A stretch of 64,000 bases of DNA from an uncultured Methanosarcinales archaeon (GTDB lineage Archaea; Halobacteriota; Methanosarcinia; Methanotrichales; Methanotrichaceae): contig CAIQHB010000004.1 in the NCBI GenBank assembly GCA_903871465.1, positions 1 to 64,000 of the forward strand. The letters are read 5' to 3'. Below, one piece after another: positions 1 through 64,000 of the stretch; the stretch's first letter is position 1; each line of letters begins with the position of its first letter. The translations under genes were made by a program, and so were the position numbers. Below the pieces are notes generated by a model. The model did no database searches. It was not told where the DNA came from and saw nothing but the letters and a program-made list of their open reading frames with translations.

Positions 1-22
1 AAGAAACAATTTAATTATTTAA

Positions 23-292
<270 letters not shown>

Positions 293-365
293 TCTGATCC
301 TTAACGAGATATTATTAAATTCTTTAAACAGGATTTAGATTTATTGACCAACAAAAATTATCATT

Positions 366-476
366 ATGGGATTAGTAATGCCGGATTTCGGGCTGTTCTT
401 TTGGATGCTGATATCCTTTTCCATTTTATTGTATATTATTATATTGTATATTATTATCCAATACCGTTACGATTGA
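366..476 (+). pseudogene. atpF: N-terminal fragment of F-type ATP synthase subunit b, cut at the junction
   Basis: Frame from ATG 366 reads MGLVMPDFGLFFWMLISF, typical of Bacteroidota AtpF, then low-complexity SILLYIIILYIIIQYRYD*. Confidence 0.7.
428..457. repeat. Perfect 15-bp tandem duplication (attgtatattattat x2) at the compositional junction
   Basis: Read directly in the sequence; separates bacterial atpE/atpF from archaeal sequence. Confidence 0.9.
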
Positions 477-1549
477 TAGGTAAGCAAGACCTGGATTGCC
501 GATCCAGGGTCCTCATCAAGGATATTGTAGGCCTTTGCAGCCTCCTGGATGGGAAAGCGATGCGTTATGAAGCGAGAGGGTCTCATCTGGCGTATCATCT
601 CCCAGGCAACTCCAAAGCGTCGTTCTTTTGTCCATCGACCCTGGAATTCCGGAGCGAGGGTGCTGACCTGGCTGCTGATGAGATGGATCCTGCTGCGGTG
701 AAACTTTCCGCCCAGGTTTAGGCAGGAGGGACGGCTTCCATACCATGATCCAATCACTATCCGGCCTGCAAAGCCGGTAGCATCCAGAGCCTGATCCAAT
801 GCGGCCGGAGATCCGGAGACTTCATAAGTCAGGTCTGCGCCGTTTGGCAAGTATTCTGCCAGTCTCTCCTGGAGGTCATCGCCATTCGGATCCAGGCAAA
901 TCGATGCGCCTGCAACTTCAGAAGCCCGGCGCCTCATTGGGAATCTATCGAGTGCTATAAGTCTTGTCAGCGGAATACGAGCCAGGAGACAGGTCGTCAG
1001 CAAACCCACAATACCCTGGCCAAAGACCGCAACATTTTCGCCGATAAGTGGTTTGCCATCCATCAGAAAATTTATCGCGGTCTCCATGTTGGGCAGGAAT
1101 ACGCCATCTTCCGGTTTTATATCTTCTGGAAAGAGCATCAACTCTTCCGGATCGGAAATGAAATGGCTCTCATGTGGATTGAAGGCCATGACCAAACGGT
1201 CTATCCAGTTTGGATCGACATCTTTTCCCGTATCTACAACTCTACCTACCGCTGAATAGCCATATTTCATAGGATATGAGAAATTTTTCGAAAGGGATAC
1301 GATATTTTCGTCTTTGGAAATATCGCCCGGAAATTCGCCCCGATAAATCAGAGATTCGGTCCCTGGACTTATAGCAGATAACAGTGTCTTAACCAGGACC
1401 TGATTATCGCCTATTTTTGGCAATTCTTCTTCTTGCACAGTGATCTGGCGATGATCTGTGAAATAGAGAGAAAACCTGTTGGCAGGATACTTGAAGATAG
1501 CCTTTCCTTCAAAATTGCGGTCGCCTATAATTGATTCGCCCATAACCAA
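467..1549 (-). CDS. Zinc-type medium-chain alcohol/sugar dehydrogenase-like protein
   Basis: MDR features: LSAISPGTESLIYRGEFP, YGYSAVGRVVDTG, VAVFGQGIVGLLTTCLLA. Confidence 0.75.
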   Translation of the reverse strand: MVMGESIIGDRNFEGKAIFKYPANRFSLYFTDHRQITVQEEELPKIGDNQVLVKTLLSAISPGTESLIYRGEFPGDISKDENIVSLSKNFSYPMKYGYSAVGRVVDTGKDVDPNWIDRLVMAFNPHESHFISDPEELMLFPEDIKPEDGVFLPNMETAINFLMDGKPLIGENVAVFGQGIVGLLTTCLLARIPLTRLIALDRFPMRRRASEVAGASICLDPNGDDLQERLAEYLPNGADLTYEVSGSPAALDQALDATGFAGRIVIGSWYGSRPSCLNLGGKFHRSRIHLISSQVSTLAPEFQGRWTKERRFGVAWEMIRQMRPSRFITHRFPIQEAAKAYNILDEDPGSAIQVLLTYQS

Positions 1550-1770
1550 GTTTTCACCTTCTTATTTCCAGCTTAGCTAGATCTTGTACTAATTTGTTAT
1601 TATTAGGTATTAAGGCTATTCCAACTGTAAGATGCCACCCCATTTGGGAAGATTTCATTCACATAAGGATCAAAATAGCTCATAGCTAAAGTGCTCTGGG
1701 TATTCGGAGGAATAGGCCTGGGAAGAAGTTCGAGAAGATATTTATTCTATCCCATGCTATATTCTTTAAG

Positions 1771-2295
1771 GTGTTCAATATGCAGAATTTGAAAGAATCG
1801 GATGCCATATCCCTGTCTGCGCCTTTCCCTTATGTGCTGGTGACCTCTCTGGATGAGAAAGAACGACCCAACGCCATGGGCGTCGCCTGGGTTACCAGGA
1901 CGTCCTTCGAGCCTTTTCTGATAATGATCTCCATCGACCGCAGGCGGTACTCGCACCAAGGAATCCAAATGCATAAAGAGTTCGTTGTCAACTATCCCAA
2001 CATCGATCAGGCGGATGCTGCCTTGATCTGCGGCACGAAATCGGGTCGGGATGGCGATAAGATAAAGCTGGCAGGGCTTAAGCTGGTGGATTCAGTGGCC
2101 GTGAAAGTTCCAACCATTGAGGGAGTCACAGTGGCATTTGAGTGTAAGGTAGTAGATCAGTTCGAGACAGGCGATCATACGGTCTTTGTCGGCAAGGTGG
2201 TGGGTACGAGCGGCAACCCTGAGAAATCCAAGCACTTGTACGTCTCCTCAAAATTCAAGCTCTTTGGCATGGAAGGGGATGCTGATTCTGCATAG
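1771..2295 (+). CDS. Flavin reductase-like / flavoredoxin family FMN-binding protein
   Basis: PYVLVTSLDEKERPNAMGVAWVTRTSFEPFLIMISIDRRRYSHQGI...FVVNYP, split-barrel flavin reductase pattern. Confidence 0.8.
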   Translation: MFNMQNLKESDAISLSAPFPYVLVTSLDEKERPNAMGVAWVTRTSFEPFLIMISIDRRRYSHQGIQMHKEFVVNYPNIDQADAALICGTKSGRDGDKIKLAGLKLVDSVAVKVPTIEGVTVAFECKVVDQFETGDHTVFVGKVVGTSGNPEKSKHLYVSSKFKLFGMEGDADSA

Positions 2296-2351
2296 GTTTT
2301 TCAAAAATTTTTTGGATCATAGCGGATCGATTCAAAAGGGGTTGATGGGAA

Positions 2352-4643
2352 GTGACAATAAAAGAGGCTTTGGCAGGTTTGTTCAATAAGGGGGACCTTC
2401 CCCCTCTGCCGGATTCTTTCAGGTTTGGTGTTGCCACGGCAGATCATCAATGCGAGGGTATTGACCCAAATTATGAAGATATCCGTGATTGGTGGGAGAA
2501 GAAGGGTGATCCAAAAGCCGCGCGAAATAAGGCTACCGACTTTTGGTATCTATATGAGGGGGATATTGACAAAGCAAAAGAGCTGGGGTGTTCTGTATTT
2601 CGTTTCTCAATTGCCTGGTCTCGCATCGAGCCTGTGCCGGGCCAGTTCAACCAGGAAGCCATTGAGCACTATAAAAAGCTGATCGATAAGATCATTTCTT
2701 CCAACATGAAGCCGATGTTAACGCTCCATCACTTCACATGGCCGATACATGTGCAGGATCGCGGAGGAATGACGGCTGAGGAATTTCCGGATATCTATGC
2801 CAATTATGTGAGCGTGATAGCAAGTCACTTCGGCAAAGATGTGCCTTACTGGATCACCTTCAATGAACCGAACCTGTTGATGGGAGGCTACCTCAAGCCC
2901 TGGTGGGATGAAAATTACGCCGCCCCTCCCGGCCTCCCCGAAGACGCAACGACGGCAGAGCAGGTGGATGCCGTAGGCATGCTGATCCGCAACCTGTTTT
3001 TGGCCAACAAGAAAGCCTATGAGATCATCAAAGCCGAAAATCCACATGCACAAGTGGGTGTTAATCAGTACTTCTACGGTTTGCCTTTGTGGTTGCAGCA
3101 GCTCGTCAACAGAAATGCATCTGCCATAAAGGGGGCTAGTGACCTTCAAAAGCAGGCTGACCGCCTTGCTTTGAAGCGAGACCTGATCAGAGGAGACGGA
3201 ATCAGCGCATTCAGGGCTAACACGCTGGGCAAGAACAAATTTGATGTGGTATTGGCAGCCTTGACGAAGACCCCTGAACGTATGGAGCAGGCGGCATTCT
3301 CCGAGGACTACTTCATCGCCCGCCAACAGCTCCTGGTGGGGTCAAGCCGCATTGGGGCCGACTTCCAGGATCTGGCGGGTATTGAGATTGTTGTGGTCAG
3401 GGGAACTACATCCGAAAAGAACCTTCCTCGTATCTCCAAGGATTCTCAAGCCGTGGTCTTGGACGACTATCAGAAGGCTCTCCAATACCTCGACCAGAGA
3501 GGAGACTCCGCCCTTCTCGCCGACAATACGATACTTTCCGGGATTATGGAACAAAACCCAGGGAAGTATAAGATCATCGAGCTGCAGCCAACAGGCAGCG
3601 AAAAGTACGCGGCGGCGATTGCCAAGGGTGACCGCGAGCTACTAAATGTGGTCAATTTCACTATTAGAGCCTTCAATGAATCAGAAGATATGGCGCTCTG
3701 GAAGTCTAAATATGAGGAAACCACGGGTCTTGCGACTGAGCTGCCCTTGAAGGATGCGAGAAAGCTCGCATTTGGCGAATCCGAAATAAAAGCCTCCGGG
3801 CCTGGGAAGTCCCCGGGGGCGATAGCAAAAGCCCCTACAGGAACGGTCCTGCGTCGCATACAGGATCGCGGCCACTTAGTTGTCGGAGTCAGGGAAGACC
3901 TTCCTGGCTTCGGATATCGCAACCCTGAAACCGGCGATCTTGAGGGGATCGAGATTATGCTGGCCAATGCAATGGCTGAGAGGATATTTGGCGACGCCTC
4001 AAAAGTGCAGCTAAAACCCCTGGCCATCCAAAAGCGCATGACGGCTGTAGGGCCCGCGCCGAACCTGCTCGACTGGATCTTCAGGCAGTACACGATCCTC
4101 GCCACGATCATGCTGACCAACTGGTGGTATATGGGCATGGCTGGCGAGCTGGATGAATATCTCTGTCCCCGTGGTTGCGAAAACAAGATGGATTTCCTGG
4201 GCCTGGATTATTATTGGGGCATCCCGAGCCTGCACATAGAGCGCCTGCAGCGATTGATAGAAGCCGCTTACAGACACTTCGACCAGGCTCCGGTCTGGCC
4301 GGGGGCGCTCTACGATATTTTGAAAGACCTGAGCCAAAAGTTCCCGGATCGGCCCATTATCATATGTGAAAACGGATCCGTAAAGATAGCAGACGGATGG
4401 GAGAGAGAAAAATACATTCGAGAACACGTGAAGGAGGTACAAAGAGCGATAAGAGACGGAATGGATGTAGAGGCCTATGTCTGTTGGTCGATAACATCAA
4501 ACAGGGAATGGGATCTCGTCTTCAGTGATGCCAGCGATTTTGGGCTGTATAATATCGATCTGGATCATGATCCCTTGCTCACTCGAAAACCAACGGAAGC
4601 CGCAAAGGCATTCAAACAGATCATATTGGATCGAAGAGGTTGA
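2352..4643 (+). CDS. GH1 beta-glycosidase-like protein with inserted family-3 solute-binding domain
   Basis: GH1 motifs: FRFGVATADHQCEG, WITFNEPN (acid/base Glu), PIIICENGS (nucleophile Glu), CWSITSNREW. The central ~285 aa resemble SBP_bac_3. GTG start. Confidence 0.85.
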   Translation: MTIKEALAGLFNKGDLPPLPDSFRFGVATADHQCEGIDPNYEDIRDWWEKKGDPKAARNKATDFWYLYEGDIDKAKELGCSVFRFSIAWSRIEPVPGQFNQEAIEHYKKLIDKIISSNMKPMLTLHHFTWPIHVQDRGGMTAEEFPDIYANYVSVIASHFGKDVPYWITFNEPNLLMGGYLKPWWDENYAAPPGLPEDATTAEQVDAVGMLIRNLFLANKKAYEIIKAENPHAQVGVNQYFYGLPLWLQQLVNRNASAIKGASDLQKQADRLALKRDLIRGDGISAFRANTLGKNKFDVVLAALTKTPERMEQAAFSEDYFIARQQLLVGSSRIGADFQDLAGIEIVVVRGTTSEKNLPRISKDSQAVVLDDYQKALQYLDQRGDSALLADNTILSGIMEQNPGKYKIIELQPTGSEKYAAAIAKGDRELLNVVNFTIRAFNESEDMALWKSKYEETTGLATELPLKDARKLAFGESEIKASGPGKSPGAIAKAPTGTVLRRIQDRGHLVVGVREDLPGFGYRNPETGDLEGIEIMLANAMAERIFGDASKVQLKPLAIQKRMTAVGPAPNLLDWIFRQYTILATIMLTNWWYMGMAGELDEYLCPRGCENKMDFLGLDYYWGIPSLHIERLQRLIEAAYRHFDQAPVWPGALYDILKDLSQKFPDRPIIICENGSVKIADGWEREKYIREHVKEVQRAIRDGMDVEAYVCWSITSNREWDLVFSDASDFGLYNIDLDHDPLLTRKPTEAAKAFKQIILDRRG
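3180..4050 (+). other. Inserted, apparently circularly permuted SBP_bac_3-like domain within GH1
   Basis: Order is FDVVLAALTKTPERMEQAAFSEDYFIARQQLLV ... KYAAAIAKGDRELLNVVN ... linker ... GTVLRRIQDRGHLVVGVREDLPGFGYRNPETGDLEGIEIMLANAMAERI; the canonical N-terminal segment follows the canonical C-terminal segment. Confidence 0.75.
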
Positions 4644-4654
4644 AGCTGAATTCA

Positions 4655-5437
4655 TCAGATGTTCTCAGCAAGGCTGGCCAGCGACTCGAGGACTAAATCG
4701 GGCACGACGCCAGAACTTGCTGCCAGATTAGCGCGGTACTTGCCTGTCTTGACCAGAATTCCCTGCATGCCCATCTCTTGAGCTCCCCGTACATCGGTCA
4801 GTATATCGTCTCCGACCATGGCGGCATCTTCCGGTCCAACCTCCAGGTCCGACAGAGCCATTTGGAAGAATTCCGGTGATGGTTTGCCCATCAGCTCGGC
4901 CTTTTTTCCTGAGGCATATTCGAGAGCCGCAACGAATGGACCCGTGGACATAACCAGCCCCTCGGGCTCCATCCAGTATCTGTCCCTCTCCAGGGCCAGG
5001 ATCTCGGCCCCGTTAAGAATCAGGCGCAGCGCCTGGTTTAAACGGCTGAAGGTAAAGTCATTGCCGGCATCTCCAACCACTACATAGTCCACGTTCTCAT
5101 CAGCTATGTGAATTCCGGCCTTCTCAAAATCCCGGAAAACATCTCCGGCCGTAAGCAAGAAACATCTATCTCTTCCCGAGCTCTTCATGATATCGATTGC
5201 CCTCAATGACGGAGTGAAGATGCGATTCGCTGGAATATCATATCCCAGGCCCTTGAGACGCAGAGCGACGGAGTCGCGGCACCTTCGTGTGGAGTTGGAG
5301 ACGAACCTGAATCTGCACCCCATCTCATCCATCTTCTCCAGGCACTCCCTGACTCCCGGGATGGGATTCCCGCCCACATAAAGAACTCCATCCAGATCGA
5401 TAAGAAAAGACTGCATAGCGGATTTATTGCGTCTCAT
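4655..5437 (-). CDS. HAD-IIA family hydrolase (NagD/phosphoglycolate phosphatase-like)
   Basis: FLIDLDGVLYVGGNPIPGV, RFVSNSTRR, GKPSPEFFQMAL, MVGDDILTDVRGAQEMGMQGILVKTGKYR. Confidence 0.9.
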   Translation of the reverse strand: MRRNKSAMQSFLIDLDGVLYVGGNPIPGVRECLEKMDEMGCRFRFVSNSTRRCRDSVALRLKGLGYDIPANRIFTPSLRAIDIMKSSGRDRCFLLTAGDVFRDFEKAGIHIADENVDYVVVGDAGNDFTFSRLNQALRLILNGAEILALERDRYWMEPEGLVMSTGPFVAALEYASGKKAELMGKPSPEFFQMALSDLEVGPEDAAMVGDDILTDVRGAQEMGMQGILVKTGKYRANLAASSGVVPDLVLESLASLAENI

Positions 5438-5618
5438 ATCTTCATCTCCAGAAGCTATCCTTCCAAGAGGTTGGTGTTGATCTTATTCCGGATCTTCTTT
5501 TGCAATTATATAGCTTTGCGAATTCTCGATAATATTAATAGCCGAGAATTATTGGCTTTGCTCTATAAGGAGATAGGCGCGCCCTTGATAAAGCTGGAGT
5601 GCATTCTCAAGTCAAACG

Positions 5619-6278
5619 ATGTACGATCTTCTTCTCAAAGTGGGCGCACCGGCTCTGATCACACTGGCCGTCATCTGCATGATCACCTCTGGTACAGAGT
5701 TCAATGGCACTACCTACATTCTTGGCGAGAGGACGGCAGAGGTCATTGTGCCAATCAATGCCAGTGAGTTGAATCTCACTCTCTCTGAGAATGTGGGGAA
5801 TATGACGCTCCTGGACGAAAATGGAAAAAGCGTCCCTTTCAACAGCAGTTATGAATTCTGGCAGGGAGACTATACCTATAGCCTGAACTTCAAGAGACAT
5901 GTCACAGGAAATCTGACCTACAACTTAACACTGCTACAGAGCCAGCAGTTCATACTTCCAATTAGAGGCCGCCAACCGGTGCGCATAATTCTGCCCAAAG
6001 GCTTCACCACTGGGGACCGAAGCCTGGGGATCGCCAGACCGCTTCCAGACTCGATCTCCGTGGGTGATGCGGGAAGTGTTCTAACCTGGAATAATACAAC
6101 TTCTATTATGTATATTGAAGTGGATTACTACCGGAAAAGCGCTCCGCAGGCTTTAACGCTGATCTTCTCCATTCTGGCTCTCGCAGGCCTTGTCCTGTTG
6201 GTCGAGTACTATTTCAGCATAAGAAAGCTCAGGGAGCAGAGGATTGTGGAAGAGGACGAATTGAATGATTCAGAATGA
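5619..6278 (+). CDS. Membrane-anchored protein, DUF5803-like
   Basis: N-terminal hydrophobic segment, beta-rich ectodomain, C-terminal TM (ALTLIFSILALAGLVLLVEYYF). Confidence 0.55.
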   Translation: MYDLLLKVGAPALITLAVICMITSGTEFNGTTYILGERTAEVIVPINASELNLTLSENVGNMTLLDENGKSVPFNSSYEFWQGDYTYSLNFKRHVTGNLTYNLTLLQSQQFILPIRGRQPVRIILPKGFTTGDRSLGIARPLPDSISVGDAGSVLTWNNTTSIMYIEVDYYRKSAPQALTLIFSILALAGLVLLVEYYFSIRKLREQRIVEEDELNDSE

Positions 6279-6287
6279 GGAAATGAA

Positions 6288-6974
6288 ATGTCTAAAGCTT
6301 TGGCCATTTGTGACCGCGTTTATGCTGTGGGTGGATCGGGCCTCTCTGCGCCCGAAGATGCCTTCGTCTATCTTGTGGATGCAGAAAGCGAGCTTGTGAT
6401 GATCGACGCCGGAGTCGGCTACGGCATAGGCAGAATCGAGGACAACATCCGGTCACTGGGATTTGAGCCGTCCCAAATTTGGCATATAATTGCCACGCAT
6501 TGCCATATCGATCACATCGGAGGCCTGTCCATCTGGAAAGAGCGATATGGGTGCAAAGTAATCGCTAATGAACTTGATCGGGCGGGAATTGAGGGCGAGA
6601 ACAACGACCTCACAGCGGCCGGCATGTACGGCGTGGACTATAAGCCTGTCAAGGTGGACACAATTCTCAAGGGCGAACGGGAAAAGATGCTTCTCGGCGA
6701 CCTGAAGTTCAACTTTCTCCATACGCCCGGCCATACTCCAGGGAGCATTTCTGTTTATATCGATACCAAGGACGGCCGGGTCCTCTTCGGCCAGGATATT
6801 CACGGCCCGTTCTCGCCCGCCTGGGGCTCGGACCTGTTGGCGTGGGGAACATCCATGCATAAGCTGATCGATCTCAAGGCGGATGTACTCTGTGAGGGGC
6901 ACGCCGGGGTTTACAGGGGCGAGGAGATCGGGAAATACATCGAATCCTGTCTGGAGAGATTCAGCTCTGCATAG
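6288..6974 (+). CDS. MBL-fold metallo-hydrolase
   Basis: HxHxDH motif THCHIDHIGG; FLHTPGHTPGSISVY; FGQDIHGPF. Confidence 0.9.
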   Translation: MSKALAICDRVYAVGGSGLSAPEDAFVYLVDAESELVMIDAGVGYGIGRIEDNIRSLGFEPSQIWHIIATHCHIDHIGGLSIWKERYGCKVIANELDRAGIEGENNDLTAAGMYGVDYKPVKVDTILKGEREKMLLGDLKFNFLHTPGHTPGSISVYIDTKDGRVLFGQDIHGPFSPAWGSDLLAWGTSMHKLIDLKADVLCEGHAGVYRGEEIGKYIESCLERFSSA

Positions 6975-6976
6975 TT

Positions 6977-7969
6977 TCAGGCTTCTAGTTTTATGATCTC
7001 ACCTTCCGAGACTGAGATCTTCCTCTCCAGAAAATGCCCTGCTGTCCAGATGTTGGTCTTGGCATGCAAGGAGATCTCCCGCGTGGTGTAGCTCCCACCC
7101 GCCAATGCGATATAAGGAATAAGCTGATCTGCCAAATGCATGTCCACAGATGCCCCGGATTTCAGCTCAGATATAAGGTCATCTGCCGCCATTTTCCCCA
7201 CTTTCTCCGCTGGCTTTCCCCTTTCTCCCAGATGGCTTGCACCCTTATAGCCTGACCAGAGGGTTATGCCGCTGCCCATGGAAGGCAAGCGCAGAACCTC
7301 CTGGGCGATATCAGACTCATAGCCCTGCTCCTGCAGCGTCGTTGATGCGGCTATGGCCTGCCTTCCGGCCACGTGCTCAGGGAGGTTTGAGCAGTGAGAC
7401 ATTCCAATCACAATCTCCTTTGTGGAACCGATGAAGTGGGCAGCGTTCAGCTTCGCCGGCTCAACCCGTAGGAGCACGTTTCCCTGCCCCTTAGGGTAAT
7501 ATCCTCTCTGCCGCACCTCAAGGGAGGCTCTGGCACCAAAGCAACCCAGAGCCGGCAAGAAGACACTCTTGAAATAATCCACAGTGGGAGCCCACTGCAC
7601 GTCCGTGCCGCCATGAACCTCCAGCGATGCGGGAGTGTCCGTCTTGAGCAGTGCCGGCAATAGGCATTGCATGAGAAGAGTAACGCTCCCCGCAGTCCCA
7701 ATCTTTACTTTGTGGCTTCCGCCGCGAATCTCTCCTGGTACAAAGATGATCTCGGAGGAACCGGGCGCAATGCCTGAGGTCCTGGCACCACATAGATCTG
7801 CCAGGGCTATTATTGCCCATGCATGTTGTGCAGCCAGGCCCGGTTTAGGCCGGCCTTGCCGGATCCTTGCTATGCGAACGGGCTTTCCCGTAACCGCGGA
7901 AAGCGCCACTGCCGTACGGACTATTTGGCCTCCGCCCTCTCCAAAAGAACCATCAATTTCAATCATCAA
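6977..7969 (-). CDS. rtcA: RNA 3'-terminal phosphate cyclase
   Basis: IDGSFGEGGGQIVRTAVALSAVTGKPVRI, RGYYPKGQG. Confidence 0.93.
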   Translation of the reverse strand: MMIEIDGSFGEGGGQIVRTAVALSAVTGKPVRIARIRQGRPKPGLAAQHAWAIIALADLCGARTSGIAPGSSEIIFVPGEIRGGSHKVKIGTAGSVTLLMQCLLPALLKTDTPASLEVHGGTDVQWAPTVDYFKSVFLPALGCFGARASLEVRQRGYYPKGQGNVLLRVEPAKLNAAHFIGSTKEIVIGMSHCSNLPEHVAGRQAIAASTTLQEQGYESDIAQEVLRLPSMGSGITLWSGYKGASHLGERGKPAEKVGKMAADDLISELKSGASVDMHLADQLIPYIALAGGSYTTREISLHAKTNIWTAGHFLERKISVSEGEIIKLEA

Positions 7970-8038
7970 ACCGCTTCTGCATACTATCTAGCAGTTGGCT
8001 AACTTATGCTTGCCGGTCTCGCATGTCCCGATGCCTAC

Positions 8039-8872
8039 CTATCCCCGGATCGGCTTGATGCCCCTGACCTTTATGCTGGAGATTGCGCCCTCTAACTTTT
8101 TGATCTCCTCGGCAGATCCTTTCAGGCTCAACAGAATCGCCTGGCCAGTTGGGTCATTGGTCATGCAGTCCAGTGGGAAAACGGATTCATCCATCACTGT
8201 AACATCCAGAAATCCAGCCGATCTTATGGCATCCAGATATCCGGTCTTCGTCGAGGCACCTGCAATACAACCTACATAGGCAACAATCGATTCCAACACA
8301 AAATCCGGAAGCTTCTTCTGCAGGACTATATCTGAGACCATCAGACGGCCCCCAGGTTTGAGGACCCTGAAAGCCTCTTTGAAGGCCTTTCCTTTATTTG
8401 GCACCAGATTGATAACGCAATTGGAAATGATTATATCGATGGTGTTGTCCTCAACCGGCAAGGATTCGATCTCACCCAATCTGAATTCCACATTCTTATA
8501 TTCTCCTTTGAGGGCATTGTCTTTTGCCCGTGCTATCATCTCAGATGTCATATCTACGCCGATGACCGATCCACTCGGGCCGACAATGTTGGATGCCAAA
8601 AAGCAATCGAAGCCCGCACCCGATCCCAGGTCCAGGACCGTCTCCCCTTCACTCAATGAGGCGAGTGCAATTGGGTTGCCGCAACCAAGTCCCAGGTTCG
8701 AGCCCGTTGGCACAGCTTGCACTTCCGCTTCGGTGTAGCCGATCTTCCTGGCGATAGCCGCGGGTTTTGCTGTCGTACAACAGCTGGACGAACAGCAGGG
8801 GCTGGCTTGTTCTGCAACACGACCGTAATTTTCTCTTACAGCTTTTTTTAGATTTTCATCTTTTTCTGTCAT
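8039..8872 (-). CDS. arsM: Arsenite methyltransferase
   Basis: GLGCGNPIALASLSEGETVLDLGSGAGFDCFLAS, ISNCVINLVPNK; Cys-rich N-terminus. Confidence 0.9.
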   Translation of the reverse strand: MTEKDENLKKAVRENYGRVAEQASPCCSSSCCTTAKPAAIARKIGYTEAEVQAVPTGSNLGLGCGNPIALASLSEGETVLDLGSGAGFDCFLASNIVGPSGSVIGVDMTSEMIARAKDNALKGEYKNVEFRLGEIESLPVEDNTIDIIISNCVINLVPNKGKAFKEAFRVLKPGGRLMVSDIVLQKKLPDFVLESIVAYVGCIAGASTKTGYLDAIRSAGFLDVTVMDESVFPLDCMTNDPTGQAILLSLKGSAEEIKKLEGAISSIKVRGIKPIRG

Positions 8873-8944
8873 ATCTTCACCTTTAATTAGGATTCAAACT
8901 TAACATAGTTTATTAAATACATACTAAACATATCGAATTTTGAT

Positions 8945-9229
8945 TTATTGCCTGAAGACCTCATTCATGATGGGGCCAAGCCTGGACTTCACCATGCTCT
9001 CAAGCTCTTCAACCTTGATAAGAGAGAGGCAGCAGATCTTGCCGTTTTTCTCCAGGCTCAGTACAGCCAGCTTATCTCCCGCCCGTATCATTGCCCTTTC
9101 TCGAATCTCTTTGGGAAGCACCATCTGCCCCCTCTCGTCTATGGTTACTATCGATTCCACTCTGCAACAGCCAATTTTGCCAGGTGTTGAGCAGCATTCA
9201 AACTCGTCTTCAGCAGTCATTTGTTGCAC
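8945..9229 (-). CDS. AbrB/MazE-type DNA-binding protein with N-terminal Cys pairs (resembles HgcAB-associated proteins)
   Basis: ESIVTIDERGQMVLPKEIRERAMIRAGDKLAVL AbrB swapped-hairpin motif preceded by ECCSTPGKIGCC; upstream of and co-directional with arsM. Confidence 0.75.
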   Translation of the reverse strand: MQQMTAEDEFECCSTPGKIGCCRVESIVTIDERGQMVLPKEIRERAMIRAGDKLAVLSLEKNGKICCLSLIKVEELESMVKSRLGPIMNEVFRQ

Positions 9230-9600
9230 CTTGTGCAGCGAATCTATTTTCCTATAATTTAAATTTTTCGGAAAAATCTAAAATATATGAATTAGCAGAA
9301 CAAATGGTATTGAAGGGCAAAATTGTTGCCTCGCGAGTTCTGGCCCTCGTCCTCGACCATCGATGCTATTTAAAATAAGACATTTGACGTATATTTTTCG
9401 GATTATTCGTTCTTATTGCAGATTCGATCCCAAGATTAGATCGCCATTTTGGATACACATTCTTGAATAATCCTTGATGAAAATTATCTACATAAATATA
9501 GACAACCGACGAAAATACCGTTGATAAATCCTGTAAACAGGATAAACTTTATCAATGAGTTTTTGTTATACCTTATTACAGATAAGTACTTAAAGTAAGG

Positions 9601-10632
9601 ATGATATACATGGAAAAAAATATTTTGGGTTTAGCGTTCAGCATATTCCTGATCGCCATAATAAATCCCGCGTTCGGTCTATCTATCAGCGTGAGCGGAG
9701 GAGATGGTGGCCAGGTAACATCGAATTCAATGGACTATAGTCTCGATCCGACTTCATCCATGACCAGCCATACGGTGATATCAGGAGGACAATCTCTAAC
9801 CACCATGCAGGCCGCCGGATCTGGCGCGATATCTGCAACTTCTGGCGTAGTAAACGCAGTTGTAGCAGGCAGTGATCTGAAAACGAACATGGAGATGAGC
9901 GGCGATCACATCACGGGCGGTGCGATACTCTCCGGCGCGCCTTTCGGAATCGATGCTCAACCTGGAATAGGATTTGATGGAGAGGCACTCACATTAGCGC
10001 CAGATGGGACGATCAAGTCTCTTGGAATAGTACAGACAGGGCCCGCAATTACTGCAACTGGAGGAAATGCTGCCGCCTACATACTTATGGGTCGAAAATG
10101 GACTCTGAAAGATCCTCAGATTAAAATGTCTCTAAAGGACGACGCCTTGTTGGCTGCCACTGGCATGTCCAAAACAAGCGTTCTGGTGGCCGTAACCGCC
10201 GCTACAAACACATGGGACGACGCCACAAATCAGAATCTGTTCTCCGATTCCGGTGCTTTAACTACAAATACGGCTAACTGGAAATATGATGGCGTAAACA
10301 ATATGGCCTTTACTCCTTACGTCACGGGTTGTTCTGCGCTGGCGGCAACGGGCGTTTGGTACAAGACACAAGGCATCCCAGTCGGCCAGATGTATCCGAT
10401 CCTTGAGTCCGATATGACATTCAACTCAAATCTAAAGTGGACAACTACGGGCGAAGCCGGAAAACTGGATTTCCAGAGTGTGGTATTGCACGAACTTGGA
10501 CATACCATTGGACTGGGCGACCTATATGGCCAACCCATTAATGATGGAAAACAGGTGATGGGTTACTATACTGGCGTCAGGCGATCCCTTGGAAATGGTG
10601 ACGCCACCGGAGTTTGGAAGCTGTACGGCTAA
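9601..10632 (+). CDS. Secreted matrixin/metzincin-like zinc metalloprotease
   Basis: Signal peptide; C-terminal HELGHTIGLGDLYG zinc-binding motif. Confidence 0.7.
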   Translation: MIYMEKNILGLAFSIFLIAIINPAFGLSISVSGGDGGQVTSNSMDYSLDPTSSMTSHTVISGGQSLTTMQAAGSGAISATSGVVNAVVAGSDLKTNMEMSGDHITGGAILSGAPFGIDAQPGIGFDGEALTLAPDGTIKSLGIVQTGPAITATGGNAAAYILMGRKWTLKDPQIKMSLKDDALLAATGMSKTSVLVAVTAATNTWDDATNQNLFSDSGALTTNTANWKYDGVNNMAFTPYVTGCSALAATGVWYKTQGIPVGQMYPILESDMTFNSNLKWTTTGEAGKLDFQSVVLHELGHTIGLGDLYGQPINDGKQVMGYYTGVRRSLGNGDATGVWKLYG

Positions 10633-10839
10633 ATCTGTATCCCTCCAAAAGCCGTACAATTCTTTTTTTTTTAAAAATTTCTAAGATCTTATGCGCATCG
10701 CAAGGCCCTTTGATAGTCCACGGAAAAATGGCGCAGTCCCTCATTTTCCGTGTTTCTTTCCGCAGTAGTCCGGATAGCGGCAACAGTTCCAGAGTTTAAA
10801 AGAGACCATTAGCTCAAAAAATATTTTTGGTGTTTCGAA

Positions 10840-11115
10840 TTATTGCACAGCTTTCGCGTACTCTTGGCTGAACTCCTCGCACTGATCAATGATGCGACGA
10901 GTGGCCTCCTTTAGAACAATTATAGGATCGATTCCGGAAGTCGTAATCCGGAAAACGGGATTGTCCATGACGGGAAACTTGGTGTCGTAAGTTGCCATCA
11001 GCACTCTTTCGTCATTCAAAAGCTCCGTTCTGAGCAGGTTCAGGATGGTATGCCCCTCGCCAACAAATTCTATAACTGCCTCGTTCTCCGTTTTCGTGAT
11101 GATCTTAAGATTCAA
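10840..11115 (-). CDS. rpoL: DNA-directed RNA polymerase subunit L (Rpo11)
   Basis: EFVGEGHTILNLLRTELLNDERVLMATYDTKFPVMDNPVFRI. Confidence 0.92.
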   Translation of the reverse strand: MNLKIITKTENEAVIEFVGEGHTILNLLRTELLNDERVLMATYDTKFPVMDNPVFRITTSGIDPIIVLKEATRRIIDQCEEFSQEYAKAVQ

Positions 11116-11116
11116 T

Positions 11117-11677
11117 TTATACCACTCCCAATCCGTATTCTGTGCTTGTCTTGCGCGTCTCAGTATTTCCGCAATTGGGGCATGTCAGTTTTCCGTCTTT
11201 GCTCATCAGGCCGGTAAGGCACCGGCTGCAATAAGCCTTTATCACGCCCAGATCTTCATCTCCTGTTGAGAGCCTCATTTGCCTCTCATCGACGATCTTT
11301 GCCTTGAGAATATCGCGCAGAGAGAAAAGGTTGCGCAGATCCTTGACATAGGAGTTTCTCACATTGGAGATGTGAATGGTTGCCTCCTCGTCCGAGATGG
11401 GCCTATCCTCATGGCCCTTCTTGAAAGCCAGTGAGATTATGACCAGACTGTCCTTGAGGTCAATTACCTCCCCAACTACTATGTCGCCCTGACAGAGCTT
11501 GACCGGGGCGTTGGTCTTGGGTATAACACTTGCAGATCTGGTCTTGGGATCGACCTTAACCAGGCCTGCAGTAGTTGCAAAAATCATTCCTCCCTTGGCG
11601 TAGGTGCAATCTCCGGGAACGAACTCCTCGGCGGACCCCACCACATCTCCAGGAAGCACAAAGCTGCCGTCCATCAT
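11117..11677 (-). CDS. csl4: Exosome RNA-binding subunit Csl4
   Basis: S1-like central domain and C-terminal zinc ribbon CSRCLTGLMSKDGKLTCPNCGNTE; next to rpoL. Confidence 0.9.
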   Translation of the reverse strand: MMDGSFVLPGDVVGSAEEFVPGDCTYAKGGMIFATTAGLVKVDPKTRSASVIPKTNAPVKLCQGDIVVGEVIDLKDSLVIISLAFKKGHEDRPISDEEATIHISNVRNSYVKDLRNLFSLRDILKAKIVDERQMRLSTGDEDLGVIKAYCSRCLTGLMSKDGKLTCPNCGNTETRKTSTEYGLGVV

Positions 11678-11866
11678 TTATTCCTCTATAATTCCAATAT
11701 ATGCGCCTGAACTACCCGCATCAGTTCCAATGTCCGATTTTCCGATTTCCTGTTATCCAATTTCTAATGTCTGGAATTACTAGTATCTAAAGCCTGGTAT
11801 CCAAAGTCCCTCGATCCAAAGCTCTTTTACTTAAGTGTCCTGCATCTAAACCTATCATATCTAAGA

Positions 11867-12457
11867 CTACTGGCATGTTATTCTATAAAGCTCAACTTCA
11901 ATGATCTTGATATCCTGGCGATGAAACTCAAAACATCTCTTCATCGGATAGGGGATGCGATAGACCTCTTGCACAATGCAGGGTTTTACAAAGCTCCGAA
12001 CGAAATCAACGCTTCCCTGGTTATGCAAAGAATATATGGTCTTGGCGATCTTTTGGGCTTTAGAGAGAAAGGCGCGGTCGCCACTGCTTGCCTTCTGGGC
12101 TCCAAAGGGCGGGTTCATGATAACGGTATCGATGCCTTTGAGGTCCACCGAGTTCACATCGGCGCGGATGAAATCCACATCGACGCCAAGCTTTTTCGCA
12201 TTTCTTCTGGCCGCGGCAAGGGCCTCTGCATCGATTTCCACACCGATGGCCTTCGCGCCCAGCAGGGCAGCGCCCACTGCCAATACTCCAGTACCGCAGC
12301 CCAGATCGCAAACTGTGCCCAAATCGCCGCGTAAACCTGCTAAATATAGCATCTCCGCCGCGACGGAGGCAGGCGTAGCATACTGCTCCCTCTGAAAAGA
12401 GGGGTTAGTAAAACCCTCCAGCCTTTCCAGCGCAATCTCTAGGTGCTTTTTCTTCAT
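11867..12457 (-). CDS. METTL5/PrmA-like SAM-dependent methyltransferase
   Basis: VCDLGCGTGVLAVGAALLGA and MNPPFGAQK (NPPF amino-methyltransferase motif). Confidence 0.88.
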   Translation of the reverse strand: MKKKHLEIALERLEGFTNPSFQREQYATPASVAAEMLYLAGLRGDLGTVCDLGCGTGVLAVGAALLGAKAIGVEIDAEALAAARRNAKKLGVDVDFIRADVNSVDLKGIDTVIMNPPFGAQKASSGDRAFLSKAQKIAKTIYSLHNQGSVDFVRSFVKPCIVQEVYRIPYPMKRCFEFHRQDIKIIEVELYRITCQ

Positions 12458-12483
12458 CCCTTTGGACAGACATGCCGCACTGC

Positions 12484-14838
12484 CTATATGAAATAGAGTA
12501 TTGCTTCTACCGCCAGGAGCAAGACCACGAGGACTGTCAGAGCCTTAAGGAGAAGTATGGCTCGCGAACGGCTGAAGAGGGCCTCCCGGGCGTCTGGTGA
12601 TGCTTCTTCCGGGTCCGGGACAGCCTCGCGGGCTTCCTCGCCCACGCCCTCAAGCTTGGTCACCTGTGGATCGATATTACGCCCATGGTAACCAAACTTC
12701 TCAACCGGCTCATCAATTGATCCTCCGTTTAGCACTTCATCCCTTCCAACAATCTCCATCTCCGGCCTTAACGTAATCGAGTCGCCACGGAATTGTTGAC
12801 CCTTTGGAGGTAGAAGAACCTGGCCATAACTCTTGCAAGGCAGGCAGGCACTTACCGGAACAAGCCAGCCTTCCTCGGGATTTACGATTTCCGATACATA
12901 AACCTCGGATTCCTCAAGTGTGCCATCGGCAAGTATCATGCCTCTTGCAACTGATCTTTCCGGGGAGATCTCCAGACTCGGCAGATCGCTTTCGCTAATC
13001 GGTTCCGGATTTTGCTCCGCCTCCAGTTCGTCTATATTGATTTTTTCAGCTCCCAAACGTTTTCCGGGTTCTGGCATCAGATTCAGGGCTTCATCCCAGG
13101 TGAATATCTTATTTCCATCTTCGATTTCTTCCAGCAGATTGTCGAGGATTACCTTAGCGATTAATAGAAGCGCATCTCTCTCCGGCCCAAAGTTGAGCTG
13201 ACTATGGCGCTTTTCATCCTGAACATGCCCGTTGTCTTTGTTCGCCTGCCTCTCTAAAATCCCTGCCGCCTCGCTCAGCATGTGAGCAGCTCTCCCGTTT
13301 AGACCTTTTTCTGTCGCCAAGAAATGCTTTCCAGCGCTGCTGAAATTTGAGGCGGCTTCATAGAGTTTCAGAGAAGGATCAATTCTCGATCTTTCTGCCT
13401 CAATACTCGCAACAAAATTCCCGAGACCGGTTGAAAGGCATATGTTAATATCACCGGACGAGCACTCACCAGCGCCGCCCATGAGATTCTCGCTGGCACT
13501 GATAACAGCCTTGATCAGCCGCCAGGGCTCGCTTTCCAGGAGTTTCATTGATCTGGCCTCCTTCATGCCGGCTATGGTCGTTTGGAGACCCTGGATCTTG
13601 GTTTTCTTCGAATCCGTTGCATTTGCGGCGGCTGCATCGAGGGACGCCATTGCTTTCTCAGCCAGCGTTACTGCCTCCTCATCAGAGACATCGCCGGAGA
13701 GCTTAGCCAGGTAGGATCTGCTTCTGGCTATGCCAGCAGCTACTTTGATCTCAGGATTAATGCTTGGGAGGGCTGATGCCAGCTCCAGGAAACGATCAGA
13801 AGCTCGAGCAAATTGTCGGGAGGCCTCCAATCGTTGTGATTGGCTGGATACGCGGCCCGGCTCATAAGAGAGCTCTGCCTCTTTCAGGCAATTTTTTGCA
13901 ATAACGCTGTAGGTCGCGGCAAGGCAGGAGAGTGTATTCAGATAATTGGGCTGCATATTGCGTCCAATCAGCAGTATAGCTTTTTCCAGGGATTCGCGAG
14001 CCGCAGTTGTTTCGCCCATCTCCAGATGCATTCGTCCCAGGTTGGAGAGAACAACGCCCTGGCTCTGGCTTTGACCCTGTTGCTCGAAAAGAGAGAGGCT
14101 TTGATTATAGTAGCCCAGAGCTCTGTCTCTGTCCAATGTCTCGCCGGCGATCCTTCCCATCCGATCCAGGACCCACGCGACACTCCTTTTATCCCCCAGC
14201 TTCTGAAAGTCAGTCAGGCTCCGGTCGAAGTATCGCGAGGCCAGCTCCCTCTCGCCCATATCCGCATAGACCCTTCCCAGGCTCCCCGTCATCTGGGCAA
14301 TGCCAAGATCGTCGCTCTTCTCCTCGAAGGTTTTCAGGCTGCGGTAGGTGTGCTCTATTGCTTTTTCCCAGTCCCCGTTCCGCCTGTAGGCTGAGCCCAA
14401 ATTTCCCAATACATGGGCAAAGCCGATGCTATCTCCAGCTTTTTCAAAACTTCCGGCGGATTTCTGGTAATAGAAGGCCGCTCTCGCCAGATCCCCCTGA
14501 CGGGCATAGGCCTGTCCCAGGTTGTTTTGCAGCACCGGCCGAAGAACCTGATCGCGGCAGAGAGACAGCGCCCTATTATAGGTACTTATGGCCAGACCAA
14601 GCATGCCTGACCGGCGACAGATATCGCCCAGTCTCTTGATCTCATAGACATCCTTGAGGTCGAGGGATAGCCTGCGGCAGACGTCTTCGTCAATTCTCGA
14701 CTTCTTCGAGCCTTCCAGCAACTTACTGATCAGTTCAGGGCAGCATCCTTCTATGGCCTTGCTATCGATTTCTTGTAGACCATCCCCTCCTTTGGAAAAC
14801 GATTCATAGATATCCTGGAGAACGACTAATTGATCCAT
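12484..14838 (-). CDS. TPR-repeat protein with C-terminal membrane anchor
   Basis: Consecutive TPRs (NLGQAYARQGDLARAAFYYQKSAGSFEKAGD...); C-terminal AILLLKALTVLVVLLLAVEAILYFI. Confidence 0.8.
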   Translation of the reverse strand: MDQLVVLQDIYESFSKGGDGLQEIDSKAIEGCCPELISKLLEGSKKSRIDEDVCRRLSLDLKDVYEIKRLGDICRRSGMLGLAISTYNRALSLCRDQVLRPVLQNNLGQAYARQGDLARAAFYYQKSAGSFEKAGDSIGFAHVLGNLGSAYRRNGDWEKAIEHTYRSLKTFEEKSDDLGIAQMTGSLGRVYADMGERELASRYFDRSLTDFQKLGDKRSVAWVLDRMGRIAGETLDRDRALGYYNQSLSLFEQQGQSQSQGVVLSNLGRMHLEMGETTAARESLEKAILLIGRNMQPNYLNTLSCLAATYSVIAKNCLKEAELSYEPGRVSSQSQRLEASRQFARASDRFLELASALPSINPEIKVAAGIARSRSYLAKLSGDVSDEEAVTLAEKAMASLDAAAANATDSKKTKIQGLQTTIAGMKEARSMKLLESEPWRLIKAVISASENLMGGAGECSSGDINICLSTGLGNFVASIEAERSRIDPSLKLYEAASNFSSAGKHFLATEKGLNGRAAHMLSEAAGILERQANKDNGHVQDEKRHSQLNFGPERDALLLIAKVILDNLLEEIEDGNKIFTWDEALNLMPEPGKRLGAEKINIDELEAEQNPEPISESDLPSLEISPERSVARGMILADGTLEESEVYVSEIVNPEEGWLVPVSACLPCKSYGQVLLPPKGQQFRGDSITLRPEMEIVGRDEVLNGGSIDEPVEKFGYHGRNIDPQVTKLEGVGEEAREAVPDPEEASPDAREALFSRSRAILLLKALTVLVVLLLAVEAILYFI

Positions 14839-15120
14839 GGATTATAAGATAACTTATATCTTTATATAGTTTTTGAATAGATCAAATTTTGCGATTTCTA
14901 TTGTTGGTGTTTAGAATATCGATTAGTCTTTGAATATAGGCATGACATGAGATTATATAGTCGAAATCTAGCAAGAATTATTGAGATAGTAATAATAGCT
15001 ATAACCTTCTATAATCGATCCGACATAAATCGGCGCGAACTGGATACAAAACCATCCGAAATCCTCTTGAAGAAGCCTTTTATATCTTGGCCCCGGAGCA
15101 GTTTTGGGAGATTCATCAGA

Positions 15121-16362
15121 ATGGAGTTCACTGCGCAGGAAAGGTATGAATATAAACGTCTTCTCGACGGCCTTCGGAGCAAGAAGGGGAGAGGCACGGA
15201 GCTCATTTCCCTCTATATCCCTCCTGACAAGCAGATCTCCGATGTCACGAGCCAACTGCGTGAGGAGTACGGACAGGCATCTAACATCAAATCAAGGGTC
15301 ACCAGGCTCAGCGTGCAGGGCTCTCTTGAGTCTGCAATGTCCCGGCTCAAGCTCATTCCCAAGCCGCCAGCCAATGGCGTGGTCATATTCATCGGCAGCG
15401 TGGACGCAGGTGCCAGTCGCACCGAGATGTACAGCGTTGCTCTGGAGCCGCCTGACCCCATAGTCACCTACAGATATCACTGCGACTCTTCTTTCCTTCT
15501 CGGGCCGCTAGAAGAGATGCTGGCCGACAAGAGAACCTTCGGGCTTATCGTCCTTGACCGGCGCGAAGCCGCCATAGGCATTCTTAAAGGAAAATACATC
15601 GAGCCTCAAAAGCACCTCACATCCACTGTGCCGGGCAAGCAGAGGAAAGGAGGTCAGTCCAGCCACAGGTTCCAGCAGCTCCGTCTGATCGCTATCCACG
15701 ACTTCTACAAGAGGATAGGGGAATCAGCTAATGATGCATTTCTTCAAATTGACCCTAAAGATTTAGAAGGCATACTGGTAGGAGGGCCGTCGCCCACTAA
15801 AGAGGAGTTTGTGGAAGGCGGCTTTTTGCACCATGAGCTGCAGAGAAAGGTCCTGGGAGCTTTGGACGTTTCTTATACGGATGAGTCGGGACTGTATGAG
15901 CTGGTGGATGCCGCTCAAGAGCAACTAATAGACCTCGAGTTGACCAAGGACAAATTGGTCATGCGTCAGTTCATGAAGGAGCTGGTATCAGACAAAGGCC
16001 TGGCTGCTTATGGAGAGAAAGAGGTTCGTCATAACCTGGAGCTTGGCTCGGTGGAAACTCTTCTTCTCTCTGAGGATCTGCGAAAGACCCGGGCGAAGAT
16101 TGTATGCAGCAACCGTAGTTGTGACTTTACCGAAAGCCAGACCCGCACAAATGCGTCCGCGCCCCTTGGAAATTGTCTGAAGTGCTCAAGCCAGTTAACT
16201 ATTGCAGGAGAAGAGGATATAGTAGCTGATCTATCCAAGATGGCAGACCAGAGCGGAGCTGCGGTCAAGATCATCTCCACGGAGTTTGAAGAAGGCACTC
16301 AGCTGGACAAGGCTTTTGGCGGGATCGCTGCTATCCTTAGATATAAGACCAGTCATATCTAG
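15121..16362 (+). CDS. prf1: Peptide chain release factor aRF1
   Basis: Starts MEFTAQERYEYKRLLDGL; SLYIPPDKQISDV; GKQRKGGQSSHRF (GGQ motif). Confidence 0.95.
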   Translation: MEFTAQERYEYKRLLDGLRSKKGRGTELISLYIPPDKQISDVTSQLREEYGQASNIKSRVTRLSVQGSLESAMSRLKLIPKPPANGVVIFIGSVDAGASRTEMYSVALEPPDPIVTYRYHCDSSFLLGPLEEMLADKRTFGLIVLDRREAAIGILKGKYIEPQKHLTSTVPGKQRKGGQSSHRFQQLRLIAIHDFYKRIGESANDAFLQIDPKDLEGILVGGPSPTKEEFVEGGFLHHELQRKVLGALDVSYTDESGLYELVDAAQEQLIDLELTKDKLVMRQFMKELVSDKGLAAYGEKEVRHNLELGSVETLLLSEDLRKTRAKIVCSNRSCDFTESQTRTNASAPLGNCLKCSSQLTIAGEEDIVADLSKMADQSGAAVKIISTEFEEGTQLDKAFGGIAAILRYKTSHI

Positions 16363-16367
16363 AGGCG

Positions 16368-16799
16368 ATGGGAACGATCGAAGTAACTGTCTATACATCG
16401 GTTTGGCCCACCGAGCGCATGGAGAAGGTTGTCTCTGCCATTGAAAATATCTTTCCGGGTCTGATCATGGACATTCGAGGCGACCGTATTGATGCCTATA
16501 ATGGGCCGGACGCCCTGAAGGTTTTCCATTCTCTTTTAAGGAAGCAAGAGATTCTGGACACGGCACGAAAAGTCATGCTGCGCGGCCGGTCGGGCGATTC
16601 TTTCCAGTTCCAGCTAAACAAGCAAGCGGCCTTAATGGGCATAGTGAGCTTTCCACCATTGGAGGAGCCACTGGGCTCAATACATGTCAAAATCACCGGA
16701 GGCGAATATGCGATCGATTGGTTGGCGCCCGTTACGGAAAATGGAGTGCCGGTCAAAGAGATAGATCTGTTGGGGCAATTGGAGGCGGCAGATGTTTAG
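16368..16799 (+). CDS. UPF0201-like RNA-binding domain protein
   Basis: EVTVYTSVWPTERMEKVVSAIENIFPG; small archaeal conserved protein. Confidence 0.7.
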   Translation: MGTIEVTVYTSVWPTERMEKVVSAIENIFPGLIMDIRGDRIDAYNGPDALKVFHSLLRKQEILDTARKVMLRGRSGDSFQFQLNKQAALMGIVSFPPLEEPLGSIHVKITGGEYAIDWLAPVTENGVPVKEIDLLGQLEAADV

Positions 16800-17559
16800 T
16801 TTCTCATCCAGCAAGCTAGTAGACAGACCGTTCGACTGGGCGTATCAATTAGAAGATCTGGGTTACAGCGGTTGGGAGATTGTAAACGAAGGCAAGCAGA
16901 AGCTGACAAGAGAGAACCTGAATGAGGCAAAACAGATCGTCGAGACTACAAATCTCACTATCACCATTCATCTGCCCTACTCCGATTTAAATCTGGCATC
17001 CGTGAACCAACCCATCTGGGAGGAGACGGTAAGGCAAATGAAGGGCTGCCTGGACCTCGCGAATGATTTTGCCCGTTTGGCAGTCCTTCATCCCGGCCAC
17101 TTCTCGCCCCTGGGAATGCAAATGCCTGATGCTGCCTGGATGCAAAGCATAAGCGGTATCCAGCAGATTTGCGATCATGCCGCCAATCTGGACATGAGAA
17201 TTGCTGTAGAGAACATGGTGAACATGCCTGCCATCTTAGGCCGTCAGCCCGAGGAGATTGAAGGCATACTGGAGACGGTAGATCGCGAGAATGTGGGCTT
17301 TATCTTTGATGTGGGACACGCCAACACCAATGGAAACGTGGAGAGCTTCCTGAAGTTAAAGGATAAGATGATTCATGCTCATGTGCATGACAACCACGGC
17401 GAAAGAGATGAGCACCTGCCTGTGGGAAACGGCACCGTGCCCTGGAAGAAGGTCGCCGCTGCCTTCGAAGGCTATAAAGGCCGCATAGTCACGGAATCCC
17501 GCACTCTGGAAGAGGGGCAGAGGTCCGTGAATCGCCTAAAAAAGATGATGAATCTATGA
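16792..17559 (+). CDS. Sugar phosphate isomerase/epimerase-like TIM-barrel protein
   Basis: AVENMVNMP, GFIFDVGHANTNG, HAHVHDNHGERDEHLPVGNG (AP endonuclease 2-like). Confidence 0.85.
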   Translation: MFSFSSSKLVDRPFDWAYQLEDLGYSGWEIVNEGKQKLTRENLNEAKQIVETTNLTITIHLPYSDLNLASVNQPIWEETVRQMKGCLDLANDFARLAVLHPGHFSPLGMQMPDAAWMQSISGIQQICDHAANLDMRIAVENMVNMPAILGRQPEEIEGILETVDRENVGFIFDVGHANTNGNVESFLKLKDKMIHAHVHDNHGERDEHLPVGNGTVPWKKVAAAFEGYKGRIVTESRTLEEGQRSVNRLKKMMNL

Positions 17560-17591
17560 TGATGTGATCAAATCCGCAGGAGCAACACCTA

Positions 17592-18233
17592 TTGTCAATA
17601 TTTGAGAACCTATCCGAGAGCATGTTGGCCGGCTTTGATTCCAAAGACCGGGCCCGGGAGGACGCTTTGCGCCTTTCTAGAGAGGTCATACGCCTATGCT
17701 CTTCATCCATCAGATCCGTGCACCGTAGCGACCTGCAAGCAGCAGAAAGGCTGATGAAAGAGGCGGCTCTGGGCCTGGAGAAGATTCGAGTTGTTTTGAA
17801 GGACCACCCGGATGTGCGTTACGCCGGCTTTGTGGATGGAGCAGAGCAGGAGTATGCAGAGGCTCGAAATGTTTACTCCATCACCACCAGGCATGAGGTC
17901 CTGACTCCTGAAGAAGTAGGAGTGGAGCCTGTGAACTATCTGGCTGGCCTCGGGGACACCAGTGGCGAGCTTCGCCGTCATATCCTGGACCTCATTCGCA
18001 GCGGAAGGCCACTTGAAGGCGAGTACTTCCTGGGAGTCATCGAGGAGATCTATTACCTGCTGATGCTCTTCGACTATCCGGACGCCTTAACCCGGGGCCT
18101 GCGCCGCAAGAGCGATCTGGCCAGATCTATGCTGGAAAGAACGCGCGGGGACCTCACCAATGCTCTGGCGTTGGCCAAAGTAGAAGCATCGCTATTGCGC
18201 TTCAGTGATACAGCCAATGATAAAAAGTCTTAA
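17592..18233 (+). CDS. Translin family protein
   Basis: AREDALRLSREVIRLCSSSIRSVHR, EYFLGVIEEIYYLLMLFDYPDALTRGLRRKSDLARSMLERTRGDL. Confidence 0.85.
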   Translation: MSIFENLSESMLAGFDSKDRAREDALRLSREVIRLCSSSIRSVHRSDLQAAERLMKEAALGLEKIRVVLKDHPDVRYAGFVDGAEQEYAEARNVYSITTRHEVLTPEEVGVEPVNYLAGLGDTSGELRRHILDLIRSGRPLEGEYFLGVIEEIYYLLMLFDYPDALTRGLRRKSDLARSMLERTRGDLTNALALAKVEASLLRFSDTANDKKS

Positions 18234-18282
18234 AGTCTTAATAGATAGAAGTTTCAATCTCTAGTTTCCTGGAGTCCAAAGC

Positions 18283-19896
18283 ATGAAATTTGATCCTAGT
18301 CAGATTAAAGAGGCCGCTCAGGTGGATTTCGACGAGACCTGGCAGCAGGGGAGGGAATACCTTGGCAAGCCCTCCTTGAATGAGAGATATCCCAGAAATA
18401 GCTATTCTTACGGGACTGCTCATCCCATCTTCGATACCATTCAGAAGCTTCGGGAGGCTTACATTCGACTGGGTTTCAGTGAGGCCATGAACCCGGTGAT
18501 GGTCGAGGCCCAGGACGTTTACCGTCAGTTCGGTTCTGAAGCTCTAGCTGTACTGGACAGGTGCTTCTATCTGGCAGGGCTCCCAAGACCCGATATCGGC
18601 ATCTCGGATGAGAGGATCGCGGAGATTAACTCCCTTCTGGGACGGGCGCTCTCTGTAGAAGAGGTGGAAGCCTTCCGCCAGATTTTGCATTCTTACAAAA
18701 AGGGCAAGGTGGAGGGAGACGACCTGGTACAGGAGATTGCCAGGGCCCTGAATGCCCACGATGCCCTGATCAGCACCGTCCTGGAGAAGGTCTTCCCGGA
18801 GTTCAAAGGCCTGAAGGCGGAGGCCACCACGCGCACTCTGCGCAGCCATATGACCTCGGGATGGTTCCTGTCGCTCGCCAATCTTCATTACCGCCGGAAG
18901 CTTCCCCTCAGGCTCTTTTCCGTGGATCGCTGCTTCAGGAGGGAACAGGCTGAGGATGCGGCAAGGCTGATGAGCTACTACTCCGCCAGCTGCGTGATAA
19001 TGGATGAGAACGTCTCTGTCGAGGACGGCAAAGCAGTTGCAGACGGCCTGCTCAGCCAGTTCGGCTTCCAGAAGTTTCAGTTCCGGCCGGACGAGAAAAG
19101 GAGCAAGTACTACGTGCCTGGAACGCAGATCGAGGTCTTCGCCTACCACCCGGGTCTGGTCGGATCGGCCACGAAGTACAAGAGCGGATGGGTGGAGGTG
19201 GCAACCTTCGGCATCTATTCGCCTACTGCCCTCTCCCAGTATGACATTCCCTATCCGGTCATGAACCTGGGACTGGGTGTGGAGCGCATCGCCATGATAC
19301 TGCACAACTCTCAGGATGTACGAGCCCTGTCCTACCCGCAGTTCCAGACCAACTGGGAATTGTCGGCGCGGGAGATGGCGCAGATGATCATGGTAGACAG
19401 GCTGCCTTCCACGCCGGAGGGCCAGGCCATAGCCGAGGACGTGGTAGAGACCGCCATCGAGCACGCAGACACCGTCTCGCCCTGCCAATTTCTGGCCTGG
19501 GAGGGAGAGCTCTTCGGGCGGCAGTTGAAGGTTTCTGTGGTCGAGCCTGAGGAGAACACCAAGCTCTGCGGTCCTGCCGCTCTGAATGAGATCGTGGTGC
19601 ATAAGCAGAACATCATGGGAATTCCGCACACTTCCCGCTGGGAGGAGGCTTTCTCAGAGGGCGTGACCACAGGCATTCGATACATCGATTCCTTCGCTGC
19701 GCTCGCTGCCTACGAGATCGAGGTGGCCACCATGGCGGGAAAGGAGTCCGAGACAAGAGCGCGGATTGTGAGGAGCCCAGGCGACATAAACGTCAAGATT
19801 CATCCAGCTCTGGAGAGGTACATCACCAGCTACAAGCACAAGATGGACCTGCGAGGGCCTGTGTTCACCACGGTGAAGAGCGAGATTATCGGCTAG
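18283..19896 (+). CDS. sepS: O-phosphoseryl-tRNA(Cys) synthetase
   Basis: 537 aa class II aa[44 protein letters not shown]. Confidence 0.93.
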
Positions 19897-19898
19897 TT

Positions 19899-20594
19899 AT
19901 GAAAGATGTTTCGGCCAATGCAAACGCCAAAAAAGCAGCAGGCGAGGACGCCGCGGATCTAGTCAAGAGCGGCATGGTGGTGGGTCTGGGCACCGGATCC
20001 ACAGTGGCCTGGACGATCAAGCGGCTGGGGGAGAGGGTCAAAGAGGATGGACTGGATTTCTATGGCGTTCCCACCTCTTTTCAGGCAGAGGATCTGGCCA
20101 TTGCCTCGGGAATAAGATTGACTACGCTGAACCAGCACCCTCAACTGGATTTGGCCATTGATGGAGCCGACCAGGTGGATGCCAACCTCTTCGTCATCAA
20201 AGGCGGCGGAGCTGCGCACACGCGCGAGAAGGTGGTCTCCTGTTCAGCAAAGCGGTTTGTAATTGTTGCCGACGAGTCCAAATTTGTGGAGAAGCTGAGC
20301 TGGCCGGTGCCTGTGGAGGTCCTGCCTTTTGCTGCAAAACTGGTGGAGCGGCGGCTTATAGATCTGGGCGGGAGGCCTGCGCTGCGTTTGGGCAAGATGA
20401 AGGACGGGCCGGTGATCACGGACAACGGGAACTTCGTGATGGACACGGACTTTGGGGTGATTGTTGATCCAAAGGGCCTGGCGGCGAAGATAAGCCCGAT
20501 TCCGGGAGTGGTGGAGCACGGGATATTCGACAACCTGGATGAGCTGTATCTGGCGAGGGCAAGCGGGGTGGAGATAATCAAGAGGCGAGGATGA
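19899..20594 (+). CDS. rpiA: Ribose-5-phosphate isomerase A
   Basis: [34 protein letters not shown]. Confidence 0.95.
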
Positions 20595-20641
20595 CGGAAC
20601 GTTATCCTGATTTCTCTTTTTCAGCTTTATTAATAAGCAAA

Positions 20642-21079
20642 TTATTTATATTTTAATTCGGCCTCTCTGAAAAACTCCAATAATCGGATCCATCTTACAT
20701 TAAGGCTCTTGCATACATTCGGTATCTTTGGCTTTACTGGGCTATTGTTGGGCCTTTCTGATGTAACAACCGTCCAAGCTCTGCACTTTGCTAATGCGAT
20801 TAGGAACGGATCAGCCTCCGGAATCGTTTTATTCTGATCTACAAGGCCAGGAAATTTTTCCAGGATACGTGAGACTTCTTGACTTTGATCAACATCAAGG
20901 GGAATGAACATTTTCTTGTTGGACTTTCCCCATTTTGCTAATCCATCATCCTTCACACAAATTTCGCGAAAGACTTCATCGGGTGCGATGAGCAATCCCT
21001 GATCAACAAGGGATTCAAGGTCCTTCCACAAGCCTGGAAAAATATCAGGAGGATAATGATTTGTGTGCATATCAATCAA
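20642..21079 (-). CDS. DUF4411-like/PIN-domain toxin-like protein; start uncertain
   Basis: Upstream frame reads YCIDTSALIDMHTNHYPPDIFPGLW; EADPFLIALAKCRAWTVVTSER; partner of the adjacent XRE/ImmA gene. Confidence 0.7.
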   Translation of the reverse strand: MIDMHTNHYPPDIFPGLWKDLESLVDQGLLIAPDEVFREICVKDDGLAKWGKSNKKMFIPLDVDQSQEVSRILEKFPGLVDQNKTIPEADPFLIALAKCRAWTVVTSERPNNSPVKPKIPNVCKSLNVRWIRLLEFFREAELKYK

Positions 21080-21129
21080 TGCGGACGTATCGATGCAGTA
21101 GCCTTCTTATAAGCGAAGTTGGATCAAAT

Positions 21130-22341
21130 CTAGGCCTCAAGGAGCCTTTCTATTCGAGGAATATGCTTAACGCGAATTCCCAGATAATCGGCTACATCGC
21201 TGGTGGTTATCTTGTCATTTCTATATGAATCGAGGACAAGTGAGGTTAATGGCGTGCCGTTTCGCTGTAGACATTCTTTGGGAATATCTCTTTTGATGCC
21301 TTTTCCTTTGACAGAATCCGGTTTTTTTTCTTTTTTTATCCACTCATTGTGCTTAATGGAATAGAATTCTCGGGAGGCCAATCCAGCTATGAGCAGCCTT
21401 CTTAAAATAACCTCTTTGCTCACCTTAAAATCATTGGAGATTGAGCCAAGAGTTCTCTCCGGCCATTTGTAGGAAGGTGTCTTTCCTACAACTAAGCGAT
21501 GGCAAAGCAAACCTTCCTTCGGAATTAGAATTGCACCGGCAAAAAAGTTGCAGAAAGCCTCAATGGACTTGTCTTTCTTAGTGGATTCCTCTCCGCCCAA
21601 TTTGTTCGGATCGCATATTCCGCCTTCACTTAAAAGGATATGTCCCAGCTCATGGAATAATGAAAAGATCCTGGCTTTCAAAGCGTCCTTTGTATTGATT
21701 ACTATTACCGGCAGGCCTCCATCGGTAAATGAAAACGCCCTTGTTTCTTCCAGGGGCATTGACATCTGAAATACAAGAATGCCTAGGCCTTCTACGGATT
21801 TTTTCCACCTATCCATGGCGCCAGTATCTTTCTCCCAGGATAATTGCTCTGCCAGAGAAATGCCTAATGATTCCCTCACGTTGCAGGCCAACGCTTCCGG
21901 ATCATCGGATAGCTTCGCATGCCCAATGCGAGCATGAAAATCGCCTTCACCGTCTTCTTTTAGCTCTGAGGCTATGGACTGAAGCCTCCTTGCCTGGCGC
22001 ATGGCAAGCCTGGTTTTGGGAGATAGCGGTCTCTCATTCTCATCGGGAAGGGTACGAAAATCGTGAGGGAGAGACAGCTCTTCTGGGGGACTTGGCAGAA
22101 AGAATGCGGCGAGAGGGCGCTTATAAAACCTGGCCAAGGCCTTTACCTGGTGCAGAAGGGGCTGCTTTTGGCCTGCTTCCCACTGCAAGACCAGCTCTTC
22201 GCTTTCGCATAGGATTGCTGCAGCTTCTTTGACTGTCCTGCCCATGCTCTCTCGGGCCCAGATTAGTACGGCAGGTTTGACGGGGATGCTGATGCTGCGA
22301 TTTTTCCCTTCTCGGTCCGTTGTTCCTGGCTTTTCCGGCAT
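21130..22341 (-). CDS. XRE-family HTH + ImmA/IrrE metallopeptidase-like protein
   Basis: HTH-like N-terminus (ARESMGRTVKEAAAILCESEELVLQWEAGQKQPLLHQVKALARFYKRPLAAFFLP) and zinc motif FHELGHILL. Confidence 0.88.
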   Translation of the reverse strand: MPEKPGTTDREGKNRSISIPVKPAVLIWARESMGRTVKEAAAILCESEELVLQWEAGQKQPLLHQVKALARFYKRPLAAFFLPSPPEELSLPHDFRTLPDENERPLSPKTRLAMRQARRLQSIASELKEDGEGDFHARIGHAKLSDDPEALACNVRESLGISLAEQLSWEKDTGAMDRWKKSVEGLGILVFQMSMPLEETRAFSFTDGGLPVIVINTKDALKARIFSLFHELGHILLSEGGICDPNKLGGEESTKKDKSIEAFCNFFAGAILIPKEGLLCHRLVVGKTPSYKWPERTLGSISNDFKVSKEVILRRLLIAGLASREFYSIKHNEWIKKEKKPDSVKGKGIKRDIPKECLQRNGTPLTSLVLDSYRNDKITTSDVADYLGIRVKHIPRIERLLEA

Positions 22342-22549
22342 ATTTGATCGAACGTATTACTTTTATCATACAACAATAGAATACCAGAGTTATATATTGG
22401 TATGGGTTAGAATTTAAATAAATTTGTATTAATAATAATAGGGACTTAGATGTCTTCCTGTCTCTCTGCAGGATTTATGGAGAAACTTTCGTTTAACACT
22501 TTGGAGTTTGGGATAAGGTTATAAACAGCAGCTACTTATAAGCGGGTGA

Positions 22550-23221
22550 GTGCCCATGGATGAGCAAGTAAAGCCTCTAATTTTACAAGAGCAGCAATTG
22601 GATTTATTTAATGCCTTGCTCAGCAAAAATAAGTATTTGGCTCGAATGTATTATGGAGCCATCAAAGTGCTCAATGACATGGATAACTTAGATCGGTTTG
22701 CCTTAGCCGCACACGATCTTCGTGAATTAATGGAAAAACTTCCTAATTATATAGATGTCGAAACAAAGGCACATAACGAAACGCTTGGCGATAAAGTTCA
22801 ATTGCTGAAAAAACAGTGGCATAAGACCTGTAGCAAGACCACTTGCGTTATTGATGGAACATGGAATGGAGAGATTGATAAATCACTGGCATTTCAGCTT
22901 CAGGAGTTTGAATTATTCTTCAAGTGGCACGATGAAAACCTCCCGAAAAGAAATGAAGAAATCACAACTGCTTTAAGGAAGCTGGATATATCCGGATGCA
23001 AATTGCCTATTTCACTTGAAGAACAAAACGTTAAGACATGGAAACAATTGCGCAAATACTTCTTAGGAATTGCACATCATGGGAAACATCCGAATGAAGA
23101 CGATTTTGATTCAAAGCTTGATATCTTTGAGGGCTTCCTTCTCGATCGTTTATACCCCAGGACTTTCACGGATTTAGATGAGATTGATCAAGTAATTCAA
23201 GAAGGTTATAATGATGCCTAA
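22550..23221 (+). CDS. Uncharacterised helical protein, first gene of a two-gene module
   Basis: 223 aa ORF, no familiar family; contains WKQLRKYFLGIAHHGKHPNEDDF; overlaps next ORF by 11 bp. Confidence 0.75.
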   Translation: MPMDEQVKPLILQEQQLDLFNALLSKNKYLARMYYGAIKVLNDMDNLDRFALAAHDLRELMEKLPNYIDVETKAHNETLGDKVQLLKKQWHKTCSKTTCVIDGTWNGEIDKSLAFQLQEFELFFKWHDENLPKRNEEITTALRKLDISGCKLPISLEEQNVKTWKQLRKYFLGIAHHGKHPNEDDFDSKLDIFEGFLLDRLYPRTFTDLDEIDQVIQEGYNDA

Positions 23222-26114
23222 GCCAGAAGTCATAGAAAGGGCATTGGCCTTAATTAGAAAAAGAGGTTCAAATTGTGAATACTTCTTCGATAAGCTCGAT
23301 TCTGCGGACTGGATAAAACCATTACAGGAACGTGGTATGTTCCAGCATCCTCCGCCTCAGAAAAGAGATGGAGAATTTATAAGCTTTCCATTTTGGCCGG
23401 AATCACGTTACTTGGCTCGCATGGCTTCCACGTCGCCAAAACAGGTTCTTGATATCATCTTAAAAATGCCTCAAACAGATAATGTTAGGGTACATGTAGA
23501 TTTTATAGATGCAGCCTGCAATATGTCTTCAGAACTAGCAGCACGATGTGCATTGTCGGAAGCAAATTGGATTGAGTCCCAGCAATATCTCTATTTTAAC
23601 TATCCTGAAAAGATCGGATCGCTCATAATATATCTAGCAGAAAATAATCAGATTGCTAATGCTTTAATTTTGGCTCGATCTCTTCTAAAGATAATGCCTG
23701 ATCAGAAGTCAGAGAATGGTTTCGGGAAAGTGGGAAAGTATAAACTTCCACCAGAGCCAAAGGTTCGGTTTGATATATGGGAATACGAGCAAGTATTAGC
23801 AGCGATTCTCCCGGTACTAGTTAAAGCATCCTGTTTCGAAGCTTTCATATTGCTATCTGACTTATTGGAAGCATTTATTCGTCTGTCAAGAGAATCTGAG
23901 AATAACAAAAACTATCTGGATTATTCTTCTATTTGGCGTCCCGCTATAGAAGATCACCCCCAAAATCTATATAATACGTTAGAAGATATGCTAGTCTCAG
24001 CTATAAGAGATACCGCAGAACAAATTGGATCAATAGATACAGATCATCTCACTCAATTAGTCCAAATACTAGAATCCAAGCGATGGAAGGTATTCTCCCG
24101 GATTGCGTTACATCTCTTAAGGATATACGTGGATCGAGTGCCTATTCTGGCAGCAAATCATATTACTAATCGTTCCCTTTTCTGCGATTATAGCTTGTGG
24201 CATGAATATGCATTATTGCTAAAGGAATGCTTCAAGCTGATGCAATCAAGTCAGCAAGAGATAATTCTGAGTTGGATTAATATAGGTCCTGACCTTGGGC
24301 ACTCAATTGAATTAGATGGGAAAAAAGAGGATAATAAATCACTTAGCTTAGAAGATGAGCAATATAAAAAGATCTGGCAGCGAGATCATTTGGCCTTAAT
24401 TAAAGATGATATTCCTGTCGCTTGGATGAAATTATATGAGCGTTTAGTCAAAGATTTAGGCGAATCCTCTCATCCCGAATTTACCAGTTATCATGAGAGT
24501 TGGATTGGCCCAACCAGTCCTAAAAGTTCCGAAGAATTAGGGAGCATGACTTTTGATGAAGTCATAAAATTTTTAAATTCCTGGTCGCCCCCACAAGGAT
24601 TTCGTGCCCCGACTCCAGAAGGTCTTGGTAGAGTGCTTTCTGTTACAATAGCAGATGATCCTCAAGGTTATGCTCTTGAAGCTGCGAGATTCCAAGGACT
24701 AGATCCTACTTATGTACGAGCTCTGATTTCCGGTCTAAGGGAAGGCATAAAAAAGGGATATTGCTTTGAATGGCAGCCTATTCTTACTCTATGCCAATTG
24801 GTGGTATCTCAACCAATAGAAATCCCAGAACGAGTCATTAATAACCGTGATGCAGATCTGGATTGGGAATGGACTAGAAAGGATATTGCTCGTCTATTGA
24901 ATTGCGGTTTTGAAGAACGCAAAGGAGAGATTCCGTTTGTCCTCCGCCCTATTTGTTGGTCTCTCCTTTCATCCCTTACAAAAGATCCCGATCCCACTCC
25001 AGAGGATGAAGCAATTTATGGAGGGTCCAATATGAGCCCAGCTGCACTTTCGATAAATACCACTAGAGGCGAAGCTATGCATGCTTTAATTCAATATGCA
25101 TTTTGGATTCGCCAATACAATAAAGGAACATATGGCGAGGATTGCATCAATTCATCAGGGTTTAATGATATGCCAGAGGTACGAGATGTCCTGGAATACC
25201 ATTTGAATCCCCGCAATGATCCGTCACTAGCTGTGCGTTCAGTTTATGGTCAGTGTTTTCCTTGGCTTGTCGTACTGGATCAAGCATGGTCATCTGAAAA
25301 TGCAGCAAGAATTTTCCCATCTCAAACGGATAATGTATCAAAGGACCTTTACTGTGCTGCTTGGGAAACCTACATCACTTTCTGTGATATCTACGACAAT
25401 GTATTTGAGATTTTAAAAGAAGAGTATTCTAATGCGGTTGAACATCTTGCAGGTTCAATCGATGATCGCAGCAGATATTCAATCGAATCTGATAAGCGAT
25501 TGGCAAATCATATTATCAACCTCTATTGGCGTGGCAAGCTAAATCTTGATGATCCTCAAAGCTTGATTTCCAGATTCTACGTAAACGCACCGGATTCTCT
25601 TCGAAAATATGCTATCGAATACATAGGCCGTTCGCTTTATAATGAAAAAGACGAAATAGATGCTGATATCCTAAAAAGATTGCAGGTCCTTTGGCTAAAG
25701 CGAATCGATAATTTGCAGATAACGAATAAACGAGAGACTCATCTTCTTGAACCAATTGCCTTTGGTTGGTGGTTTGTATCTGGAAAATTCAATGATATCT
25801 GGGCTATAGAGCAACTCGTGATTGCCATTGAACTTGCAGGCAAAATAGAACCTGAACATAGTGTCCTAGAGCATTTATCTAAAATTGCTGCTGAAATGCC
25901 ATTGCCTGTTGTAGAATGTCTAGATAAAATCTTAGTAAAAGATGAAAACGAACCAAGATCTATAACTTTATCACGATCAGACGAGACTCGAAATATACTC
26001 GAAATAGCAATCAACAGCAATGATACTGGAGCTAAAAAGGTTGCGATAGATCTAATTAACTCCATAGGTGCTAGAGGCTATTTAGGCTATCGTGACTTAA
26101 TTCCAAAAGAATAG
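23211..26114 (+). CDS. Large uncharacterised alpha-solenoid-like protein (967 aa)
   Basis: Long ORF overlapping the upstream gene; helical composition; YFFDKLDSADWIKPLQERGMFQHPP...FPFWPESRYLARMA and TTRGEAMHALIQYAFW resemble regions of large defence-associated proteins. Confidence 0.8.
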   Translation: MMPKPEVIERALALIRKRGSNCEYFFDKLDSADWIKPLQERGMFQHPPPQKRDGEFISFPFWPESRYLARMASTSPKQVLDIILKMPQTDNVRVHVDFIDAACNMSSELAARCALSEANWIESQQYLYFNYPEKIGSLIIYLAENNQIANALILARSLLKIMPDQKSENGFGKVGKYKLPPEPKVRFDIWEYEQVLAAILPVLVKASCFEAFILLSDLLEAFIRLSRESENNKNYLDYSSIWRPAIEDHPQNLYNTLEDMLVSAIRDTAEQIGSIDTDHLTQLVQILESKRWKVFSRIALHLLRIYVDRVPILAANHITNRSLFCDYSLWHEYALLLKECFKLMQSSQQEIILSWINIGPDLGHSIELDGKKEDNKSLSLEDEQYKKIWQRDHLALIKDDIPVAWMKLYERLVKDLGESSHPEFTSYHESWIGPTSPKSSEELGSMTFDEVIKFLNSWSPPQGFRAPTPEGLGRVLSVTIADDPQGYALEAARFQGLDPTYVRALISGLREGIKKGYCFEWQPILTLCQLVVSQPIEIPERVINNRDADLDWEWTRKDIARLLNCGFEERKGEIPFVLRPICWSLLSSLTKDPDPTPEDEAIYGGSNMSPAALSINTTRGEAMHALIQYAFWIRQYNKGTYGEDCINSSGFNDMPEVRDVLEYHLNPRNDPSLAVRSVYGQCFPWLVVLDQAWSSENAARIFPSQTDNVSKDLYCAAWETYITFCDIYDNVFEILKEEYSNAVEHLAGSIDDRSRYSIESDKRLANHIINLYWRGKLNLDDPQSLISRFYVNAPDSLRKYAIEYIGRSLYNEKDEIDADILKRLQVLWLKRIDNLQITNKRETHLLEPIAFGWWFVSGKFNDIWAIEQLVIAIELAGKIEPEHSVLEHLSKIAAEMPLPVVECLDKILVKDENEPRSITLSRSDETRNILEIAINSNDTGAKKVAIDLINSIGARGYLGYRDLIPKE

Positions 26115-26661
26115 GTATAAATTTAGCTTAGCAGACACCGTCCTTAATCGGACACAAAGAGCAGATGTTACCACCTTGTGCGCACATTTCGCATAGGCGA
26201 CAAGGGTTGAGATGCATGCGTATGGGCTGAGGGGGTTTGTAATTTGTGTCCCTGCTGCCACAAAGCCATTTTTTATCAATATCTTGTTTTATCTTTCTGT
26301 TCCAGGATATGCGAGGCTGAAAACGTCATTCTAGATCAAGCTTCTGGGAACGGGACGTGATAGAGAAATAGGGCTCCAATATCAGCACTCAAACATCGAT
26401 AATGCCGACCATACTCACTGCATTTCCATCTGCCTGCTTCGCCCCCATCAATATCAATGCACGGTTTACAAGTGAGCATGCGCATGCGTATCCGCACGCG
26501 CGCGGGGACGCAAGAGCGCGCCTGGCAGGACAGTTTTATCGCCAACGTCGAGGATCGCTGCCAGCGATTTCTGCCGCTTATTTGGAGGGAGCCATAAACA
26601 AGAATGGCTCAAAACCTAATCTTCAGGATTTTCTCCAAAGACCGACTAAAATTAAATAATA

Positions 26662-26850
26662 GTGGAACATAACCGTATCTCAGAGTTGGTGTTAGATATG
26701 GCAAAACCTGTCAGGCTGGGCTTGGTTCTCGAAGGTGATGCAGCAAGGGAGTTCTGGAAGAACGAGGAGACCACTGCATTTACGCCAAGACAGTTGGCCA
26801 TGTTTAAAGAAGCTAAACGGATTTACAGAGCCAATCGCAGCAGATTTTAG
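26662..26850 (+). CDS. Small antitoxin-like protein
   Basis: KPVRLGLVLEGDAAREFWKNEETTAFTPRQLAMFKEAKRIYRANRSRF; short charged helical ORF beside TA-like genes. Confidence 0.4.
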   Translation: MEHNRISELVLDMAKPVRLGLVLEGDAAREFWKNEETTAFTPRQLAMFKEAKRIYRANRSRF

Positions 26851-26997
26851 GCTCATTCATCTTCGCCTCTCCTCTCCCGGATCTCCTCTTCGATCTCTTC
26901 CGGGCTCAGGAGCGGTATGCCGGCAGCAATTATCTGGCTCATCGCTGTTTTCTGTGAGTTCATGCGATTGGCGCAGGAATCCAACAATTTTCCGTAG

Positions 26998-27103
26998 TCC
27001 TCTGTGCGCTCTGCGCCTCTGCGGTTAAATGGTCGTTAGACACCGGTTATGACTTATGGTTGCGGAATATAACCGCAGAGTCGCGGAGTTCGCAGAGTTA
27101 CGC
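26998..27103. repeat. Imperfect inverted repeat of CGCAGAG-type repeat
   Basis: cctctgtgcgctctgcgcctctgcggtta facing taaccgcagagtcgcggagttcgcagagtt. Confidence 0.75.
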
Positions 27104-27246
27104 ATAAAAAGAAACAAAGCTTTACTTACCCACACCATATAGCGAAGAGCCAATTATCTTTTGCCTCAATGCCAAGAGACGGCGCCCGCGAGAGGTTTTC
27201 GGGGAAAACGATTTGGTTTCATTTCCGAAGCACCTCCTTTCGTCCT

Positions 27247-27543
27247 TCATAGAGGAGTTGCCTCTGCTATCACTTGATCCCTGATGTACCAGTGCAGGGC
27301 TCTGTCGCTGACTACATCCACCTTCCTTTCAAGAAGGTCTTCGAGATCCTGCATTAGGGTCACATGGTCCATTAAGCTCGTCCCTGATTCCATCTCTACA
27401 AGAATGTCAACGTCGCTCTCGGGCTTCGCTTCTCCTCTAGCCACTGAGCCGAAGACACGGACATTATGGGCACCATGACGAGCGGCTATGGCCAGAATTT
27501 CCTGGCGCTTGGATTTCAGCAGTTCCTCAATTTTCATGGACAC
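27247..27543 (-). CDS. MNT-type nucleotidyltransferase (HEPN-MNT antitoxin-like)
   Basis: VRVFGSVARGEAKPESDVDILVEME (GSxxRGxxxxxSDxD). Confidence 0.9.
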   Translation of the reverse strand: MSMKIEELLKSKRQEILAIAARHGAHNVRVFGSVARGEAKPESDVDILVEMESGTSLMDHVTLMQDLEDLLERKVDVVSDRALHWYIRDQVIAEATPL

Positions 27544-27745
27544 ATCTCATCGAACTCTGCGAATAACTAGACGCGCTAAAATTTAAATGTTTTTGTTTTC
27601 GGAAAGGATAGGAAATAGAGGAACTGGGCTAGAGATGCTGACGAAAAGGGTCATGATTGAAGATGCGACGGACTTTAGAATCGCTAAAGGATAAGCTCAT
27701 CAAGTTGCCGGCGAATTTTTGTAATGATATTGATCTTGCTCTATA

Positions 27746-28168
27746 TCACCTCTTATCAGGCGACTCAATCCGAAGAAGACGTTGTCTTTTCCACCAAACA
27801 GCAATAAGCGGACTGACAAAAGTTGTTGCGTAATATAAATACACATCCAACTTGTAGTATCCGTCTGCTGGCTTAAACGTTTCAACAATAAATAGGTAAT
27901 CAAAAACAACAGCAATTGCAGTCCAAACAATAGCCAGGATCAAATAGTACTGGAGACTATCATCTTCCACCTTTTTTAATAATACCCAGAATGTAATTGA
28001 TAAACCAATCGGCATAATAGCCCAGCCAATCAGTCGGGCAGGAAGCAGAAAGAAGAGAATAATGCCCAGAACATATCCTATGAACCAAAGAGCCAGTCCC
28101 CAGCCTAATGAATCTCTTAACAATCGTTTGTTCGTTATATTCCTCTTGAAGCAATCAGTTCTTCTCAT
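27746..28168 (-). CDS. Hypothetical membrane protein, four predicted TM segments
   Basis: ATG at 28168 overlaps the stop of the upstream gene; hydrophobic stretches WGLALWFIGYVLGIILFFLLPARLIGWAIMPIGLSITFWVLL. Confidence 0.55.
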   Translation of the reverse strand: MRRTDCFKRNITNKRLLRDSLGWGLALWFIGYVLGIILFFLLPARLIGWAIMPIGLSITFWVLLKKVEDDSLQYYLILAIVWTAIAVVFDYLFIVETFKPADGYYKLDVYLYYATTFVSPLIAVWWKRQRLLRIESPDKR

Positions 28169-29025
28169 ATCAAAGGCTCCGGCTGCTTGCCCTCCGGTGC
28201 CAGAGGCAGCCCAGTCCTGTGCAGGACCAGCGGCCCTGAAAAGTGCAGCGCCCGGTTCAAGATCAACCGTTTTCCTTCCTGGGTTAAGGCGAAGACGGGA
28301 ATGGAGATGCCTATCTGCATCTGGGCCATTTTTCCCACCACCTCGCGGACAGAGCGTGAGGCGCAAGACCAGACGAGGTCGCAGTTCTCGGCCAATGCCA
28401 AGGCCTCGCTTTCACTTATGCCTGTGGTGTGAACCGCAAGGATGAGAGGCCAGAGACCGACCTCGGCCTCTAGCTCCCTGAGAGCCTGGGCATCGATCGC
28501 CCTGGACCCGGCCACAGTCACGGCGATCTTCTTGAACCCTAACGACGCTGCCTGCTCAAATCCCCGAACCTGATCCATGGTGCTTTGCCGGTCCAGCAAT
28601 AGACAGCCTCTCTTCTCCAGGCCATCCTGGATCTCCTTTATCGGTTCAGTCTTGACGAGACCCGTCATATGGGCTCCAATCGCCTGCAAGACTTCCGGCC
28701 TTGTGGCAACCACTGTGCCCGCGCCCTCGCAGACGACCACGGCGGCATCCACCAGCCCCTCTCTCATGGCATCCGCCAGGATCTCAGATGCACCGAAGCT
28801 CACCGGCTCTTCTTGCAGCTCCAAAATCCTATGCGGGCCGTACATGCAAAGTTCCTGCATATGGCCCTGCAAAACCCGTTGCACTGTCTCTTGGCTCTCC
28901 TCCTTAATGCCATAGAGATCCCGCCGCAACGGGCAAGAGCGAATCCCGGGCTCGGTCAACACCTCGATCTTGCCGTCTTTTACTTTGACCAGTGCTTTGG
29001 CCATCTCCAGCAGATGTTCGGACAT
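28165..29025 (-). CDS. Methanogenesis marker protein 8 (DUF2099)
   Basis: VKDGKIEVLTEPGIRSCPLRRDLYG, CMYGPHRILELQEEPVSFGASEILADAMREGLVDAAVVVCEGAGTVV. Confidence 0.85.
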   Translation of the reverse strand: MSEHLLEMAKALVKVKDGKIEVLTEPGIRSCPLRRDLYGIKEESQETVQRVLQGHMQELCMYGPHRILELQEEPVSFGASEILADAMREGLVDAAVVVCEGAGTVVATRPEVLQAIGAHMTGLVKTEPIKEIQDGLEKRGCLLLDRQSTMDQVRGFEQAASLGFKKIAVTVAGSRAIDAQALRELEAEVGLWPLILAVHTTGISESEALALAENCDLVWSCASRSVREVVGKMAQMQIGISIPVFALTQEGKRLILNRALHFSGPLVLHRTGLPLAPEGKQPEPLI

Positions 29026-29156
29026 TTTGTACCACTCCGGAGGTGATCACTTAACAATTTTAGTATTCATCGATTTGCAGTGCGGGCACAGCAGCCTGTA
29101 TCCAAAGCCCTTGATGGTAAATAATTATCCAAAAAAGAGAAGAGATGGCTTCAAAC

Positions 29157-30464
29157 TCATGCCTTCGGCTCCAGCCTTCTTCTCACCGATTCTGCATGCG
29201 CCATCAACCCTTCCGCCTCTGCCAGAGTGGTTATGGTATCCTCCAGGCCCAGCAGTCCGTCATCCGTGATCATCTGCACAGTGATCTTCTTCGTGAAGTG
29301 GTCCACATTCAGCCCTGAGAACACCCGGGCATGGCCGGAGGTGGGGAGCACGTGATTGGTGCCGCTGGCATAGTCGCCTGCGGCTACGGGCGTATACTTT
29401 CCCAGGAATACGCTCCCGGCATGGCGGATGGATCTCAACACACCTACGGGATCACTGGTGATGATCTCCAGATGCTCCGGTGCAAAGGCGTTGGAGAAGT
29501 CCACAGCCTCATCAATGTCGTTGGCTAGAAGAATTGCGCTATGATCCAGGCTCTCTTTTACGATCTCGCGGCGAGCTGCGGTTGGCGCCTGAATCTGCAA
29601 CTCCTCTTCTACGGCGCTTGCCAGGAGATCGTCCAGAGATACCAGGACTGCGATGGATTTGGGGTCATGCTCGCCCTGGGCGATCATGTCTGCAGCTATA
29701 ACTCCGGGGTCTGCCGTCCGGTCAGCTATGATGAGAACTTCGCTTGGACCCGCAGGGAAGTCGATCTCCACTGTGCCCCTCATGAGCATCTTGGCAGCCG
29801 TTACGTAAACATTGCCCGGCCCCACGATTTTATCGACTCGCTCTATAGTCTCAGTGCCGAAGGCCATGGCCGCTACGGCTTGAGCGCCTCCGAGCTTGTA
29901 GATCTCATCCGCCCCGGCCATATCCGCGGCGACGAGCGTCAATGGTGTAATCGAACCGTCCTTTTTAGGGGGTGTGCATACCACGATCCTTGGAACTTCC
30001 GCCACCTTGGCCGGTATCACATTCATCAATGCGGAGCTGGGATATGCAGCCCTGCCGCCCGGCACATAGGCCCCTACGGAATCTAAGGGCACTACCTTCT
30101 GACCCACAGAGACCCCAGGAGAAACCTCATTCATCCAGAATCCGTGCTCTTTTTGCTGGCTGTGGAAGTTGTAAATGTTATCCGCCGCTTCAGCAAGTGC
30201 TTCGAGAATCCTTTCTTCCACTAAATCGTAAGACGCATCTATCTCTTCCTGGCTCACACGCAGGTCGTCGATCCGGGCACCCTCGAACTTTTCAGTATAC
30301 TTAAAAAGTGCCTCGTCTCCCTTCGATCCGACATCCACAATAATATCATTTACTGCGGTAAGGACATCCTGCAATCCCACATCTCGTGAGAGAAGGGCTC
30401 GCAGATCCTCGTCTTTCAGATCTTCCAGCCGCTTGATTATCACCTTTAAGACCTCCGTCAACAA
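29157..30464 (-). CDS. hisD: Histidinol dehydrogenase
   Basis: [47 protein letters not shown]. Confidence 0.95.
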
Positions 30465-30529
30465 AAGTTATTCTTGCATTGTGGTAATTCTTTATATCTT
30501 TATAAACCTGATAAATCTTGATCTAATCC

Positions 30530-32221
30530 TCACTTCAACCTTGATCCGGCAGAGTCGTTCCTGCCCCGTTGCACCCGGTAGATGGAGACTACCCTCTCCA
30601 GAGTGTCTGCCTCCTCCAGAGACTTGTCGTCCCTAACGCTAACCAATCTTGGAAAACGCAATGCGTATCCGGAAGAGTAAGTCTGGCTCTTTTGGATCTC
30701 CTCGTAGGCCACCTCAAAGATCACAGCAGGCTTCAGCTCCACTTCCATGCCCTTCTGGACCAGAATGAGTTCCCGGAACGTCTCTGTCAGGTCCGCCAGG
30801 GCTTCGTCAGTCAATCCTGTGGCCACCCAGCCTATGTCCAGCAGCTTGCCTGTCAATTGGTCCAGGCAGCCCAGCCGGTAGGACCCGAGGAAACTGGCTC
30901 TGCGGCCCTCGCCCCATTTTGCGCCTATTACCACCAGATCAAGTGTCTCCATTACCGGCTTGATCTTCAGCCAGTTCTTACCTCTCTTTCCCGGAGCGTA
31001 TGCAGACGCTGGATTCTTGAGAATCAGCCCCTCATGGCCGGCATCCAAAGCCTGCCTGTAGATCTTTTCTGCCAACTCCGGGCTGTCGGATTGAATCTCA
31101 TCGGCAAGGATAGAGGGATCGGCTTTCGCAATCCTTTCCAGAAGCATTCTTCGTTCGGTCAAGGGCAGATCCACCACGCTCTTGCCATCCAGGTAGATCA
31201 AATCAAATAAGAAAAGGTGCAGAGGAATCTGGAGAGCGAGCTTTTCCACGTCATATTTCCGGCGAAACCGCTTCAAGATCTCCTGGAAGGCCATGGGCCT
31301 TCCGTCTTTGCCGATGGCCACGGCTTCACCATCCAGTATGGCGCTGTCCGCCCTGATCCGTTTGGCAGTCTGCACGATCTCCGGAAGTGAGGCGGTTACG
31401 TCCTCCAGGCGGCGGGAGAAGATGCGCACCTTCTCACCGTCTTTGTGGATCTGCACGCGCGCACCGTCGTACTTCCATTCGAGAGCCACGAGGCCTAGCT
31501 CCTGCATAGCAGCGGGAATGCTCTCACCAAGCTGAGCCAGCATCATCTTGATAGGATGATTGATCATCACGCTCAAATCTGATAGCGTGTCCGCCCGGGC
31601 GCTCACAGCTACCAGACCCATATCATTGGTGAGGTTGAAGGCCCTCTCCACGTCATTTGCGTTTCTGGCAAAGGCCTTAGCAAGGGCATCTCGCACTCCT
31701 CCTTCGCCCACTCCAATCCTCATATCCTCTATTGCCAGGCGGGCGATGTACTGAGCCTCCAGAGAGGTGGCCTGGCTGAATAGGAACTGCAGGTTCTTGA
31801 CTTTGGCCCCCTGGCTCCTTTTGCCGGACGCCCTGGCAACTGCCAGGAACCTCTGATAAACGTCCGTAATGGAGAGCGATTCCCCACCCAGGAAAGCAGC
31901 AAAGCCGATAGGCTTTCTTTTCTCCACGACGGCAGCCGCGACAAGGCCGGGATCCCCGGTAGCACGCAACATATCTGAGATCTGCTCCATTGAGCAGCCG
32001 CAGGCGCGGGCCAGTGCCTCATAAAGGATGCTGGGCCCAACTCCGATAACCAGATCAAGACTGGGCGAGAAGAGGGTGCCCATGATGAAGCTGGAAGCGA
32101 TTGACAGCTCACTCTCATCAAGATCTGCCAGGAATGCTGCGACTAGGTCGATCTTCTCCAGGGAGCCGGACACTCCCTCAACCTTTTGGCAGAGCTCTGC
32201 AAAGCGTTGGAAGCTGGTCAT
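30530..32221 (-). CDS. ATP-dependent DNA ligase
   Basis: EWKYDGARVQIHKDG (KYDG nucleotidyl-transfer motif), EGLILKNP, KRGKNWLKIKP. Confidence 0.95.
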   Translation of the reverse strand: MTSFQRFAELCQKVEGVSGSLEKIDLVAAFLADLDESELSIASSFIMGTLFSPSLDLVIGVGPSILYEALARACGCSMEQISDMLRATGDPGLVAAAVVEKRKPIGFAAFLGGESLSITDVYQRFLAVARASGKRSQGAKVKNLQFLFSQATSLEAQYIARLAIEDMRIGVGEGGVRDALAKAFARNANDVERAFNLTNDMGLVAVSARADTLSDLSVMINHPIKMMLAQLGESIPAAMQELGLVALEWKYDGARVQIHKDGEKVRIFSRRLEDVTASLPEIVQTAKRIRADSAILDGEAVAIGKDGRPMAFQEILKRFRRKYDVEKLALQIPLHLFLFDLIYLDGKSVVDLPLTERRMLLERIAKADPSILADEIQSDSPELAEKIYRQALDAGHEGLILKNPASAYAPGKRGKNWLKIKPVMETLDLVVIGAKWGEGRRASFLGSYRLGCLDQLTGKLLDIGWVATGLTDEALADLTETFRELILVQKGMEVELKPAVIFEVAYEEIQKSQTYSSGYALRFPRLVSVRDDKSLEEADTLERVVSIYRVQRGRNDSAGSRLK

Positions 32222-32229
32222 GCGTTAGT

Positions 32230-33237
32230 CTAGAATATGGTATCGATGCGCTTTGTCCTGTAGATGCTGACGATGTCCGTAAGAATGGCCGAAGCCGTCT
32301 CGATGGAGCCGGCGCCAAGACCCGATACCGTGATAGTTCCCGATAGATCGGTATAGATGGCAGCCGAGTTCAGGGTTCCTGCCACGCATATGGGGCTGTC
32401 CAGCGGCACCAGGGTGGGCCTGACAGTCAGAGCCGGCACATCTCCAATGAGCTTTATGGCATAACCCCGCTTCTTGGCCAGTGCCAGGGCCTCGGGAGTG
32501 ACTCCGGTGATGCCGGTGACATCCACGTCGCTGTATTTGACATTCATGTCGAAGAGCGAATTGGCAAGGATTACGACTTTCCCTGCGGTGTCCACTCCCT
32601 CCACGTCATAACTGGGATCAGCCTCAGCGATTCCCAGGTCCTGGGCCTCGCTCAGGGCGTGAGTGTAGGGTATTCCCTCCTCAGTCATTCGGGTGAGGAT
32701 GTAGTTGCAGGTGCCGTTGAAGATGCCGCGAATCCCGAGAATGGTATTTCCCACCAGTGTGCGTTCCACCAGGCTTATCAAAGGCATGGTGCCGCCTACG
32801 GTGGCCTCGAACTTCAGCATCACTCCATTGTCCTCGGCCAGCTTTTTGAGGCTGGCGTAGGAGACGACCAGAGGCCCTTTATTTGAGGTCACGACATGCT
32901 TGCCGCTGGAGAGGGCAGCTTCCATGTGACCGAGGCCAGGTTGGCCGTGCACGATGTTTGTCGGTGTGACCTCTATCATCAGGTCTGAATCGATGGCGGA
33001 GATGGCCTCTTTGCCCTTCATGCTGGAGGTGGCTACATTTGCAAGGGTCCGCTCGCCCAGGATCTTATCTGCATCCACTCCATCTTTGGAGACCACGGTG
33101 CCGGTGTGATCGGTGACACTTATCAGCAACAGGTTCAATCCCATATCCCGGAGCATCTTCTTCTTGCGGTTCAGGACATCAACCACGCCGTGGCCGACTA
33201 TGCCGTAACCCACCAGGGAAACCTTAACGTCTCTCAT
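32230..33237 (-). CDS. hom: Homoserine dehydrogenase
   Basis: LVGYGIVGHGVVDVL, GIFNGTCNYILTRM, GIAEADPSYDVEGVDTAGK. Confidence 0.93.
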   Translation of the reverse strand: MRDVKVSLVGYGIVGHGVVDVLNRKKKMLRDMGLNLLLISVTDHTGTVVSKDGVDADKILGERTLANVATSSMKGKEAISAIDSDLMIEVTPTNIVHGQPGLGHMEAALSSGKHVVTSNKGPLVVSYASLKKLAEDNGVMLKFEATVGGTMPLISLVERTLVGNTILGIRGIFNGTCNYILTRMTEEGIPYTHALSEAQDLGIAEADPSYDVEGVDTAGKVVILANSLFDMNVKYSDVDVTGITGVTPEALALAKKRGYAIKLIGDVPALTVRPTLVPLDSPICVAGTLNSAAIYTDLSGTITVSGLGAGSIETASAILTDIVSIYRTKRIDTIF

Positions 33238-33740
33238 ACCGCCTCCGTCTCGATCGGCTCAATCACGAGCAGCTTCTTCTCTTTTCCAACGCTTCGCAAG
33301 ATGGTCAAGGCCTTCTGTATCTCTGCCTTACCGGTGGCGCGAATCTTGAGGTAGGCAGAGGTAGGCTCATTCACACCCGGCATGGTCAGGGAGAGGTCCA
33401 TGACCTCGGCAAAACCAGTGGTATCGATCCGGTTTATGGTGTCTCCCAGGTCGCTGTCAAGCACATGGCCCACCAGCACAACGGACACTGCCTCGATGAA
33501 GCGGTCCTCGCCCGCCCGCACAACTGAGATGCCGCTCTCCTTAAGCCGGGCCTGGACGGTCTCGATCTTGGAGCGGTCCATCTCCACAACAAAGCGAACC
33601 GGGATCATGCCCCGGGGAGTCTTACGGTCCCTGTGATGAACCACGCTGATGATGTTGGCCTTGTTATCACTCAAGGGTTGCATCGCCAGAAGAAGCTGGC
33701 CGGGAATATCCTGCAGCTCTAAATCCATGGAAAGTCGCAT
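33234..33740 (-). CDS. ACT-domain amino-acid-binding protein
   Basis: Two ACT-like segments (LELQDIPGQLLLAMQPLSDNKANIISVVHHRD); start overlaps hom. Confidence 0.8.
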   Translation of the reverse strand: MRLSMDLELQDIPGQLLLAMQPLSDNKANIISVVHHRDRKTPRGMIPVRFVVEMDRSKIETVQARLKESGISVVRAGEDRFIEAVSVVLVGHVLDSDLGDTINRIDTTGFAEVMDLSLTMPGVNEPTSAYLKIRATGKAEIQKALTILRSVGKEKKLLVIEPIETEAV

Positions 33741-34041
33741 AGCATTCCTCATAATTGCTGATTTCTGGGTACTGGTTAAAGGAAATAAACCTTGCGTAGA
33801 ACAGAACCCGTCTGACAATGATTGCACGGGTCAAAATGGATAAAGAATTTTGAGATGGATGGTGCATATCATCCCAATATCCTCTATGTTCCTAGAGACT
33901 CTTGAATCATATTCGGCAATTGAATCGGTCTCCGCAAGTGCGCGCAGGATAAGGCCCCCTCCGATGAATGCAGAGCAAAATAATGAATTGTAAAACCGTA
34001 AGATTTATCATCTTATAAAAATAAAGTAATTCTACAATATA

Positions 34042-34836
34042 ATGGGAGGGTTCCTTCTGAAAAAATTGTTAGCCTTGATTTGCGCATTTTTATCGGTCTT
34101 ACTTGCGGTCTCTGTCTCTGGTGGAGCCGTTGCTGATAATAGTAATGCATCATCAAATTACGGACAGAATTGGGATGGTGTTTATAATACGAGCATAAAG
34201 GAGATCGGCCCGGCAGGAAAATGGATATCACCAGAGGCTCTCTCCGTCGTCTGGGGAAAGACGGTAGAGTATGGCAAGATCCCCTTAAGTGCGGCCAGAT
34301 TCTTCAACAACTCCAGTATCTCCTGGTCCGGGGATTCGGCAATGGGAAGTGGTCAAATTTGGTTTAACAACGGAGACAATCGCTCCTATTATTGGCCAGA
34401 CAGTGCCGCGAGCGGAAGGGTCTTCACAGGATGGATAGAGACCCGCCCGGGAAACCCCAACGACTTCAGAGGCAAGGATGAAACCCGTCATCCGGTGGGA
34501 AAAGCGAAATGCGCCGGAAACTGCCCCGATCAGACCGTCACCTGCGTGAATTGTTCTGGCGGCAAAGTGTGCAGCAATGGTCGGTGTCAATGCCCCGGCG
34601 GCACCACTGACTGCAGTGGTCAATGCATACCGGTGGTTCCCTGCGGCGGTTGCATTAACGGAAAAGCATGCATCAACGGAAAATGTGTTTGCCCGGTAGG
34701 CACGAAGTTGTGCAATGAACAATGCATCAGCGTTACGGAATGCTGTGATGGATGCCCGCCCTGGAAGGTATGCAATGGCGGAAAGTGCGTCTGTCCGCCT
34801 GGAGTAAAGGATTGCCCGGATCCGATGCCGTTGTGA
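34042..34836 (+). CDS. Secreted Cys-rich repeat protein
   Basis: Signal peptide; C-terminal repeats GGKVCSNGRCQCPGGTTDC..., GKACINGKCVCPVGTKLC..., WKVCNGGKCVCPPGVKDC. Confidence 0.75.
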   Translation: MGGFLLKKLLALICAFLSVLLAVSVSGGAVADNSNASSNYGQNWDGVYNTSIKEIGPAGKWISPEALSVVWGKTVEYGKIPLSAARFFNNSSISWSGDSAMGSGQIWFNNGDNRSYYWPDSAASGRVFTGWIETRPGNPNDFRGKDETRHPVGKAKCAGNCPDQTVTCVNCSGGKVCSNGRCQCPGGTTDCSGQCIPVVPCGGCINGKACINGKCVCPVGTKLCNEQCISVTECCDGCPPWKVCNGGKCVCPPGVKDCPDPMPL

Positions 34837-35121
34837 AGCGATTATCCCCTCTCTTAGTTCTCAAGAGAGGGGGCATTTCTCACCACATCTGTTAATCACA
34901 ATCGTCTATATCTGTTATAAAACCTAAGTGTTGTTTGCAATTCTGGAAACCATTTTTCCCTCCTGTTTTCCTGAATCTGTAACCGCAACAAGACGCGCCT
35001 GTGATAAGAGGCAAAAGCTGAATTGAGGCTTGGCTCTCGTTCTCAAACTTTGTTAACCCTCCGTTGCGACTCTTCAGACGAATTCAGCCCGGAACTCATA
35101 GTGCATGAACGAGAGCATAAT

Positions 35122-35415
35122 CTAATGAGAAATATTGCATAGGCCGGGTGCCTTTCCATTAGGGACAAGCCTATAGCTCTCTCCATCAAGCCGCAGCTCC
35201 GCATAACCATCTCTGGGGGACGCATCATAATTATGGGTAACAAGGTAAAAAGCCAGGTCTTGAACAGTCATTTTGGGGTCATCAAATGAGGATATAAATC
35301 CTCTCAATTCAGAGATATCACCGCTTGATGCTGAGGCTATATGGAGTAACCCTATGAGGATAACGATCTGGATGGTCCTGCTCACCCAGATCCTTGAATT
35401 TATCACATGGACCAT
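35122..35415 (-). CDS. Small secreted hypothetical protein
   Basis: Hydrophobic leader TIQIVILIGLLHIASAS; co-directional with the upstream pentapeptide gene. Confidence 0.45.
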   Translation of the reverse strand: MVHVINSRIWVSRTIQIVILIGLLHIASASSGDISELRGFISSFDDPKMTVQDLAFYLVTHNYDASPRDGYAELRLDGESYRLVPNGKAPGLCNISH

Positions 35416-35439
35416 TCGTATCTCCGAAGGATAGCTAAA

Positions 35440-37998
35440 TCACTTGTTCCGCATAATATCCAAATCTTTCCTGAGGTCTTCGCTCATACGGGTTCCATTC
35501 AATCTGGAATTAAGAAGATTCTGCAATGTGAATTTGTCATATTTTATGTGCTCCAGATTAGCTTCGCTCAAGTTCACATTAATCATCATGATCATGGATA
35601 GGTCGGCATTTCTTAGATCTGTCCCCACCAGACTCACATTCTTCAGCAGTATCAACTCCATCCTGGAATTCTGCAGGTCGCACATGCTCAAATTGGCATC
35701 CTGGATGAGCATAGGTCCCTGCAGATTGGCTCGTTCCAGCTTGGCACGATAGAAATTAGTACCCATCAGGTTCAATCCCTGCAGAGTGGCTCCAAGGAGA
35801 GACGCCCTGGAAAAGTCGGCATCGTCTAGACTGGCACAGTAAATCTTTGCAAAATCCAAATTGGCGTTTTTGAGATTGGCGCCGGTCAGATCTGCATAAG
35901 CAAGATCCGCATTATTGAGTACTGCACCCGTAAGATTTGCTCTCATCATATAAGCCCGGGTCAGATCCGCTTTACTCAAATCAGCATGATTCAGGTTAGT
36001 GCCATAGAATTCTACTCGTGATAACTGGCTTTCCGATAGATCGCTGCCGCTCAGGTCTGCCCAACTCATCTTAGCGCTTACGGCATTTGCGCGGTGCATG
36101 TCTAATTCCATCATATTGGAACAATCCAAATCGGCTCCAACGAGCCTTGTTCCCGTCAGATCCGCTCCCCTTAGATTCGCATCTCTCATGTTGGCTTCAG
36201 TGGCATCTGCTCCGATCAACTTGGCTTCCACAAGCTTCGCTCCATCAAAATTTGCGCCCTTTAGATTTGTATGCGAAAGATCGGCATAGGAAAGATCCGA
36301 TTGCGAAAAGGAAGATCCAACAATATTCGAACCAGAAAGATCCGATCTGCTTAAATTGGTGTGAGTTAGGTTCGCGAAAACAGCAGTTGATTTGACCAGC
36401 CTTGATCCAAAGAAATTTGCTCCACCACAGCGTGCCTCGGAGAGATCAGCTCCTGACAGGTCCGCTTTGGAGACAGAAGCCTTGATCAGGTTCGCCCCAA
36501 CCAAGCTTGCTCCGGTCAGATTTGTACCATTTAATTGGGATTCCTGGAAGGTGGCGCGGTTCATGAATGCCTTTATGAAACTTGCTCCCTCCAAATTTGC
36601 ATAGCTAATTTTCACAGCCGACAGGCTGGAGCCATTCAGTTTGGCACCAACAAGAGTTGAATTATCGACCATGGATTGATCCAAATAGGAACCTGATAGA
36701 TCCGCTCCGGTCAGATTTGAATATATCAGATAATTAATCGGCAAGTAGGCACCCCTGAGATCGGCATGGGAGAGGTCGGAGCCATGAAGATCAACTGCCG
36801 GCATGAAGGCGCCGCTGAGATTGGCGCCGATTAGCTTGGCGTTACAGATTAATGCCTGCACCAGGGAGGATTGGCTCAGGTTAGTTCCGCGAAGATCGGA
36901 TCCTTGTAGATTTGACTGGTTCAAGTCTGCAATGGATAAGTCCAGGCCGCTGAGGTTTCTATAACTAAAATCTACACGAGACTGGAGTGGCTGATTGACG
37001 AATATGCTCCCAGAAGGAAGGCTCGAAACAGGAATCTCGAACCGGCGCAGTTCTTGCATATCGAATATGTAGGAGTTGGGAAGCTTCTTTATTACCTGGA
37101 TATTGTCCGCTGGTTCGTCTTGCAAGATACGTTGAGCCAGGTCCGCCGCCAGTCTACCCTGAACCGGACCCGTGGTAATCACTCCCCCGAGTACGCCGAA
37201 GCCCATGTAGACGTCCCGCGTACCATAAATGGGAACCGAGCTTGCAATTCTGAGGGTCCAGGCGCTCTCCTCATGGGTCAGGACTCTTCCAACACGATCC
37301 CGGTTATAATTCAAGAGAAGGAGCAAACTTCCCTCCTGCAGGGTGGATGCATTCCGTTGCAGCTCCTCTATCGTCATATTATCCCAGATGACAAAGCTGA
37401 CCTCCTGGCTAAATCCCGGAAGGGTCTGGTTCATGATCTCTCTATTGGCGTTGCCGGTGGTGGTTCTGTCATTTACTACAACTATTTGCTTTGTCTTCGG
37501 ATGTAATTTTAGCATTAGGGAGATGGTACCCTGAAGATCGAACGCCTCTACCACTCCGGTGAAGCCATGCTTTCCGGCCAGCATCTTATCTTCGAAGAAG
37601 TTTACTCCGCAAAAAACAACTGGCGTGCTGGAGAACAATTCGTCTCTGTTGTTGAGCAGAAACTGGAAAGCATCGTCATCCGAGCAAATGATAACGTCAA
37701 AATGGCGATCACTATACCTATTTTTGTATAATTCCTTCAATTCTTCCAGGCGCATCTTTGTGGGAGCCTGCTTCTTGGTATCCATGTACTCGAAAGAAAA
37801 TTTTGCAGCGGGATAATAAATGGACAATTCATTCTCTATCGCCGTGCCAATGGAGTCCGTCCATCGCAATCCAGGATTATATGAGGCGAGAACGAGTATT
37901 TGTTTTGAGGTGTTTTCTCCAATAGCGGAAGATTGTGTCGCCAGGGCTAAAACAATCAAACATAGTCCAAGAACCAATCTGAGGGATGAACAGGCCAT
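35440..37998 (-). CDS. ABC-type solute-binding sensor domain fused to long pentapeptide-repeat domain
   Basis: Signal peptide; N-half LVLASYNPGLRWTDSIGTAIENEL ... FDVIICSDDDAFQFLLNNRDELFSSTPVVFCGVNFF; C-half continuous A(N/D)LxxA repeats to ~aa 840. Confidence 0.88.
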   Translation of the reverse strand: MACSSLRLVLGLCLIVLALATQSSAIGENTSKQILVLASYNPGLRWTDSIGTAIENELSIYYPAAKFSFEYMDTKKQAPTKMRLEELKELYKNRYSDRHFDVIICSDDDAFQFLLNNRDELFSSTPVVFCGVNFFEDKMLAGKHGFTGVVEAFDLQGTISLMLKLHPKTKQIVVVNDRTTTGNANREIMNQTLPGFSQEVSFVIWDNMTIEELQRNASTLQEGSLLLLLNYNRDRVGRVLTHEESAWTLRIASSVPIYGTRDVYMGFGVLGGVITTGPVQGRLAADLAQRILQDEPADNIQVIKKLPNSYIFDMQELRRFEIPVSSLPSGSIFVNQPLQSRVDFSYRNLSGLDLSIADLNQSNLQGSDLRGTNLSQSSLVQALICNAKLIGANLSGAFMPAVDLHGSDLSHADLRGAYLPINYLIYSNLTGADLSGSYLDQSMVDNSTLVGAKLNGSSLSAVKISYANLEGASFIKAFMNRATFQESQLNGTNLTGASLVGANLIKASVSKADLSGADLSEARCGGANFFGSRLVKSTAVFANLTHTNLSRSDLSGSNIVGSSFSQSDLSYADLSHTNLKGANFDGAKLVEAKLIGADATEANMRDANLRGADLTGTRLVGADLDCSNMMELDMHRANAVSAKMSWADLSGSDLSESQLSRVEFYGTNLNHADLSKADLTRAYMMRANLTGAVLNNADLAYADLTGANLKNANLDFAKIYCASLDDADFSRASLLGATLQGLNLMGTNFYRAKLERANLQGPMLIQDANLSMCDLQNSRMELILLKNVSLVGTDLRNADLSMIMMINVNLSEANLEHIKYDKFTLQNLLNSRLNGTRMSEDLRKDLDIMRNK

Positions 37999-38599
37999 GA
38001 CTTAGTTGTTCTAACTACTACTATAAATTAAGTTTGTTTCCTGCTGAATCAGGTAAGCGATTAATAAGATCTTTAGTTGATAATACATTTGTCTTAATGT
38101 AGATGCGAAGAGCATTAAAGAATATAGGCATCGTATACGGCTCAGATGCAGCCTCTAAACATCACTGTTCCCTATCTATCTCCAACTATAGCGATTTATC
38201 TGCCTGTAAGAAAGCAAAAATGTGAAAATGAAGTTTGCTCGTTTAGTTTCTGGGAAGTTTGGGAAGGCCCTGGGCTCTTTTAAGGCCACCTGCAACGCCT
38301 TCAGCCCGTTTCTATATCGTCGCATGGCATTCGAAGCATATCGTGCCGGGGCTTCCTGTGGGTGGAGTGTCGCTTTTGCGGCTTCCAGCTCTGCTTTAGA
38401 TGGAAATATACCCGCAGAATGTGTATTTTGTGGTCAATCTCAGCTTATTCAGCTAGAATGTCCGCCAGGCAGCGGCAATGTACCATGATCAATTCATAGG
38501 CTAAACTCCTTGATCTTCATTTGGTCAGTTGTCGTCACATTGAACAATCCTTTCACTTGGAAAAACATTTAAATGCATCAATGCAGTCGCTAGTCGATC

Positions 38600-39604
38600 A
38601 TGAGAACAATTTTTGCTTTTAGCATAGCGTTCTTCCTGGTTATGGCCGCTGTTGCCATTGTATTCGGTGTCTCGGCTACTGAGGACGCCGCCAATCAATC
38701 AGCAAGTCTGAACCAATCCACAACCGAGCTCGTGCACAGTTCATCTCTGACGGAGCTTGTTGATTTTGTGAGAGAGGCTCGCGACTATGCCCGCGAAGCG
38801 GGAAAAGAGAAGGCATGTTTCGAGTTTGACAACAAAACCGGAAAGTTCGTGCGAGGCGATCTTTACATTTATGCCTATGACTTCCAAGGAACAAACATCG
38901 CTCATCCCTTCCGCCCCGATTTCATAGGCAATAGCAAGATCAATTTGACGGACCCGAACGGCGTAGCTCTGATCAAAGACCTGATAGATTGCTCCCGCAG
39001 GGGCGAGGACTTCACATATTTCATCTTCCCTAATCCCGATCACGAATCTAAGGATGAGCTGAAGGTCGGCTATGCTGCCAAGGTTGACGACGACTGGTGG
39101 GTTGGCTCCGGAATCTATCTGTCCGATGTTCCCTCGATCTTCCCGGCCGAGGCAAGAGAAAACCTTGTCGGCTTCGTGGATGGGGCTGTAAAATATGCAG
39201 AAGAGAACGGAAAAGAGAAAGCTCTCCTGGCATTCAACGACAAGAATGGCTCGTTTGTTCGCGGCAACCTCTACGTCTTCGCCTATGACTACAACGGCAC
39301 GACTCTGTCACTGCCCTACCAGCCCAATCTTGTGGGCTCAAAACGCATAGATGCCACGGACCAGAACGGCGTTCACTTTGTGCAAAACTGCATCGATCAG
39401 GCAAAGAGAGGCGATGGATATCTGTATTACATTTATGCCAATCCCGCCAAGAACATGGCACAAGAGCTGAAGCTCGGCTACGTGAAAAACATGGATGGAA
39501 ACTGGTGGCTTGGTGCCGGAATCTATGCATCGGAATCAAACACGACTGCATCCACTAGCCAAACCTATCTGGGAGAAGTCGATGGTAATTCGATCGGCAA
39601 ATGA
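38600..39604 (+). CDS. Secreted tandem Cache-domain protein
   Basis: Signal peptide; two homologous modules (GKEKACFEFDNKTGKFVRGDLYIYAYDFQGT... and GKEKALLAFNDKNGSFVRGNLYVFAYDYNGT...), each ending DDWWVGSGIY / GNWWLGAGIY. Confidence 0.85.
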   Translation: MRTIFAFSIAFFLVMAAVAIVFGVSATEDAANQSASLNQSTTELVHSSSLTELVDFVREARDYAREAGKEKACFEFDNKTGKFVRGDLYIYAYDFQGTNIAHPFRPDFIGNSKINLTDPNGVALIKDLIDCSRRGEDFTYFIFPNPDHESKDELKVGYAAKVDDDWWVGSGIYLSDVPSIFPAEARENLVGFVDGAVKYAEENGKEKALLAFNDKNGSFVRGNLYVFAYDYNGTTLSLPYQPNLVGSKRIDATDQNGVHFVQNCIDQAKRGDGYLYYIYANPAKNMAQELKLGYVKNMDGNWWLGAGIYASESNTTASTSQTYLGEVDGNSIGK

Positions 39605-39822
39605 TTGTTGGTTGCGGCAACAGATAATCGTTAGTCGTTAATCTAAAAGAAAAAATAAGAAACCAACATCGAGTGCTCCTTATTTCATAAGCACCCGCAG
39701 ATTTTCTCTTTTTCCGGAATTCTTAATTACGAACTCCCTGCAATTCAGCCCACGGCTTGGCCGACAAGCTCGTCCGAAAAATAGAATGAGCGCAAATCCC
39801 ATCAAAAATGATAATAATAAGG

Positions 39823-39924
39823 TGCCGGGAGCGGGATTCGAGCCCGCGACTTCGAGATGACTCAGGCGCGTTCTACGCTTTTACCCTATGAGTCTCGCGC
39901 CCTAACCAACTAGGCCACCCCGGC
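39823..39924 (-). tRNA. tRNA-Met(CAT) with intron after position 37
   Basis: GCCGGGG acceptor with TCCCGGC; CGAGA/TCTCG anticodon stem flanking CTCATA-[intron]-A; T-arm GCGGG CTCGAAT CCCGC. Confidence 0.85.
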
Positions 39925-40046
39925 ACGGCATAGTCCCTCGATTGAATTGTTAAATAAGGTTTGTGCTTCCCAGGGGCCTGAGTCGTCTCACAGGGTCCGC
40001 GGGCGATGTGGGGAAAGAGCCATCTTTTAGTAATTGCATAGACCTG

Positions 40047-41252
40047 ATGACAATTATGCCTTCCGACATATCAGGCTCAGTAAGCGATACGCTATCCGGA
40101 AAGAGGATAGTAGTGGGAGTAACAGGCAGCATCGCCGCTGTGCGCGTCGTGGACCTCATTCGCGACCTCATCCGGCGAGGTGCAGAGGTTCACTGCACTA
40201 TGAGCCTGGCCGCGCAGCAGATCTTGCATCCTTATGCACTGGAGTATGCCACGGCGCACGCTGTGATCACGGAGATAACCGGTCGGGTGGAGCATGTGGA
40301 GTTTTGCGGCGTGGGTGGCAGGGCTGACCTGCTCCTCATCGCGCCCGCAACTGCCAATACCATAGGCAAGATGGCCTGCGGCATTGACGACACGCCTGTA
40401 ACAACCTTCGCCACCACTGCTTTAGGCAGCGGCAAGCCGGTCGCGGTTGTTCCGGCCATGCATGAAGCCATGTACCGCCATCCTGCGGTGCTCCGGAATC
40501 TGGAAGCCTTACGAAAAATGGGCGTCACGCTAATCGATCCGCGCATCGAAGAGGGCAAGGCCAAGATTGCCGACAACCTGCTGATTGTGCGAGAGGTGGA
40601 AAGGCTTTTGGGGCCCGGAGATTTGCAGGGCAAGAGGATCCTCATCACCAGCGGCTCCAACGCGGAAGTCATCGATCCTATTCGCATTCTGACCAACCGC
40701 GCCTCAGGCAAGACGGGCATAGCCCTGGCATTGGAGGCTCGCAGGCGCGGGGCAGATGTAACCGTAGTGCACCGCTTTATTCAGGACATTCCCGTACGCC
40801 AGGTCTATGCCGAGAGTGCGTCAGCGATGCTCGATGCCGTCATGGATGAGCTCGAGAAGGGCTGCGATGCTCTGATCAGCGCCGCGGCTGTCGCGGACTA
40901 TACACTCGACGCGAATGAGGATAAGATCAAGTCCGGCCAGGATCTGCTACTGAGACTCTTGCCCACCAAGAAGATAATCAAAACCGTGCGAGAGGCTTAT
41001 CCGGATCTCAAGATCGTGGGCTTCAAGGCCGAGACCAATGTCGATGATGCTGAACTCCTGGCCAGAGCTGAAGAGTCCCTGCGCGGAGCGAAGCTGGATC
41101 TGGTTGTCGCCAATGATGTCGCTCGTGGGGGCATGGGCACGGACGATAACAGGGTGCTGATAGTTGACAGATCCGGTCAGCATCGAGAGATCATGGGAAA
41201 GAAGAGCCTGATTGCCAAAAGTATCATCGACGCCTTGGTGGAAGTCTTATGA
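40047..41252 (+). CDS. coaBC: Phosphopantothenoylcysteine decarboxylase / phosphopantothenate-cysteine ligase
   Basis: GKRIVVGVTGSIAAVRVVDLIRDLIRRGAEVHCTMS; ITSGSNAEVIDPIRILTNRASGKTG. Confidence 0.93.
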   Translation: MTIMPSDISGSVSDTLSGKRIVVGVTGSIAAVRVVDLIRDLIRRGAEVHCTMSLAAQQILHPYALEYATAHAVITEITGRVEHVEFCGVGGRADLLLIAPATANTIGKMACGIDDTPVTTFATTALGSGKPVAVVPAMHEAMYRHPAVLRNLEALRKMGVTLIDPRIEEGKAKIADNLLIVREVERLLGPGDLQGKRILITSGSNAEVIDPIRILTNRASGKTGIALALEARRRGADVTVVHRFIQDIPVRQVYAESASAMLDAVMDELEKGCDALISAAAVADYTLDANEDKIKSGQDLLLRLLPTKKIIKTVREAYPDLKIVGFKAETNVDDAELLARAEESLRGAKLDLVVANDVARGGMGTDDNRVLIVDRSGQHREIMGKKSLIAKSIIDALVEVL

Positions 41253-42121
41253 GCCTTAAGAAACCTGCGAAACCTGCAGAGACCAGGGCCTGGGTCCCAT
41301 CCCATATTACCGGTTTTTTTGCGGCCCACCGCAGAGACGACCCGCTGCATTCCGGCTCCATCGGCTGCGGCCTCTGCCTCTCCCTGGGCGCTACTACTAT
41401 CATAGAATCCGCTCCGAAGATCCGGAATACGGAAATTGTTCTTAATGGCATGGTATCCGATGCACCTGTTTCCAGATTTGTGGTGGAGAAGCTGGCCCGT
41501 GGGCCTGTCCGGGCGAGGACGGTGCTGGAGATGCCATTTGGTGCGGGCTTTGGAGCCAGCGGCGCAGGAGCCCTGGGGTGCGCCTATGCCCTGAATGCCC
41601 ATTTCGATCTCGGCCTGACCGCAGACCAGGCGGCATGCTTTGCCCACGAAGCCGAGGTTCGCAATGGAACGGGTCTGGGAGACGTCATCGCTCAGAATAC
41701 GGGTGGCCTGGTGGTTCGGCTTATGCCCGGCGGACCGGGCATAGGTCGCATCGATCGAATACCGGTTCCGCTATTGCCGGTTGATTACGTGGTTCGGGGC
41801 CCCATCTCCACCAAAGACGTTCTCTCCGATCAGAATGCCATGTCATCGGTCAATAAAGCGGGCGTTGTGGCTCTGAAAGAGCTCTTGAAGAGGCCGACTT
41901 TGCAGAATTTCATGCAACTTTCCAGGGCCTTCACAGTGCAGTCGGGTCTCGCCAGCGACTGGGCGCGGGATGCCATCGAGGCGGTAGAGGCCGCGGGCGG
42001 AATGGCGAGCATGATCATGCTGGGGGACGCGGTCTTTGCCTTTGGCGGTGCCGAGGCCCTGAAGGGCTTTGGCGAGGTTCATACTACTACCATCTCCCAG
42101 AGAGGTGCTAATCTTGACTGA
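41249..42121 (+). CDS. Pantoate kinase (archaeal GHMP kinase)
   Basis: PSHITGFFAAHRRDDPLHSGSIGCGLCLSLGA; GAGFGASGAGALGCAYALN; in operon with coaBC. Confidence 0.9.
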   Translation: MSLKKPAKPAETRAWVPSHITGFFAAHRRDDPLHSGSIGCGLCLSLGATTIIESAPKIRNTEIVLNGMVSDAPVSRFVVEKLARGPVRARTVLEMPFGAGFGASGAGALGCAYALNAHFDLGLTADQAACFAHEAEVRNGTGLGDVIAQNTGGLVVRLMPGGPGIGRIDRIPVPLLPVDYVVRGPISTKDVLSDQNAMSSVNKAGVVALKELLKRPTLQNFMQLSRAFTVQSGLASDWARDAIEAVEAAGGMASMIMLGDAVFAFGGAEALKGFGEVHTTTISQRGANLD

Positions 42122-42872
42122 TATTCCCAAGTCTCATCCCAGATATGCTTCACTGGTGGCGCGCGAGCGTGTGGCAAATGGCGTGAAGAAAGGATTTACC
42201 AGTAACCAGGGGCTGATTGCTCAGGGCAGAGGAGAATGCTTTGACTATCTACTAGGCGAGAGGACGACGGCTTCCGCCGCTGCCGCCACGCAGGCTGCCG
42301 CAGCCCTGCTGCTTATGGCAGAGCGTCCCGTTCTCTCGGTCAACGGGAATGTGGCGGCTCTGGTTCCGGAAGAGATGGTAGCCCTGGCGGCTTTGCTAGG
42401 CGCTCCTCTGGAGGTAAATCTGTTTCACCGCAGCGAGGAGCGGGTGAAGTTGATTGCCCGTCTTTTGCGTGAGCAGGGAGCGGAAAAGGTGCTTGGTGAG
42501 AATCCCGATGCAACGGTACCCGGACTGGACCACGCGCGTGCGCTTGCCACGAGGGGCGGGATCTACGATGCCGATGTAGTCCTCATACCTCTGGAGGATG
42601 GAGACCGCTGCGAGGCGCTGGTCGCTATGGGAAAGAAGGTCATTGCCATAGACCTCAATCCCCTTTCCAGAACGGCTCGGAAAGCCACCGTGAGCATCGT
42701 GGACAACATCCTCCGGGCAGTGCCCAATCTGACGGAGCAGACAAGATTGCTCTCGAAGGAAACACGCGCAGATCTCGAGAAGATGGTGATGGAATACGAT
42801 AACCAAAAGGCTCTGGCCGGATCTGTGCAGGAGATTTGGGATCACCTGGACCGGCAATTCCGAGTGGGTTAG
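42114..42872 (+). CDS. 4-phosphopantoate-beta-alanine ligase
   Basis: IPKSHPRYASLVARERVANGVKKGFTSNQGLIAQGRGECFDYLLGE; TTG start overlapping pantoate kinase. Confidence 0.9.
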   Translation: MTDIPKSHPRYASLVARERVANGVKKGFTSNQGLIAQGRGECFDYLLGERTTASAAAATQAAAALLLMAERPVLSVNGNVAALVPEEMVALAALLGAPLEVNLFHRSEERVKLIARLLREQGAEKVLGENPDATVPGLDHARALATRGGIYDADVVLIPLEDGDRCEALVAMGKKVIAIDLNPLSRTARKATVSIVDNILRAVPNLTEQTRLLSKETRADLEKMVMEYDNQKALAGSVQEIWDHLDRQFRVG

Positions 42873-42943
42873 ATAGACATAGATCGTCGGTGATATCGAT
42901 ATTCATCATCAATATTATTAATAGTTCATAACCCGCTTCGCAT

Positions 42944-43789
42944 TCAGCCAGTTCGACTCCTGGCCGCCTTCTGCACGCTCTGATCCGGATCCTGGGCCAG
43001 TCTTCTTATGGTCTCGGCAGGCGTGCTGGGGTTCTTCGCCACTGCTTCTCTCACCATCCAGGACCAGTGGCCTGCGAGTTCCTCCAGGATCGATCCGTCC
43101 AGGTTGGGATTATGGGCCACGGCTTCCCTGACCTCCCAGCTTTTGTCGGCGGCAAGCGCGGCGAGCGCGGCTCCGGGCGTTAGTGGATTTTGGGCAACCG
43201 TCACCCGCACATCCATAATTCTGTCTGCGGAGAGATAGATGAGCAGATCCTCGGGGGTTGACGGATTTTCGGCGATGTTGTTTCGGACCAGCCAGCTTAC
43301 GTCCTTCGTCATCTTGCTCATTAGATCGCGTGTCAGCAGAGGATTGGATGCAGCCGAAGCACGGACGTGCTCATCAGAATCGCGGGCGAGAAATGCCAGG
43401 GTTTCAGGGTTGATATGCGGGTTTCTTGCCGCCGACTCTTTTACAAGATAGCGATTCTTTTGCAGGGTGCTGTCGTAGTCCACCATCTCGTCTCCGGCCA
43501 GCATCTCCAGCATCTCGCCTGTGGCCTGGCTGTTCAATGCCGCAGCAGACCGCACGTATCCTGAGCTGTCCTCAACCAGAAGGGTCAAGGTCGAGAGAGT
43601 GGCTCGGGCATTGCCTGCCACAGCTTCTCTCACCCACTGCACCCTATCGCGGGCCAGATGGCTCAGGATCTCCTCCGGAGTGTCTGGATCCCAGGCCAGT
43701 TTTCTGCGCACATGCCAGTCCCAGGATTGAGAGAGCTCTTTTGGGTCCTCTCTTTCATTTTCCTTTTCCTTCTGGTTCTCACCGATCAT
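42944..43789 (-). CDS. Leucine-rich-repeat-variant (LRV) protein
   Basis: Repeated units such as VRRKLAWDPDTPEEILSHLARD / VREAVAHNPNLDGSILEELAGHWSWMVREAVAKNPSTPAETIRRLAQD. Confidence 0.85.
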   Translation of the reverse strand: MIGENQKEKENEREDPKELSQSWDWHVRRKLAWDPDTPEEILSHLARDRVQWVREAVAGNARATLSTLTLLVEDSSGYVRSAAALNSQATGEMLEMLAGDEMVDYDSTLQKNRYLVKESAARNPHINPETLAFLARDSDEHVRASAASNPLLTRDLMSKMTKDVSWLVRNNIAENPSTPEDLLIYLSADRIMDVRVTVAQNPLTPGAALAALAADKSWEVREAVAHNPNLDGSILEELAGHWSWMVREAVAKNPSTPAETIRRLAQDPDQSVQKAARSRTG

Positions 43790-44730
43790 ATCTCAATCCG
43801 GTAGCATGTGAAGCCATAAACCTCTTCTAAAAGCGAATCGAGCTGCTTTTCATCATGTGTCTCCAGCCTTCTCTCTACTATCGGCAGGCAGATGGATGGT
43901 TTGATCTGTCTCGTGAGGCTCTCGTCTCCACTGAGGATGGCGTATTTCACAATAGTTCCATATTTGGCCAGGAGCATAGAGAGCTTTTCCTGGACGGCAT
44001 CGACGTGATTCTTTATGTCCTCCTCGCGCAGCCTCTCAAATCTCTTCTGGCTCCATCCGCCCTTGGAATGCTTCTCTTTCACCTGGCTTTCCACGAACTC
44101 CAATACCTCGAAGCCCTCCTGGCTCATGGCCACACCCATAAAGGTGTCTCCTGCATGGGCAGAGACGACCAAAACCGGGGTTTCCGCCGCCTCTAATACC
44201 TGGTCAAGCTGGAAGGTGCTGCCTTCCCAGGATGCACTCTCCTGGATGGGAAAGGGTGGAATGAGGAGCAACATAAAAAGCTGCGGATAATAGAGGATTA
44301 TCTTGCCCCTTTGAGATTTGACGGCCAGAGCGGCCTTTTTTGCCTGCTGGGGAAGGCTGACGTCCTCAGGAACGGGGCCCGGAAAACAGGTAACCAGGAG
44401 ATCATCTTTAGGAGAGGAGCAGGCTTTGAGTCTCTGCAGTAACATATCCAGCTCTCGACGACTTGGCTTCCACAATCGAGGCAGCTTTTCTTCTCCCGAC
44501 TCTGCCTCGGTCACAGGCGAAAGCGAAACTGCAGCCACCTTTTGTTCCATAGCTTTTAGCGCTAAATTGGCCTCCTGGTTAGCGCTCGTGAGCTTGCGAA
44601 TCTTCTCTTCTCGCTTCTCCAGAGTGCGCAAAAGCTCTCCCTTCTCGCGCTCCAGCGCGGCCTTTGCCGCCTCCAGCTCCAAAACTCGGTCTTCAAGCTT
44701 CTTTTTGCCGAAGAGGTCCACCAAACTCAC
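43786..44730 (-). CDS. Archaeal Vms1-like release factor (aVLRF1-like)
   Basis: N-terminal coiled coil; KEKHSKGGWSQKRFERLREEDIKNHVDAV, a GxxQ-type loop followed by RFxR. Confidence 0.75.
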   Translation of the reverse strand: MSLVDLFGKKKLEDRVLELEAAKAALEREKGELLRTLEKREEKIRKLTSANQEANLALKAMEQKVAAVSLSPVTEAESGEEKLPRLWKPSRRELDMLLQRLKACSSPKDDLLVTCFPGPVPEDVSLPQQAKKAALAVKSQRGKIILYYPQLFMLLLIPPFPIQESASWEGSTFQLDQVLEAAETPVLVVSAHAGDTFMGVAMSQEGFEVLEFVESQVKEKHSKGGWSQKRFERLREEDIKNHVDAVQEKLSMLLAKYGTIVKYAILSGDESLTRQIKPSICLPIVERRLETHDEKQLDSLLEEVYGFTCYRIEI

Positions 44731-44781
44731 CGCCTCCCTATTTTCATCCCGCTGATAGTTTAAATCATATAAGTAGATTCA

Positions 44782-45099
44782 TTACTTTTTCACAAAAAGC
44801 TCATCGCCGCTCTTGTACCCGAGCCCAGGATGGCGATCAAACCTGACCACTCCCACAAAGGCCCTATCTCCTACGGCCTCAGCTACCCTCGCCACTCCGA
44901 TCTGGCCGAAACCGCCGCATAGCTCGATGGCCGTCACGCCCTGATCGACCAGCTCGCGGGCTACGTTGGCTGCTTGATCGTAGTCTCTTACGCCCACAAC
45001 CACCAGATCCAGAACCTCCGGTGTGGATAGGCTCGTCCTGTGGGTCTTTGGATCAGAATCCGGCGTTACAAACATGAAGGCTGCCTTAAACTTTCCCAT
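44782..45099 (-). CDS. DUF6506-like small protein
   Basis: GKFKAAFMFVTPDSDPKTHRTSLSTPEVLDLVVVGV ... GVTAIELCGGFG. Confidence 0.7.
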   Translation of the reverse strand: MGKFKAAFMFVTPDSDPKTHRTSLSTPEVLDLVVVGVRDYDQAANVARELVDQGVTAIELCGGFGQIGVARVAEAVGDRAFVGVVRFDRHPGLGYKSGDELFVKK

Positions 45100-45187
45100 T
45101 CTTTATTCATCTCCTCTGTTTTCGTCTGAACCGGTGAATTCTCCACTAGCCTGTTCATTCTATGGCAATGCCATTCGAGAAAAACTA

Positions 45188-45276
45188 CGGACTTGCCGGG
45201 ACTCGAACCCAGGTCAGCGGGTATCTTCGACCAAAGTCACCGAAGCCCGCTAGGATGTCCACTACCCTACAAGTCC
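45188..45276 (-). tRNA. tRNA with intron, probably tRNA-Arg(TCG)
   Basis: GGACTTG/CAAGTCC acceptor; GCGGG/CCCGC anticodon stem around CTTCGG-[TGACTTTGGTCGAAGAT]-A; T-loop TTCGAGT. Anticodon assignment less certain than the tRNA call. Confidence 0.7.
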
Positions 45277-45455
45277 ATCAGGAAATCAACATCGCTTCCA
45301 GGCTATTAACCTTTCCGGCAAGACAGACACGGGAGCGGGAAAAAAAGCCGCCGCAAAAGCAATCGATTGCATTGTATTGTATCGAAAAGAATAATATGTT
45401 GAAAGTCGTGTATGAAGATCGTCAAGTCAGATAATTCGAGAGAGAATCAAGAGAG

Positions 45456-45641
45456 ATGTCAAAGTTCAGCATGGGTGCGATTATGGCAGGAACTCATTTT
45501 CCCACCAACTGTCCCCGATGCGGAAACGTGGCCGAGGCCTGGACCGAGGATGGCGTAACAGTAAAAGTATGCTGCAGGATGTGCGGCTATGAGGGAGAGC
45601 AGCCTCACCCAGACCTGAAGAATGGGGCCTGGCGGGTGTGA
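45456..45641 (+). CDS. Small zinc-ribbon protein
   Basis: NCPRCGNVAEAW...KVCCRMCGYEGE. Confidence 0.65.
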   Translation: MSKFSMGAIMAGTHFPTNCPRCGNVAEAWTEDGVTVKVCCRMCGYEGEQPHPDLKNGAWRV

Positions 45642-45942
45642 TGAGAACCAGCCACGCCCTTCTCCTGCGCCTTTTTCATGATCCGAAATTTGAGTTTGGC
45701 AAAGTCTCTGTAGAATATTCGATCGAGGGTCCCCGGGCGACAGGTCAAGGGTTCTGGGAGACAGGATCATCCGACTGGAACAAGGCTTCATGGAGATAGA
45801 ATCGGAGATGAAGACGAAATTCATCCCCATGCATCGCATCCGGCGCATCGCCTACAATGGAGAGACCATGTGGGAGAAAGGCATTGACCCCTGCACAGGG
45901 CCTGGAAAAAGAGCCGCTGATATTCAGGATCAGGATATTTAA
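45641..45942 (+). pseudogene. DUF504-family protein interrupted by a frameshift
   Basis: Frame 1: MRTSHALLLRLFHDPKFEFGKVSVEYSIEG...; continuation only in another frame: GDRSRVLGDRIIRLEQGFMEIESEMKTKFIPMHRIRRIAYNGETMWEKG. Confidence 0.75.
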
Positions 45943-46110
45943 TTAGCCGTTGGACCTCTGGACCTTGCGCTCGTTGCGATCCAGGTAATCCTTTATGGCC
46001 TCAGCAATGACCTCTGAGCGTTGAACGTATAGAGATCCTCTGCTCTTTACAACATATCTCGCCAGCCTGTCATTCAAATCCGGACTTAGCTCCACCTCGA
46101 TTTTGGGCAT
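45943..46110 (-). CDS. Ribbon-helix-helix (CopG-like) protein
   Basis: 55 aa: MPKIEVELSPDLNDRLARYVVKSRGSLYVQRSEVIAEAIKDYLDRNERKVQRSNG. Confidence 0.7.
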   Translation of the reverse strand: MPKIEVELSPDLNDRLARYVVKSRGSLYVQRSEVIAEAIKDYLDRNERKVQRSNG

Positions 46111-46152
46111 GATTTCTGATGGGCCAACGTAGTATTTAATAATTAGTCTGTT

Positions 46153-47205
46153 TCAGGGCTTCAGCCTTCGTATCTCCAGATATTTGACCTCAACGTCAGG
46201 ATAGGCGAAGACCATCTGCTTACGAACCGAATGGGCCAGGCGCACGGCGCGAGAGAGCACAGGCGGCAGGAAGATATGATCATCGGGTATGGTGTGAACC
46301 AGATACTCGGAGTGGGGCGCTTTCCTTGTACCCTCCACTTGCTTGTAGACCCGGAAATGCGTGCCGAATTTGAAGCCGGTCTTCACCACCAGTTTTTTGT
46401 CTCGCAGATCCTTATAGACGCTGAACTTCAGGTCGAAGTCGTTCTCGATCTGACGTGCTCTGGCAACGAGGCTCTCCTGGCAGAGGGAGTCGCCGGAGCG
46501 ATCGTTCAGTTGAATCAGACCCTTCTCCAGGAGGTACGCCGACTCGACCAGTGAGAGCTGAAGCCTTTCACCTACCGGCTTGCCATAAAATCCGTGCTGG
46601 TGCAGCCTGCAGGACGCCTCAGCGTCCCAGAGAACCACTCTGTCCTCCAATAGGGTCGCCATGCCTCCTTCTTCCTCTTCTGCCATCAAGCCGGACATGG
46701 CCTTCTCACGAGCCTCGTAAAAGGTGATATCGCTCTCTTCATCGACGATGGCCAGCATCAGCTTCTTTCTCATCTGCCCCGCCACGCGCACGGGCTCGAT
46801 GATATCCTTCAGGGGCAGAGGCATGCGCTCCGATATGACCAGAACATAGAACTCCGCCGGGCTCTTTCCGGGATGCCCTCCCCTGGGGTAGACCCGAAAA
46901 TCCGGTCGGCCGGGCTGGACATAATAGCCGCGCTCCCGCAGATCTTTGTAGACCACATAACGGAACTCGAAGCCCTTTTCAAGAGTTGAAGCCTCCTGGA
47001 AGAAAGCCCTGAAATCCAGTTCTTTTCCTTCCCGGATTACCTTGATCCTCGATCGGTCCAGGAGATAGGCAGCTTCCACCAGGGAGAGCTCCAGGCCCTT
47101 GCCTTTAGGCCGGCCGAAGTAACCCTGCTCATAGAGATCGGGCAGGGCCTCCGGGCCGAGGCGGATCTTATCGTCCAACAGCCTGCCCTGTATCTCCTCA
47201 GACAT
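46153..47205 (-). CDS. endA: tRNA-splicing endonuclease, duplicated form
   Basis: Two homologous halves (FRYVVYKDLRERGYYVQPGRPDFRVYPRG; FKFSVYKDLRDKKLVVKTGFKFGTHFRVY...SEYLVHTI). Confidence 0.9.
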   Translation of the reverse strand: MSEEIQGRLLDDKIRLGPEALPDLYEQGYFGRPKGKGLELSLVEAAYLLDRSRIKVIREGKELDFRAFFQEASTLEKGFEFRYVVYKDLRERGYYVQPGRPDFRVYPRGGHPGKSPAEFYVLVISERMPLPLKDIIEPVRVAGQMRKKLMLAIVDEESDITFYEAREKAMSGLMAEEEEGGMATLLEDRVVLWDAEASCRLHQHGFYGKPVGERLQLSLVESAYLLEKGLIQLNDRSGDSLCQESLVARARQIENDFDLKFSVYKDLRDKKLVVKTGFKFGTHFRVYKQVEGTRKAPHSEYLVHTIPDDHIFLPPVLSRAVRLAHSVRKQMVFAYPDVEVKYLEIRRLKP

Positions 47206-47225
47206 TGTTCCGCCTTGCCAACGCT

Positions 47226-48380
47226 TCAGCAGCTCAGCTTGTCCGGCCAGATGCCATGCATGATGCCGAGGGACTTGTCGATCATACTATGCACGTCGCC
47301 AGCCGGATAGCCTGCGGAAAGCAGATAGGATTCGACGTGATTCGGCACGGCGATGGACATCTGCTCCACCATGGAAACCGTCTGCAGAATGGTGTAGTCT
47401 CCCAGTTTGAAGGGTATGATGGCATCAGAGACGATAAGCTCGAAGATCTCCGGGCTGATGGGCCGCTCTACGCCCGAGAGGAAGGCCTCCAGAATCTCGC
47501 TCGTCCAATCATGCTTCTTGCCCTCATCTTGATAGGGCATAACCACTACCTCACGGGTCTTGGCATACTGCTCGACCAGCTGCGCCGGTGTGACACTTCC
47601 CTTGAAGACCAGGTTCAGGAAGTTAGTATGCGGCACAGTAGTAGGCACCTTGCTGGCGCGGATATTGAACTTGACCTCTTCAAAAACGGTTCCCGCATCC
47701 GTGCCCTGGTGCCCGGCTCCTTTGCCGAACTGGATAGCGCTTGGCGAGGCCTTGACTACCGTATGAGGGTCGCCGTGTCTGCGGTCGATGTTGCCCAAAA
47801 TGGCGGTCAGGCCCAGAGGGCGGGCGGCCAAAGCGAGACGGGAGAGCCCGGTGGTGTTGCAGCTTGTGCACTGGACCAGCTTTGGTTTAGCTTTTTGGAA
47901 CAATTCGTAGTTCTCCAGTCCGAAGAAGAACTCTCTGGAAAAGTCTTTCACAAGGTCGTCTGTGATCTTGACCTTCTTGCTTTCTGTCAGCCCTTTCAGG
48001 ATCGCGGGCCGGTCCGCGCCGCCCATAAGGGAGACGAAGCAGCCGTTGGCAAGGCCCGCCTCGACATAAGGCAGCTCCTCATCGCCCGGTGTCCCTACCA
48101 TCAAAAAATCAGATGCCGCGAAGAAGTCATCAAGGCTTCCATCGATCTTGACTCCTGCCTTCTCCCACTTCTCTTTATCAGCCTTATCGTTAACAAATGC
48201 CTTCACGCCAAATAGGCGGTTGAATTTGGCGACGATAGATAGGGCCCGGCCGTGGGGTTTTCTGAGCAGCACATTCAGATCGCCATCGATGGCCGCGGCC
48301 TTCTTGACCTCTGCCAGAGCCAAAATAGTTCGCTTATTCTCTGTTCCATCAAAACCTACAAAGCCAGCATTGGACTTCAA
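47226..48380 (-). CDS. Divergent archaeal type II GAPDH-like protein
   Basis: CTSCNTTGLSRLAL resembles archaeal Gap SCNTTG; DRRHGDPHTVVKASPSAI...VPTTVPH; unusual N-terminus. Confidence 0.65.
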   Translation of the reverse strand: MKSNAGFVGFDGTENKRTILALAEVKKAAAIDGDLNVLLRKPHGRALSIVAKFNRLFGVKAFVNDKADKEKWEKAGVKIDGSLDDFFAASDFLMVGTPGDEELPYVEAGLANGCFVSLMGGADRPAILKGLTESKKVKITDDLVKDFSREFFFGLENYELFQKAKPKLVQCTSCNTTGLSRLALAARPLGLTAILGNIDRRHGDPHTVVKASPSAIQFGKGAGHQGTDAGTVFEEVKFNIRASKVPTTVPHTNFLNLVFKGSVTPAQLVEQYAKTREVVVMPYQDEGKKHDWTSEILEAFLSGVERPISPEIFELIVSDAIIPFKLGDYTILQTVSMVEQMSIAVPNHVESYLLSAGYPAGDVHSMIDKSLGIMHGIWPDKLSC

Positions 48381-48456
48381 GCATCTTCACTCCTGATGGG
48401 AAGTCTAAGTGACTGTATTTTAACCTTTCCGGGATTGTTGGAGCAGATTATTCTTT

Positions 48457-48999
48457 TCAGTTCAATCCAAAGATGTCTGAGACCCTATCAGCAATATGCC
48501 TGGCACTCTCTTCCAAGCTCATTCTTGCGGCATCAACCTCGATCTCTGGAGACTGCGGCTCTTCATAGGGTACATTGACACCCGGAACGGCTGCGTTCTT
48601 TGCAGTTGCTTTCTTGTAGATGTCCTTGGGCGAGAACTTTGCTTTTCTCTTCTCCTCCCTTTCCATGCAAACCTCCAGCGGAGCGCGGATGAAGACCTCG
48701 GCAAAGTTCGGAATCAAACTACGGGCGAGGTCACGATAACGACGCCTGTTGGCGGTAGCATCTATTATGACATTTATTCCTTCTTCTGCCAGGAGCTTTG
48801 CCATGTAGGCAAGGCTCGCATAAACGATATCTCTTTCTTCTTCCGTATACTTTGGCTCCGGTGTGATTGCTCTTCTGATCTCATCCAGTTGCAGGATTTT
48901 AGCATACGTCCCCTTTTCAGAAAGCTTCGTCTTAACTCGATTTGCGATGGTGGTCTTCCCGCAGCCCGGAAGGCCCGTGAACCACATGACCCATGCCAT
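48457..48999 (-). CDS. cysC: Adenylylsulfate kinase
   Basis: WFTGLPGCGKTTIANRV P-loop; EVFIRAPLEVCMERE; RKAKFSPKDIYKKA. Confidence 0.88.
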   Translation of the reverse strand: MAWVMWFTGLPGCGKTTIANRVKTKLSEKGTYAKILQLDEIRRAITPEPKYTEEERDIVYASLAYMAKLLAEEGINVIIDATANRRRYRDLARSLIPNFAEVFIRAPLEVCMEREEKRKAKFSPKDIYKKATAKNAAVPGVNVPYEEPQSPEIEVDAARMSLEESARHIADRVSDIFGLN

Positions 49000-49179
49000 A
49001 AATGAATGAGAGTTTCGGCTGAATAAAAACCCATTCCTCTCTAGCAACTCTCATGCAGCGAGCCCGGATAAAATGCTGTCACTATTTGAAACTTTCAACA
49101 AATTCTGAAATCAAAACAAAAGATTAATATAAGTGCAAGCGTTATATAGACATGCTGCAAGGCTTATTGCCCTCCGCAC

Positions 49180-49476
49180 ATGGCTTTGAAGAGGAATAAA
49201 AATATGATAGAAAAAAGGAATTTCGCATTGCGGGACACGGATGGAAACGAGATTGGAGTATTTTCCGGAAAGCAGCCCAGACAAGCTGCCCTGAAGGCGG
49301 CAAACCGTGGCTTCACCGACATAAGGCTCCGGGAGAGGGGGACCAAGAAGGTGCATGTCTTCCAGGGTGAGCGTAAACAGGTGCCAAAGCCCTCCAATGC
49401 CCCCAGTTGGATGCCAACCAACATCTGGAAGCCAAGTGTCAAGAAAGTCGCTATCGAGAAGTTGGAAGAACTCTAA
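49180..49476 (+). CDS. Chromosomal protein MC1
   Basis: IEKRNFALRDTDGNEIGVFSGKQPRQAALKAANRGFTDIRLRERGTKKVHVFQGERKQVPKP. Confidence 0.95.
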   Translation: MALKRNKNMIEKRNFALRDTDGNEIGVFSGKQPRQAALKAANRGFTDIRLRERGTKKVHVFQGERKQVPKPSNAPSWMPTNIWKPSVKKVAIEKLEEL

Positions 49477-49608
49477 CAATAGTTTCTAGCACATAATTTT
49501 GATATTTTTTAGAGCCATATTTTTTAACATTTTTAGCAAAGTCCATAATTTACACGGCCAGAATGAACCGGACAAAAAAAAATTTGTAAAAAAAAGCTGC
49601 TGAGAGTT

Positions 49609-49914
49609 TCAGCCGAACAGGGCACCCAAGCCCTCGACTCCGCTCTCCTCTGCAGCTTCCTTATCCTCTTCTTTTTCTTCCTTAGAGGCAGGCGCGGCAG
49701 CAGCGGCAGCGGCCGGAGCGGCAGCGGCTACTGGCATGACGGCAGCCTGGGCGAGGACCTTGGCGATGTCCACGCCTTCCAGAGCGGCCACCAGTGCCTT
49801 GGCTCTAACATCGTCGACTTTGGCACCAGATGCCTCGACGATCTTCTTTATTCCTTCCTCAGTAACATCTTTGCCTGCGCTGTGAAGCAGTAATGCAGCG
49901 TATACGAATTCCAT
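49609..49914 (-). CDS. Ribosomal protein P1
   Basis: [31 protein letters not shown]; acidic tail [10 protein letters not shown]. Confidence 0.95.
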
Positions 49915-49946
49915 TTGAATCGACCTCTAATTTATCTTAAACCAAA

Positions 49947-50906
49947 TTAACCGAATAGAGCACCAAGTCCTGCAGCGGTGTCTCCTTCGTCCTTCTTCTC
50001 TTCTTTCTCTTCCTTGGCGGCGGGCGCGGCAGCAGCTGGAGCTGTCTCGCCTCTGGCGATCTTGTCAATAGCCTTGGCATTGGCGGCAGCCTTGGCCAGA
50101 ATGAACTCCATCATGCTTGGCACAGGTATTGCCGCTTCCAGTACCAGGGCTCTGGCCCCTGTCTGGGCCTTTTGCAACATTGGTCCGATCGTAACCGATG
50201 TAGTATAGCCTATCTCGACAGCAAAGCTCATTGCCGTGGCTGAGGCGTTGCATAGCTCAGCGATCTTGCTATCCACATCGATGGAAAGATCCTTGGACTT
50301 GAAGATCAAGCCACCCTCATAGGCTGCTCTCAATTCCAGACCCACGTTTCTGGGGAAAATCTCCATGGTCTTGAGAATGTCTGCAGTCTTGGCAGGAACG
50401 ATCTCTCCCTCTTTGGCGAGTGTGATCTTCTGGTTGATGACCACTTTTCCGCCTTTGATGGCAGCGGGAATGCCGGCTGCCTGGAGCTTGCCTACCATTG
50501 GTCCTGGCGAGAATGTGGTCTCTCCAGCCTCGACAACAATGTCTTTGGGGGCACGAGAGCCGGCTTTGATGGGCATGGGCTGTTTGCCTTTCTCCAGCAG
50601 ACTGTTGAGCTTGAAGGGGTTGCTATCGCTGAAGATTAAGGCAGTCTGGTCTTCAATGAAATTGGCCAGCTGCCTGATCTCGGGGGCTGATGCCTCCAGG
50701 GCACGGCGGGCGATGGTGTTTCTTACCATTCTTATCTCGACGTTGCCTCTGAGACTTCCTCGCATCTGCTGCAGATTGCTGGCAGGGATCTCACGCACGC
50801 CTACTACGCCGACCACTCTGCTCTTGCTTATCTTCTCGATAAGCTCTTCTACATCCTTAACCTTCCATTCAGGTATATGGGCAGTGTGACGAACTTCTCC
50901 TGCCAT
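49947..50906 (-). CDS. Ribosomal protein P0 (uL10)
   Basis: EWKVKDVEELIEKISKSRVVGVVGVREIPASNLQQMR; acidic tail AAGLGALFG. Confidence 0.95.
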   Translation of the reverse strand: MAGEVRHTAHIPEWKVKDVEELIEKISKSRVVGVVGVREIPASNLQQMRGSLRGNVEIRMVRNTIARRALEASAPEIRQLANFIEDQTALIFSDSNPFKLNSLLEKGKQPMPIKAGSRAPKDIVVEAGETTFSPGPMVGKLQAAGIPAAIKGGKVVINQKITLAKEGEIVPAKTADILKTMEIFPRNVGLELRAAYEGGLIFKSKDLSIDVDSKIAELCNASATAMSFAVEIGYTTSVTIGPMLQKAQTGARALVLEAAIPVPSMMEFILAKAAANAKAIDKIARGETAPAAAAPAAKEEKEEKKDEGDTAAGLGALFG

Positions 50907-51539
50907 TTAGATCACCTTTATAGAAGGCCCCATGGTGGTCTTGACGTAAACCGACTTCAGGTTATGCCGACCATCCTTTAAGGTCTGCTCGAGCTTGAGG
51001 ACGACAGCTTCTATGTTTTCGGCCAGCTCTTTGGTGTTCATATTTCTATTCCCAACAGTCAGGTGAAAGGTCGGCCTGTCCCTGGACCTGATCCTGATCA
51101 TGTTCTTGAGCCTCTGTATTTGCGGGGTTACATCCTGTGTTGGCGGTAGAGGTGTTGGCATCTTGCCTCTCTTACCCAAGACGGAACCCAGGCTCTTACC
51201 TATGACAGGCATGAACTGAGTTTCTGCAATGAAGAACTTGTACTCGTCGGCCAGTTTGCGTGCTGCTCTCTTATCTCCGGCGAACTCCTTGATCTCGTCC
51301 CCAGAGATGACCCTGTCAGCTCCGGCGCTCTTGGCTCGCAGGGCAGTCTCTCCGGCAGCGAATACAGCGATCTTGGTCGGTTTACCAAGTCCGTGGGGTA
51401 GGATAACCTCGGCATCGACTCTGTTTCCCGGTTGGGCAAGGTCGATGTTGTGAAGGTTAATGGCCAGATCCACGCTCTCGCTGAACTTCCTGGCAGGTGC
51501 CTCAGTGATAGCCTGTTTAACGGCTTCTTCGATATCCAT
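50907..51539 (-). CDS. Ribosomal protein L1 (uL1)
   Basis: FSESVDLAINLHNIDLAQPGNRVDAEVILPHGLGK; GKRGKMPTPLPP. Confidence 0.95.
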   Translation of the reverse strand: MDIEEAVKQAITEAPARKFSESVDLAINLHNIDLAQPGNRVDAEVILPHGLGKPTKIAVFAAGETALRAKSAGADRVISGDEIKEFAGDKRAARKLADEYKFFIAETQFMPVIGKSLGSVLGKRGKMPTPLPPTQDVTPQIQRLKNMIRIRSRDRPTFHLTVGNRNMNTKELAENIEAVVLKLEQTLKDGRHNLKSVYVKTTMGPSIKVI

Positions 51540-51622
51540 TTCAATCCTCCGTAGTCTGCGACTTTATGTCTCCTACGGCTTCTCAAAAAAGAGAATCAGA
51601 ATTCAGATTATAACTTAATATT

Positions 51623-52108
51623 TTAAGCCTTCGCTTCTAATATCTCATCGTACTTGCCATTGGCAACAGCCAGTTGAGCCTCTTTGCTGGGCATACCATC
51701 TATTGTCGCGCCTAAAGATCCTGCTGTACCGATGACCTCGCGGGCAGCGTTCTTCAGGGTCTTGGAGAGAAGGCCTTTTCTCTTGATGTTCGCGATCTTC
51801 AGAACCTGCTCCATAGTCAGGTCCCCTATGATGGTTTTGTCGCCAGTGCCCTTCTCTACACCTATCTCCCTGATGATAAGGGCAGATGTAGGAGGCGTCC
51901 CGACTTCGATTTCGAATTCGGTTCTGGACTTCACTATGACCTTAACTGGAACTTGCATTCCATTGAGGTCCTTGGTCTGCTCATTGATCTTGGCAACCAC
52001 CTGAGCTACATTCACGCCCAATGGTCCAAGTGCCGGCCCCAAAGGTGGCCCCGCACTAGCCTTTCCGCCAGGGACCAATGCTTCTACGACATTAGCCAAA
52101 TCAATCAC
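51623..52108 (-). CDS. Ribosomal protein L11 (uL11)
   Basis: VEALVPGGKASAGPPLGPALGPLGVNVAQVVAKIN. Confidence 0.95.
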   Translation of the reverse strand: MIDLANVVEALVPGGKASAGPPLGPALGPLGVNVAQVVAKINEQTKDLNGMQVPVKVIVKSRTEFEIEVGTPPTSALIIREIGVEKGTGDKTIIGDLTMEQVLKIANIKRKGLLSKTLKNAAREVIGTAGSLGATIDGMPSKEAQLAVANGKYDEILEAKA

Positions 52109-52110
52109 CT

Positions 52111-52566
52111 CTAAGTTTCATCTTTACTGAGCACGCGTACGTGATCTCCCCTTACAGTGATGGGAATGGGCACCATAGCTTCAAAGAGTTCCACAGTTAT
52201 CTCTTCCTTGGCCACGTCCACGCGTTTGACCCTAGCTTTCTCTCCCTTGAAGGGCCCGGATATGAGCTCAACAATTGCGCCTTCATTGATTCCGATTACT
52301 GCAGGCTTGGGTGTGAGAAAGTGTTCAACCTCTTCGATATTCGAGGCCCCTTTTATCACAGAGCGTGCGTGGGGTATTCCTTGAATCGCCTGATCCACGA
52401 TCTCGGGAGCTGGTGATTCCACAAGAACGTAACCTTTCAGCACATCTGGAACCAGCAGTGCCCTTATATCATACTTTTCCTTGCGTGCTATCTGGGCGAT
52501 CATGTTGGCCACCGATCGTTCTTGATTCGCAGTGGTCTTAACAACATATATGCTGGTCTCGGACAT
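52111..52566 (-). CDS. spt5: Transcription elongation factor Spt5
   Basis: NGN domain [19 protein letters not shown] and [26 protein letters not shown]. Confidence 0.93.
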
Positions 52567-52667
52567 TCCGGCTCTTTAGATGAGGGCCGTATATAAAAAG
52601 GTTTGTAATCAATCGAAATCTCTTTATACTATAAACATGGGTGTTGCTCTTGGGGTGAGTATCTCAT

Positions 52668-53264
52668 ATGAGTGGTAGGACTGATCAGCTGCGGGACCTC
52701 GTTATGAAGATTGGCGCCACCACCAAGGTCGTGGAGAAGCAGGCTACTCGTCACGGTAGTCTCCGGGGAAGCGGCGAGATTGAACGGGCTCTATTGGGGG
52801 TAGTCCGGGAGATGATAAAACAATACAGCATTCAGACAAAGTTGACTCCCGAGCAGTTATCCTCTGTGGTGAGGCTATTTTATAAAGGATTGAGTGATAC
52901 CGAGATTGCAGAGCAACTGGGTGATAGGGCACTTAATAAGACTGTCAGCCGGGCTCGAATCAAGCTCCATCTGTTTCGCGAGACGGACTTGAAGCCTCCT
53001 TTTGATAAGGAAGAGTTTCTCCGCCTGACGGACGCCAGCAAATCCGTTAAAGATATGGCTGAAAGCCTGCGTGTGGCTCCTTCCACCATTTCTGAATATC
53101 GAAATATATTTGACAGCCAGAAAGCGTCGGAGAGGGATGGGTACACGAAGCGCTTTAAGGAGATTCTCTCCGATCAGGATGTATCTGAGCGCATGGTTAC
53201 GGTTCATGCTGAGGATGGTCTTCAGGATACCATTGATACCGACTACGAAGCAGTAGAGGCTTGA
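52668..53264 (+). CDS. HTH-containing archaeal protein, conditioned-medium-induced protein 4-like
   Basis: RGSLRGSGEIERALLGVVREMIKQY; two HTH-like segments (LSDTEIAEQLGDRALNKTVSRAR; SVKDMAESLRVAPSTISEYR). Confidence 0.6.
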   Translation: MSGRTDQLRDLVMKIGATTKVVEKQATRHGSLRGSGEIERALLGVVREMIKQYSIQTKLTPEQLSSVVRLFYKGLSDTEIAEQLGDRALNKTVSRARIKLHLFRETDLKPPFDKEEFLRLTDASKSVKDMAESLRVAPSTISEYRNIFDSQKASERDGYTKRFKEILSDQDVSERMVTVHAEDGLQDTIDTDYEAVEA

Positions 53265-53286
53265 TTCCTCTGCTTTGAGCTTTTTC

Positions 53287-53577
53287 TCATATCAGGACCA
53301 TTCTGCTTAACATTACTATTGATATGCAAGCTGGCATCCATTCCGAGATCTGGCGGATAAAGGGGCTGGCGGAGCAGGAGTACGGCCCACCCCGATCACC
53401 AAGAAGCTGGGCGGCTTGAATGCGGATGCCCGAGGGAAATGTAAGAATGCCGCAGTACATGAGTACAGCCAGGATCGCAAGAATGAGGATAATTCCAAAA
53501 ATCAGGATCTTGTTGGTCATCCGGCTCATTTCCCGGACCATCTCTCGGACATCGCTGCCCTCTTCTTCAGGGGTCAT
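53287..53577 (-). CDS. Small membrane protein
   Basis: KILIFGIILILAILAVLMYCGILTF TM segment. Confidence 0.4.
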   Translation of the reverse strand: MTPEEEGSDVREMVREMSRMTNKILIFGIILILAILAVLMYCGILTFPSGIRIQAAQLLGDRGGPYSCSASPFIRQISEWMPACISIVMLSRMVLI

Positions 53578-53612
53578 TTTAGCAGCCACCAGTACCACTC
53601 CATATTGGAGTC

Positions 53613-53888
53613 CTACCTCTTGAAACGTTCCAGCTTTATTGTCACAAGGTTGCGAGAATCGGGGCATTGCATTTCTATGTTATCTCCCTGCCACCAGGGC
53701 ATGCATCCGCCGAACTGGAAGGTTTGCAGGTTGGGGAAGATCTTGTGGTAAAAAAATCCACAAAGCCCAGCGGGATTATGGCAGCTTATCTCGAATCTCT
53801 CGCCAACTGTGTGCCCGGCGCTGCAATTTCCTTTAATATCGGTTACAGTTGCCACGACTTTGTAACCCAATTCTGGATTCTTTGCCAT
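53613..53888 (-). CDS. TIGR04076-like small Cys-containing protein
   Basis: YKVVATVTDIKGNCSAGHTVGERFEISCHNPAGLCGFFYHKIFPNLQTFQFGG. Confidence 0.8.
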   Translation of the reverse strand: MAKNPELGYKVVATVTDIKGNCSAGHTVGERFEISCHNPAGLCGFFYHKIFPNLQTFQFGGCMPWWQGDNIEMQCPDSRNLVTIKLERFKR

Positions 53889-53920
53889 TTTCTTGCCTCC
53901 AATATTTAATGGATTGATCT

Positions 53921-54475
53921 TCAGCCCAATTGAAATAGCTTACTTCTACTGAGGCTGATCTTTGGCTCGGAGATGGGGCTCAGGCCTGCCCGCCGAGCGA
54001 CTTCAATTGTCTTTTCAAACGCAGTTGCTGAAACATGGAACATGGGCTCAACAACAAGCAGCTTTCCTTTGGGTTTGAGTATGGATACAATCTCCTTCAG
54101 GAACGCTTCAGCACTGGGCACTTCATGAACCATGTAGAAAGCCAGAGCAAAATCCACCTTCTCGGATATGCCAATCCGGTTCGGATCGCTCTTATGGGTG
54201 ACTATTCTTGATTCTAGCCCCTGCTGGGCGGCTTTTTCCCTAAGGATCTGGAGCATTTCCTCCTGGACATCAACGGCAATGACTTTTCCGAATTCGCCTA
54301 CCATCTTTGCCATGTCGAGAGAAAAAGTACCTGGCCCGCATCCAAGATCGAGAACAGTCTGTCCTGGTTCTATATATCCGCCCAGGATTTTTCGGGGATT
54401 GTGGATGAATCTACGAATTGGATTATCCAAAGCAAAGGCAATCTTCCAGGAACAGATGCGTGATGAATCGGCCAT
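53921..54475 (-). CDS. Class I SAM-dependent methyltransferase
   Basis: GQTVLDLGCGPGTFSLDMAKMV. Confidence 0.88.
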   Translation of the reverse strand: MADSSRICSWKIAFALDNPIRRFIHNPRKILGGYIEPGQTVLDLGCGPGTFSLDMAKMVGEFGKVIAVDVQEEMLQILREKAAQQGLESRIVTHKSDPNRIGISEKVDFALAFYMVHEVPSAEAFLKEIVSILKPKGKLLVVEPMFHVSATAFEKTIEVARRAGLSPISEPKISLSRSKLFQLG

Positions 54476-54593
54476 TGTAATAGGACTCCTCTGTAGTTAG
54501 TCAGCTATAGGCGAAGTCTCATTTTAGCCTTCCGGATCATGCATAATTCCATAACAGAAATATCTTAATACGAAAATCGCATAAATAATTGTT

Positions 54594-55226
54594 ATGGCTG
54601 AACCTATCGATGCAATACGGGCGATTCACAATGCGTTCAGGAATGACTTGGAGCGTATCGATGCTGCCGCGTTGGACTCGGCAAGGAGAAAGGAGGGGCT
54701 TGACGCCACCATCGGACGTTTCCGGTTCTTCAACGAAGTATTGGTCTGGCATGCCCATGGAGAAGAATTAGCCATCTTCCCACTGCTCGATAATGTCGCC
54801 CCACTGGTTGCCGAAGCCTATGTAAAAGACCACCGTGGTTTGGATTTTGCATATGACACATTGAGTAAATCGTATTCTGCACACGACCTTTTGCAGACTG
54901 CCAGGGCCACCGCTGCATTCCGTTTTCATCTCAATATCCACCTGGACAAGGAAGATACACACCTCTACCGGATTTTCAAGGACCGAGTCTCCTTGCCCGA
55001 GCAAGGGAAGGCGCTTGGTATCATGTCCAGCACGGTTCCAAAGGAACGGTTCCCCGAATTGGTGGGGTGGATGTTCCCGCTTATAGGACATGATGATCGT
55101 GAGAATATGATCCGTATCTGGCAGATGGTTATGCCTGCACCCACCTTCGCCGGAGTAAAAGAACTCATCAAAAAGGCCATCGGAAGCGACTGGGCCGAAC
55201 TCACACGTCGTATCCCAACATTATAG
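54594..55226 (+). CDS. Hemerythrin-domain protein
   Basis: H...E and HxxxD/E pattern: FRFFNEVLVWHAHGEELAIFPLLD, FRFHLNIHLDKEDTHLYRIF. Confidence 0.75.
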   Translation: MAEPIDAIRAIHNAFRNDLERIDAAALDSARRKEGLDATIGRFRFFNEVLVWHAHGEELAIFPLLDNVAPLVAEAYVKDHRGLDFAYDTLSKSYSAHDLLQTARATAAFRFHLNIHLDKEDTHLYRIFKDRVSLPEQGKALGIMSSTVPKERFPELVGWMFPLIGHDDRENMIRIWQMVMPAPTFAGVKELIKKAIGSDWAELTRRIPTL

Positions 55227-55458
55227 AGACTAATGCAATCGAGAAGGAGGATTTAGATCCTTTTGCCCGAGCCGCTTTTGGATCAGATCCCTCCAGGTGA
55301 AGGTCAGAGAGAATTATGGTGGCCTGAGTCTCGTCGATCCGAAGCCTGCCTCCAAAGAACCCGGATCTTTCCGCCGCGCTTGAATTGGGCTTCTTGCCCT
55401 GACTCTGCACACTCTGCTCGCTATGCGGAATCTGATGGGTTTGCAGAGCCAGGGCTCG

Positions 55459-56877
55459 CTAAATCGTTCTCAACCATTTATTCTTGAGCTCCAAGAAGGT
55501 TCCTGCTCTTATGCTTTCCCTGAGATCCTCCATGAAGCGGAGCATGAAATGGAGATTATGAAGCGTTGCTAACCGGAAATAGGAGAGTTCCCCGCAGACG
55601 TAAAGATGGCGAAGATAGGCCCGCGAGTAGGTGCGGCAGGTTGGGCAGCTGCAGTTAGGGTCGAGGGGCATCTCATCCGACTTGAATCTGGCTGACTTTA
55701 TATTTATGTGGAACTTGTTTTGCAGAGATCCTCCCGACTCTGGCGAGAGGAAGAGGCTCCCTCTGCGAGCAATTCTGGTCGGCGAGACGCAGTCGAAGGA
55801 ATCGATTCCTCTGGCCACGCATTCAAAGATGTCATCTATCTCACCAATGCCGAGGAGATGGCGCGGCCGGTCGTCCAGCTTGGGAAGCGTCCAGTCCAGA
55901 ACCTGATGCATATCTTGCTTGCTGTTTCCTAATGAACCTCCGATGGCGATGCCGTCAAAGGATTGGGATGCGATGGCCTCCGTGCTTATGTTTCTGAGGT
56001 CTTCAAACCATCCGCCCTGGATGATGCCGTAAATGGCCTGGTTTTTATCATGATATCGAATGGACTGATCCGCCCAATCATGAGTTCGCAGCATGGCTTT
56101 CTTCGTGTATTCGTAGTCCGATAGGGGAGAAGTACATTCGTCAAAAGCCATGATGATGTCGGAATCAAGATTGGACTGTATTTTCATCGATTTTTCTGCA
56201 TTCAAGAAATGCCATGCTCCATCGGCCATGGACTTGAAGGAGATGCCGTCATCCGTGATCCTTGTGAGATTCTCTTTCTTCACTATTTTCGGCCCTTTCT
56301 TGGCAACCTTTCCGGACCTTTTACGGCTATCGTCGCTATTCTCTCCATAATCCCGCCGGTAGTTCAATTTATAAATCTCACCAGGGTCAATGGAGTCCAG
56401 GACCTCGTTTTCTTCCGAGCAATGGCACATAGATCCTTCTGAATTTTCCACCCTACAGTCCACCTCATCCTGGATGCCCTCTTTTTTCTCTTGGCTCGAC
56501 CCAACCCGGGATAGCTCCTGCGGGAAGATGTTGCCGATCTTGCTGATGTTATGCTCCCTTCCAAAGCCCAGAGAGAAGGCTTGAAAGCCGCCTGAATCGG
56601 TGAACAGCGGCCCGGCAAATCCCATGAACCTGTGCAGTCCGCCCAGCCGTTTGATCAATTCATCTCCCGGCTTCAGGTGAAGATGGTAGGTGTTGGCAAG
56701 AGTGCACTGGACGCCAAGGCTCGCAAGATCGTCTGAGCCGAGAGCTCGCACGCTTGCAAGGGTTGCTACCGGCACCAGATAGGGTGTCTCGATATCTCCA
56801 CGCCTGGTTCTTATCAGCCCGAGCCTGGCGTTTGTCTCCTTATCCCTGCCAAGGATTTCAAAAGAAAATTTGCTCAT
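55459..56877 (-). CDS. tgt: Bacterial-type tRNA-guanine transglycosylase with internal insertion
   Basis: GPLFTDSGGFQAFSL, DIIMAFDECT, YGIIQGGWFEDLR, FDCVSPTRIARRG, zinc site CSCPTCRTYSRAYLRHLY...HNLHFM; ~75 extra residues after SLGFGREH. Confidence 0.9.
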   Translation of the reverse strand: MSKFSFEILGRDKETNARLGLIRTRRGDIETPYLVPVATLASVRALGSDDLASLGVQCTLANTYHLHLKPGDELIKRLGGLHRFMGFAGPLFTDSGGFQAFSLGFGREHNISKIGNIFPQELSRVGSSQEKKEGIQDEVDCRVENSEGSMCHCSEENEVLDSIDPGEIYKLNYRRDYGENSDDSRKRSGKVAKKGPKIVKKENLTRITDDGISFKSMADGAWHFLNAEKSMKIQSNLDSDIIMAFDECTSPLSDYEYTKKAMLRTHDWADQSIRYHDKNQAIYGIIQGGWFEDLRNISTEAIASQSFDGIAIGGSLGNSKQDMHQVLDWTLPKLDDRPRHLLGIGEIDDIFECVARGIDSFDCVSPTRIARRGSLFLSPESGGSLQNKFHINIKSARFKSDEMPLDPNCSCPTCRTYSRAYLRHLYVCGELSYFRLATLHNLHFMLRFMEDLRESIRAGTFLELKNKWLRTI

Positions 56878-57265
56878 TTATATTACCCGATTGATTCTGA
56901 TTTTATGTCGATATCCCTAGGTGATATTGGCTGTTCCGGATCATCCCGAACCGGGCCTGCTGGCTTTAGGTAGATGAGAATACGATTATATGAGACACAC
57001 GGGTATCATAGATCTTTTGACCCTTCGCCGTTTTTCGGTGGCCATCCAGAGGTTACTATGGCTTTCGAGTTATCAATTAGCTCTCCATACGAACTATTGT
57101 GAGCTCTGTGAGCTCTTTGGTTGAACGTCATTACCCGCTGGTATGATCAAATGGTTATAAAAAAAAAGATAATGCCAAGTAAACTCGAGAGGCAGTACTT
57201 TAGTCTGCTGATCCAGGTATTCCAGATCACAACTGTACTGCCAGAGTTTACTGATTAGTGTTATC

Positions 57266-58120
57266 CTACTTGGTTGAATGAACTTTGGCAGCGATATCCG
57301 GATCAATAAGTGAGAAACTGCCCTTGGGTGGGGCCAAACCGAATATCTTCTCAAATTGTTCTTTTCCTAATATCTCCGCAAGATTCCTTGATAATTCCCC
57401 GAATCGGTCATTTCCTCTCTTGGCATACTCCTCACCATGAAGATCAGCTCCATAGAGGTCTTGATCCATTTCGTGCTTCTCTGCAATGAAATCCGCTTGG
57501 CGCTTCAGAATCTCGCTTATTGCCTTTGGGTCCAAGCTCTTGCCAAGACGATACTCCATCATCAATTTTAATTCTTCCCCCGAAAGGGAAATGCTTTCAC
57601 TTTTCATAATCGCGTTATCAACCTTCTTGGGCTTGCCGACTTCCTTTGAGTACATGGAAATCACTTTTTGAAGGTATGCTCTTTCACGATCCTCTGGCGA
57701 AGATCCTTTTTCCATTGAATTCGCTGCAAGAAGGTTCGTGGAACTTAACCCTCCCATACTCGTGCAGACCAAAAGCCTTGCAAGCCACTCAGGCATGGAT
57801 ACGGGAGTTCCATATATTCCATACGCTAAGGTGGATAACCAGTAACCACCAGCGCCGGAGACGGTTATACCTGCAGGATATAGAATTCGATTCGCCGTCT
57901 GGTGGCAGACCCCTGTGACACCATAAATGATGCCTGCCCATGAATTTGGCTGAGACAGGCAATTCGCAACTAAAGCATTGCCGTTTCCACGGCAGATCTC
58001 CCTTCCATCCGCGCTTCTCCCCCAACATGGCCAAGTAAATGCAGGATTATCGCTTTTCGCGTAGGTATGATCCGTTCCAAAAATACCCGTAGGTATAGCA
58101 TATCCGGTCAGTATAGACAT
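57266..58120 (-). CDS. Uncharacterised protein with conserved-looking GVCHQTANRILYPAGITVSGAGGYWLS segment
   Basis: 285-codon ORF with motif-like Cys/His region; own promoter-like AT-rich upstream. Confidence 0.6.
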   Translation of the reverse strand: MSILTGYAIPTGIFGTDHTYAKSDNPAFTWPCWGRSADGREICRGNGNALVANCLSQPNSWAGIIYGVTGVCHQTANRILYPAGITVSGAGGYWLSTLAYGIYGTPVSMPEWLARLLVCTSMGGLSSTNLLAANSMEKGSSPEDRERAYLQKVISMYSKEVGKPKKVDNAIMKSESISLSGEELKLMMEYRLGKSLDPKAISEILKRQADFIAEKHEMDQDLYGADLHGEEYAKRGNDRFGELSRNLAEILGKEQFEKIFGLAPPKGSFSLIDPDIAAKVHSTK

Positions 58121-58418
58121 AGTCCTCCGATGTGTTCGAATTGAATGAATTGCCCATGATTACTCATCTATATATAAATTTTTTGCTTGTTAGGAGTGGT
58201 AGCCGTGATGGTTTGGCACATAACACCATGAAAAATATATATCTGACACATCACCCTTCAAAAATAAAAAATATACACGAGACTATTTTGCCCTAACCTC
58301 ATTCATCCAATATCGGTGAAGTCATCAGTCTCTACATGCAAGATTGGCCTTCGATGTACTCCTCGCTACGCCAAATCCTTAATATCAAGAGGATAAAGAG
58401 ACTAACGGTGATTTCCTG

Positions 58419-58856
58419 ATGTCAAAAAGCCAACGGATTGTGCTACTGTTTCTCGCTCTATCAATTCTCTCGATCTCGGCTATGGCCCAGAGCTCGAACT
58501 ACAGCGTGAATATTTCTGCGAACAAGTTCCTGGGCAGTTATCTCGTAAACCAGAGCGGTTTTGCTCTATATTACTACTCAAGTGACGGCAGTGCCGGCGG
58601 TGCTAGCGCCTGCTATGGTGATTGTGCCAGCACGTGGAAGCCCTTCTATGCCGAAAAGATAACCTTGCCGGACAGTCTGAATTCCCCTGACTTTGCCACT
58701 ATGACCAGAACCGACGGGTCAAAGCAGACGACCTATAAGGGCTGGCCGCTCTACCTCTATTCCAGGGACCAGGCGGCTGGAGATGTGTTCGGAAATGGCA
58801 AAGAAAAAAACCTCTGGCACGTCGTCAACCCGATGGATCAATCTCAGCTATTTTAA
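58419..58856 (+). CDS. Secreted COG4315-like lipoprotein-repeat protein
   Basis: Signal peptide; GFALYYYSSDGSAGGASACYGDCASTWKPF, YKGWPLYLYSRDQAAGDVFGNG. Confidence 0.8.
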   Translation: MSKSQRIVLLFLALSILSISAMAQSSNYSVNISANKFLGSYLVNQSGFALYYYSSDGSAGGASACYGDCASTWKPFYAEKITLPDSLNSPDFATMTRTDGSKQTTYKGWPLYLYSRDQAAGDVFGNGKEKNLWHVVNPMDQSQLF

Positions 58857-59763
58857 AACCTGAAAAAAGGATGATTGGACTGTGAGGCTCAGAGATCGAG
58901 CCCTCAAATCATTCTTTGCCCGCTGCGAGGAAAAACGCAAAACGGAATATTCTTGAAAAGGCACTTCTTCAAGCCGCGCGCAATTCACGCCTAGGCAATA
59001 GGATTCGGGGATGGTGCTATTTTCTTGCTACTTATACATACTGCCTTATGCAACCATCCCAAAAGGGATTAAATCCTCTCTGGGGAAATTCCTCATTTCA
59101 GTCACTATAACAGTCACTATAAGAATGAGATTCGAGTTTTCTTGAGGGGTTGCTGATATCGATCAATTCTCCTGTTCCTGAAGTAGTCTTTCATATTTCA
59201 TAACCTGCTTTAGTAATTTATAAGCTAAAAATGAAACTTCGTGCTGTCACCCCACCCTAAAGTATGGGGTATGCCTCGGGCCTCACGCTCTCACGCCCGG
59301 TTTTATGGAATCCAGAAATCGTCGTGTCCAAATCCTCTTTATCTCCGCGATGGAGATTTGCTTTAGCATTGCGTTCATATCCTGGCCATAGGTAGTGGTA
59401 CCACAAGTGGAAATGATAAGTCCCAAAATAGATTCCAGCAATTTTGTGACCTCAGAGGATTGCGATTTCCAAACGGGGAGCTTGCGTAAATAAGTCCATC
59501 TGAGGGCATTTGCGGAGATTATAAAGAAATGCGGACACAATAGAGCAAAATCACTACAGGCCTATGCTCAAAATCTGCCCAATTCTCGGTTGAAGATCCA
59601 CAGGCGTTTGCCTGAATCCAAATTATCATAAGTTAAGGCGACGACATTGCTATCGTTGACGCCGGAGTTGTTCACAAAGACCGGGTGTGGCGCAGATGAA
59701 GAAACTGGCAATAATATTGGACGGAAAAATGATGAAAATAGGAAAGCTCGAAGGTGAAAACGA

Positions 59764-60144
59764 ATGAGATGGAACTTACTCGCAGGAGCTTTGATTCTAA
59801 TAGCTCTGACCGGCGCAGCCGTTCATGCAGTCCAGGCCGCGGATGAGCCGACTGAACTCACAGGAAATGTTGTAAAGATCCAGGATATCGTTAAGAATGA
59901 GTCTGCATACGATGGCAAAGATGCGGTGATTCAGGGCAGGATTGATTTGGAATGCGCCTCTGGGTGCTGGTTCATTCTGAACGATGGCAGCGCAAGCCTG
60001 TACGTAAATATACTGCCAAGCAACTTCGTCATTCCCCAGAAGAGCGGCTCTGATGCCAAGGTCTATGGGAAAGTGATCACCAAGAATGGGGATCCCACAT
60101 TGATCGGCAAGATCGTATTGATAGATGGAGTGGTCTACAGATGA
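59764..60144 (+). CDS. Secreted OB-fold-like protein
   Basis: Signal peptide; DAVIQGRIDLECASGCWFILNDGSASLYVNI...VYGKVI. Confidence 0.65.
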   Translation: MRWNLLAGALILIALTGAAVHAVQAADEPTELTGNVVKIQDIVKNESAYDGKDAVIQGRIDLECASGCWFILNDGSASLYVNILPSNFVIPQKSGSDAKVYGKVITKNGDPTLIGKIVLIDGVVYR

Positions 60145-61325
60145 ATTTCCTCACTCTGGCGGCAAAGAACCTGCTGCGACGGAGGGGGAGGACGTTTCTG
60201 ACGGTATTAGGCGTGGCTATTGCTATTACCGTTCTGTTCAGCCTTTTATCCCTTAACTCCGGGTACGAAAAAGAGCTGAATCGGGAGATGGGAAGCCTTG
60301 GCGTTCACATCCTGGCGGTGCCCAAAGGCTGTCCCTATGAGGCAGCTTCGTTGATCCTGCACGGAGGAGTGATTCCCAAGTATCTTACCGCCACGGATCT
60401 CAAGAACGTGAGCAGCATCGACGGGATCGGTCTGGCAACGCCCATGCTCATGCAGCAGTTCATCAGACAGGACGCCAAGACCGGAAAAGACGTGCCTCAT
60501 GTGGTTTTTGGCATAAAGATCGATGAGGTGAGAGAGCTGAAGCCCTGGTGGAAGGTGCAGGGAAGGTTCTTCGATGATAATGAGACTAACGTCATGCTTG
60601 TCGGCCGGGGGCTGGCGGATAAGGAGAACCTAACGGTAGGTTCGATATTGCCTGCCGGGCCGTTCAAGAACTTCACCATCATCGGCATCCTGGAGAGAAC
60701 GGGAGACCAGGACGATCAGTTCCATTTCGTGCCTCTGGCCGAGGCGCAGAGGGTCTTCAATAAGACAGGAATGCTCACCACCATTGCGGTCAAAGTCAAG
60801 GATCTCAGCCAGATTGAGAAGGTCTCAGTGGACATGGAGAAGATCCCCGACATCCAGGTGGTAACAATGACCCAGATCATGGGCACCATCATGAACCTGG
60901 CAGGCTCAGCCCGGTCGCTCCTGCTCACGGTCATCATCATTGCATTGATCATCAGCGCCTTCGGCATCATCAATACCCTGCTCATGTCCGTGAACGAGAG
61001 GACCAGGGAGTTCGGCATGATGAAGGCCATTGGAGCCTCGGGTTTGGATATAGGAAAGATGGTCCTGGCGGAGACGGTGTTCATAACGCTTGTAGGAGGT
61101 CTGATCGGAACCACTGCGGCCATTGTGGGGTCGAGCCTGATTGAGGGCTTCGTGAAAAGCATGCTGCCTTTCGCGCCCCGGGGCTCGATGGTGACTCTGA
61201 ACCCGGAGCTGATCGGCTTCGCGCTGGCTTTCTCAGTGGTACTGGGCCTCATCTGCGGGCTGTACCCGGCCTTCATATCGTCCCGGCTTTCCCCAATGGA
61301 AGCCATCAGAGGTGGTGTAGAATGA
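60141..61325 (+). CDS. MacB/LolC-like ABC transporter permease
   Basis: AAKNLLRRRGRTFLTVLGVAIAITVLFSLLSLNSG; NTLLMSVNERTREFGMMKAIGAS; overlaps neighbours by 4 bp each side. Confidence 0.9.
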   Translation: MNFLTLAAKNLLRRRGRTFLTVLGVAIAITVLFSLLSLNSGYEKELNREMGSLGVHILAVPKGCPYEAASLILHGGVIPKYLTATDLKNVSSIDGIGLATPMLMQQFIRQDAKTGKDVPHVVFGIKIDEVRELKPWWKVQGRFFDDNETNVMLVGRGLADKENLTVGSILPAGPFKNFTIIGILERTGDQDDQFHFVPLAEAQRVFNKTGMLTTIAVKVKDLSQIEKVSVDMEKIPDIQVVTMTQIMGTIMNLAGSARSLLLTVIIIALIISAFGIINTLLMSVNERTREFGMMKAIGASGLDIGKMVLAETVFITLVGGLIGTTAAIVGSSLIEGFVKSMLPFAPRGSMVTLNPELIGFALAFSVVLGLICGLYPAFISSRLSPMEAIRGGVE

Positions 61326-62047
61326 GCGGCATAATAGAAGCCAAGAGCCTGGTCAAGACTTATCGCCGGGGCAGGGAGGAGATCCATGCCCTCAGGAATG
61401 TAGACTTTCATGTGAACGAGGGCGAGTTTGTTTCCATCATCGGCCCATCAGGCTCCGGCAAGACGGCCCTGCTGAATGTGTTGGGCTGCCTGGATTCACC
61501 GACTTCGGGAAGCCTGCGGCTGAATGGAACGGAGACCTGGGGGCTGAAAGAGAGCAAATTGGTGAAGGTGCGCCGGGAGAACATCGGCTTCGTCTTCCAG
61601 CAGTTCTACCTCATGCCCACGCTAACCGCGCGGGAGAACATAGAGCTGCCTCTGCTCTTCAGCAAGAAGAACAGGAACAAGAGCAGGATTGATGATGTCC
61701 TAAGAATGGTTGGGCTCTCTGACAGAGGCGACCACCTGCCAAGCCAGCTATCCGGTGGTGAGATGCAGCGCGTTGCCATCGGCCGGGCGCTGATCAACGA
61801 CCCTCGAATCATCCTGGCCGATGAGCCCACGGGCAACCTTGACTCTGTAACATCGCAGATGATCTTCGAGCTCTTCCGAGAGCTGAATCGCAAAGGTCTG
61901 ACTATGGTAATAGTGACCCACAACCTGGACCTGGCCCGCCAGGCTCAAAAGATGTATACGCTGCGGGACGGGCAGATTGTGGGATGCGACGATATGGCCT
62001 GTATCTCCGGAAGAAGCGATATAGAAGTGCAGCAAGTGGCTGTTTGA
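61322..62047 (+). CDS. ABC transporter ATP-binding protein (LolD/MacB-like)
   Basis: GPSGSGKTALLNVLG, LSGGEMQRVAIGRALINDPRIILADEPTGNLD. Confidence 0.95.
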   Translation: MSGIIEAKSLVKTYRRGREEIHALRNVDFHVNEGEFVSIIGPSGSGKTALLNVLGCLDSPTSGSLRLNGTETWGLKESKLVKVRRENIGFVFQQFYLMPTLTARENIELPLLFSKKNRNKSRIDDVLRMVGLSDRGDHLPSQLSGGEMQRVAIGRALINDPRIILADEPTGNLDSVTSQMIFELFRELNRKGLTMVIVTHNLDLARQAQKMYTLRDGQIVGCDDMACISGRSDIEVQQVAV

Positions 62048-62175
62048 GCCAGAAGCAAGGGCATTGGGCCAAATGGGAGGTCCTCCCTGCTACGCAGTCG
62101 GAGGGCTCCCGCGGCTGGTCCGGCGTTGATTTGCCAAGAAAAATTGTAAGCAATGGAATTCGCAATCTTGGCCAT

Positions 62176-62760
62176 TTACTTCATAGATATTCCATTCAGG
62201 CTGTAGAGGCTCTGCCGGGCATCGCTGAAGCAGAAGCGCTCCTGCAACATCTCCTCTCCCCTGAGCCTGCCCAGGGCATATCTTACCGTTCTGGGTGGAA
62301 GGTCGGTTTTACCTATGATATCCTTCTGTGTCAGAGGGCCGTCGGACGCGAGCACGGAAAGTACCTGTTTGGCTGATGGGGGCAGATATTCCACTACATC
62401 CGGGTCTGGAGGTCCGATGCTGTTTGTGGCATTTGAAACGGCAGGGGAGAACGTGCCAGAATTGCTGGAGACGATCCCGCTTATCGTGCCGGACCTTGCA
62501 AGCGAACGCGAGTCGCTCTTGCTGAAGTAAGAAAGATTGGGATCGTAGTAATCTGTTCCTGAGTATGACCCCATCTGTCCCGGGCAGGTGCAGCCCTGTA
62601 CGATGCTGTTATCCGAGCATTTGCTGCAGCATTTCTCAACAGGCTTTGCATGGCAATCTCCCGGCATGCACGTACAGACCTTCAGGCTCGGTTGCGAGAA
62701 GGCTGGCGTCATCATGAGGACAAGAACTGCCAATGCACCCAGCAATCTGATAATCTTCAT
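62176..62760 (-). CDS. Signal-peptide/Cys-rich protein with C-terminal winged-HTH
   Basis: ATG at 62760 preceded by AGGAGGAGCT; MKIIRLLGALAVLVLMMTPAFS leader; CTCMPGDC...CCSKC...CTCPG; wHTH LPPSAKQVLSVLASDGPLTQKDIIGKTDLPPRTVRYALGRLRGEEML. Confidence 0.8.
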   Translation of the reverse strand: MKIIRLLGALAVLVLMMTPAFSQPSLKVCTCMPGDCHAKPVEKCCSKCSDNSIVQGCTCPGQMGSYSGTDYYDPNLSYFSKSDSRSLARSGTISGIVSSNSGTFSPAVSNATNSIGPPDPDVVEYLPPSAKQVLSVLASDGPLTQKDIIGKTDLPPRTVRYALGRLRGEEMLQERFCFSDARQSLYSLNGISMK

Positions 62761-62782
62761 AGCTCCTCCTTGCTCTGAAACA

Positions 62783-62796
62783 TTCACAATCGTGAA
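62783..62796. promoter_or_regulatory. Palindromic operator candidate TTCACAATCGTGAA
   Basis: Matches the palindrome at 63121-63138; lies between a TATA-like element and the ATG at 62760. Confidence 0.6.
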
Positions 62797-63120
62797 CTCC
62801 AATGAATAAGACGATCGTCGAACTATAAAGAGTTTTCCCAAGCACAAGGACTGAAAAATTCGTTTACGCGATCATGCTGCCATCTATCTATGAACTAGAA
62901 GTATTCTATAATGGATAGTAGCAGCATATGATAAAATATAAGAAGAATATATGTTTAATTTTAACTGGAATCGAGCTTGAAAACCATAAGGATCTTTCCT
63001 AATCGAGATCGTCATATGCTATGGTAGTCATCAACTGCTGTGAACGCGGGACATTCGTAAATATGATTCGCTTTGCCGCATTCCTACTATTTATATATCT
63101 TTTCCGCAAACAATTGATTT

Positions 63121-63138
63121 GATTCACAATTGTGAATC
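63121..63138. promoter_or_regulatory. Perfect 18-bp palindrome GATTCACAATTGTGAATC, operator candidate
   Basis: Just downstream of TATA-like tttatata (~63090), upstream of ATG 63217. Confidence 0.7.
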
Positions 63139-63216
63139 AGATCCCAGACCCTGACGCCCTGCCTTTGGGCGACAGAATAGATAGCTTATCCGAAAAGACC
63201 ATTATGAGGCGCAATC

Positions 63217-64000
63217 ATGGATATGAACGCTGAAATCAAGGCAATGTTGGTTAGCATCGGCAGCGCAGATATCGATGAGGCGCTGCTACGAGAGACTGTG
63301 AAGACAACCATACCCAGCGCAGGTCCCGGAGCCGGCCTGGAGTCCTTCTTCATCAAATCAGGCGGCCATAGGGTGAGATTGTCCATCAACAAGAACTCCC
63401 CGCTCAAGGTTGCAAGATGCTGCTCTGATGTTGTAGTGATTAAAGACGGAAAACCCATAGTCACAGGCCAACTTGAGCCCGCTCTCAGCCACTGTCCTGA
63501 TCAGGCATACTTGACCATAAGCGGCCGCTGCATTTACGATTGTAAGTTCTGTCCGGTTCCGAAGCTCGACGGAGACGTGAAAGTCCCCGATGAAATCCTG
63601 GATATGGTGGAGGAAGCCAGACGGACCGGGCGATTGAAAGCTATTTCCCTCACCAGTGGTGTCGAGAAGTCGCCTGAGGAAGAGGTTGGAAAAGCAGTCT
63701 CGATTGTGAGGGCCTTGAGGTCGCTATATGATTTACCGATTGGCGTTTCGGTTTACCCTACGGACACATCCTCTGAGGAGCTGAAAGAAGCCGGTGCTAC
63801 AGAGATAAAATACAACGTTGAAACCATGGACTCGGAGATCTTCGCCAGGACTTGCCCTGGTTTATCTTTGGAATACGTGCTCAAGTCCCTGGAGAAGGCC
63901 GTAAAGATCTTCGGGAGAAATAGAGTCTCCTCTAACTTCATCCTGGGGCTGGGCGAGAGCGACGAATGCGTTTTGACGGGAGTCGCCAGGCTGGCTGAGA
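63217..64000 (+). CDS. Radical SAM protein, 3' end outside window
   Basis: CIYDCKFC (CxxxCxxC), YLTISGRC; open to the window end. Confidence 0.85.
   Translation, partial: MDMNAEIKAMLVSIGSADIDEALLRETVKTTIPSAGPGAGLESFFIKSGGHRVRLSINKNSPLKVARCCSDVVVIKDGKPIVTGQLEPALSHCPDQAYLTISGRCIYDCKFCPVPKLDGDVKVPDEILDMVEEARRTGRLKAISLTSGVEKSPEEEVGKAVSIVRALRSLYDLPIGVSVYPTDTSSEELKEAGATEIKYNVETMDSEIFARTCPGLSLEYVLKSLEKAVKIFGRNRVSSNFILGLGESDECVLTGVARLAE

Follow-up and report, generated by a model that had tools for sequence, protein, structure and literature searches.

Here we describe, in a 64,000-nucleotide stretch of Methanotrichaceae DNA (hereafter the window), a GH1 glycosidase gene into which a complete family-3 solute-binding protein (SBP) has been inserted in circularly permuted order (2352..4643, + strand). 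We favour the reading that its product is a cytosolic beta-glycosidase controlled by the permuted SBP, which would sense an amino-acid-like metabolite and couple its binding allosterically to the cleavage of a presumed beta-glycoside; we put the probability of this reading at roughly 0.5.

The open reading frame starts at a GTG codon, has zero internal stops and encodes 763 aa. Pfam detected in it both Glyco_hydro_1 (E=3.6e-56, 190.9 bits versus a cut-off of 22.6) and SBP_bac_3 (E=6.8e-17, 61.9 bits versus a cut-off of 26.4), each in two stretches, with both SBP_bac_3 stretches sitting between the two Glyco_hydro_1 pieces, so that the domain search recovered the nested arrangement which an earlier sequence-only reading of this DNA had proposed. 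The first part of the barrel (residues 17-283; 2400..3200, +; Pfam GH1 at 19-238) comprises strands 1-5 with the helices that lie ahead of the insert, and contains the acid/base glutamate of the TFNEP motif, E172 (2865..2867, +). The second part (residues 573-761; 4068..4634, +), delimited by the second Pfam GH1 stretch and by alignment to a relative that lacks the insert (L069, from a Chloroflexi MAG), comprises strands 6-8 and the nucleophile of the ICENG motif, E673 (4368..4370, +); both catalytic glutamates are thus those named in the earlier reading. The alignment of L069 sets the limits of the insert at ~284-572 (3201..4067, +), refining the previous estimate of ~285 extra residues to 289, and Pfam, alignments and models all identify it as a permuted SBP_bac_3 domain. 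No signal peptide was seen at the N-terminus of the window protein, as had also been noted before, and in many homologues the protein begins just ahead of the first barrel strand; neither the export signal nor the ABC importer partnership of SBP_bac_3 proteins was found. A Pfam GH1 search of the window genome returned no second GH1 match.

Comparison with solved structures revealed that the insert does not retain the native segment order of SBP_bac_3. Aligned as it stands to its best solved-structure match, AncQR (4zv1), insert positions 9-158 correspond to chain residues 65-217 and positions 223-275 to residues 9-57, the order of the two stretches being inverted. When the insert was rotated at its linker, a single collinear match to 4zv1 was obtained (9-233 to 9-217, E=2.2e-22), and the same inversion was seen both for a cyanobacterial homologue against 5eyf and for a profile built from 50 inserts. 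This confirms that the insert is a complete family-3 SBP in circularly permuted order, as first suspected from its sequence. Because the rotated insert aligns in one collinear stretch, with no segment duplicated, it represents a single SBP, and the possibility of two truncated copies is excluded; a chance match is likewise excluded, by the E-values and by conservation. All on the + strand, the insert reads as the native-middle segment of lobe 1 (residues 294-322; 3231..3317), carrying R310 (TPER) and the FSEDYF motif and assigned from known SBP topology and from homologues in which lobe 2 is deleted; lobe 2 (residues 323-423; 3318..3620), carrying the GTT motif and D391 and absent in several homologues; the native C-terminal helices of lobe 1 (residues 424-458; 3621..3725), placed by the model and the rotated alignment; a flexible Gly/Pro/Ala-rich linker (residues 459-497; 3726..3842), marked by low pLDDT and alignment gaps; and the native N-terminal segment of lobe 1 (residues 498-566; 3843..4049), placed by alignments to solved SBPs. 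The linker, KASGPGKSPGAIAKAPTG, connects the native C- and N-termini just as the sequence-only reading had it, overlaps the region modelled at low confidence (469-486), and is variable or gapped among homologues.

An AlphaFold2 model of the whole chain, built with 60 homologues, reached a pLDDT of 85.6 and a pTM of 0.86, with pLDDT below 50 only at 281-283 and in the linker region 469-486, and the insert modelled alone gave 87.0 and 0.85. By Foldseek, the whole chain matched GH1 beta-glucosidases, while the insert matched amino-acid SBPs, best of all the glutamate-bound 5eyf (prob 1.00, 185 columns for 289 residues); an alignment of this partial extent is expected, since Foldseek is a sequential aligner and was here faced with a permutant. 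Model and Foldseek together predict a two-lobed Venus flytrap fold for the insert, at high confidence and within the GH1 chain, which answers the structural doubt attached to the original proposal. In the model, strand beta5 (234-243) lies upstream of the insert and strand beta6 (616-623) downstream of it. In GH1 barrels the chain after beta5 begins on the active-site face, and the SBP would therefore be located on that face of the barrel. By both sequence and fold, the top matches of the window protein include GH1 beta-glucosidases of the type of Streptomyces griseus SGR_2426 (8kap, 9u98; PMC12369401), an enzyme with beta-1,2-glucooligosaccharide specificity that shares the barrel fold, both catalytic glutamates and the minus-1 residues, but is without the SBP insert and about 400 aa long.

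We then considered how widely this architecture occurs. Among 394 sampled genomes of the phylum, a full match was found only in the window genome (G000) and in Methanosaeta sp. PtaB.Bin039 (G031), of another genus in the same family, Methanotrichaceae, whose full-length relative is 58% identical over residues 2-761; a Methanotrichaceae MAG (G015) carries a relative shortened by its contig end. A wide scan of one genome per species (84,980 species) yielded 80 kept loci, the majority of which match residues about 18-761, with Eremiobacterota, Verrucomicrobiota, Cyanobacteria (Crocosphaera, Calothrix) and one proteobacterial MAG among the groups represented. The full architecture is present in >50 bacterial records from Cyanobacteria, Eremiobacterota, Verrucomicrobiota and Proteobacteria, including the named Verrucomicrobiota strains Luteolibacter marinus NBU1238, Roseibacillus ishigakijimensis KCTC 12986 and Haloferula sp. 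BvORR071, so that the homologues of identical layout sought in the follow-up were found at full length in several phyla. The GH1 profile matched 60/60 aligned members and the SBP_bac_3 profile 41/60 (Pfam). In a tree of the GH1 core, built without the insert columns, the insert-bearing sequences and L069 grouped together against insert-free GH1 outgroups (SH-aLRT 99). Because the archaeal presence is scattered, these data suggest transfer from bacteria; plasmid and phage searches gave matches of GH1 or SBP type to part of the query only, and no match covered 80% of it. In the open-licence literature, to which our coverage was limited, no earlier report of a GH1/permuted-SBP architecture was found; GH1 membership and SBP_3 descent are of known kinds, and the permuted insertion appears to be the new part.

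Two genes joined by misassembly or MAG chimerism could in principle produce such a reading frame, and the contig start (about 1-475) does resemble a foreign join. Identical architecture with identical positions is, however, found in dozens of independent assemblies, the three named strains included, and the product is modelled confidently as a single chain. A test for misassembly had been set beforehand, and the full-length homologues in several phyla decided it against this explanation, which we reject as vanishingly improbable. As regards the contig start itself, positions 35-292 of the window encode a bacterial-type ATP synthase subunit c (PF00137) and 366-476 reads like the start of AtpF; the segment 1-475 has about 37-38% GC and adjoins archaeal genes. 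It is probably a chimeric join, lying ahead of the GH1-SBP gene.

The residues on which both activities would depend are intact in the window protein. In the barrel, Q33, H127, N171, E172, N238, Y621, E673, W712, E719 and W720 are near-invariant GH1 positions, with the minus-1 sugar-binding residues Q33, H127, N171, Y621, W712, E719 and W720 all present; E172 is Glu in 58/59 homologue rows covering the position, and E673 is invariant (60/60 rows). In family-3 amino-acid SBPs, an Arg holds the alpha-carboxylate and an Asp the amino group of the bound amino acid. In AncQR and 5eyf the residues aligned with R310 and D391 are this Arg and this Asp, and we take R310 and D391 to be the anchor positions. 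Nearly every two-lobed row retains D391. R310 is kept in 35/36 covering rows that are archaeal, cyanobacterial, proteobacterial, Eremiobacterota or unassigned, and in 2/22 Verrucomicrobiota rows, having been lost in the other 20, so that the main Verrucomicrobiota clade is without the Arg. Across 13 close pairs, dN/dS ranged over 0.04-0.21 in the core and 0.04-0.26 in lobe 1; in lobe 2 it was 0.10-0.29, with the exception of one low-dS pair that gave 0.62. For most pairs, evolution of the insert is some two- to threefold faster than that of the core, and lobe 2 is the fastest-evolving part. The insert is thus maintained by purifying selection, under a constraint weaker than that on the barrel.

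Parts of the insert have been lost within the family. L069, which is 51% identical over residues 16-283 and 55% over 573-761, has about 16 residues where the insert would be and is nested inside the family in the tree, implying loss of the insert; its placement outside was not rejected by the AU test (p 0.083). Lobe 2 alone is missing in six members, L072, L074, L076, L079 and L082 (Eremiobacterota) and L087 (Verrucomicrobiota), which are spread over three tree branches; the deletion spans from the FSxPY strand to the YAVA strand, with the permuted lobe 1 and the remaining gene kept, and less weight is given to L076, which carries unknown bases elsewhere in its insert. The Verrucomicrobiota loss (L087, 6721-8604) is independent of the one-lobed Eremiobacterota members.

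These losses bear on the main rival to ligand control, in which the insert would chiefly serve a structural role or help to recognise the substrate: lobe 1 would pack on the barrel and shape the aglycone site or an oligomer, and the ligand cleft would be a relic that some lineages still retain and that is decaying elsewhere. Retention of lobe 1 where lobe 2 was lost (at least three tree branches), absence of the anchor Arg from the Verrucomicrobiota clade and the rapid evolution of lobe 2 in most pairs are all consistent with such a role. Yet archaea, cyanobacteria, Proteobacteria and most Eremiobacterota still have lobe 2 together with both anchors, and in close pairs lobe 2 is under purifying selection, unlike a mere relic. 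We consider this explanation credible, although appreciably less than evenly probable. Conservation of the amino-acid anchor residues favours the proposed allosteric-sensor role, which is plausible; since lobe 2 has been lost repeatedly and the anchor Arg has gone from Verrucomicrobiota, sensing is not the whole story everywhere, and regulatory and structural or substrate-recognition roles may both be true, in different clades. On the wider history of the family, we tentatively propose, at something short of even odds, a natural ligand-gated glycosidase that arose once, spread among bacteria and a few methanogens, and was later reduced, in some lineages, to a single-lobed or insert-free form.

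For ligand control, we propose that a family-3 SBP was inserted, permuted, into the beta5-alpha5 region of a cytosolic retaining GH1 beta-glycosidase. Through the permutation, the new chain ends would lie next to each other in lobe 1, and both ends of the flytrap would in this way be anchored to the barrel. With an amino-acid-like cytosolic metabolite bound in the SBP cleft, lobe 2 would close on lobe 1 and shift the anchor, and with it the loops that surround the active site of the glycosidase, and this loop movement would raise or lower glycosidase activity.

Known proteins offer partial parallels to this design. AncQR (4zv1), the E. faecium Glu SBP (5eyf), M. tuberculosis GlnH (6h1u) and PEB1a (2v25) share the fold and the anchor Arg and Asp, and are collinear with the window insert after rotation; family-3 amino-acid SBPs are normally extracytoplasmic transport proteins in native order, whereas that of the window is permuted and lies inside a cytosolic enzyme. 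In ionotropic glutamate receptors, to whose ligand-binding domains a homologous insert gives weak sequence matches, an SBP-like fold is also combined with another module, but there the channel interrupts the SBP, whereas in GH1-SBP it is the enzyme that is interrupted, by a permuted SBP. In switch engineering, one domain, often circularly permuted, is placed inside another, and nature seems to have built this permuted-insertion design from an SBP and a glycosidase and retained it across several phyla. The engineered switch RG13 joined an enzyme to a periplasmic binding protein by circular permutation and domain insertion and is ligand-switched (PMC3375305); it is artificial, and its enzyme is the permuted insert and its SBP the host, the reverse of the window protein. 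The lytic transglycosylase MltF, which is reported to be activated by muropeptides at its N-terminal regulatory domain (PMC10746161), likewise joins an SBP_3-type module to a glycan-cleaving domain, and an entry under its name (6hqh) is matched by the insert profile; its module is, however, N-terminal, unpermuted and not inserted, and the protein is periplasmic with another catalytic fold. Their likeness in design (RG13) and regulation (MltF) favours ligand control. If true, the protein would be a sensor-enzyme using a transport-type binding protein inside the cell, and would illustrate a route for the recruitment of SBPs into regulation. The two-lobed, one-lobed and insert-free members form a ready series for the effect of each lobe on catalysis, and the presence of the architecture in named Verrucomicrobiota strains makes it directly testable.

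The gene neighbourhoods were also compared. In the window, the neighbouring genes encode a zinc-type dehydrogenase, a flavin reductase domain protein (same strand, upstream) and a HAD hydrolase (downstream); no transporter gene adjoins the GH1-SBP gene within the window. Across the loci compared, neither transporter genes nor genes of amino-acid pathways are regular neighbours, which, like the faster evolution of the insert, counts against ligand control. A further possibility is that the SBP serves as an accessory module rather than a regulator, binding, beside the GH1 site, the amino-acid-bearing aglycone part of glycosylated amino acids, or else the product once released. The amino-acid anchor residues, an insertion which GH1 topology places on the beta-to-alpha side, the fact that modified amino acids can be recognised by SBP-type modules, and the presence of a deoxyfructosyl-amino-acid SBP among the insert-profile matches would all fit this idea, but amino-acid glycoside metabolism is without a genomic link at the loci compared, and we think such an accessory role unlikely. 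An SDR oxidoreductase gene lies in the vicinity of the GH1-SBP gene at 20 Eremiobacterota loci; at most of these it is the direct neighbour and is transcribed divergently (for example at L031, L032, L075 and L082, gene -1, opposite strand). No recurring neighbour gene indicated a substrate or ligand. Genes for a GMC oxidoreductase (cholesterol-oxidase-like) and patatin-like proteins recur in cyanobacteria and one Eremiobacterota MAG (L016 5499-8925, L017 5158-8759, L020 10675-16842), and a functional link to the GH1-SBP gene is possible; neither SDR- nor GMC/patatin-like genes lie beside the window gene, the only GMC protein of the window genome being a distant one. In genome G006, of the same genus as the window genome, a native-order family-3 SBP domain is fused to the C-terminus of a DAACS-like dicarboxylate symporter (L013, 1393-3462, - strand).

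Follow-up and report, generated by a model that had tools for sequence, protein, structure and literature searches.

DSR1 is described as a single protein in which an SIR2 domain and a sensor are joined. Both DSR1 and DSR2 are anti-phage systems (PMC10952713, PMC10981675), and in DSR2 it is the C-terminal part that serves as the phage sensor, recognizing the phage tail tube protein (PMC10981675). We analyzed a pair of genes in a 64,000-nucleotide stretch of DNA from an uncultured Methanosarcinales archaeon (the window) that shares with DSR1 (PDLC04166; NCBIfam NF041818) the ~900-residue C-terminal solenoid, the homology extending along its whole length; DSR1, however, is a single polypeptide with an N-terminal SIR2 domain, whereas the window has two genes and a small helical partner at the SIR2 position. 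At a probability of roughly 60%, we read this pair as a two-gene DSR1-type antiviral system in which the sensor and a non-SIR2 partner are made as separate, co-translated proteins. DSR2 provides a working analogy in its plan, with an N-terminal SIR2 effector and a C-terminal sensor, but it has no detectable sequence relation to the solenoid of the window, and no DSR2 chain was matched when the solenoid profile was searched against the PDB.

The larger gene (23211..26114, + strand, ATG start) encodes a 967-aa protein corresponding to a DSR1-type C-terminal sensor without SIR2. The PADLOC Dsr1 profile matches this protein with an E value of 2e-54, residues 8-958 aligning to profile positions 309-1215 of 1227, and a profile built from SIR2-linked solenoids only matches it at 1.3e-57 (best of 200 shuffles, 0.23); the NCBI Dsr1 equivalog model finds it at 1e-6, far under the cut-off of that model. 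Family and defence-profile searches detected neither an SIR2 domain nor an NTPase, including the central NTPase of STAND/Avs proteins, in either protein of the pair. As the Dsr1 match begins only at position 309 and no SIR2 or NTPase domain accompanies it, the 967-aa protein is therefore the sensor half of DSR1 without an effector. The original prediction for this locus had described a long alpha-solenoid, resembling the C-terminal sensor parts of large defence proteins and without a visible NTPase domain; the whole-length homology and the domain searches bear out the latter two points, and the predicted secondary structure, which is all-helical and compatible with a solenoid, agrees with the first, albeit from a low-confidence model (pLDDT 44, two-sequence alignment). 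Most members of the solenoid family share a start signature, YFF..L....W..PL...G.F......(F)P.W....YL. Sequence searches against solved structures gave no real match for this family or for the family of the small module.

The smaller gene (22550..23221, + strand, GTG start) encodes 223 aa according to the ORF list, and as annotated it overlaps the solenoid gene by 11 bp, just as had been predicted. Judging from sequence conservation, the start shared with the related locus L001, from a Methanothrix MAG, is probably the ATG at 22556, which would give a protein of 221 aa. The conserved start of the solenoid gene is probably the ATG at 23214, because the 5' end of this gene, ATGCCTAAGCCAGAA, is the same in the other two split loci; the overlap would then be 8 bp. 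This 8-bp overlap, ATGCCTAA (23214-23221), is identical in all three of the known split loci (the window, L001, and L004 were compared). A ribosome-binding-like GAAGGT (23201-23206, + strand) is located inside the small gene just upstream of the overlap, and a ribosome-binding-like stretch, GGGTGA, is found at the corresponding place inside the small gene of a second genome, G069. Taken together, the ribosome-binding-like stretch and the conserved overlap at the junction (23201..23221) suggest that the two genes are translationally coupled. A candidate TATA-like box, TTATAAA (22519..22525, + strand), identified from its letters and partly conserved in L001, lies upstream of the pair. The dN/dS ratio between the window and L001 is ~0.27 for each gene; both ORFs are therefore selected coding genes maintained under purifying selection.

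The small module was found in 5 of the 240 genomes of the class that were surveyed, as a split gene in three and as a fusion in two, and in all five it is located beside the solenoid or fused to it; the co-occurrence of the two parts, on which the idea of a solenoid with a separate small partner depends, is thus upheld. Strong solenoid matches were obtained in eight genomes of the class (five with the small module, two with SIR2, and one cut by the contig end), and three more genomes gave weak, partial matches only. Few genomes carry the split pair: it is present in two genomes besides the window and in 2 of 26 genomes examined from the genus, and the G069 proteins are 44-47% identical to those of the window. 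In G066 and G067, methanogens of the same class, the solenoid and a related module of ~190 residues form a single chain of ~1080 residues. The Dsr1 match in the G066 fusion begins at model position 295, and the small module therefore fills the slot that SIR2 has in DSR1. Further fusions of module and solenoid were identified in another archaeal genome (G406, where the frame is cut by the contig end) and on a Streptomyces plasmid, bacteria having been sampled through plasmids only. Scans of viral contigs and a tblastn search of phage records returned no relatives.

A profile made from the fused modules matches the small proteins of all three split loci (E values of 1.2e-14 for the window, 2.7e-14, and 8e-7; best shuffle, 0.23). 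The small protein is all-helical in its predicted structure, a low-confidence model (pLDDT 51, two-sequence alignment) with which a PDB fold search found nothing significant. Pfam family PF18165 (pP_pnuc_1) matches the window protein with an E value of 0.0022 and a score of 18.1, under the curated cut-off of 26.3, and the fused homologue of G406 scores 32.2, above that cut-off; a search for this family over 149 genomes gave no matches, but its controls were silent as well, which makes it uninformative. The match of the bAgaN profile to the small protein is confined to positions 8-45 of 267, in the N-terminal part. The helical module of PF18165/bAgaN thus appears, from these profile comparisons, to be the sole family link of the small protein. 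Although bAgaN has this N-terminal helical segment in common with the small protein, it differs in possessing a PD-(D/E)XK nuclease domain and an Argonaute neighbour, both of which are absent here. The DNase residues of bAgaN (D298, E309, and K311) sit in that separate C-terminal domain (PMC10620215); there is no sign of such a domain in the small protein, nor any match to a nuclease family, and family and defence-profile searches found no recognized catalytic domain in it. An alignment of seven small modules, some of them closely related, shows four invariant residues, H55, R58, E59, and H176, although it is weak in its middle part; such residues would be in keeping with an active or binding site. 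In a 427-aa protein of genome G033 (L068, 1480-2763, - strand), the N-terminal part is repetitive and the C-terminal module is weakly similar to the small protein.

The original prediction had also suggested that a stretch of the small protein, RKYFLGIAHHGKH, might be a divergent HEPN-like motif. The HEPN motif is defined as Rx4-6H (PMC3710099), and the spacing in the split proteins is R-x7-H (R168-x7-H176). R168 is not conserved in the fused modules, and no HEPN family matches the small protein. Some HEPN families are without the arginine of the motif, and the small protein may for that reason still be a divergent, non-canonical HEPN; the motif as proposed was not upheld. Of the larger proposal, a stripped-down recognition solenoid acting with a separate small partner, the solenoid and the partnership are well supported, given the homology to the DSR1 sensor, the location of the partner at the SIR2 position, and their linkage or fusion, but the HEPN reading is not supported.

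The pair is cargo of a 6.6 kb island (20590..27240), delimited by synteny with L035 and L037 and by a drop in GC content, which contains a DUF4411 gene, an XRE/ImmA gene, and the small gene with its solenoid partner. The pair has a GC content of ~40%, compared with 50-56% on both flanks. In two sister genomes (L035 and L037), a DUF86-like HEPN gene lies between rpiA and an MNT gene; the window retains rpiA and the MNT-like gene (27247-27543, - strand), but the HEPN partner of the latter is missing and the island is at its site. The XRE/ImmA metallopeptidase gene and then the DUF4411 gene (20642-22341, - strand) resemble a toxin-antitoxin unit and are divergent from the pair; the AT-rich island, the divergent genes, and the nearby MNT gene were all as foreseen. 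Since the G069 pair has no XRE/ImmA-DUF4411 genes adjoining it, these are probably separate cargo of the island, and we set them aside as components of the module; the L001 contig begins too near the pair to show whether they adjoin it there. A GNAT-like gene that lies downstream of the pair in L001 (4337-4903, + strand) is absent from the window, where the similar flank contains a 62-aa ORF (26662-26850, + strand); this is possibly a toxin-antitoxin unit from which the toxin has been lost.

A defence neighbourhood of the homologues was only partly observed. In G069, the pair is inside a tailed provirus. A minor head gene lies on one side of it and other head genes (decoration and major head) on the other, and it adjoins a Schlafen-group-3 helicase that has a NERD domain; genes for the connector, the major tail protein, and the tape measure then follow. 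The Streptomyces plasmid fusion adjoins TniB/TnsA-like transposition genes. No defence island is evident around the G066 and G067 fusions, the neighbours of which are ordinary metabolic genes, and the context is therefore not uniformly defensive.

The same solenoid family is found with other partners. It is fused to SIR2 in G046, G102, and G243. On plasmid pOCN014 of Vibrio coralliilyticus (L018), effector and sensor are likewise encoded by two genes, with an 8-bp overlap, but the upstream gene encodes SIR2 (PF13289) and not the small helical module; this locus is a precedent for an effector and a sensor as separate genes. Haloarchaeal plasmids and genomes encode N-terminal STAND/AAA NTPases with a DSR1-like solenoid of this family at the C terminus, the NTPase part being absent from the window pair. 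Because the solenoid is paired with SIR2 (fused or separate), with a STAND NTPase, or with the small module, it can be regarded as an interchangeable part, and these architectures suggest that a DSR1-type sensor may be combined with different effectors. Two further loci were noted in the course of these searches. In L054 (G337:C4:46000-62000), DSR1-type SIR2-like and solenoid parts are located in two overlapping frames (6496-9857, - strand), the gene being either frameshifted or split in yet another form. L058 (G071:C1:92000-110000) encodes a 1266-aa protein (7006-10806, + strand) with an SIR2-like start and only weak solenoid similarity, near primase-like genes that resemble those of the G069 provirus; it is perhaps another provirus-borne DSR system.

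The small protein could instead be a non-catalytic adaptor or oligomerization module, holding the solenoid together or coupling it to an unlinked effector, a reading that we consider unlikely but worth keeping in view. Such a role may belong to the N-terminal domain of bAgaN, an Argonaute-associated nuclease, and it is this part of the PF18165/bAgaN profile, apart from the domain with the DNase residues, that gives the small protein its only family match; a similar module is, moreover, C-terminal in the unrelated G033 protein. However, the split loci share no other effector gene, the module occupies the effector slot, and its four residues are invariant, as would be expected of an active or binding site. 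From the position of the module, in the place of the effector, we infer that the small protein is somewhat likelier to be an effector than an adaptor.

It is doubtful that the pair is a toxin-antitoxin-like unit, one protein being toxic and the other neutralizing it, with no sensing of viruses: antitoxins are not usually fused in the way that the module is to the solenoid at four loci, and the homology of the solenoid is to a sensor and not to a toxin, although a small upstream gene does overlap a large one here and the island has other genes of toxin-antitoxin type. It is very improbable that the solenoid is merely what remains of a DSR1 after loss of the SIR2 domain, with the small gene unrelated to it. 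SIR2-linked forms do exist in related genomes, and the DSR1-type locus of G337 is spread over two overlapping frames, but the two frames of the pair are intact and the overlap between them is conserved, and the pair recurs in G069 with fused forms in other lineages; we rejected this explanation on the basis of the dN/dS ratio of 0.27 and this recurrence.

Homology, gene context, and carriage by a provirus together indicate that the pair is probably antiviral. As a two-gene DSR1-type system, it would begin with the binding of the 967-aa solenoid to a viral protein made during infection; recognition of viral proteins is proposed because DSR-type systems do so, the C-terminal part of DSR2 being a phage sensor (PMC10981675). 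Binding may then switch the small helical partner to another state through signalling between the two proteins, and the partner, in the position that SIR2 has in DSR1, could act as the effector that stops the infection or the cell. A more ambitious reading is offered tentatively, as the evidence leaves it on the weaker side of even odds: the small protein would be the founding separate member of a new effector class with an HxxRE...H site, having replaced SIR2, and the solenoid would be a general plug-in virus sensor, one that drives, in cis or in trans, NADases, STAND NTPases, or this effector.

In the literature searched, of which our coverage was partial, we found no account of a DSR1 sensor paired with a partner other than SIR2. 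Detection tools that require SIR2 would miss such systems, as exemplified by the score of the 967-aa protein with the NCBI Dsr1 model. If our reading is correct, an undescribed effector or adaptor is in hand, and the sensor would be open to study without a toxic NADase attached. The DSR1 sensor would then be a portable recognition part, recombined in evolution with different effectors and sometimes carried as a separate gene, and the range of DSR-type immunity would come to include, in a new form, methanogenic archaea and their proviruses.
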